Assembly: GCA_902557995.1 (NCBI GenBank)
Contig: CACECL010000008.1
Span: 1-36,822 of the forward strand
Source of the DNA: an uncultured Pelagibacteraceae bacterium
GTDB taxonomy: Bacteria > Pseudomonadota > Alphaproteobacteria > Pelagibacterales > Pelagibacteraceae
Direction: 5' to 3'
DNA length: 36,822 nt
A program made the translations under genes and the position numbers. Below are positions 1 to 36,822 of this stretch, in pieces (within the stretch, counting starts at the first letter, position 1; every line of letters starts with the position of its first letter). Under the pieces are notes generated by a model that had not been told where the DNA came from, made no database searches, and saw only the letters and a program-made list of their open reading frames with translations.

Positions 1-422
1 TAAACATCTACAGGAACAATTCTATCACAACCTCTAACAACTGAATATGAATAATGGTAATATCCACCTCCATTTGCGCAACTGCCCATTGAAATCACAT
101 ATCTTGGTTCAGGCATCTGGTCATAAACTTTTCTTAGAGCTGGCGCCATTTTATTTGTCAAAGTTCCTGCAACTATCATAACGTCTGATTGTCTTGGTGA
201 ACCCCTAGGAGCTGCTCCAAATCTTTCTAAATCATATCTTGGCATAGCTGTTTGCATCATTTCAACAGCACAACAAGCTAATCCAAAAGTCATCCAATGA
301 AGTGATCCTGATCTTGACCAATTAATTAAATTATCAAGTGATGTAGTTATAAAACCATTCTTGCTAAAATCCTCTGCAAGTTGTTTAAATTCCTCAGGAA
401 CTTGATCAATTTTATTATTCAT
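1..422 (-). CDS. nuoB: NADH-quinone oxidoreductase subunit B (3' end outside window)
   Basis: Peripheral-arm subunit of respiratory complex I that carries the terminal Fe-S cluster N2 and passes electrons to quinone. Reading leftwards from the ATG at 422, 140 codons are open to the window edge. Visible family motifs are the tandem cysteines C50-C51 in [10 protein letters not shown] and C115 in [10 protein letters not shown], three of the four N2 ligands. The fourth is expected shortly after the edge, in the PGCPP motif that normally follows PVDVY. The family is usually about 160-185 residues, so roughly the last 30 are missing. Broken nuoA lies 15 bases upstream on the same strand. The strand is the oddity: the other nuo genes run the opposite way from 769. 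Identity is very secure; the genomic orientation may not be. Confidence 0.95.
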
Positions 423-437
423 TGTGATTTATAATTT

Positions 438-768
438 TTATTCCCAGTCTAAAGCACCTTTTTTCCATTCATAAATAAAACCTATTGTAAGTATGAACAA
501 AAAAATCATCATTGATGAAAAACCTAATAATCCAATATTTCCAAGAGATATTGCCCATGGAAATAAATAGAATTGCAACTAAGTAAAATCTCACATCAAA
601 TTCCATCCTTGAATCCTCAAAAGGTTCAAAACCACACTCATAAGCTGAAAGTTTTTCAGGATCAGGTTTTTTTGGTGATAGAATAAAGTTTACAACCACA
701 AAAGCACAACTTAAACCAAGAGCTAATACTAAAAATATTAGAAAAAAGGGATCTTTTATTAGATAATT
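438..768 (-). pseudogene. nuoA: nuoA, disrupted: no start codon and internal frameshifting deletion
   Basis: Small membrane subunit of complex I, about 120 residues with three transmembrane helices when intact. Two reading frames are needed to recover it. From about 768 to 562 the frame reads [20 protein letters not shown], then a VVVNF...[20 protein letters not shown] segment and [12 protein letters not shown], all NuoA-like. From 560 to 438 a different frame reads [10 protein letters not shown] and ends [12 protein letters not shown]-stop, the normal C terminus. Compared with the family, about 29 bases are missing between LFI and PW, removing the IFDxE segment with its conserved acidic residues. 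At the 5' end the frame is open to 777 but has no ATG, GTG or TTG before an internal GTG at 699, so the first few codons and the start are lost where the sequence switches to nuoC. It could be a true pseudogene or an artefact of a chimeric or mis-assembled molecule. Confidence 0.88.
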
Positions 769-771
769 ATG
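763..771. other. Inversion breakpoint between nuoA and nuoC
   Basis: On the minus strand the NuoA-like frame runs up to about position 768. On the plus strand the nuoC start codon is at 769-771. The normal bacterial order is nuoA-nuoB-nuoC on one strand, so sequence from nuoA's 5' end is here fused head to head to nuoC's first codon, with no promoter or ribosome-binding site between. The exact base cannot be fixed without a reference, but it must lie within a few codons of 769, because nuoC is complete and nuoA lacks only its extreme N terminus. Confidence 0.7.
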
Positions 772-1374
772 AAGAGTTTAGAAGATCTAGAAAAAAAAAT
801 TAATTCTGAGTTAACTACCAAAATTAACAATACAGAAATTAAGCATAACCAAATTTATATCGAAACAGATAAAGAAGATATCGTTGATGTTGCTATATTT
901 TTAAAAACAAATCAAGATACAAAATTTAGGCAATTAATAGATATAACAGTTGTTGATTACCCAGAACAAAATCAAAGGTTTGAAGTAGTATACTTATTTT
1001 TAAGTCATGAATTTAATCAAAGATTGATTATAAAATATTCAATTACCGAAAATGAAGTTATTCCATCATTAACTAGCATTTTTCCATCAGCAAATTGGAT
1101 GGAGAGAGAAGTATTTGATATGTACGGAGTATCTTTTAAAGATCACCCTGATTTGAGAAGAATTCTAACTGATTATGGATTTGAAGGCCACCCATTAAGA
1201 AAAGATTTTCCATTAACTGGTCACTCTGAAGTCAGATACAGCGAAGATCAGAAAAAAGTAATTAGTGAACCTGTAAAACTTGAACAAAATTATAGAAATT
1301 TTGATTACGAAAGTCCTTGGGAAGGAACAAAATATATTAAAGAAGAAATTGAGAATAATGACAAAAAAAATTAA
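769..1374 (+). CDS. nuoC: NADH-quinone oxidoreductase subunit C
   Basis: Peripheral-arm subunit of complex I (30-kDa family) without cofactors, packing against NuoD and NuoB. The 201-residue product is of normal length for separate alphaproteobacterial NuoC. The middle carries the family signature: [12 protein letters not shown] near residues 65-75, [10 protein letters not shown], then [28 protein letters not shown] and [10 protein letters not shown] in the second half. The ATG at 769 gives a sensible N terminus but has no Shine-Dalgarno or promoter before it, because the upstream sequence is inverted nuoA. The 3' end overlaps nuoD by 17 bases. Confidence 0.95.
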
Positions 1375-2533
1375 AAATTTAAATTTAAATTTTGGGCCTC
1401 AGCATCCTGCGGCCCATGGTGTTCTCAGATTAATTTTAGAGCTTGATGGAGAAGTGGTTGAGAAGGCAGATCCACATATTGGTTTGCTTCATAGAGGAAC
1501 AGAAAAACTTATAGAAAATAAAACTTATATGCAGGCAGTTCCTTATTTTGATCGTTTAGATTATGTAGCACCAATGAACCAAGAACATGCTTTCGCACTA
1601 GCGATTGAAAAAATACTTAAAATAGATGTACCAATTAGAGCACAATATATAAGAGTTATATTTTGCGAGATTGGAAGAATTTTAAGTCATATTTTAAATG
1701 TTACTACACAAGCCCTTGATGTTGGTGCATTAACACCTTCTCTTTGGGGTTTTGAGGAAAGAGAAACGTTAATGACATTTTACGAAAGAGCTTCAGGATC
1801 TAGGCTCCATGCAAATTATTTTAGAGCAGGAGGTGTTCATCAGGATTTACCAAAAGGTCTAGAAGAAGATATAGCTAAATTTTGTGAAACTTTTCCAAAA
1901 ATAATTAACGACTTAGAAAGTTTACTAACAGATAATAGAATTTTTAAACAAAGAAATGTTGATATTGGAGTAGTCACTAAGGAAGACGCTTTAGATTACT
2001 CTTTTTCAGGAGTTATGATTAGAGGATCAGGTGTTCCGTGGGATTTAAGAAAATCTCAACCTTATGATTGCTATGGAAGTTTAGACTTTAAAATTCCTGT
2101 TGGAAAAAACGGAGATTGTTACGACAGATATTTATGTAGAATTGAAGAAATGAAAGAAAGTGTATCAATTATTAAACAGTGTCTTGCTAAAATGGAAAAA
2201 GGTCCAATTAAATCATTAGATGGAAAGATTAGTCCACCACCTAAGGCAGAAATCAAGCAGTCAATGGAGGCTTTAATACATCATTTCAAACTTTTCACAG
2301 AAGGATATAGAGTTCCAAAAGATGAAATTTATACGGCTGTTGAGGCACCAAAAGGAGAATTTGGTGTTTACTTAATATCTGATGGATCAAGTAAACCTTA
2401 TAAATGTAAAATAAGAGCACCAGGATTTTCACATTTACAATCAATGGATTATCTAATTAAAGGCCATATGTTAGCTGATGTTCCAGCGGTATTAGGTTCT
2501 TTAGATATTGTTTTCGGTGAGGTAGACAGATGA
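1358..2533 (+). CDS. nuoD: NADH-quinone oxidoreductase subunit D
   Basis: The 49-kDa subunit of complex I, forming with NuoB the quinone-reduction chamber. Starting at the ATG at 1358 gives 391 residues with N terminus [20 protein letters not shown]; a more upstream in-frame start would add 26 unlikely residues inside nuoC. The GPQHPAAHG motif is at residues 13-21 and LHRGTEK at 44-50. By comparison with Thermus Nqo4, H20 and Y69 (in RLDYVAPM) are the likely quinone headgroup contacts. The C-terminal [12 protein letters not shown] end is typical. Length is normal and there are no internal defects. The gene overlaps nuoC by 17 bases and nuoE by 4 (ATGA), suggesting coupled translation. Confidence 0.97.
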
Positions 2534-3138
2534 GCTTAAGAAGACCTGCTAAAGATCAACCAGACAGTTTTGAGTTTAATGCTTCATCTTTAGAGGCAGC
2601 AAATAGTATTGTTGCAAAATACCCTGAAGGAAAACAACATAGTGCAGTAATGGCTTTACTTTATATTGCTCAAAGACAAAATAATAATTGGATACCATTA
2701 GCTGCAATGAAGTACATCGCCAAGTTTTTAGATATGCCTTATATTAAAGTTTATGAGGTAGCTACTTTTTATACAATGTATAATTTATCTCCTGTAGGAA
2801 AATACTTTGTTCAAGTATGCACTACAACACCTTGTATGATAAGAGGTGCAAATCAAATAGTTGAGGCTTGTAAGGAAAAAATTTCTGAAAACGAAAGTGA
2901 ATTATCAAATGATAAAAGCTGTTCTTGGATGGAAGTTGAATGTTTGGGAGCATGTGTTAATGCACCAATGATGCAAATTAATGATGATTATTATGAAGAT
3001 TTAGATAAACAAAAAACTTTAGATATTTTAGATAAAATTTTAAATGGAGAAACTCCAAAACCTGGATCATATAGAGGCAGAGTAAATAATGAACCAGAAA
3101 ATAATAGAAAAACCTTAATGGATTTAAAAAATGCTTAA
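2530..3138 (+). CDS. nuoE: NADH-quinone oxidoreductase subunit E (2Fe-2S)
   Basis: The 24-kDa subunit of the NADH dehydrogenase module, carrying the [2Fe-2S] cluster N1a. The 202-residue protein has a helical N-terminal part ([17 protein letters not shown]) and a thioredoxin-like C-terminal half. Its four cluster ligands are visible as C97 and C102 (VCTTTPC) and C138 and C142 (ECLGAC). The ATG lies in the ATGA overlap with the nuoD stop, and the 3' end overlaps nuoF by 8 bases. Length is typical of alphaproteobacterial NuoE, slightly longer than the E. coli protein. Confidence 0.96.
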
Positions 3139-4462
3139 AGATCAAGATAGAATTTTTCAAAATTTATATAATGATAAAGGTTCAGATGTATCTTCATCAC
3201 AAGATAGAGGTGATTGGGTAAATACAAAAGAAATTACTGACAAAGGAAGAGACTGGATAATTAATGAAATTAAAGAATCTCAATTAAGAGGTCGAGGTGG
3301 GGCAGGTTTTCCTACAGGTTTAAAATGGTCATTTGCACCAAAAGAAGTTGGATCTAGACCACATTACTTAGTTATTAACGGTGATGAGTCTGAACCAGGA
3401 ACATGCAAAGATAGAGATATTTTAAGATTTGAGCCTCATAAATTAATAGAAGGTTGTTTAATTGCATCTTATGCAGTGCAAGCACATGTTTGTTATATTT
3501 ATATAAGAGGAGAATATTTTGTTGATGGTCAAAAACTTCAGGCAGCAATAGATGAAGCTTATGAGAAAAAACTCTTAGGTAAAAATGCAGCAGGTACTGG
3601 CTGGGATTTAGATATTTATATTCATTATGGTGCTGGTGCATATATTTGTGGAGAGGAAACAGCTTTATTAGAAAGTATCGAAGGTAAAAAGGGCCAACCT
3701 AGATTAAAACCACCATTCCCTGCTCTAATTGGTCTTTATGGATGTCCAACAATTATTAACAATGTAGAAACTATAGCTGTAGTCCCAACAATTCTTAGAA
3801 GAGGTGGAAAATGGTTTGCTTCTCTTGGAAGAGAAAAGAACACAGGGACAAAAATATTTTGTATATCTGGAAATGTAAATACACCTTGCAATGTTGAGGA
3901 AGAAATGAACATTCCTTTAAAAGAATTAATTGAAGTTCATGCAGGCGGTGTTATTGGAGGTTGGGATAATCTTCAAGCAGTAATTCCTGGTGGTTCATCA
4001 ATGCCACTAATTCCAAAAGAGAAATGTGAAACATTAACTATGGATTTTGACTCACTTATGGCTGAGAAAAGTGGTTTAGGAACCGCAGGTATAGTGGTCA
4101 TTAATAAAGATCAGGACATAATTAAATGCATGGCAAGAATAGCAAGATTTTATAAACATGAAAGCTGTGGTCAATGTACACCTTGTAGAGAAGGCTCTGG
4201 TTGGATGTGGAGAATGCTTGAGAGAATGGCAAAAGGAGATGCAACCAAGGATGAAGTAGATATGCTAGGAGATGTTACAAATCAAATAGCAGGACACACT
4301 ATTTGTGCATTTGGGGAAGGTTCATCTTGGCCGGTTCAAGGATTACTTAGACATTTTAAAAAAGAAATTGAAAAAAGAAATAATTTGGATCCTATTGTTC
4401 AAAAGAAAAACAATATTCCATATTTAGTTGATCAACATTTATTAGAGAAAAAAAATGCTTAA
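3131..4462 (+). CDS. nuoF: NADH-quinone oxidoreductase subunit F (FMN, 4Fe-4S)
   Basis: The 51-kDa subunit that binds NADH and FMN and holds cluster N3, the electron entry point of complex I. The 443-residue product shows the glycine-rich [10 protein letters not shown] motif at 54-63 for NADH/FMN binding, the flavin-site region with [16 protein letters not shown], and the N3 ligands C346, C349, C352 (CGQCTPC) and C392 (TICAFGEG). The start ATG sits inside the last codons of nuoE with an 8-base overlap, and the stop overlaps nuoG by 8 bases. The sequence around both overlaps is the same 14-mer. It acts with NuoE and NuoG on the cytoplasmic side. Confidence 0.97.
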
Positions 4463-6482
4463 ATTGAAAGTTAACGAAATAGAAGTTGAAGTTGAGGAAG
4501 GTTTAACTGTTCTTCAGGCTTGTGAAAAAGCTGGCGTTGAAATTCCAAGATTTTGTTATCATGAAAAATTATCGATAGCAGGTAATTGTAGAATGTGTTT
4601 AGTTGAAATGGAAAAATCTCCTAAACCAATTGCTTCATGTGCTATGCCTGCTGCTGAGGGTATGAATATTAAAACAAATACTGCGCTTGTTGAAAAAGCT
4701 CGTAAGGGAGTAATGGAATTTTTGCTAGCTAACCATCCTTTAGATTGTCCAGTGTGTGATCAAGGAGGTGAATGTGATCTTCAAGATCAATCAATGTACT
4801 ATGGAGTAGATAAATCAAGATTTAAAGAAAACAAAAGAGCGGTTCCTGAAAAAAATATGGGACCATTGATTAAAACTCAAATGACAAGATGTATTCACTG
4901 TACGAGATGTGTAAGATTTGCAACGGAAGTTGCTGGAGTTCCAGAGCTTGGTGCTATTGGAAGAGGTGAAGATATGCAAATTACAACTTACCTAGAGCAA
5001 TCTATGCAATCTGAATTGTCTGCTAACGTCGTAGATTTATGTCCAGTAGGAGCCCTAACATCAAAACCTTATGTATTTGAAGCTAGACCATGGGAACTAA
5101 AGAAAACAGAAACAATTGATGTAATGGACGCAATTGGATCAAATGTAAGAGTAGATACATATGATTGGGAAGTCAAAAGAGTACTTCCAATTATAAATGA
5201 AGATATTAATGAAGAATGGATCTCAGATAAAACAAGATATGCTTGTGACGGTCTTTTACATCAAAGATTAGATAATCCATTTATCAAATACAACGGCAAG
5301 TTTGAAAAGGCTTCTTGGGATGAAGTGTATAAAATAATTAAATCTAAAATCGAAAACACATCAAAAGAAAAAATATGTGGTTTTGTTGGCGATTTAACAA
5401 ATATGGAGACTAGTTATATTTTTAAAGAATTTTTTGATCGAACAATTGATAGTAAAAATTATGAGTCAAGATCTGATAATAGATTTATAAATACTTCAAA
5501 AAGAGAAAACTATTTATTTAATTCTTCTATAAATGGTATTGAGGAAGCAGATTTAATTTTGATAGCAGGTGCAAATCCAAGATATGAAGCAACTATTTTA
5601 AATGCTAGAATTAGAAAAGCTTATTTAAACAACAATACAAAAATTATTTCACTTAATGATGTTGGTGATTTAACTTATCCTTATCAAAGTTTAGATGGTC
5701 AAACACAAACTTTAAATAATATTCTTGAGGAAAATCATGACGTATCTAAAGAAATTATTAATTCAAAAAAACCAATAATTATTATTGGTGAGTCTCTACT
5801 TAGATTAAAGTCTTCAGAATTTTTGTTTAATAAAACAAAAGAATTTTTATCAAAAAATAATAAAATTTCAGATGAATGGAATTCTTTAAATATTTTATCA
5901 ACTGATGCAGCAACCGTAGGAAATATTGATCTTGGAATAATTAATAATGAAAATAACTTAATAAATGATTTAAAAGAACATAAATTTGATATTATTTATC
6001 TTGTAGGTCAAGACAACTTAGAATTTGATAAAAAAGATGAATTCATAATTTATCAAGGTAGCCATGGTGACAAAGGTGCTGAATCTGCTGATATTATTCT
6101 ACCAGGTGCTGCTTATACAGAACAAGATGGATACTTCACTAATTTAGAAGGAAAAATTCAAAAAGCCTATAAAGCATCATACCCACCAGGTGAGGCAAAA
6201 GAAGATTGGCGAATAATTAACGAACTTGCTGAATTTATGAATAATAGAAAACTATTTAATGATAAAGATGAATTAGAGAGCAGTATGCTTAATTATTTAA
6301 ACCTACAAAAAGAAAAACAATTAAATGATCACAATAACACTGTTAAAGAATTTCAAAATGAAAATTTGAAAGTTAAAGTGAAAGATTATTATTTTTCAAA
6401 TGTCATTGCTAGATCGTCAAAAACAATGGTTGAATGTAATAATTCAAAATTAAATTTAAAATCTACAGGTACAGAAGGCTAA
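4455..6482 (+). CDS. nuoG: NADH-quinone oxidoreductase subunit G
   Basis: Large Fe-S subunit of the complex I peripheral arm. In order along the 675 residues: a plant-type ferredoxin domain with [2Fe-2S] ligands C34, C45, C48 and C62; the N5 site H94, C98, C101, C107 ([14 protein letters not shown]); and the N4 site C146, C149, C152 (CIHCTRC) with C196 (DLCPVGAL). The rest is a degenerate molybdopterin-oxidoreductase fold, recognised by [16 protein letters not shown] and the [20 protein letters not shown] region. No molybdenum-ligand function is expected. The extra N7 cysteine set of some bacteria is not evident. Overlap with nuoF is 8 bases; nuoH follows after one base. Confidence 0.96.
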
Positions 6483-6483
6483 T

Positions 6484-7482
6484 ATGGAATACCTAAGTAT
6501 AGTTTTTCAAGAAGTTTATAAAATTTTATTTTTACTAGTTCCTGTTCTCGTTTCAGTAGCAATGATAGTTTGGCTTGATAGAAGAGTTTGGGCTTTTGTT
6601 CAAAAAAGGCAAGGACCTAACGTTGTTGGTCCGTTTGGCTTGTTACAATCTTTAGCTGATGCTTTAAAATATATATTTAAAGAAATCATTATTCCATCCA
6701 GCTCAAACAAAATAATTTTTATATTGGCTCCAATAGTAACGATGACTTTAGCTTTAATCGCTTGGGCTGTAATCCCATTTAGTGCAACTCAGGTTTTAGC
6801 TGATATTAATGTTGGAATTCTTTACTTATTTGCTGTTTCTTCACTAGGTGTCTATGGAATAATCATGGGTGGATGGGCATCAAACTCCAAATATCCTTTT
6901 CTTGGAGCAATTCGTTCTGCTGCGCAAATGGTATCTTATGAAGTTTCAATTGGGGTAATAATAATAAATGTTTTACTTTGTGTCGGTTCATTGAATTTAA
7001 ACGACATTGTTATTGCTCAACAAAATATGTGGTTTGTAATCCCATTATTTCCAATGTTTGTAATCTTCTTTATTTCAGCTTTAGCTGAAACTAACAGACC
7101 ACCTTTTGATTTACCAGAAGCAGAAGCAGAATTGGTGGCTGGATACCAAACAGAATATTCAGGAATGATGTATGCTATGTTTTGGTTAGGTGAGTATGCA
7201 AATATTTTATTAATGTGTGCAATGGGGACAATATTATTTTTAGGTGGCTGGATGTCCCCAATTGATGTTTATCCATTTACGTTAGTACCAGGCGCGATAT
7301 GGTTAATACTAAAAATTCTTTTTTTATTTATTCTTTTTGCTTTAGTTAAGGCGATAGTACCTAGATACAGATATGATCAATTGATGAGACTTGGATGGAA
7401 AGTATTTCTTCCTCTTTCTTTAATTTGGGTAGTATTAACAGCTAGCTATTTATTTTATTTTAATCTTTTACCAGTAAATTAA
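6484..7482 (+). CDS. nuoH: NADH-quinone oxidoreductase subunit H
   Basis: Membrane subunit of complex I (ND1 homologue) that joins the membrane arm to the peripheral arm and forms part of the quinone tunnel. The 332-residue protein has about eight hydrophobic helices. The conserved cytoplasmic loop [20 protein letters not shown] at 202-221 carries the acidic residues of the E-channel, and [18 protein letters not shown] at 33-50 is the other invariant region. Start one base after the nuoG stop, no alternative start needed. Confidence 0.97.
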
Positions 7483-7484
7483 TA

Positions 7485-7970
7485 ATGAATATTTCAAGAT
7501 TTTTTAAAACAATATTTATGACAGACTTCATTGGTGGTTTGTTTATTGCTATTAAAGAATTATTTAAATCAAAAAAAACAATTAATTACCCTTTTGAGAA
7601 GGGAAAAATAAGCCCTCGTTTTAGAGGTGAACACGCTTTACGAAGATATCCAAATGGAGAAGAGAGATGTATAGCTTGTAAATTATGTGAAGCAGTATGT
7701 CCTGCTCAAGCGATAACTATCGAGTCAGCTGAAAGAGAAGACGGAAGTAGAAAAACTACACGTTATGATATCGATATGATGAAGTGCATTTATTGTGGTT
7801 TGTGTGAAGAATCTTGTCCTGTAGACGCAATAGTACAAGGTCCGAATTTTGAATTTTCAACAGAAACAAGAGAAGAACTTTATTATACAAAAGAAAAATT
7901 ATTAGATAATGGAGATAGATGGGAGAATGTTTTGGAGGCTAATATTAAAGCTGACAATATCCATAGATAA
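7485..7970 (+). CDS. nuoI: NADH-quinone oxidoreductase subunit I (two 4Fe-4S)
   Basis: Ferredoxin-like subunit carrying clusters N6a and N6b, which relay electrons from NuoG to cluster N2 in NuoB. The 161-residue protein has an amphipathic N-terminal segment followed by two classic CxxCxxCxxxCP motifs: C62, C65, C68, C72 ([12 protein letters not shown]) and C101, C104, C107, C111 ([12 protein letters not shown]). Length is typical of alphaproteobacteria. It lies two bases after nuoH and two before nuoJ. Confidence 0.97.
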
Positions 7971-7972
7971 AA

Positions 7973-8605
7973 ATGATTGCACACGCTATTTTCTTTTATA
8001 CATTTTCTATAATTGCAGTTGTTTCAGCGATAATGGTTACCGCTTCGAAAAATACTGTTCACTCAGTATTTTTTCTAATTCTTGATTTCATAAGTATATC
8101 TTGCCTTTTCATAATGATAGGTGCTGAATTTTTAGGAATGATAATGCTAATTGTTTATGTTGGAGCTGTAGCTGTTTTATTCTTATTTGTTGTTATGATG
8201 TTAAATGTAGCCCAACAAAAAAACCAATGGTTTGCAGGTCAACAGAGTTCCAGACATATCCCTGTAGGATTAATTATTAGTACGCTTATATTTTTTGAAA
8301 TAATAATTGTAATTGGAGGTTGGAAATATAAACCAGAAATTTTTGATATTAATAATTCAATTAGTCAAACAAGCATTAGCAACACGCATTCACTAGGACA
8401 GATTTTATATACTGATTATATTCACGTGTTTCAAATAAGTGGAATGGTCTTATTAGTAGCTATGGTTGGGGCGATTGTATTAACATTTAGACAAAGATCA
8501 GGTGTTAAAAGACAAAGTTATATCAAGCAAATATCTAGAGAAAGAGCCGAAGGTGTTGAGGTGCTAGAAGTTCAGAGTAATAAAGGAGTTAAAATAGATG
8601 ATTGA
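7973..8605 (+). CDS. nuoJ: NADH-quinone oxidoreductase subunit J
   Basis: Membrane subunit of complex I (ND6 homologue), part of the proton pathway next to NuoH and NuoK. The 210-residue protein has five predicted helices. The signature region [20 protein letters not shown] near residues 50-69 holds the pi-bulge helix of the family, followed by FLFVVMMLN. The C-terminal roughly 35 residues are hydrophilic and cytoplasmic. The gene overlaps nuoK by 8 bases (ATGATTGA). Confidence 0.95.
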
Positions 8606-8909
8606 TATAGGTTTAGGACATTATTTAACCTTAGGAGCAGTGATTTTCTCAATTGGAGTAATTGGAATTTTTCTTAATAGAAAGAACATCATTGTCATAC
8701 TAATGAGTATTGAACTGATATTGCTTGCAGTGAATATTAATTTAGTTGCTTTTTCTATTTATTTAGGAGATTTGGCTGGACAAGTCTTTACTTTATTTAT
8801 TCTTACAGTTGCGGCAGCAGAAGCAGCCATAGGTTTAGCAATTATAGTCGTGTATTTTAGAAATTCTGGAACAATCCGAGTTGAAGAAATTGATAAGCTG
8901 AAAGGATAA
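8598..8909 (+). CDS. nuoK: NADH-quinone oxidoreductase subunit K
   Basis: Small three-helix membrane subunit of complex I (ND4L homologue). The 103-residue product keeps both intramembrane glutamates needed for proton translocation in the family: E39 in [11 protein letters not shown] and E75 in [11 protein letters not shown]. Length is normal. It overlaps nuoJ by 8 bases and is followed by nuoL after two bases. Confidence 0.96.
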
Positions 8910-8911
8910 TC

Positions 8912-10822
8912 ATGGAACTATCAATTATATTTCTTCCACTTATTGCATCAATTATTTCAGGTTTTTTTGGAAAATATATCGGTGATAGAAATTCTGAAAT
9001 AGTAACTAGCGTACTTGTTTCAATCTCTGCTCTCTTTTCAATTTTTGTTCTTTATCAAGTAGTTGAAAATCAGTATGAAGAAAATATTGTTATAGCTACA
9101 TGGATAAGCTCTGGGTCACTTGATGTAAATTGGTCTATGTTAATTGATCCATTATCAGCTGTGATGCTAGTAGTTGTAACTTCCGTATCTGCTTTAGTGC
9201 ATATCTACTCAATTGGCTACATGTCTCATGATCCTCATAAACCAAGATTTATGGCTTATTTATCATTGTTCACATTTGCAATGTTGATGCTTGTGACTTC
9301 AGATAATTTCATACAATTATTTTTTGGTTGGGAAGGTGTTGGTTTATGTTCTTACTTTTTAATTGGTTTTTGGTTCAAAAAAGAAAGCGCAAATGCTGCA
9401 GCAATAAAAGCATTTGTTGTAAATAGAGTAGGTGATTTTGGTTTTGCTTTAGGAATTTTCTTAATATTTTATTTATTTGGAACTGTTAATTACTCAGAAG
9501 TTTTTCAACAAATTCCAACAGTTGTAGATAAAAATTTATCATTTATAGGTTTTGAAGTTAAAGCAATAGATTTAATTTGCTTACTATTATTTATTGGAGC
9601 AATGGGTAAATCTGCACAGATATTACTACATACTTGGCTACCTGATGCGATGGAGGGTCCAACTCCAGTTTCTGCGTTAATTCATGCAGCAACGATGGTA
9701 ACGGCCGGTGTTTTCTTAGTAGTAAGGTGTTCTCCAATTTATGAATATTCACCGTTAATACTTAATTTTATAACTATTGTTGGAATGACTACGGCATTCT
9801 TTGCAGCAACTGTTGCTCTAGTTCAAACAGATATAAAAAAAATCATAGCTTATTCTACATGTAGTCAACTTGGTTATATGTTTTTTGCAGCTGGAGTAGG
9901 TGCATACAATGTTGCTATGTTTCACTTATTTACTCATGCATTTTTCAAAGCTTTATTATTTTTAGGATCTGGTTCAGTAATCCATGCATTTAAAGATGAG
10001 CAAAATATAAATAATATGGGTGGCGTATGGAAAAAGTTACCATACACTTATGCTTTAATGATTATTGGAACACTTGCTTTAACAGGTTTTCCTTTTTTAT
10101 CAGGATTTTATTCTAAAGATGCGATTATAGAATTTGCGTATTTAAAAGGTAATACTACTGGTTATTATGCAGCTGGGATTGGAATAATTACAGCATTTTT
10201 AACATCCATTTATTCTTGGAGATTGATATTTAAAACTTTCCATGGAGAGTACAATAATAAAGTGATCAAGATAGAGGAAACACACGAATCCCCTTTAGTA
10301 ATGCTTATTCCTTTATTTATCCTTTCAATAGGAGCGGTATTTGCTGGTTTTCTATTCAAAGGACTATTTATTGGTCATGGTGATAATTTATTCTGGGCAG
10401 AGTCTATTAAGTTTTTAGAGCCTTTAAGCACTGAACATCCGCCTTTATGGTTTTTACTTTTAACACCTTGTTTAGTTTTAGTATCTATTCCAATTGCTTA
10501 TTACTTATTTGTAAAAAACAAAGAGTTACCTAATTCAATAGTTTTTATGAACAAACCTTTGTATAATTTTTTAGTTAATAAATGGTATTTCGACGAGTTG
10601 TACGATGTCTTGTTTATTAAATCCTCAAAAAAACTAGGTTTATTTTTGTGGAAATTTTGTGATGGAACTATAATTGATGGTTTTGGTCCTGATGGAATTT
10701 CTTCTTTTATAAAAAAATGTTCAATTAAAGCAACTAAATTTCAAAGTGGTTTTATTTATCAATATGCATTTGTAATGTTGTTAGGTTTCTCTGCTTTACT
10801 AACTTTTTTAATAGTTAAATAA
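8912..10822 (+). CDS. nuoL: NADH-quinone oxidoreductase subunit L (antiporter-like)
   Basis: Distal antiporter-like proton-pumping subunit (ND5 homologue). The 636 residues give about 16 transmembrane helices and a long C-terminal lateral helix region. Family features: FGWEGVGLCSYFLIGFW with the key glutamate E141, GKSAQILLHTWLPDAMEGPT, and ALIHAATMVTAGVFL in the proton half-channel. Length is normal for alphaproteobacteria. The stop overlaps the nuoM start by one base (TAATG). Confidence 0.97.
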   Translation: MELSIIFLPLIASIISGFFGKYIGDRNSEIVTSVLVSISALFSIFVLYQVVENQYEENIVIATWISSGSLDVNWSMLIDPLSAVMLVVVTSVSALVHIYSIGYMSHDPHKPRFMAYLSLFTFAMLMLVTSDNFIQLFFGWEGVGLCSYFLIGFWFKKESANAAAIKAFVVNRVGDFGFALGIFLIFYLFGTVNYSEVFQQIPTVVDKNLSFIGFEVKAIDLICLLLFIGAMGKSAQILLHTWLPDAMEGPTPVSALIHAATMVTAGVFLVVRCSPIYEYSPLILNFITIVGMTTAFFAATVALVQTDIKKIIAYSTCSQLGYMFFAAGVGAYNVAMFHLFTHAFFKALLFLGSGSVIHAFKDEQNINNMGGVWKKLPYTYALMIIGTLALTGFPFLSGFYSKDAIIEFAYLKGNTTGYYAAGIGIITAFLTSIYSWRLIFKTFHGEYNNKVIKIEETHESPLVMLIPLFILSIGAVFAGFLFKGLFIGHGDNLFWAESIKFLEPLSTEHPPLWFLLLTPCLVLVSIPIAYYLFVKNKELPNSIVFMNKPLYNFLVNKWYFDELYDVLFIKSSKKLGLFLWKFCDGTIIDGFGPDGISSFIKKCSIKATKFQSGFIYQYAFVMLLGFSALLTFLIVK

Positions 10823-12303
10823 TGAATTTTCCTATTCTTTCATCTTTAATATTATTACCAATAGTTGGTGCTTTATTTTTATTTTTTACCAAAGATAAAG
10901 ATGGAAATAATTTAACGGCTAAATATGTTGCTTTGTTTACAACTGTAGTTAATTTTTTAATTTCGATTTATCTTTGGATTTCTTTTGACCAATCAATGTC
11001 TACTTTTCAATTTGTAGAAGATAGAACATGGATTGAAGGATTTATTAATTATAAAGTTGGAGTTGATGGTATTTCAATTTTATTTATAATATTAACAACA
11101 TTTATAACTCCCCTTTGTATAATATCTGTAAATAATTCTGTTAAAAATAGATTGAGAGATTTTTTAATTGCAATTCTAATCATGGAAAGTTTCATGATTG
11201 GTGTTTTCTGTGCACTTGATTTAGTTGTATTCTATTTATTTTTTGAAGCTGGATTAATACCAATGTTTTTAATTATTGGTATTTGGGGAGGTGCAAGAAG
11301 GGTTTATTCTGCATTCAAATTCTTTTTATACACATTGTTAGGCTCTGTTTTGATGTTAGTTGCAATAATTTCAATTTATTGGATTACAGGAACAACTGAC
11401 GTAGTTCAACTATATGAGATTGGTATTGATGTTAAATATCAAAACCTATTGTGGTTAGCATTTTTTAGTTCATTTGCAGTTAAAACACCTATGTGGCCAG
11501 TTCATACATGGTTACCTGATGCACACGTTGAGGCTCCTACAGCAGGATCTGTATTATTAGCCGCAATTTTATTAAAGATGGCTGGATATGGTTTTATAAG
11601 ATTTTCTTTAGGTCTTTTCCCGGTTGCATCAGAGGTATTTACACCATTAATTTATACTTTGAGTGTTATAGCAATCATATTTACTTCACTAATAGCTTTA
11701 ATACAGGAAGATATGAAAAAGTTAATTGCTTATTCTTCAGTTGCGCATATGGGCTTTGTAACTTTAGGTATATTCACTTTGCAACAACAAGGAATTGAAG
11801 GAAGTATAATTCAAATGATAAGCCATGGCTTAGTTTCGGCAGCATTATTTTTAACTGTTGGCGTAGTTTATGACAGGATGCATTCTAGATTGATAAGTAC
11901 ATATGGTGGACTAGTTTCTGTAATTCCAAAATATTCAATACTGTTTATGTTATTTGCTTTAGCATCGCTTGGTTTACCTGGAACCAGTGGTTTTATTGGT
12001 GAGTTTTTAATATTAATGGGAGCTTTCAAGGATAATTTTTTAGTAGCTGTTATAGCAAGTATAGGAGTAATTTTAGGAGCTGCATACATGTTGTGGCTCT
12101 ATAAAAGAGTAGTATTTGGAAAATTACTTAATGAAGATCTTAAAAAAATTTTAGATTTAAATAGATCTGAATATTTTATTTTGTCTTGTTTAGCTGCACC
12201 AATCTTATTTTTTGGATTTTACCCCGATCCATTAATCAACACTATTGAAGTTTCTGTTACTGATTTAATTAATATGCATAACACAAATATAGCTAGTAAA
12301 TAA
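10822..12303 (+). CDS. nuoM: NADH-quinone oxidoreductase subunit M (antiporter-like)
   Basis: Antiporter-like proton-pumping subunit (ND4 homologue) of the membrane arm. The 493-residue product has about 14 helices. E142 in LFFEAGLIPMFLIIGIWG is the conserved proton-channel glutamate, and VKTPMWPVHTWLPDAHVEAP with the following LLAAILLKMAGYG is the central lysine-containing segment. Length is normal. Start overlaps the nuoL stop by one base; nuoN begins one base after its stop. Confidence 0.97.
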   Translation: MNFPILSSLILLPIVGALFLFFTKDKDGNNLTAKYVALFTTVVNFLISIYLWISFDQSMSTFQFVEDRTWIEGFINYKVGVDGISILFIILTTFITPLCIISVNNSVKNRLRDFLIAILIMESFMIGVFCALDLVVFYLFFEAGLIPMFLIIGIWGGARRVYSAFKFFLYTLLGSVLMLVAIISIYWITGTTDVVQLYEIGIDVKYQNLLWLAFFSSFAVKTPMWPVHTWLPDAHVEAPTAGSVLLAAILLKMAGYGFIRFSLGLFPVASEVFTPLIYTLSVIAIIFTSLIALIQEDMKKLIAYSSVAHMGFVTLGIFTLQQQGIEGSIIQMISHGLVSAALFLTVGVVYDRMHSRLISTYGGLVSVIPKYSILFMLFALASLGLPGTSGFIGEFLILMGAFKDNFLVAVIASIGVILGAAYMLWLYKRVVFGKLLNEDLKKILDLNRSEYFILSCLAAPILFFGFYPDPLINTIEVSVTDLINMHNTNIASK

Positions 12304-12304
12304 T

Positions 12305-13723
12305 ATGGAAAATTTAAATTTAATATTACCTGAAATTTTTATTTCTTTATCAATTATGTTTTTACTTATTTTAGGTGTGTTTAAAAACGACAGTTCTAAA
12401 ATTACTTTTAATTTATCTTTGATTGCAATTTTAATTACAACAATAATAACATTCAATGAAACTTTCTCTGTAACTAGAGAAACTTTGTTTAATGAAAGCG
12501 TTGTGCTTGACAGTATGTCCTCGCTAATGAAAATTATAACTTTAATTGGAGGTTTTTTAGTTTTAGTTATTTCGTCAACTTATTTAAAAACATTTAAAAT
12601 ATATAATATAGAATATCCGGTTCTTATTTTGAGTTCAATTCTTGGAATGATGGTAATGATCAGTTCAAATGATTTAATTGTTTTTTATATGGGCTTAGAA
12701 TTACAGTCATTAGCTCTATATGTTTTAGCTACATATAAAAGAGATCAATTAAAATCATCAGAAGCTGGTTTGAAATATTTTGTTTTAAGCGCATTATCGT
12801 CAGGATTATTATTATATGGATGTTCTTTAGTTTATGGTTTTTCAGGTTCTACCAATTTTGATATAATATCAAATCAACTAAATTCTGAGGAATATGTTTT
12901 AACTTTTGGGATTGTCTTCATATTAGTTGGTTTAGCATTTAAAATTTCTGCAGTCCCATTCCATATGTGGGCACCTGATGTTTATGAAGGATCTCCAACA
13001 ACTGTAACTTTGTTTTTCACAATAGTACCAAAGGTAGCTGCTTTGACTGTATTTATTAGATTTTTATATGTTCCTTTTTTAAATTTAATTGATCAATGGC
13101 AAATGATAATAGTTTTTTTATCTATAGCTTCTATGGTTTTTGGAGCAGTTGCTGCTATAGGGCAAACTAATATTAAAAGACTAATTGCTTACAGTTCTAT
13201 AGGACACGTTGGTTACACATTAGCTGGTTTAGCCACAGCATCAAACGAAGGAATTCAAAGTTCGATAATTTATATTTCTATTTATGTTGTTATGAATTTA
13301 GCTCTTTTTTCATGTCTATTAATGTTAAGAAGAAAAGATCAATATTATGAAAATATTGATGATCTCTCAGGATTATCAAAAAACCATCCACTATTATCTT
13401 TATGCTTGCTTGTAATATTGTTTTCTTTAGCAGGTATACCGCCTTTAGCAGGTTTCTTCGCAAAATTTTACGTTTTTAAAGCAGTGTTGGAACAATCAAT
13501 GTATTTCTTAGCTATAGTAGGGTTGTTATCAACTGTGGTTGCAGCTTTTTATTATCTAAGAATTATAAAAATTATGTATTTTGATAAGGAAAAAGATAAA
13601 TATGACAATGACCATAGCTTATGGTTAAAACTTTCTCTTACAGTTTCAACGATATTAATTCTTTTATACTTCATATTCCCAAGTCAGTTAATAGAAGTTG
13701 TTTCAAGAATTAATATTATTTGA
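12305..13723 (+). CDS. nuoN: NADH-quinone oxidoreductase subunit N (antiporter-like)
   Basis: Third antiporter-like proton-pumping subunit (ND2 homologue), adjacent to NuoK. The 472 residues form about 14 helices, with E132 in MGLELQSLALYVLA as the conserved glutamate, then KISAVPFHMWAPDVYEGSPT and IKRLIAYSSIGHVGY. Length is normal. It is the last nuo gene; its TGA stop shares a base with the birA ATG, so birA is probably co-transcribed with the nuo operon, an order common in alphaproteobacteria. Confidence 0.97.
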   Translation: MENLNLILPEIFISLSIMFLLILGVFKNDSSKITFNLSLIAILITTIITFNETFSVTRETLFNESVVLDSMSSLMKIITLIGGFLVLVISSTYLKTFKIYNIEYPVLILSSILGMMVMISSNDLIVFYMGLELQSLALYVLATYKRDQLKSSEAGLKYFVLSALSSGLLLYGCSLVYGFSGSTNFDIISNQLNSEEYVLTFGIVFILVGLAFKISAVPFHMWAPDVYEGSPTTVTLFFTIVPKVAALTVFIRFLYVPFLNLIDQWQMIIVFLSIASMVFGAVAAIGQTNIKRLIAYSSIGHVGYTLAGLATASNEGIQSSIIYISIYVVMNLALFSCLLMLRRKDQYYENIDDLSGLSKNHPLLSLCLLVILFSLAGIPPLAGFFAKFYVFKAVLEQSMYFLAIVGLLSTVVAAFYYLRIIKIMYFDKEKDKYDNDHSLWLKLSLTVSTILILLYFIFPSQLIEVVSRINII

Positions 13724-14256
13724 TGAAATTAAAAAAATTTAAATTTAAAAAAGTTAAAAGTACAAATAATACTGCAATAAGAATTATCAAAGAAACTAAA
13801 TACAACTTAGGTATGGTTGTTGCTGAAACACAAGTGAATGGTAGAGGACAGTATGGGAGAAAATGGATATCGTCAAAAGGAAATTTGTTTATATCATTCT
13901 TCAATCAACTCAATAAAACAAAACTATCGACTAATACTATAACAAAAATCAATTGTCTTTTAGTAAAAAAATTACTCTCGTTATTTACAAGTAAAAAAAT
14001 TTTATTTAAAAAACCAAATGACTTATTAATTGATAAAAAAAAGATTAGTGGCATTTTACAAGAAGTCATATTTATAAGAGGTAAAAAATTTTTAATTACT
14101 GGTATAGGCATAAATATCAAAAAAAATCCGATTATTAAGAATTATCCTGCCACAAACTTGCAAGAGGTAACTAAAAAAAGTATTAGTAAATTAATTGTAG
14201 AAAATAAACTAAAACAACTTTTTGAAAAAAATTTATCGAAATTATATAAAAATTAA
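13723..14256 (+). CDS. birA: Biotin--[acetyl-CoA-carboxylase] ligase, minimal form
   Basis: Attaches biotin to the acceptor lysine of biotin carboxyl carrier proteins via biotinyl-AMP. The ATG at 13723 (TGATG overlap with nuoN) gives 177 residues; an in-frame TTG one codon earlier is less likely. Catalytic-domain motifs are in order: VKSTNNTA near the N terminus (normally STN), GRGQYGRKW (normally GRGRRGRxW), KKPNDLLI (normally KWPNDxx) with the ISGILQE strand, and GIGINI. There is no N-terminal helix-turn-helix, so no repressor role. The C terminus ends soon after the catalytic domain, without a clear SH3-like domain, making it shorter than most family members (about 230-320). Function is likely but the length deserves a check. 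Confidence 0.87.
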   Translation: MKLKKFKFKKVKSTNNTAIRIIKETKYNLGMVVAETQVNGRGQYGRKWISSKGNLFISFFNQLNKTKLSTNTITKINCLLVKKLLSLFTSKKILFKKPNDLLIDKKKISGILQEVIFIRGKKFLITGIGINIKKNPIIKNYPATNLQEVTKKSISKLIVENKLKQLFEKNLSKLYKN

Positions 14257-14259
14257 ATA

Positions 14260-15006
14260 ATGTATATTCTAGGTGATATTGGTAATACGGAAACAAAATT
14301 ATGTATTGTTTCTAAAAATAATAAAATTTCAAAAAAAATCACTTTTTTATCAAAATCTATAAACAACAGGCAGCTTAATATTTTATTTAAAAAAAATAAA
14401 ATTCAATTAAATAAAATTGAAAAAATATTATTTTGTAGTGTCGTTCCAAAAACATTTTCTATAATTAATAAATTTTTATCGAAAAAAGTTAAACTAAAAT
14501 GCTATGAGGTTAAAAAATTAAACTTAAAATCACTTATAAAAATCAAAGTAGATTATAAACAGGTAGGCTCAGATAGAATTACTAATGCTATAAGTTTAAT
14601 GAATAAAAAAAATAATTTTATAATTTTAGATTTTGGCACAGCAACAACTTTCGATGTACTTATTAGAAATACTTATTTTGGAGGAATTATTGCCCCGGGT
14701 GTGAGATTATCTCTTAATACCTTGTCTGACAAAGCAACTTTGATTCCAAAAATAGATTTAAAAAAGATTAATAAAGTTATTGGTAAAAATACAATCTCTG
14801 CTGTTAGATCGGGCTTTTTTTGGGGTTATGCGGGTTTAATTGACAATATTATTAATTTAATTAAGAAGGAAACTGGAAAATCTTTTAAAATAATTATTAC
14901 TGGTGGATTTTCAGATTTATTTAAAAACTCAATAAAAACGAAAGCAAGTCACAACCAAGATATTACAATTAAAGGCTTAATAAAGATTTCAAAGTTAATT
15001 AAATAA
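14260..15006 (+). CDS. coaX: Type III pantothenate kinase
   Basis: Phosphorylates pantothenate, the first step of coenzyme A synthesis. The 248-residue protein shows the actin-like kinase motifs of CoaX: DIGNTETKL at 6-14 (phosphate-binding loop), GSDRITNA at 103-110, DFGTATTFD at 124-132 with the conserved aspartate and threonines, and GGIIAPGVRLS at 141-151. Type III enzymes typically need a monovalent cation and are not inhibited by CoA. It sits between birA and the RNase J gene as in many alphaproteobacteria, three bases after birA and one before rnj. Lysine and asparagine content is very high, as expected from the base composition. Confidence 0.93.
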   Translation: MYILGDIGNTETKLCIVSKNNKISKKITFLSKSINNRQLNILFKKNKIQLNKIEKILFCSVVPKTFSIINKFLSKKVKLKCYEVKKLNLKSLIKIKVDYKQVGSDRITNAISLMNKKNNFIILDFGTATTFDVLIRNTYFGGIIAPGVRLSLNTLSDKATLIPKIDLKKINKVIGKNTISAVRSGFFWGYAGLIDNIINLIKKETGKSFKIIITGGFSDLFKNSIKTKASHNQDITIKGLIKISKLIK

Positions 15007-15007
15007 T

Positions 15008-16666
15008 ATGAAAGATGAACTATTATTTTGTCCATTAGGTGGATCAGGCGAAATAGGCATGAACATGAATTTGTTTGGCTATGGGCAGCCTAGTGATCAT
15101 AAATGGATTATGGTCGACATAGGTGTAACATTTGCAGATGATACTATTCCAGGTGTTGATTTAATTTATCCAGATCCTGGATTTATAGTAGAAAGAAAAG
15201 ACAATTTATTAGGAATAGTTTTAACTCACGCACACGAGGATCACATTGGTGCAATTGCTCATCTATGGCCAAAATTACAATGTAAAATTTTTGCAACTCC
15301 TTTTACAGCTGTATTAATTCGAGAAAAATTTAGAGAAAAACAAATCGATATAACTAATGATTTACAGATTGTTGAGTTAAATGGAAAGGTTTCTCTGGAT
15401 CCATTTGAAATTGAATACATTACTTTAACGCATTCTATATTAGAACCAAACGGACTTAGAATAAAAACTCCTGCAGGAGTAATTTTACATACTGGCGATT
15501 GGAAGGTAGATCCAAATCCTTTGATTGGAGAAAATATCAACGAAAAAAGGTTAAAGGAAATTGGTGAAGAAGGTGTGTTAGCAATGATATGTGACTCAAC
15601 AAATGTTTTTAGCGCTGGAAGATCAGGTTCAGAATTAGATGTAAGAAAAAATATGTTAAACGTTATGTCTCGATTAAAAAAAAGAGTTATCATAACATCA
15701 TTTGCCTCTAACGTAGCTAGAATGGAGACAGCTTTTTATTGTGCAGAACAAACAGGAAGACAAATCTCTTTAGTTGGTAGATCAATGCATCGTATTTATA
15801 AAGCTGCGCGTCAATGTGGATATTTAAAAAATACAATTGAGCCAATTGATCCAAGAGAAGCTAAAAATTTTTCAAGAGAAAAAATTGTGTATTTATGTAC
15901 TGGAAGTCAAGGCGAACCAATGGGTGCAATGATGAGAATTTCTAGCTATGTTCATCCAGATGTTTTTATTGAAAAAGGTGATGCTGTAATTTTTTCTTCA
16001 AAAATTATACCTGGTAATGAAAAAAAACTTTATAAACTTCACAACCAACTTGTTAAAGATGGAATTGAAGTAATATCTGAAGAAACTGAATTTGTACATG
16101 TCTCTGGACATCCAAATAGAGAAGACCTTAAAGAGATGTATCAATGGGTAAAACCTAGGTGTGTAATACCTGTGCACGGTGAACATAGACATATGATAGA
16201 GCACATTAATTTTGCTAAAGAAATGCAAGTACCATATCCAGTTCAAGTAGAAAATGGTGATATCGTTAAGTTTTATCCGGGTGAAAAACCTGAAGTATAT
16301 GACAAGGCTCCAAGCGGCAGACTATACTTAGATGGCAGTGTTAGTGTTGATCCAGATTCACAATCAATAAAAGATAGGAAAAATTTAAGTACAAATGGAT
16401 ATCTTGAGGTAACAATTATGATTACACCTAAAGGTAATATACACAACAATCCTATTCTTTCATTTCGTGGTTTACCTGTAGATGATCGAGATGATTTTGT
16501 TTATGGATTAGAGGAAGAAATAGAGAAAACTTCTAGAACTTTTAAAATTGGAAGTAAACAACAAGAACACAATCTTATTGATGCATTAAAAATAGCCTGT
16601 AGAAAATTTTCTAAAGATAGAACAGGAAAAAAACCTTTTATCAATATCAATTTAGTAAGAATTTAA
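15008..16666 (+). CDS. rnj: Ribonuclease J
   Basis: Metallo-beta-lactamase/beta-CASP ribonuclease with 5'-3' exonuclease and endonuclease activity in RNA decay and maturation. The 552-residue product carries the zinc-binding HAHEDHIG motif at 74-81, a later HTGDWK motif, the CDSTN region, the beta-CASP segment with ITSFASNVARM and YLCTGSQGEP, and PVHGEHRHM near residue 390. Length is normal for alphaproteobacterial RNase J. The stop shares a base with the next ATG (TAATG). Confidence 0.95.
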   Translation: MKDELLFCPLGGSGEIGMNMNLFGYGQPSDHKWIMVDIGVTFADDTIPGVDLIYPDPGFIVERKDNLLGIVLTHAHEDHIGAIAHLWPKLQCKIFATPFTAVLIREKFREKQIDITNDLQIVELNGKVSLDPFEIEYITLTHSILEPNGLRIKTPAGVILHTGDWKVDPNPLIGENINEKRLKEIGEEGVLAMICDSTNVFSAGRSGSELDVRKNMLNVMSRLKKRVIITSFASNVARMETAFYCAEQTGRQISLVGRSMHRIYKAARQCGYLKNTIEPIDPREAKNFSREKIVYLCTGSQGEPMGAMMRISSYVHPDVFIEKGDAVIFSSKIIPGNEKKLYKLHNQLVKDGIEVISEETEFVHVSGHPNREDLKEMYQWVKPRCVIPVHGEHRHMIEHINFAKEMQVPYPVQVENGDIVKFYPGEKPEVYDKAPSGRLYLDGSVSVDPDSQSIKDRKNLSTNGYLEVTIMITPKGNIHNNPILSFRGLPVDDRDDFVYGLEEEIEKTSRTFKIGSKQQEHNLIDALKIACRKFSKDRTGKKPFININLVRI

Positions 16667-16911
16667 TGAGCGCAACAGGCTTAGCTATTATCTATATCAT
16701 TATATGGTGGATAGTTTTTTTTGCTATTTTACCTATTGATGTAAATCGAATAAAGACTGTAAAAATTGACGGTGAGGATCCAGGCTCACCTGAAAATCCA
16801 AAAATGTTGAAAAAATTCCTTATTTGCACAGGAATTACTACTGTCATTTTCATCATAATTTACTTATTAATTAAATTTGAATATTTAAATTTAAGAAATA
16901 TGATTAATTAA
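16666..16911 (+). CDS. DUF1467-like small membrane protein
   Basis: Function unknown. The 81-residue product has two hydrophobic helices (about residues 5-23 and 49-67) joined by a polar loop with DVNRIKTVKIDGEDPGSPENPKM. This matches my recollection of the DUF1467 family, found in alphaproteobacteria between the RNase J and proS genes. The NR-x-x-x(V/I)-x-G-x-D-PG-x-P loop is the conserved part. No catalytic motif is visible. Its start overlaps the rnj stop by one base and proS follows one base after its stop, so it is likely expressed as part of the same transcript. Confidence 0.8.
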   Translation: MSATGLAIIYIIIWWIVFFAILPIDVNRIKTVKIDGEDPGSPENPKMLKKFLICTGITTVIFIIIYLLIKFEYLNLRNMIN

Positions 16912-16912
16912 G

Positions 16913-18247
16913 ATGCTTTTATCAAATTCATTTATACCAATATTAAAAAATAATCCTTCGGAAGCTAAAATTAAATCGCATCAATTAATGCTGAGGGTAG
17001 GTATGATCAAGCAAGCCTCTGCAGGAATTTATTCATGGTTACCTTTGGGTTTTAAGGTAATGAAAAAAATAGAGGACATTGTTAGACAAGAGCAAAACAA
17101 AATTGGAGCTCAAGAAATATTAATGCCAACTATTCAATCTAGTGAAATTTGGAAAGAAAGTGGTCGTTACGATGATTATGGCGAAGAGATGTTAAGAATA
17201 ACTGACCGTCAAAATAGAGAAATGCTATATGGACCAACCAATGAAGAGCAAGTTACCGAAATTTTTAGATCTTCAATAAAATCCTATAAATCACTTCCAC
17301 AACTTTTGTACCATATACAATGGAAGTTCAGAGATGAAATTAGACCTAGATTTGGAATTATGCGTGGTAGAGAATTTTATATGAAAGATGCTTACTCATT
17401 TGATGTATCTGATGAAGAAGCTTTTTATTCTTATAATAAATTTTTTCTTTCATATCTAAGAACATTTAAAAGATTATCTTTGACAGCAATACCTATGGCC
17501 GCTGACACAGGACCTATCGGTGGAAATTTATCACATGAATTTATTATTCTTGCTGATACTGGAGAAAGTAAAATTTTCACAGATAAAAGAATATTTGATC
17601 TTGATAGCGATGATACTCAACTAGAAAAAAGATCATTAGAAAGCATGAGAAAAAAATATGAACAGTTTTATGCTGTAACTGATGAAAAGTTTAATAAAAA
17701 AGAATTTGAAAAATTTGTATCTAAAGAAAATCAATTAATTACAAAAGGTATCGAGGTAGGTCATATATTTTATTTTGGCGACAAGTATTCAAAACCAATG
17801 GGAGCATCAGTTGATTTGCCAGGAGGAAAGAAAAATTTTGTTAAAATGGGATCCTATGGAATAGGAGTATCAAGGCTTGTAGGTGCAATAATTGAGGCTA
17901 AATATGACGATAAAAATGAAATCATGAAATGGCCATTGTCTGTTGCTCCTTATGATATTGCTTTAATACCTATGATAAATAAAAATGATGCTTCAGCCTT
18001 AGAAAAAGCAAATAATATTAATAAAGAATTACTCAAAAATAATATTGACGCAATCATTGACGATACAGATGAAAATTTTTCATCTAAAATTAAAAAAATG
18101 AATTTAATTGGTGCTCCGTATCAAATTATTATCGGTAAGAAAAGCGAAGGCGATTTATTAGAGTTCAAAGTAACTGGTGAAGAAACTCAAAATTTACCGC
18201 TAAGTAAAATTATAGAAATTATAACTAAACAAAAAAATTCAATTTGA
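16913..18247 (+). CDS. proS: Prolyl-tRNA synthetase, short alphaproteobacterial type
   Basis: Charges tRNA-Pro; class II aminoacyl-tRNA synthetase. The 444 residues show motif 2 and its surroundings, GPTNEEQ at 107-113 and FRDEIRPRFG at 139-148, and motif 3, GSYGIGVSRL at 313-322, followed by the C-terminal anticodon-binding domain (VAPYDIALIPM). The insertion editing domain of the E. coli enzyme (about 180 residues) is absent, giving the compact form usual in alphaproteobacteria; Ala-tRNA-Pro clearing would then need a separate deacylase. The stop overlaps the lolC TTG start as TTGA. Confidence 0.95.
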   Translation: MLLSNSFIPILKNNPSEAKIKSHQLMLRVGMIKQASAGIYSWLPLGFKVMKKIEDIVRQEQNKIGAQEILMPTIQSSEIWKESGRYDDYGEEMLRITDRQNREMLYGPTNEEQVTEIFRSSIKSYKSLPQLLYHIQWKFRDEIRPRFGIMRGREFYMKDAYSFDVSDEEAFYSYNKFFLSYLRTFKRLSLTAIPMAADTGPIGGNLSHEFIILADTGESKIFTDKRIFDLDSDDTQLEKRSLESMRKKYEQFYAVTDEKFNKKEFEKFVSKENQLITKGIEVGHIFYFGDKYSKPMGASVDLPGGKKNFVKMGSYGIGVSRLVGAIIEAKYDDKNEIMKWPLSVAPYDIALIPMINKNDASALEKANNINKELLKNNIDAIIDDTDENFSSKIKKMNLIGAPYQIIIGKKSEGDLLEFKVTGEETQNLPLSKIIEIITKQKNSI

Positions 18248-19455
18248 TTTCTACATTAGAAAAAGAAATTACTTTTAGATTTTTAAAAGCCAGAAAAAAA
18301 GATGGCTTTTTAAATGTAATATCTATCTTTTCTTTTATTGGCATAAGCCTTGGAGTTGCAGTACTTATTATTGTGATGTCAGTTATGAATGGATTTAGAT
18401 CTGAATTAATTGATAAAATAGTTGGCTTTAATGCTCATGCAGTTGTTAAACCTTACGACAAACCTTTAGTTCCCATACCGGATGACAATTTTTCTAAAAG
18501 TGTTTCATCAAACGATGGAGAAGCGGTTATTTTTCATAAAAATGGTACAAAGGGTATTTTGCTAAAAGGTTATTTAGAAAATGATTATAAAGATCTAGAA
18601 ATTTCAAATAATGATAGTTTTTTTGGCTCTAAAAACTTAAACCAAAATACAATTTCTATTGGTCGAGACTTAAGTAATATTTTAGGATTAGACATCGGAG
18701 AAGAGATTTCAATTACATCACCTGCAGGAGTTCAAACATTAGTTGGTTCCTTACCAAAGCAAAATTTATTTTTAATAATCTCAATATTTGAGAGTGGATT
18801 ATCAGAGTATGATGAAAATATTGCTTATATTAATTTAAAAACTTTAGAAGATTTTTTTGACAAAAAAAAAAATGATAGATTTACTGAGTATTATTTTAAA
18901 GATCCAAAAAATATAGAATTTCATAAAGAAAAACTTATGAAATTATACCCCGATGCATTTGTATATACATGGGCCGATATGAATAGTTCATTATTTTCAG
19001 CACTTAAAGTTGAGAGAAATGTAATGTTTATTATTTTATCTTTAATTATTATTGTAGCTGCTTTTAATATAATTTCAGGTTTAACAATTTTAGTTAAAAA
19101 TAAAACTCGAGATATTGCAATTTTAAAATCTATTGGAGTCTTAAATAAATCTATAGTTAAAATATTTTTTCTAATTGGGGTAGCAATAGGTACATCAGCA
19201 ACAATTTTTGGAATATTATTAGGTGTAACATTTTCAATTTATATAGAAAACATTAGACAATTTTTAAGTTCAGCATTTAATATTAAGTTATTTCCAGAAG
19301 AAATATATTTTTTAAGTAAAATGCCTTCTGAAATAAATATTAATTCCATACTAATTATAACAATCTGTTCAATATTAATAACAATTTTAGTTTCTATCTT
19401 TCCAGCTTATAAAGCTGCAAAAATGGATCCTGTAAAATCGCTAAAGTATGAATAA
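18244..19455 (+). CDS. lolC: Lipoprotein-releasing ABC transporter permease LolC/LolE
   Basis: Inner-membrane permease that extracts mature lipoproteins for transfer to the outer membrane. The 403-residue protein has the LolC/E layout: one N-terminal helix (about 22-46, FSFIGISLGVAVLIIVMSVMNGF), a periplasmic domain to about residue 250, and three C-terminal helices ending with FPAYKAAKMDPVKSLKYE. The start is a TTG whose last two bases form the proS stop (TTGA). The next in-frame ATGs fall inside the first membrane helix, so TTG is the credible start. Only one LolC/E-type gene is present here, so a homodimer, as in LolF-type systems, is plausible. It overlaps lolD by 8 bases. Confidence 0.92.
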   Translation: MISTLEKEITFRFLKARKKDGFLNVISIFSFIGISLGVAVLIIVMSVMNGFRSELIDKIVGFNAHAVVKPYDKPLVPIPDDNFSKSVSSNDGEAVIFHKNGTKGILLKGYLENDYKDLEISNNDSFFGSKNLNQNTISIGRDLSNILGLDIGEEISITSPAGVQTLVGSLPKQNLFLIISIFESGLSEYDENIAYINLKTLEDFFDKKKNDRFTEYYFKDPKNIEFHKEKLMKLYPDAFVYTWADMNSSLFSALKVERNVMFIILSLIIIVAAFNIISGLTILVKNKTRDIAILKSIGVLNKSIVKIFFLIGVAIGTSATIFGILLGVTFSIYIENIRQFLSSAFNIKLFPEEIYFLSKMPSEININSILIITICSILITILVSIFPAYKAAKMDPVKSLKYE

Positions 19456-20125
19456 TTTTTTAGAATTAAAAAATATACGAAAAAGTTTTATCACAGAAAA
19501 AAAAATTAATGTATTAAGAGGTCTATCTAGAAAATTTAAGTTAGGTAAAATTTATGCAATAATGGGACCCTCTGGCTCTGGAAAATCAACTTTATTAAAT
19601 TTAATTTCATTAATTGATAAGCCATCATCTGGTAAAATTAGATTTAATAAAGTTGAGATTAATTTTAATCAAAATGAGAAAAATGACTTATTTAGAGCTA
19701 AAAAAATAGGTATTGTTTACCAAGAAAACAATCTTCTTTCTGATTTTACAGCACTTGAAAATGTTTATCTTGCCTCTTTATCAGTTAATAACAACAAAAA
19801 ATTAGCAAAATCTAAAGCTGTAAAATTACTAAAAAAAATTGGACTTTCAAACAGATTAAATCATTTTCCGTCACAATTGTCTGGTGGTGAAGCTCAAAGA
19901 GTGGCAATAGCAAGAGCAATCATTAACAATCCACAGATTATTTTAGCAGATGAACCAACTGGTAGTTTAGATTTAAATACTGCTAAAGAGATTTTTAGAC
20001 TTTTAAATAAACAAAAAAGATCAGACAGAATAATTATATTTGCAACTCATAATAGATTTTTTGCTAAAAAAGCAGATTACCTATTGGAGATGAGAGATGG
20101 TAGTATAAAATCATCAAATGTCTGA
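19448..20125 (+). CDS. lolD: Lipoprotein-releasing ABC transporter ATP-binding protein
   Basis: ATPase driving the LolC-type permease encoded just upstream. The 225 residues contain Walker A GPSGSGKS at 40-47, the Q-loop YQENN, the ABC signature LSGGEAQ at 144-150, Walker B IILADEPTG with D168/E169, and the H-loop histidine in FATHN. Size and the signature context fit the MacB/LolD subfamily. Eight-base overlaps with both lolC (ATGAATAA) and dnaE (ATGTCTGA) suggest coupled translation. Confidence 0.94.
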   Translation: MNNFLELKNIRKSFITEKKINVLRGLSRKFKLGKIYAIMGPSGSGKSTLLNLISLIDKPSSGKIRFNKVEINFNQNEKNDLFRAKKIGIVYQENNLLSDFTALENVYLASLSVNNNKKLAKSKAVKLLKKIGLSNRLNHFPSQLSGGEAQRVAIARAIINNPQIILADEPTGSLDLNTAKEIFRLLNKQKRSDRIIIFATHNRFFAKKADYLLEMRDGSIKSSNV

Positions 20126-23100
20126 GTCTGTTTCTCAAAATTTTAATCACTTAAAAGTTCATACACAATATTCAATATGTGAAGGTGCAGTTAAAATTGA
20201 TGATCTGCATGATTATTCTAAAAATAGCAAATTGAAATCTTTAGGTTTATGCGATTCTGCAAATTTATGTGGATCTTTAGAATTTTCTGAAAAAATTTCT
20301 AAATCAGGTACTCAACCTATCATTGGAACACAAATATATTTTAAAAATGGGGATACAACAGGATTACTTCCTTTATTTGCTTTAAATGAAGTTGGCTATA
20401 AAAACATAATTAATCTTTCATCCTCATCTTATCTTGAAAATGACAAATTATCTGAACCACATGTAGAATTTAGAGAACTATTGAAAAATTCAGAAGGTGT
20501 TGCTATTTTTTCTGGAACTGTTTTTGGGCTATTTGGAAAATTATTTGAGAAAGGTAAGTTCACTGAAATTCATAATCTTTATGATCAAATTAAAAAATCA
20601 TTTGGTGATAGATTTTATATAGAAATTCAACGTCATGATGATATAAATGAAATTGGATTTGAGAAGTTTAATTTAAAACAATCATCAGAATTAGAAATAC
20701 CAATAATTGCTACCAACGAAGTATTTTATTTAACAAAAGATATGCATGAAGCACATGATGCTTTGATATGTATTGGACATAAAACTTATGTAAACGAGAG
20801 GAATAGACTAAAATTTACAGATCAACATTATTTAAAATCAAATTCTGAAATGTCAGAATTGTTTGCTGACTTACCAGAGGCTTTAGAAAATAATTATAAT
20901 TTTCCTTATAGATGTAATTTTAGACCTACATTTTCAAACCCTATTCTACCAAATATTAGCAGTGATAAAGATGGTAATGCAGATGAAATTTTAAAAAAAG
21001 AATCTTTAGAGGGACTAAAGCTAAAATTCAATACAGTATTTGAAATAAAATATGAAGAATTAGAAAAACATTCTACTTTTTTAGAATACAAACAAAGACT
21101 TAATCATGAACTTTCAATAATTATTGAAATGAAATACTCTAGTTATTTCTTGATCGTCTCAGATTATATTAAATGGGCTAAAAATAATGATATTCCTGTA
21201 GGACCAGGTAGAGGATCTGGAGCTGGCTCACTAGTAGCATGGTGTTTGTCTATTACTGATGTTGACCCAATTAAATTTAATTTGATTTTTGAAAGGTTTT
21301 TAAATCCAGACAGAATTTCTATGCCTGATTTTGATATCGATTTTTGTGAAGAAAAAAGAGACCAAGTTTTTGAATATCTAACAACAAAATACAAAGACTG
21401 CGTTGCTCACATTATTACTTTTGGAAAATTAAAAGCTAGAATGGTAATAAGAGATGTAGGACGTGTTCTTGGTTTAGCTTATGGCTTTGTGGATACAATA
21501 TCAAAAATGATACCATTTGATCCATCTAGGCCTCAAAATTTAACACAATGCATAGCTGGTGAGCCACGGTTACAAAAACTTATAAATGACGATCCAAGAG
21601 TAAAGAAACTCACTGATCTTTCTTTAAAATTGGAAGGTCTCAACAGGAATGTTGCCACTCATGCAGCTGGAGTTGTAATTGCAGATAAAAAACTAACCGA
21701 GATTGTTCCACTGTACAAAGATTCATCAGCAGACCTATTATTACCATCAACTCAATTTGATATGTACTCAGCTGAAAATGCTGGTTTAGTAAAATTTGAT
21801 TTCTTGGGTTTAAAAACACTTACAGTAATTAACAACACACAAAAACTTGTAAGAAAAAAATATAAAACTTTTAACATAGAAAAAATTAATTACGAGGATC
21901 AAAAAGTATTTGATCTAATGTCTACAGGTAAAACTGTTGGCTTATTCCAAATTGAAAGTGCTGGTATGAGAGAAGCTTTAATTCAAATGAAGCCAAATCA
22001 CATTGAGGATATAATTGCTTTAGTTGCTCTATATAGACCTGGACCAATGAGCAACATTCCAACTTATAATGACTGTAAACATGGAAAACTAAAACCAGAT
22101 TATTTACACCCGCTTCTAGAAGATATTTTAAAACCAACATATGGAGTAATTATTTATCAAGAGCAGGTAATGCAAATTGCACAAAAATTATCTGGGTTTA
22201 CAGCAGGACAAGCCGATCTTTTGAGAAGAGCAATGGGTAAAAAAAAAAGAGCAGAACTTGAAAAACAGAAAATGGGATTTATTGCTGGAGCTGTTAAAAA
22301 TGGGATAGCAAAGGATGTTGCTGCAGGAATTTTTTTAAAAATAGAACCATTTGCAGAATATGGTTTTAACAAAAGTCATGCTGCAGCATATGCAATTATT
22401 TCATATCAAACAGCATTCTTGAAAACATATTATCCTAAAGAATTTATTGCCGCTTCAATGACAATGGATATATCCAATCAAAATAAATTAAGTGAGTTTT
22501 ATGAAGAGTTAAAAAGATTAAACGTTGAAGTTATTCGTCCTGATATTAATGAATGTTTTGCTGATTTTAGAACAATTGATGATAAATTTTATTATGCCTT
22601 AGGGGGCATTAAAGCTGTAGGTTTTGAGGCAATATCAAATATAGTTGAAGAAAGAATTTTAAATGGAAAATTTAAATCTATTCATGATTTTACAAGTAGA
22701 GTAAATCCAAAAGATATAAACAAACTGCAATTAGAAGGCCTAGTTAAAGCAGGCGCATTTGACAAATTAAACGTAAATAGACAAGCATTATATGACTCTA
22801 TTCCTTCTATTATAGCTAAAAATAAAAATATATTTGAAAATAAATCTGCAAATCAAATTGATTTATTCTCTGAAGACGAAACTTCAAAAGATGAAATATT
22901 AATTAAAACCGAAGATTGGAAATTTGAAGAGAGATTGTCAAAAGAATTTGAATCAGTAGGTTTTTTTATTTCAGATCACCCTTTAAACCAATTTACCGAA
23001 ATTTTTGATGATTACAAAATAAAAGATTATTCGAGTTTTATTTCTAAAGAAGAGCTTAAGGAATCTAATATTGCTGCAACATTACTAAAGATCCAAGAAA

Positions 23101-23534
23101 GAAAAACTGCAAAAGGTAATTCCTATGCTGTTTTAAAATTGACAGATTTATCAAGTGTATTTGAACTTTTTATTTTTTCGGATGTTTTAGAATTAAATAG
23201 AGAAATTTTAAAAGAAGGAAGTTCTCTTATTTTAACATTATTTAAAAATGTTTCTAATGATGAAAATAGACTAACAAGAATTAATGTTCAAAAAATAGCT
23301 TCACTTAAAGATTTATTTAATAGCCCTATAAAGGAAGTTTCATTTGATATTTATTCAGATGAACAAATCGAAAAAATATCCAAATTTTTGCAAGATGTGG
23401 GCAAAACTGTCATAAATATTAATTTAGTTAAAGGAGACAATATTCTTAAATTTAGGCTGAAAAATCCGCGCAAATTAGACCGAAAATCTTTAAATCTCTT
23501 AAGAAATCAAGAAATTCAGGCAATAATTAACTAA
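20118..23534 (+). CDS. dnaE: DNA polymerase III subunit alpha
   Basis: Replicative C-family DNA polymerase. The 1138-residue product begins with a PHP domain (HLKVHTQYS at 11-19, H11 and H15), followed by the palm with PDFDIDF, whose D406 and D408 are the metal ligands, and D561 in KFDFLGLKTL as the third catalytic aspartate. GPGRGSGAGSL near residue 360 is the conserved nucleotide-binding region. The C-terminal third has the helix-hairpin-helix/tandem region, an OB fold (IAATLLKIQERKTAKGNSYAVLKL) and a tail for clamp-loader contact. Length is close to the 1160 of E. coli DnaE, with no exonuclease domain, so proofreading needs a separate DnaQ. The proS-lolC-lolD-dnaE order is common in alphaproteobacteria. 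Confidence 0.97.
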   Translation: MSESVSQNFNHLKVHTQYSICEGAVKIDDLHDYSKNSKLKSLGLCDSANLCGSLEFSEKISKSGTQPIIGTQIYFKNGDTTGLLPLFALNEVGYKNIINLSSSSYLENDKLSEPHVEFRELLKNSEGVAIFSGTVFGLFGKLFEKGKFTEIHNLYDQIKKSFGDRFYIEIQRHDDINEIGFEKFNLKQSSELEIPIIATNEVFYLTKDMHEAHDALICIGHKTYVNERNRLKFTDQHYLKSNSEMSELFADLPEALENNYNFPYRCNFRPTFSNPILPNISSDKDGNADEILKKESLEGLKLKFNTVFEIKYEELEKHSTFLEYKQRLNHELSIIIEMKYSSYFLIVSDYIKWAKNNDIPVGPGRGSGAGSLVAWCLSITDVDPIKFNLIFERFLNPDRISMPDFDIDFCEEKRDQVFEYLTTKYKDCVAHIITFGKLKARMVIRDVGRVLGLAYGFVDTISKMIPFDPSRPQNLTQCIAGEPRLQKLINDDPRVKKLTDLSLKLEGLNRNVATHAAGVVIADKKLTEIVPLYKDSSADLLLPSTQFDMYSAENAGLVKFDFLGLKTLTVINNTQKLVRKKYKTFNIEKINYEDQKVFDLMSTGKTVGLFQIESAGMREALIQMKPNHIEDIIALVALYRPGPMSNIPTYNDCKHGKLKPDYLHPLLEDILKPTYGVIIYQEQVMQIAQKLSGFTAGQADLLRRAMGKKKRAELEKQKMGFIAGAVKNGIAKDVAAGIFLKIEPFAEYGFNKSHAAAYAIISYQTAFLKTYYPKEFIAASMTMDISNQNKLSEFYEELKRLNVEVIRPDINECFADFRTIDDKFYYALGGIKAVGFEAISNIVEERILNGKFKSIHDFTSRVNPKDINKLQLEGLVKAGAFDKLNVNRQALYDSIPSIIAKNKNIFENKSANQIDLFSEDETSKDEILIKTEDWKFEERLSKEFESVGFFISDHPLNQFTEIFDDYKIKDYSSFISKEELKESNIAATLLKIQERKTAKGNSYAVLKLTDLSSVFELFIFSDVLELNREILKEGSSLILTLFKNVSNDENRLTRINVQKIASLKDLFNSPIKEVSFDIYSDEQIEKISKFLQDVGKTVININLVKGDNILKFRLKNPRKLDRKSLNLLRNQEIQAIIN

Positions 23535-23542
23535 ATAATCAC

Positions 23543-23571
23543 TTGTTATATATTGTAAATATTTGTAAATA
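23543..23571 (+). promoter_or_regulatory. Possible sigma-70 promoter for rpsB
   Basis: TTGTTA at 23543-23548 resembles a -35 box and TAAATA at 23566-23571 is a weak -10 match, with a 17-base spacer. It lies just after the dnaE stop and before the structured rpsB leader, where a promoter would be expected. In such AT-rich DNA chance matches are frequent and the -10 is poor, so this is tentative. Confidence 0.25.
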
Positions 23572-23589
23572 CTTCTCAAATTAAATTAA

Positions 23590-23664
23590 CACGCACACAG
23601 TTGTTGGTTTTATACCTCCGGTCCTTAATTGGAAATTACTGTGGTGGCTTAACCGGGAATAAAT
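23590..23664 (+). ncRNA. rpsB leader RNA, candidate cis-regulatory pseudoknot
   Basis: The only long gap between genes here (23535-23664) ends in a stretch noticeably richer in G+C than its flanks. CACAGT at 23596-23601 pairs perfectly with ACTGTG at 23638-23643. From the enclosed loop, TCCGGT at 23617-23622 can pair (one G-U) with ACCGGG at 23652-23657, downstream of the first helix, forming an H-type pseudoknot that ends 7 bases before the rpsB ATG. A short inner hairpin at 23622-23633 is possible. I recall that a conserved leader upstream of rpsB was reported from 'Ca. Pelagibacter ubique' by comparative genomics of intergenic regions and proposed as cis-regulatory. This element probably belongs to it; autoregulation by S2 is inference. 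Confidence 0.75.
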
Positions 23665-24483
23665 ATGAAAATACCTAACTTAACAATTCAACAATTATTA
23701 GAAGCTGGCGTCCATCTTGGTCACAAAACTTTAAGATGGAACCCAAAAATGAAAAAATATATTTTTGGAAAAAGAGACTCAATACATATTATAGATTTAA
23801 CTCAAACTTTAGAATTAACAAAAATAGCTTTAGAAAAGATTTATAATACAGTATCAAATAATGGAAAAATTTTGTTCGTATCCACAAAAAAACAAGCTTC
23901 AGAGGCAATAGCTGAAGTTGCTAAAGAAACAGATCAATATTTTGTAAATTATAGATGGTTAGGAGGTATGTTAACTAATTGGGGAACAATATCAAATTCT
24001 ATAAAAAAATTGAAAAAATTAGAAACAGATTTAGTAGCAGAGAATAGAGGCTTTACAAAAAAAGAGCTTCTTAAAATGAGTGTAAAAAAAGATAAACTTC
24101 AAAGATCATTAGGTGGTATCTCTGAAATGAAAAAGATTCCAGATTTACTTTTTGTTATTGATACAAATTATGAGTCATTAGCAATAGCAGAGTCTTCAAA
24201 ATTAGGAATACCAATTATTGCTATTTTAGATAGTAACTCAAATCCTGACAATATAGATTACCCAATTCCAGGTAATGATGATGCTAGAAGAGCAATTGAT
24301 CTTTATTGTAATTTAATAAAAGAGACCATTAATAGTGCCAAAAGTGTTACTGCAGCATCAGAATCTAAAGCAAATAAAACTAAAGACGCAAAGGTAGATG
24401 ATAAAACAAAAACAATCCAAGAATTAGATAGAGAAAAATTAGATAAAAAATTTTCTAAAGAAGTTAAGGAGCAATTAAACTAA
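23665..24483 (+). CDS. rpsB: 30S ribosomal protein S2
   Basis: Small-subunit ribosomal protein S2, needed for late 30S assembly and S1 binding. The 272-residue product has the family features [19 protein letters not shown] near the N terminus, [24 protein letters not shown] and [26 protein letters not shown] lysine-rich C-terminal tail of about 45 residues (from about 228) extends beyond the E. coli length (241). Translation starts at the ATG immediately after the structured leader. The stop overlaps the tsf ATG by one base (TAATG), the usual rpsB-tsf pair. Confidence 0.97.
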
Positions 24484-25334
24484 TGAGCGATATAGAGAAA
24501 GTAAAAAAGCTTAGAGAAGTTACTGGAGCCGGTTTTAAAGATTGTAATCAAGCTATAAAAGATTCAGGTGGGGATTTAGATAAGGCAATTGAAATTTTGA
24601 GAGTTAAAGGAATATCAAAAGCTTCAAAAAAAATGTCTAGAGATGCCAAAGAAGGAGTTGTAGTAGTTAGCGGTGACAATACAAAAACTTCTGTAATTGA
24701 AGTAAATTGTGAAACAGATTTTGTTGCTAAAAATGATGATTTTATTTCTTTTGTTAAAGAATTAAGTGAATTAAATAATAAGAATAATTCAAACATTGAG
24801 GAATTAAAAACATCAAAAATGAAAAATGGCCAAACAGTTGATGATAACTTAGTTGCTTTGATTGCAAAAATTGGTGAAAAAATTACAATTGGTAAAGCTA
24901 AGACAATTCAAAATACCGATGGAATAAATAATCATTATCTTCATACAGTTGTGAAAGATAATGTAGCAAAATTAGCAGTCATGGTTTCATTAAACACTAA
25001 AGATAATTCAGAAATTGTTAAGACATTTAGTAAACAATTATCCATGCATATAGCTGCCTCAAATCCTTTGGCCCTAGAGACAAGCTCAATAGACCAAGCA
25101 ATTATCGATAAAGAACAAGAGTTAGTTACTGAAGAATTAAAAAATTCAGGAAAACCAGATGAAATTGCAAAAAAAATTAGTTTAGGTAAAATGAACAAAT
25201 TTAAAGAAGAAAATGCACTTCTAACTCAAGCATGGGTAATGGAGCCTAAAAAAAAAGTTCAAGATGTGTTAAAAGAACTTTCAATAGCTGATTTGAAAAT
25301 AAAAGAATTTTATAGAATTAAGATTGGAGAATAA
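24483..25334 (+). CDS. tsf: Elongation factor Ts
   Basis: Guanine-nucleotide exchange factor for EF-Tu. The 283-residue protein has the N-terminal UBA-like domain ([19 protein letters not shown]), the TDFVAKN motif that contacts EF-Tu at about residues 79-85, and the [10 protein letters not shown] region in the C-terminal half. Length matches E. coli EF-Ts. Translationally coupled to rpsB by one-base overlap. The next gene, frr, starts on the very next base after the stop; the usual pyrH between them is absent. Confidence 0.97.
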
Positions 25335-25886
25335 ATGTTTGATGAGAAATCTTACAGCCTTAAAATGGATAAAACCATTGAGGTATTCTCAAAAGAATTA
25401 TCATCATTAAGAACAGGAAGAGCTAACTCTTCAATGTTAGATTTGATTAAAGTTGACGTTTATGGACAACAGATGCCAATCAATCAAATTGGCAGTATAA
25501 CAACGCCTGAACCTAGAACAATAAATATACAGGTTTGGGACCTAAATAATGTTACTTTAGTTGATGCAGCTATTAAAAAATCTGATCTAGGTTTAAATCC
25601 TCAAATTGATGGACAGCTTATTAGACTTCCAGTTCCTGAGCTTAATGAAGAGAGAAGAATAGAGCTAAAAAAATTAATTAAATCAATTGGAGAAAAATGT
25701 AAAGTTTCAATAAGGAACATTAGAAGAGAAGCTAACGAAGATCTAAAAAAATTACTTAAATTAAAAGAAATTAGTGAAGATGATGAAAAATCATTTGAAA
25801 AAAAAGTACAAACTATAACTGATAACCATATAAAATCAGTGGATGAAAAAGTTTCTTTGAAAGAAAAAGAAATAATGACAGTATGA
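25335..25886 (+). CDS. frr: Ribosome recycling factor
   Basis: Splits post-termination ribosomes together with EF-G. The 183-residue protein matches the family length (185 in E. coli) and has ELSSLRTGRANSSMLD, YGQQMPINQIGSI, the RLPVPELNEERRIEL segment, and KVSIRNIRREANEDLKK near the C terminus. Start directly abuts the tsf stop; the end overlaps uppS by 4 bases (ATGA). Confidence 0.97.
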   Translation: MFDEKSYSLKMDKTIEVFSKELSSLRTGRANSSMLDLIKVDVYGQQMPINQIGSITTPEPRTINIQVWDLNNVTLVDAAIKKSDLGLNPQIDGQLIRLPVPELNEERRIELKKLIKSIGEKCKVSIRNIRREANEDLKKLLKLKEISEDDEKSFEKKVQTITDNHIKSVDEKVSLKEKEIMTV

Positions 25887-26557
25887 ACCCTCTGAAACAC
25901 GTAGCCATTATCATGGATGGTAATGGGAGATGGGGAATAAAATATAAAAATTCAAGAAATGCTGGACATAAAGCTGGTCTTAAAACAGTAGAAAAAATTA
26001 TTAAAGCAACAATTAAAAATGAAATTAAATATCTAACATTATATACTTTTTCTACTGAAAATTGGAAAAGGCCAAAAAATGAAATTAATTATTTATTTAA
26101 TTTGCTAGAGAATTTTCTAATAGATAAAATTGAAGATTTAAACAAGCAAAAAATAAAATTAAAGATTATAGGTATAAAAAAATTTTCAAAGAAATTGAAT
26201 AAATTATTAAAGTATTCAGAAAAAAAAACATCAAAAAATTCTAAGCTGCAAATTAATCTCGCAATAAATTATGGATCTAAAACTGAGTTAGTTGGAGCCT
26301 TTAAAAAAATTAAAGCGACCAAATGTAAAATTAATGAAAAAAATATAGATAGAAATTTACAGACAAAAAACATTCCTGATCCCGACTTATTGATTAGAAC
26401 TGGCAATACAAAAAGATTGAGTAATTTTTTGTTATGGCAGCTTGCTTATGCAGAAATTTTTTTTGAAAAAAAATTATGGCCTGCATTTAATGAAAAGGAT
26501 TATAATAGAATTATTTATCAATTCAGAAATATAAAAAGAAATTTTGGTAAAATATGA
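25883..26557 (+). CDS. uppS: Undecaprenyl diphosphate synthase (cis-prenyltransferase)
   Basis: Condenses isopentenyl diphosphate onto farnesyl diphosphate to make the undecaprenyl carrier for peptidoglycan and polysaccharide synthesis. The 224-residue product has HVAIIMDGNGRWG with catalytic D12, FSTENWKRP at 56-64, RTGNTKRLSNFLLWQ starting at R172, and AYAEIFF with E191 (equivalent to E. coli E213). The usual RTxGExR motif has T176 where E. coli has E198; the two substrate-binding arginines R172 and R178 remain. Slightly shorter than E. coli UppS (253). ATGA overlaps with frr upstream and cdsA downstream. Confidence 0.93.
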   Translation: MNPLKHVAIIMDGNGRWGIKYKNSRNAGHKAGLKTVEKIIKATIKNEIKYLTLYTFSTENWKRPKNEINYLFNLLENFLIDKIEDLNKQKIKLKIIGIKKFSKKLNKLLKYSEKKTSKNSKLQINLAINYGSKTELVGAFKKIKATKCKINEKNIDRNLQTKNIPDPDLLIRTGNTKRLSNFLLWQLAYAEIFFEKKLWPAFNEKDYNRIIYQFRNIKRNFGKI

Positions 26558-27198
26558 TAAATAAAGAATTAATAAATAGAGTCTTTAGTTCATTAGCATT
26601 AATACCTATAGCTCTTTTTTTTATAATAAAAGGAGGTATTTTATTTATTTTTTTTATCTCAATCTGTTTTTTAATTGCATCATATGAATGGCATAAGTTG
26701 AGTAAAAAAAAATTATATTATTTTCCAGGGTTTTTATTTTTGATTTTATCTTTTTACTCGACTTATACGATAAGAATGGACGTAAATAGTGGTTTAGAAT
26801 ATTTTCTTATTATTTTATTAATTTGTATTTCTACTGATTTAGGAGGATATATTTTTGGTAAAATTCTTAAAGGTCCTAGGTTAACTAAAATTAGCCCCAA
26901 AAAAACATATTCAGGTGTTGTTGGAGGTTACTTATTATCAATTATTTTTTTGAATTTATTTTTTAATTCTACTTATTATTCAAATACAGTCGTAATGACT
27001 TCTTATTTTATCATCTTTATATTATTAACCTCTACTGTCAGTCAATTAGGTGATATCACTATTTCTTACTTTAAAAGATTGTCAAAAATAAAAGATACAG
27101 GAAAAATCATCCCAGGCCATGGTGGATTATTAGACAGAATAGATGGAATGATTTTTGCTTACCCTTTTTGTTATGTTATTTACTTATACTTTAATTAA
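26554..27198 (+). CDS. cdsA: Phosphatidate cytidylyltransferase
   Basis: Makes CDP-diacylglycerol from phosphatidate and CTP, the branch point of phospholipid synthesis. The 214-residue membrane protein has about six to seven helices and ends with the CDP-DAG synthase signature: YFKRLSKIKDTGKIIPGHGG followed by LLDRIDG. DLGGYIFGKILKGP in the middle is the other conserved part. It is shorter than typical alphaproteobacterial CdsA (about 260-285), apparently lacking an N-terminal helix or two. Start is in the ATGA overlap with uppS; dxr starts on the next base after its stop. Confidence 0.92.
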   Translation: MINKELINRVFSSLALIPIALFFIIKGGILFIFFISICFLIASYEWHKLSKKKLYYFPGFLFLILSFYSTYTIRMDVNSGLEYFLIILLICISTDLGGYIFGKILKGPRLTKISPKKTYSGVVGGYLLSIIFLNLFFNSTYYSNTVVMTSYFIIFILLTSTVSQLGDITISYFKRLSKIKDTGKIIPGHGGLLDRIDGMIFAYPFCYVIYLYFN

Positions 27199-28365
27199 AT
27201 GAAAAAAAAAATTGCAATATTAGGTTCAACTGGTTCAATTGGAAAAACATTATTAAAAATTATTGAAAAAAATAAAAAAAATTTCGATGTGGTATTGCTT
27301 ACGGCTAATACAGATCATAAAACTTTATTAAAACAGGCAAAAAAATTTGATGTTCAAAATCTTATAATTAGCGACTTTAAAAGTTATAAAGTTTTAGAAA
27401 ATAAAATTAAAAAATCAAATGTAAAAATTTTTAATTCTTTCAATTCAATAAATAAAATTCTAAGTAAAAAAATTGATTATGTAATGAGTTCTATAGTAGG
27501 CATACAGGGTTTAGAACCTACCTATAGAATAATAAAATTTACCAAAAATATTGCGATAGCAAATAAGGAATCGATTATTTGTGGATGGGATTTAATCAAT
27601 AACGAATTAAAAAAAAATAAAACTAATTTTATTCCAGTTGACTCAGAGCATTTTTCAATGTGGTACGGTCTATTTAAACTTAATTCTGAAAATATAGAAA
27701 AGATTTTTCTTACAGCATCTGGCGGACCATTTTACAAGTTTCCTCTTAGCAAATTTAAAAAAATTAGTGTTAAAAAAGCTATTAATCACCCAAATTGGAA
27801 AATGGGAAAAAAAATCTCTATAGATTCTGCTACAATGATTAATAAAGTTTATGAGGTTATCGAAGCCAAAAATATTTTCAATATTTCTTACAAAAAAATA
27901 AATATTATTATTCACCCAAAATCATATGTGCATGCAATATTAAAATTTAGCGATGGACTTATAAAGATCATTGCACATGACACCACGATGAAAGTTCCAA
28001 TTTTTAATACACTTTTTTTTAAAACTAATTTGAAATTAAAAACAAATAAATTAGATTTTAAATTACTAAATGACTTAAATTTCCAAAAAATCCATTCAAA
28101 TAGATACCCGATGATTAATATACTTAAATTGTTACCTGAAAATCATTCATTGTATGAAACTGTAGTTGTCTCTGCAAACGATACTCTAGTAAATCTTTTT
28201 TTGGAGAAAAAAATTGGCTTTTTAGACATATACAAAGAATTAATTAAGTTTATTAAATTAAATGAGTATTTAAAATACAAACATATAAAACCTAAAAAAA
28301 TAAATGATATTATTAATTTGAATAAATATGTTACTACAAATATAAAAAAAAAGTATATTGTTTAG
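27199..28365 (+). CDS. dxr: 1-deoxy-D-xylulose 5-phosphate reductoisomerase
   Basis: Second step of the MEP isoprenoid pathway; converts DXP to MEP with NADPH and a divalent metal. In the 388 residues: the NADPH loop GSTGSIG at 9-15, the NKESIICGWDLI region, the metal/substrate motif PVDSEHFSMW, the TASGGPF loop, and NHPNWKMGKKISIDSATMINK (written in part). Length is normal. It supplies the same isoprenoid route used by UppS two genes upstream. A 12-base gap separates it from bamA; the RseP protease gene often found there is absent. Confidence 0.95.
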   Translation: MKKKIAILGSTGSIGKTLLKIIEKNKKNFDVVLLTANTDHKTLLKQAKKFDVQNLIISDFKSYKVLENKIKKSNVKIFNSFNSINKILSKKIDYVMSSIVGIQGLEPTYRIIKFTKNIAIANKESIICGWDLINNELKKNKTNFIPVDSEHFSMWYGLFKLNSENIEKIFLTASGGPFYKFPLSKFKKISVKKAINHPNWKMGKKISIDSATMINKVYEVIEAKNIFNISYKKINIIIHPKSYVHAILKFSDGLIKIIAHDTTMKVPIFNTLFFKTNLKLKTNKLDFKLLNDLNFQKIHSNRYPMINILKLLPENHSLYETVVVSANDTLVNLFLEKKIGFLDIYKELIKFIKLNEYLKYKHIKPKKINDIINLNKYVTTNIKKKYIV

Positions 28366-28377
28366 AAAAATAATATC

Positions 28378-30618
28378 ATGACAAAAACTCTATTTAAAAC
28401 ATTTATTATTTTACTCTTAAGTATTCTATGTATTAAGGCTGAAGAGATTAAAAAAATAGAGGTAATAGGTAACGATAGAATATCCAAAGACACAATAATA
28501 ATGTTCGCAGATATAAATGATCAAGATCTGACTAAAGATGACTTAAATAAAATTTTAAAAAATTTGTATGACTCAAATTTTTTTGAAAATGTAGAAGTAT
28601 CAATTTTAAATTCTTCTTTAACAATTAAAGTTAAAGAACATCCAATAATCGATCAAATTTTCATTGAAGGAATTAAAAATAGTAAATTAAATGATTTAAT
28701 ACTGGATAATATATATTTCAAACCAAGGTACTCTTTTAATAATTTTTTTTTAGAAGAAGATAAAATTAAAATTTCAAATACTTTGAAAAATCTTGGATAT
28801 TATTTCTCCAATGTTGATATTTTTACAGAGACTATTGATGATCAAAATAAAATAAATTTAATTTATAAAATAAATCTTGGTGAAAAAGCTAAAATTAAAA
28901 AAATTTATTTCACAGGTAATAAAGTTTATAAAGATAGTAAATTAAAGTCATTAATTATAAGTGAAGAATATAAACCTTGGAAGTTTATTTCAGGAAAAAA
29001 ATATTTAAATGAAAATACAATTCAATTTGACTTAAAGTTATTAAAAAACTTTTATTTAAATGAAGGCTATTATGATGTCAAAATTAATTCTTCTTTTGCA
29101 AAATTAGTAGACGATAAAAAATTTGAATTAATTTATAACATTAATGCTAATAATAAATTTTTTTTTAATAATATTGAACTGAAATTACCTGATGATTTCT
29201 CTTCTGATAATTTTTCTGAAATCTATGAATTGTTTAACAATTTAAAAGGTAAACCTTACTCAATCAATAGAATTGAAAATATACTTTCTTCTTTAGATAA
29301 AATTAGTACCAATGAACAATTTGAGTCTGTTAAGTCTATTGTTGAGGAAAATATAGTTGAGGATAAAATTGATCTTAAATTTATAATTCAAGAAACAAAA
29401 AAAGTTTTTGTTCAAAAAATTAACATATTTGGAAACAATATAACTAGAGAAAGTGTTTTAAGAAATCAACTTGAAGTAGATGAAGGTGATCCTTATAACG
29501 AAATTTTATTAACTAAATCTATCAATAATCTTAAAAGTTTAAATTTTTTCAAATCAGTAAATTACAATATTCGTGATAGTGAAATATCAGAAGAGAAAAT
29601 AATTGACATTTCAGTAGAAGAAAAAGCTACTGGTGAAATTATGGCAGGTGCTGGTTTTGGTACTGGTGGTAGCAGTATTACAGCAGGAGTAAAAGAAAAT
29701 AATTATTTGGGAAAAGGAATTGCTCTTAACACCAACTTAACAATAACGGATGATACAATACGTGGAATGTTTTCTTTAACAAATCCGAACTATAAAAATA
29801 CTGATAAATCGGTTTACACATCTATAGAGTCATCTGAAATTGATAAATTATCTGATTCTGGATATAAAACCAATAAAACAGGCGCATCATTTGGAACTAA
29901 GTTTGAATTATATGATGATTTTGATTTAGGTTTAGGCATGAATTCATTCTATGAAAAAATTGATACTCATAGTAGTGCCTCTGCTTTACAAAAAAAGCAA
30001 AAAGGAAATTATTTTGATAATTTTTTAAATTTAGAATTAGATTATGACAAAAGAGATCAAAAATTCCAAACTTCAGAAGGATTTAGAAGTTTTTATGGTA
30101 CAAACATACCTTTAATAAGTGACTCAAATACATTTACAAACCTTTTTACTTTCACAAGATATAATAAATTTCTTGACAAAAATGTATTTAAATCCTCTTT
30201 TTATTTTAAAAGCTCAAATAGTATAACTGGTGAAAATATAAAATTATCTGAAAGGATTACTATACCGTCTAAAAGGTTAAGAGGTTTTGAATTTGGAAAA
30301 GTAGGGCCTAAAGATGGCAATGATTATATTGGTGGCAATTTTGTTTCTGCAGCAAATTTTTCATCTTCTCTTCCGCAAATATTTGAAAATTCACAGACAA
30401 CTGATTTTTCATTATTTTTAGATATAGCAAATATATGGGGTGTTGATTACGATTCAACTATTGATAGTAAGTCTCAAGATATAAGAAGCTCAATAGGAAT
30501 TAGTTTAGATTGGTTTAGTGCCGTTGGTCCTTTGAGCTTTTCTCTATCTCAACCAATTACCAAGTCTTCGACCGACAAAACTCAATCATTCAGATTTAAT
30601 CTTGGTACCACGTTTTGA
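28378..30618 (+). CDS. bamA: Outer membrane protein assembly factor BamA
   Basis: Core of the Bam machine that folds beta-barrel proteins into the outer membrane. The 746-residue precursor starts with a signal peptide (MTKTLFKTFIILLLSILCIKA, likely cut before EEI). About 400 residues of repeated POTRA domains follow; each has an IxxIxxxGN strand such as KIYFTGNKVYKD and VQKINIFGNNITRE. The C-terminal barrel has the conserved LRGF motif at 634-637 in RLRGFEFGKVGP and ends with a terminal aromatic-containing strand FRFNLGTTF. Its stop overlaps the next ATG by one base (TGATG). Confidence 0.95.
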   Translation: MTKTLFKTFIILLLSILCIKAEEIKKIEVIGNDRISKDTIIMFADINDQDLTKDDLNKILKNLYDSNFFENVEVSILNSSLTIKVKEHPIIDQIFIEGIKNSKLNDLILDNIYFKPRYSFNNFFLEEDKIKISNTLKNLGYYFSNVDIFTETIDDQNKINLIYKINLGEKAKIKKIYFTGNKVYKDSKLKSLIISEEYKPWKFISGKKYLNENTIQFDLKLLKNFYLNEGYYDVKINSSFAKLVDDKKFELIYNINANNKFFFNNIELKLPDDFSSDNFSEIYELFNNLKGKPYSINRIENILSSLDKISTNEQFESVKSIVEENIVEDKIDLKFIIQETKKVFVQKINIFGNNITRESVLRNQLEVDEGDPYNEILLTKSINNLKSLNFFKSVNYNIRDSEISEEKIIDISVEEKATGEIMAGAGFGTGGSSITAGVKENNYLGKGIALNTNLTITDDTIRGMFSLTNPNYKNTDKSVYTSIESSEIDKLSDSGYKTNKTGASFGTKFELYDDFDLGLGMNSFYEKIDTHSSASALQKKQKGNYFDNFLNLELDYDKRDQKFQTSEGFRSFYGTNIPLISDSNTFTNLFTFTRYNKFLDKNVFKSSFYFKSSNSITGENIKLSERITIPSKRLRGFEFGKVGPKDGNDYIGGNFVSAANFSSSLPQIFENSQTTDFSLFLDIANIWGVDYDSTIDSKSQDIRSSIGISLDWFSAVGPLSFSLSQPITKSSTDKTQSFRFNLGTTF

Positions 30619-31127
30619 TGTTTTATTTTAAAAAATTAATTTTTTACTTTTTTTTATTTCTGTATGTTTCAAGTGCTCAATCAGCAGAAAAAATTGTTTA
30701 TTTAGATATCGATCAAGTTCTTAACACAACTATATCTGGAAAGAAAATTATCGATAATCTTGAAAACATAAGAAAAGAAAACTTGAAAAACATAAAAAAT
30801 AAACAATTTGCTTTAAATACAAAAAAAGAAAAAATAGAAAAGCAAAAAAATGTACTTTCAGAGGAAGAATTTAAAAACCAGATAATATTGCTTGAAAATG
30901 AAATTAGAGGATTTAACGAATATAGTAAAAAAATCTCTATTGAATTTGATAAAAAAAAGCAAAATGAATTAGATGAATTTATGAAATTTATTTCACCAAT
31001 TATCGAAAATTATATTAGAGAAAAATCTATAACTATAGTTTTGAATAAAAAAAATATATTTATTGCTAGTAAGGAATATGACATAACAAGCGATATAATT
31101 AATATTGTAGATAAAAATGAACGATAA
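30618..31127 (+). CDS. skp: OmpH/Skp-family periplasmic chaperone
   Basis: Likely periplasmic holdase that escorts unfolded outer-membrane proteins to BamA. Using the ATG at 30618 (overlapping the bamA stop as TGATG) the product has 169 residues. It has a signal peptide (MFYFKKLIFYFFLFLYVSSAQSA, written in part: hydrophobic core 9-18, cut near residue 22), the IVYLDIDQVLNTT strand typical of OmpH proteins, a lysine/glutamate-rich coiled coil from about 40 to 125, and a closing strand (SITIVLNKKNIFIAS). Sequence identity in this family is always low; position after bamA and the fold pattern make the call. Overlaps fabZ by 11 bases. Confidence 0.85.
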   Translation: MFYFKKLIFYFFLFLYVSSAQSAEKIVYLDIDQVLNTTISGKKIIDNLENIRKENLKNIKNKQFALNTKKEKIEKQKNVLSEEEFKNQIILLENEIRGFNEYSKKISIEFDKKKQNELDEFMKFISPIIENYIREKSITIVLNKKNIFIASKEYDITSDIINIVDKNER

Positions 31128-31575
31128 AAAATTAAAACTAAGTAAAAATGATATAATAAATTTATTGCCACATAGAGATCCAATGTTATTGATTGATGAA
31201 CTTTATGATATAAAAAACCTTCAGTCAGCAACTGCCGTTGTAAATGTAAAAAAATCAAGTTTTTTTGTGCAGGGACATTTTCCAGATCAGCCAGTTATGC
31301 CTGGTGTTCTAATAGTAGAGTCATTTGGTCAAGCTGCTGCTGCATTAACCGCCCATGGTCTTGATAAATCTACATATCAAGATAAATTAGTTTTTTTAAT
31401 GGGCGTTGAAAAAGCGCGATTTAGAAATCCAGTAATACCTGATTGTAAATTGATACTTAAAATCGAGGCTATCAGATCACACGGTCGTGTATGGAAATAT
31501 AAAGGCGAAGCCTTTGTCGATAATAAAAAAATGGCAGATGCTATTTGGTCTGCAACAATAGTAGACAAGAAATAA
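31117..31575 (+). CDS. fabZ: 3-hydroxyacyl-[acyl-carrier-protein] dehydratase FabZ
   Basis: Dehydrates 3-hydroxyacyl-ACP in type II fatty-acid synthesis and competes with LpxA/LpxD for hydroxyacyl-ACP. The 152-residue hot-dog protein has PHRDPMLLID at 18-27, the catalytic GHFPDQPVMPG with H54, and E68 in VLIVESFGQA; these two positions have the same numbering as in E. coli. It lies between skp and lpxD, whereas in many proteobacteria lpxD comes first. A 51-base gap containing a hairpin follows. Confidence 0.96.
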   Translation: MNDKKLKLSKNDIINLLPHRDPMLLIDELYDIKNLQSATAVVNVKKSSFFVQGHFPDQPVMPGVLIVESFGQAAAALTAHGLDKSTYQDKLVFLMGVEKARFRNPVIPDCKLILKIEAIRSHGRVWKYKGEAFVDNKKMADAIWSATIVDKK

Positions 31576-31606
31576 ATAGCAATAAATATTGATAAGTTAT
31601 TTCTCT

Positions 31607-31624
31607 TTGCTTTGATAAAAGCAA
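31607..31624 (+). promoter_or_regulatory. Perfect 7-bp hairpin just before lpxD start
   Basis: TTGCTTT at 31607-31613, loop GATA, and AAAGCAA at 31618-31624 form an uninterrupted 7-base-pair stem in the 51-base gap between fabZ and lpxD, ending two bases before the lpxD ATG. There is no U-run after it, so it is not a standard terminator. It could affect translation initiation of lpxD or mark an RNA-processing site. A chance hairpin in AT-rich DNA is possible. TTGATA at 31589-31594 with GATAAA at 31614-31619 is a weak promoter-like pair with a long 19-base spacer. Confidence 0.4.
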
Positions 31625-31626
31625 TT

Positions 31627-32607
31627 ATGTCTAATCCTTTTTATAAAAATCAAGGACCTTTTACTATTAATGAAATTTTAAAATCAATTGGTTTAAAAGA
31701 TAATCATTTAATTAAGGATGAGACTGTTTCAGATATTAAAGATCTTAATAGTTCTAATAAAGATAATATTACTTTTTTTCACTCAAAAAAATATAAAGAT
31801 ATTGCTAAAAATACAAAAGCATCTTTTTGCATTACTAATGAAGTATTAAAAAATGAGCTTCCAAAAAAATGTGTTCCTATAATTGTTAATAATATTTTGG
31901 TTTCTGTGTCTAAAGTGACTTCTAAATTTTATCCAGACTCCATTAATGATCATTTTGACAACACTACAGTTCAAATAAGTAAAACAAAGTTTAAAGATAA
32001 AGTAAAATATGGTGAAAACGTCCTCTTAGGTGAAAATGTGTCAATTGGTGATGGTTGTTTAATTGGCCACAATACTATTATTGAAAAAAATGTCTCAATA
32101 GGAGATAATTGCTCTATAGGATCAAATACAATTATAAGAAACACCATTATAAAGCAAAATGTAAATATTTTAGATAATTGTGTTATTGGTAAGCATGGAT
32201 TTGGTTTTTTTCCGTTAGATGGTAAAAATTTGAGATATCCTCATATCGGTATTGTTTTGATTGAGGAAAATTGTGAAATTGGATGTGGCTCAACTATTGA
32301 TAGAGGATCTTTATCAAATACAATAATAGGTAAAAATACTTATTTAGATAATCAAATTCATATTGCACATAATGTTAAAATAGGTGCAAATTCAATAATA
32401 GCTGGTCAAGTAGGTATCGCAGGTAGTTCTATAATTGGAAATAATGTTAAAATTGGGGGTCAAGCAGGAATTTCAGGTCATTTAAAAATTGGAGATAATG
32501 TTGAAATTGGAGGTGGTTCAGGAGTGATAAAAGATATTCCAGACAACACAAAGGTAATGGGTTATCCAGCAAAAAATATAAGAGAATTTTTAAGAGAAAA
32601 TAAATGA
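31627..32607 (+). CDS. lpxD: UDP-3-O-acylglucosamine N-acyltransferase LpxD
   Basis: Third step of lipid A synthesis: adds a hydroxyacyl chain to the 2-amino group of UDP-3-O-acylglucosamine. I chose the ATG at 31627 (MSNPFYKNQGPFTINEI, 326 residues) over an in-frame TTG at 31612 that lies inside the hairpin. The N-terminal domain binds the uridine; from about residue 125 there is a left-handed beta-helix of hexapeptide repeats (GENVSIGDGCLIGHNTIIEK). H248 in IHIAHNV is the likely catalytic base, equivalent to E. coli H239. Overlaps lpxA by ATGA. Confidence 0.95.
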   Translation: MSNPFYKNQGPFTINEILKSIGLKDNHLIKDETVSDIKDLNSSNKDNITFFHSKKYKDIAKNTKASFCITNEVLKNELPKKCVPIIVNNILVSVSKVTSKFYPDSINDHFDNTTVQISKTKFKDKVKYGENVLLGENVSIGDGCLIGHNTIIEKNVSIGDNCSIGSNTIIRNTIIKQNVNILDNCVIGKHGFGFFPLDGKNLRYPHIGIVLIEENCEIGCGSTIDRGSLSNTIIGKNTYLDNQIHIAHNVKIGANSIIAGQVGIAGSSIIGNNVKIGGQAGISGHLKIGDNVEIGGGSGVIKDIPDNTKVMGYPAKNIREFLRENK

Positions 32608-33386
32608 TTCACAAAACAGCAATTGTTGATTCAAAAGCTAAAATATCTGAAGACGTTACAGTAGGCCCTTTCTCTGTTATTGGTTCTGATGTTGAAATTG
32701 GCAAAGGTACTAAAATACAATCACATGTAAGTATTATTGGAAATACAAAAATAGGAAAAAATAATAATATTTATCCATTTGCATCATTAGGAAATGACCC
32801 GCAAGATTTAAAATATAAAGGTGAGAAAACAAAACTGGAAATTGGTGATAATAATAAAATAAGAGAATATGTGACAATTAACCCTGGAACAAATGGTGGT
32901 GGTGGATTAACAAAAATTGGAAACAATTGTTTATTTATGGTTTCAGCTCATATTGCTCATGATTGTTTTGTTGGAAACAACGTAATTCTAGCAAACAATG
33001 TACCATTGGGTGGTCATGCGCACATAGATGACAATGCTATAATTGGTGGTAATTCAGCTGTTCAGCAATTTACCAGAGTAGGCAAATCAGCAATGATAGG
33101 AGGAATGTGCGGTGTTGTAAGAGATATAATCCCATATGGAATAGCACATGGAAATAGAAGCGTTTTACAAGGATTAAATTTGATAGGTTTAAGAAGAAAA
33201 AACCTTCCAAATAAGGAAATAATAACATTAAGTGATGCTTATAAAGAAATTTTTAAAAACGAAAATCTTACAGAAAATTTAAAAAATTTATCAAATGAAT
33301 TTAAAAACAATCAATTAGTAGCAGAAGTAATTGGATTTATAGAAAAGGATAAGAGAAGACCGATTTGCACACCATTTTCAAAATAA
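32604..33386 (+). CDS. lpxA: UDP-N-acetylglucosamine acyltransferase LpxA
   Basis: First step of lipid A synthesis, 3-O-acylation of UDP-GlcNAc by hydroxyacyl-ACP. The 260-residue protein is a left-handed beta-helix of hexapeptide repeats (VTVGPFSVIGSDVEIGKG) with SAHIAHDC at 114-121, where H119 matches the catalytic H125 of E. coli, and a C-terminal helical part after GNRSVLQGLNLIGLRRK. Length is normal (262 in E. coli). ATGA overlap with lpxD; one base separates it from lpxI. Confidence 0.97.
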   Translation: MIHKTAIVDSKAKISEDVTVGPFSVIGSDVEIGKGTKIQSHVSIIGNTKIGKNNNIYPFASLGNDPQDLKYKGEKTKLEIGDNNKIREYVTINPGTNGGGGLTKIGNNCLFMVSAHIAHDCFVGNNVILANNVPLGGHAHIDDNAIIGGNSAVQQFTRVGKSAMIGGMCGVVRDIIPYGIAHGNRSVLQGLNLIGLRRKNLPNKEIITLSDAYKEIFKNENLTENLKNLSNEFKNNQLVAEVIGFIEKDKRRPICTPFSK

Positions 33387-33387
33387 A

Positions 33388-34173
33388 ATGATAGGTTTAT
33401 TTTTAGGTGACACTGATTTTTCAGAAATAGTATTAAAAAAGGTAAAAAAACAAAATAAAAAATATTTTATTATAGATTTTTCAAAAAAAAATAAATTCAA
33501 AAGGGACAAGCATTCTTTTAGAATAAGTATTGGAAAATTTGGAACAATAATTAATTTAATTAAACAAAAAAAATGTAAAAAAGTTTTGTTTGCAGGTAAA
33601 ATTGCAAAACCAAAATTTTCCTCTTTAAGGTTAGATTTTAAAGGTATTTATTATATGCCAAGTGTGATCAGAGCCGCTAAATTAGGTGATGCAGCTATAA
33701 TAAAATCAATAATAAAAATTTTAAATAATGAAGGAATAAAAGTCATTAGCTCTATATTTTATAATCCAGAGCTATCTTTAAACAAAGGTTGTTACACTCA
33801 AACAAAGCCGAATAAACAAGATTTAATATCAATTAAAAAAGGGAAATTTTTTTTTAATAAAACAAAAAGTCTAGACCATATTCAAGCGTTAGTGGTTAAA
33901 GGAGATAAAATTTTAGCTAAAGAAGGAAAAGAGGGTACAAAAAAAATGTTATCACAATTAAAAAAAAAATCAGATGGTATTTTAATTAAATTACCTAAAA
34001 AAAAACAAGATCTGAGAATGGACTTACCAACAATCGGTTTACAAACTTTTAAGGATGCTAAAAAATTTGGATTACGTGGTGTAGTTTTACAATCAAAAAA
34101 AAATATTTTTTTAGATAAAAAAGAATGCATTAAATTTGCTAATAAAAACAAGATATTTATTAAAATTATATGA
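33388..34173 (+). CDS. lpxI: UDP-2,3-diacylglucosamine diphosphatase LpxI
   Basis: Hydrolyses UDP-2,3-diacylglucosamine to lipid X. LpxI (former DUF1009) replaces LpxH in alphaproteobacteria. The 261-residue product has the N-terminal LFAGKIAKP strand, LGDAAIIKSIIKILN near 99-113, AKEGKEGTKKML at 177-188 and MDLPTIGLQTF at 211-221; D212 is probably the catalytic aspartate known from the Caulobacter enzyme. It lies between lpxA and lpxB, its classic slot, and overlaps lpxB by ATGA. Confidence 0.94.
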   Translation: MIGLFLGDTDFSEIVLKKVKKQNKKYFIIDFSKKNKFKRDKHSFRISIGKFGTIINLIKQKKCKKVLFAGKIAKPKFSSLRLDFKGIYYMPSVIRAAKLGDAAIIKSIIKILNNEGIKVISSIFYNPELSLNKGCYTQTKPNKQDLISIKKGKFFFNKTKSLDHIQALVVKGDKILAKEGKEGTKKMLSQLKKKSDGILIKLPKKKQDLRMDLPTIGLQTFKDAKKFGLRGVVLQSKKNIFLDKKECIKFANKNKIFIKII

Positions 34174-35303
34174 AAAAAATATTCATACTCACAGGAGAAC
34201 CTTCTGGAGACAAATTAGCTTCAACGGTTATTTCTAAGTTAAAATCTCAAAATCCTAATATTGAATATTCATCTGTTGGTGGAAATCATTTAAAAAAATT
34301 AGGAATTGAAAGTATTTTTAATTTAAATGAAATAACTTATCTAGGTTTTACGAGTATTTTATTAAATATATTTAAAATTAGAAATAAAATTAACTACACT
34401 GTTAATGAAATAATAAAATTTAACCCTGATATATTATTTTCTGTTGATAGCCCTGATTTTACTATGCGTGTTGCCGAAAGAGTTAAAAAAATTAACAATA
34501 AAATTAAAATAATTCATTATGTGGCTCCACAAGTTTGGATATGGCGAAAAAATAGAGTAAAAAAAATTAAAAAATATATCGATCATATTCTTCTATTATT
34601 TGACTTTGAAAAAAAATATTTTGATGAAGAAAATATTAAAAATACTTTTGTAGGACACCCATTAATTGAGATTAATCAAGATAATAAAAAAATTGTTGAA
34701 AATATAATTCCTAAAGATAAAAAAATTATATCAATCTTCCCTGGAAGTAGAAAATCTGAAACAGACGTATTATTAAATATTTTAATTGATTTTATAAAAC
34801 TAATGAACAAAAGATATAATAATTTTTATTTTTACTTTCATGCAACTGATGAAAATAAAAATTTAATTTTGTCAGAAGTTAAAAAATTTAATATTGAAAA
34901 TGTTGATGTAGTTTCAGATGAGGGCATTAAATCCAAAATTTTATCTAATTCAGTTTTTGCTGTATCTAAATCCGGTACAGTTTCACTGCAAATTTCAAGC
35001 TTAAATATACCTTCTATAATAATTTATAAACTCAGTTTTATAAATTTTATGATATTCAAAATGTTAGTTAATGTTAAATTTGCAAATATAATTAATATTA
35101 TCAATAATCGTGAAGTCATTCCTGAATTGTTACAAGGCGAATGTAATGCTGATGAAATTTATAAATCTGTAATTTATCTTTTAAAAAACCCTGACCTTAT
35201 CAAAAAACAATTATCTGATTGTTCAAAAACATTAGAAGGAATTAGATCTAAAACTTCTTCATCTGAAGAGGCTTGTTTTGTTTTAAGAAATTATCTTAGC
35301 TAG
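34170..35303 (+). CDS. lpxB: Lipid-A-disaccharide synthase LpxB
   Basis: GT-B glycosyltransferase (GT19) that joins lipid X and UDP-2,3-diacylglucosamine into the lipid A disaccharide. The 377-residue protein has TGEPSGDKLAS at 8-18, SVGGNHLKKLG, SVDSPDFTMRVAE, YVAPQVWIWR, FVGHPLIE, FPGSRKSE and the acceptor-side region SKSGTVSLQIS, all in the expected order. The last seven codons, stop included, overlap the 3' end of the convergent gltX by 21 bases, with no terminator between. End of the long plus-strand gene run. Confidence 0.96.
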   Translation: MKKIFILTGEPSGDKLASTVISKLKSQNPNIEYSSVGGNHLKKLGIESIFNLNEITYLGFTSILLNIFKIRNKINYTVNEIIKFNPDILFSVDSPDFTMRVAERVKKINNKIKIIHYVAPQVWIWRKNRVKKIKKYIDHILLLFDFEKKYFDEENIKNTFVGHPLIEINQDNKKIVENIIPKDKKIISIFPGSRKSETDVLLNILIDFIKLMNKRYNNFYFYFHATDENKNLILSEVKKFNIENVDVVSDEGIKSKILSNSVFAVSKSGTVSLQISSLNIPSIIIYKLSFINFMIFKMLVNVKFANIINIINNREVIPELLQGECNADEIYKSVIYLLKNPDLIKKQLSDCSKTLEGIRSKTSSSEEACFVLRNYLS

Positions 35304-36680
35304 TCTTTTTAAAACTTCTTCTTTACCAAGAGAAATAACTATATCATATAATCCAGGACCAAATTTTGATCCTGTTAAACCAATCCGTATAGGCTGACCG
35401 ACACCTTTAAAATTTGTATCATTTGTTTTAATCAAATTATTTACTACAGGTTCTAAATTCTCCTTATTTATATTTGATATAGATGATAATTCATTAATAA
35501 ATTCTGAAATAATTTTTTTTGCATTATCATCAATCAATTTAAAATCATCCTCATTGAAGTTAACTTCATCATTGATGATAAACTTTGCATTATTATATAT
35601 GTCTTCTAAGGTTTTGGCCTTATTTTTTAAAAAAGATAATGAGGATTTTATTTTTGTTTCTTTATCATTTTTAATTTCTTCTTTATTAATTTTGCAATAT
35701 TCAAATAGATTTTTATAAAGATCGTTTTCGTCGATTGTTTTTATGTAGTGCTCATTCATTGATAATATTCTGCTCATATCTAGTTTTGATGGTGATTTGC
35801 CAATACCTTCTAAATTAAAGTATTCTATACTCTCATCCAGAGTAAATATTTCTTTGTCTTGATATGACCATCCAAGTCTAAGTAGATAGTTTCTTAATGC
35901 ATCAGGCATTATACCTATTTTCGAGTAATCATCCAAAGTCGAGGCATTATCTCTTTTTGACAGTTTTTTACCTTCAATAGTATGAATTAATGGAATGTGC
36001 GCAAATTCTGGAACATTCCAACCCATTGCTTGATATATTTGTATTTGTTTAAAAGTATTTATTTTATGATCATCTCCTCTGATTATGTGAGTCATTCCCA
36101 TTTGATGATCGTCAACGGTTGCAGATAAGTTGTAAGTTGGTGTTCCATCATTTCTTAAAATTATAAAGTCTTCTATTGTATTATTTTCAATTTCAACATC
36201 TCCTTGAACTAGATCTTTAAGTTTAGAATTTCCCTCTATTTTACTTTTAAATCTAATTACAGGTTTAATATCTTTAGGAGCATCTTTTTCATCTGCATCT
36301 CTCCATTTTCTATTATAAATATATGGTATCTTTTTTTGCCTAGCTCTTTTTTTTTGTTCCTCTATCTCTTCAGCAGAGCAGTAGCATTTATATGCGTTAC
36401 CTTTTTTTAATAATTCATTAGCAATTTTAATGTGATCTTCTATTTTTTGTGACTGAATATATTCTTCACCATCATGCTCAATCCCTATCCACTTTAATGA
36501 TTTAATAATTTGTATTTTGTGTTCCTCTTTTGATCTTTCTTTATCGGTATCTTCAATTCTTAGATGAAAAGTTCCTTTTTGATTTTTAGAGAACAACCAA
36601 TTAAATAAGGCAGTTCTAACCCCTCCAATATGAAGAGCTCCAGTAGGGGATGGAGCAAAACGTGTTGCTACTTTAGGCAT
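35283..36680 (-). CDS. gltX: Glutamyl-tRNA synthetase
   Basis: Class I aminoacyl-tRNA synthetase charging tRNA-Glu (and possibly tRNA-Gln if GatCAB is used). Starting at the ATG at 36680 gives 465 residues, MPKVATRFAPSPTG; a TTG one codon earlier is unlikely. The HIGH-type motif HIGG is at 17-20, RIEDTDKERS at 41-50, and the KLSKR motif at 239-243. The C-terminal helical anticodon-binding domain ends at IIS. Length is normal for bacterial GltX. Transcribed in the same direction as lexA, 22 bases downstream of it; its 3' end overlaps convergent lpxB by 21 bases. Confidence 0.97.
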   Translation of the reverse strand: MPKVATRFAPSPTGALHIGGVRTALFNWLFSKNQKGTFHLRIEDTDKERSKEEHKIQIIKSLKWIGIEHDGEEYIQSQKIEDHIKIANELLKKGNAYKCYCSAEEIEEQKKRARQKKIPYIYNRKWRDADEKDAPKDIKPVIRFKSKIEGNSKLKDLVQGDVEIENNTIEDFIILRNDGTPTYNLSATVDDHQMGMTHIIRGDDHKINTFKQIQIYQAMGWNVPEFAHIPLIHTIEGKKLSKRDNASTLDDYSKIGIMPDALRNYLLRLGWSYQDKEIFTLDESIEYFNLEGIGKSPSKLDMSRILSMNEHYIKTIDENDLYKNLFEYCKINKEEIKNDKETKIKSSLSFLKNKAKTLEDIYNNAKFIINDEVNFNEDDFKLIDDNAKKIISEFINELSSISNINKENLEPVVNNLIKTNDTNFKGVGQPIRIGLTGSKFGPGLYDIVISLGKEEVLKRLAKIIS

Positions 36681-36702
36681 CAATGTTGTTTAGACTATTT
36701 TT

Positions 36703-36822
36703 TTAGAAGTTTCTATATAAAGATACTAAAACTCCTTGAACTTTTACTCTATCAGGTCCAAAAATCTTAGTTTCATAGTTTTTATTAGCACTTTCAAGCG
36801 CCACAACTTTACCTTTTTTTCT
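36703..36822 (-). CDS. lexA: LexA repressor, C-terminal fragment (5' part outside window)
   Basis: The last 39 codons of a gene entering from the right edge. The frame reads [20 protein letters not shown], then [15 protein letters not shown]-stop. This matches the end of alphaproteobacterial LexA, where a lysine-containing strand is followed by ALEAANPAYETRIFGPDxVxIQG and a short VGLxR tail. LexA represses SOS genes and self-cleaves when RecA filaments form. The catalytic serine and lysine and the DNA-binding domain lie outside the window. Neighbouring gltX is consistent with the lexA-gltX proximity seen in many alphaproteobacteria. Confidence 0.85.

Follow-up and report, generated by a model that had tools for sequence, protein, structure and literature searches.

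The flipped start of a nuo operon in an uncultured Pelagibacteraceae bacterium is very probably an inverted chimera of single-cell amplification

The inverted beginning of the nuo operon in this Pelagibacteraceae assembly is, judging from the sequence, very probably an inverted chimera that was formed during phi29 amplification of a single SAR11-type cell and kept at a contig end. The DNA analyzed here, hereafter the window, is the entire contig C8 (36,822 nucleotides) of assembly G000, which comprises 987,346 bases in 43 contigs and is 77.41% complete and 0.02% contaminated. An earlier sequence-only reading of this DNA had preferred an inverted chimera from multiple-displacement amplification (MDA), or a mis-assembly, as the explanation. 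This preference is supported by the position of the block in the last 740 bp of the contig, the breakage of both nuoB and nuoA in mid-gene, the microhomology at the join, the distance of less than 1 kb between the joined sites, and the occurrence of the join in no other genome searched. The inversion would then be an artefact and, as far as can be told, the inverted arrangement does not belong to the biology of the organism.

On the minus strand, nuoB and nuoA occupy the first 740 bases of the window, and nuoC and further nuo genes follow on the plus strand from position 769. The nuoB gene, which runs off the contig start, and two separate NuoA pieces thus lie head to head with nuoC (Table 1). 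A comparison of ten window ORFs with NCBIfam gave NuoC, D, E, F, G, H, I, M, and N on the plus strand, with NuoB as the tenth. The inverted order described by the sequence-only reading is therefore borne out by the ORFs and by the tblastn, PF00507 and NCBIfam matches. In an alignment to the nuo locus of the same-genus relative G022 (locus L033), window positions 1-740 match 2352-1584 in reverse orientation, and the sequence from 731 onward matches forward from 2411. The far end of the inverted block (2352) and the point where the collinear block begins (2411) thus lie only 58 bp apart, and the same is seen in the relative G012. The G012 genome, which is a single contig of 1,343,202 bases, shows the same two-block pattern, with window positions 731-36822 collinear except for poorly conserved or unaligned stretches. 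This indicates one displaced block within the window, right at the left edge of the contig. The weakest stretch in the comparison with G012 is 26816-31142, with 65.6% identity over 26816-29915 and no alignment over 29916-31142; both of its flanks are collinear.

Table 1. Features at the left end of the window (positions are those of the window)
Feature	Position	Strand	Evidence
Inverted nuoB fragment (residues 1-140 of 171), truncated at the contig start	1..422	-	tblastn with the intact G022 NuoB: 422..3, 99%; NF005012 NuoB, E 1.8e-64
nuoA 3' part, residues 80-122 and stop, inverted	438..569	-	tblastn (569-441); PF00507 positions 57-99 at 444-572
29-bp deletion scar in nuoA at a 6-bp direct repeat (TTTATT, nuoA strand)	562..567	-	29-bp insertion in L033 at this point
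nuoA 5' part from codon 13, inverted; codons 1-12 missing	562..740	-	tblastn residues 13-72 at 741..562; PF00507 positions 2-51 at 559-708
Probable chimeric junction; microhomology of 4 nt (ATTA) within 731-740, where 9 of 10 positions match	737..740		Alignment to G022; flanks of 14 relatives
Native nuoB 3' end (IRKKGSFIR and stop), in place before nuoC	737..766	+	Translation of 731-768 against the C-terminus of G022 NuoB
nuoC, intact, in native context with downstream genes	769..1374	+	NF004733 NuoC, E 2.4e-81; window 731-36822 collinear with G012

The nuoB gene is cut in two. The minus strand (3-422) encodes residues 1-140, whereas the plus strand has the last nine codons and the stop just ahead of the nuoC ATG; the contig lacks residues 141-162. 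The sequence-only reading had placed the junction at 763-771, which is wrong: these positions hold the nuoB stop and the nuoC start, and the join lies at about 737-740, since the plus-strand sequence 737-766 is the native C-terminus of nuoB. Its statement that the NuoA-like frame reaches the junction without a usable start codon holds as far as the missing start is concerned, whereas the part of that frame at 741-768 is merely the reverse complement of the nuoB tail. Likewise, a promoter or ribosome-binding site is indeed absent before nuoC, but this carries no weight as an argument, because the native layout is the same: only 2 nt separate the nuoB stop from the nuoC ATG, here as in G022.

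At the join, the nuoA side (AAAAATATTA) and the nuoB side (AAAAAAATTAG) have ATTA in common; this microhomology is read from the flanks of relatives, the native flanks of this cell being absent from the assembly. Among 50,000 random inverted joins drawn in the A/T-rich G022 region, 3.3% had an exact match of 4 nt or longer, and the microhomology alone is modest evidence for a chimera. The two breakpoints are approximately 830 bp apart in G022 (L033 1587 and 2417).

The inverted nuoA is further damaged by the 29-bp deletion, which shifts the reading frame, so that the two tblastn pieces lie in different frames, and removes residues 73-79, including the FDLE motif, which we take to be conserved in NuoA. 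The longest end repeat possible for any 29-bp deletion in the G022 nuoA is 6 bp, which occurs at 7 of 289 start positions; a single 6-bp repeat accounts for seven such positions. The deletion was looked for in 85 loci (the 80 named relatives described below and five others), of which 81 gave alignments covering nuoA, while L047, L096, L098, and L102 do not reach this gene. A single 29-base gap at window positions 561-565 was found in 77 of the 81 alignments; in the remaining four, a gap of 21 or 25 bases at 565-569 was accompanied by further split-off gaps, for a total of 29 bases or more. None of the 81 loci covering nuoA has the deletion. This deletion probably arose as another error of amplification or assembly within this stretch close to the contig end.

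The sequence-only reading had proposed a comparison with the nuo operons of cultured SAR11 genomes. A comparison with the relatives described below gave nuoA-nuoB-nuoC as the native order, with the inverted order in none. The named relatives are the best 80 of 567 loci encoding a relative of NuoC. In all 80 of these, nuoB immediately precedes nuoC, both on one strand; 76 of them show a full-length, collinear nuoA, and the contig stops before this gene in the other four (L047, L096, L098, and L102), so that all 76 loci with nuoA have the native order. DNA identity to the nearest of these best 80 loci reaches 93.4% for window positions 1-740 and 95.5% for 731-3500. A second set of relatives, which may overlap with the named set, gave a match in 54 of 61 genomes (G000 included), with short and weak matches in some (G010, G011, G016, G020, and G026). 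Within it, nuoA, nuoB, and nuoC are visible in 26 of the 29 loci L004-L032 and are collinear in all 26; L027, L029, and L030 end inside nuoC or nuoB and are uninformative on gene order.

The junction itself was searched for as a pattern with up to three mismatches. None of the 398 other genomes of this genus contains it, G000 being the only one of the 399 searched that does; the power of this search is limited, as a join built from the native halves falls within three mismatches in 33 of 76 named relatives. In addition, none of the 80 named loci, including 16 with a contig end in the stretch compared, has an inverted stretch of at least 60 nt relative to three reference loci of 4.5-6.6 kb, which suggests that such inverted ends are uncommon at this locus and is a point against an amplification chimera.

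As the sequence-only reading had suggested, we also searched the rest of the assembly for another nuoA or nuoB, and none was found in this 77%-complete assembly. PF00507 matched only the two nuoA pieces of the window across the G000 contigs, and the NuoB search matched only the inverted piece; at 77% completeness, a second copy of either gene may have been missed. Nothing in G000 convincingly matches the sequence that precedes nuoA in G022. We considered whether another contig carries this true upstream flank: besides the two matches in the window, three matches of 48-76 bp at 75-79% identity were obtained on C4 and C16. The one on C4 falls on the tRNA-Val gene of G022, and the other weak matches were taken as chance. 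In G022, nuoA is preceded by tRNA-Val (TAC) and tRNA-Asp (GTC) genes (L033 1295-1459), a stretch that was not found in G000. The true left flank thus seems to be missing from the assembly. An overlap of the window with other contig ends was likewise rejected, since a search of 56 of the 84 ends, from 40 contigs, gave just two matches of 45-50 bp at 82-84% identity. A long inverted repeat within window positions 1-2400 was also rejected, as the three inverted pairs detected there include none longer than 20 nt.

These features can be accommodated by a template switch during amplification. Leftward copying through nuoC would have produced a strand ending in the 3' part of nuoB. Once displaced, this strand could have paired by its 3' end (..CTAAT), through TAAT, with a nearby displaced strand bearing the nuoA start, about 830 bp away. 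Extension of the paired 3' end would then have run back the other way, across nuoA and nuoB. The contig stops near the point at which continuing would have re-entered nuoC and produced a palindrome. The chimeric path may have been retained because the assembly apparently has no authentic sequence ahead of nuoA. What is inferred is that a single cell was amplified, that the template was switched, and that this particular cell had the native order; in the living cell the order is presumably the ordinary nuoA-nuoB-nuoC.

A single-cell origin agrees with the names of the relatives. Among the best 80 of 567 named loci, 79 belong to genomes with single-cell-style names (AG-, AH-, SCGC, SAG), of which AG- and AH- presumably denote single-cell plates; the remaining one, L106, is from a metagenome bin, and some of the records are labelled MAG. 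The available text of one single-cell protocol describes assembly with SPAdes in its --sc mode, trimming of 100 bp from each contig end, and retention of contigs longer than 2000 bp (PMC5519541). The shortest G000 contig is 2289 bp (C41, with C42-C43 left out), compared with the 2000-bp minimum of that protocol. Supposing that 100 bp were trimmed here, the untrimmed end would lie about 36 bp inside the repeated stretch, which fits a stop at the palindrome only loosely.

Other explanations have to be weighed against the amplification chimera. In a pure assembly error, two real ends would have been joined without any chimeric molecule. The location of the join at a contig end and in A/T-rich sequence would fit such an error, but the two sides have an exact sequence of just 4 nt in common (9 of 10 with one mismatch), which is far shorter than usual assembly overlaps. 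SPAdes uses word sizes of 21-55. With so short an overlap, a bridging read was probably needed, and hence a chimeric molecule, and we regard a pure assembly error as very unlikely. A functional divergent arrangement of nuoBA and nuoC-N has the strand order alone in its favor. It is next to impossible given that nuoA lacks its 12 N-terminal codons, is frameshifted, and has lost FDLE, and that nuoB is split; a working divergent operon was accordingly rejected on its broken reading frames.

It is extremely unlikely that about 0.8 kb were truly inverted in place in this cell or strain, at the cost of nuoA and nuoB function. The block abuts its native position, as a true inversion would, and the second breakpoint would lie just past the contig end. 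Only one of the two breakpoints of a true inversion is present in the assembly, and the upstream flank was not found in G000. Such an event would cut nuoA and nuoB, yet the downstream nuo genes that were scanned are intact and the sequence from 731 onward is collinear with G012. It is also disfavored by the lack of any other nuoA or nuoB match in the 77%-complete assembly and of the junction in the 398 other genomes within three mismatches, a search of limited power. None of the relatives' loci examined shares the inversion, and no other intact copy that would offset it was found in this 77%-complete assembly. Had this cell, or the lineage immediately behind it, really undergone a 0.8-kb inversion that inactivated nuoA and nuoB, it would have been a complex I-null SAR11 cell, an outcome that we consider hardly credible.

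With the amplification chimera as the preferred explanation, a gene-based annotation of contig C8 would call nuoA and nuoB broken or divergently transcribed, and the relatives give no support to such calls. Near the ends of single-cell contigs, calls of gene order and of pseudogenes should therefore not be taken as biology without the reads. In the available text of a 2024 study of marine single-cell genomes and metagenome bins, chimerism refers to contamination by DNA of other organisms (PMC11247762). A self-inversion like that of C8 would presumably escape a chimerism test of this contamination type, as it is described there.

The arrangement resembles the inverted chimeras known from MDA. 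According to the available text of a study of MDA from a single E. coli cell, 406 of 475 chimeras were inverted, and 337 of these 406 joined segments less than 10 kb apart, with complementary bases at 93.5% of the inverted joins below 10 kb (Lasken and Stockwell, 2007; PMC1855051). As in those chimeras, two segments are joined in opposite orientation here (window 1-740 on the minus strand and 731 onward on the plus strand, relative to G022 and G012), and their native distance is less than 10 kb (about 830 bp in G022). With 2-21 nt taken as the complementarity expected at such joins, the 4 nt of exact ATTA match inferred here from the flanks of relatives falls in this range. The join is also absent from the other genomes of the group (0 of 398, with a pattern that reaches 33 of 76 named relatives), and the DNA most likely comes from a single amplified cell. 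Unlike those chimeras, which were seen in reads, this one stands in a finished contig, and it has a separate 29-bp direct deletion nearby. Close-range direct joins were rare in the same E. coli data, as given in the available text (11 of 475 chimeras below 10 kb; PMC1855051), so the nuoA deletion is poorly explained by the same mechanism. Deletions were slightly more common in reads of a modified amplification method than in those of standard MDA, as stated in the available text of its description (PMC5519541). Compared with the complex I operon of the Pelagibacterales (nuoA-nuoB-nuoC), the window contains the same genes and is collinear from 731 onward, whereas nuoA and most of nuoB are flipped, truncated, and frameshifted.
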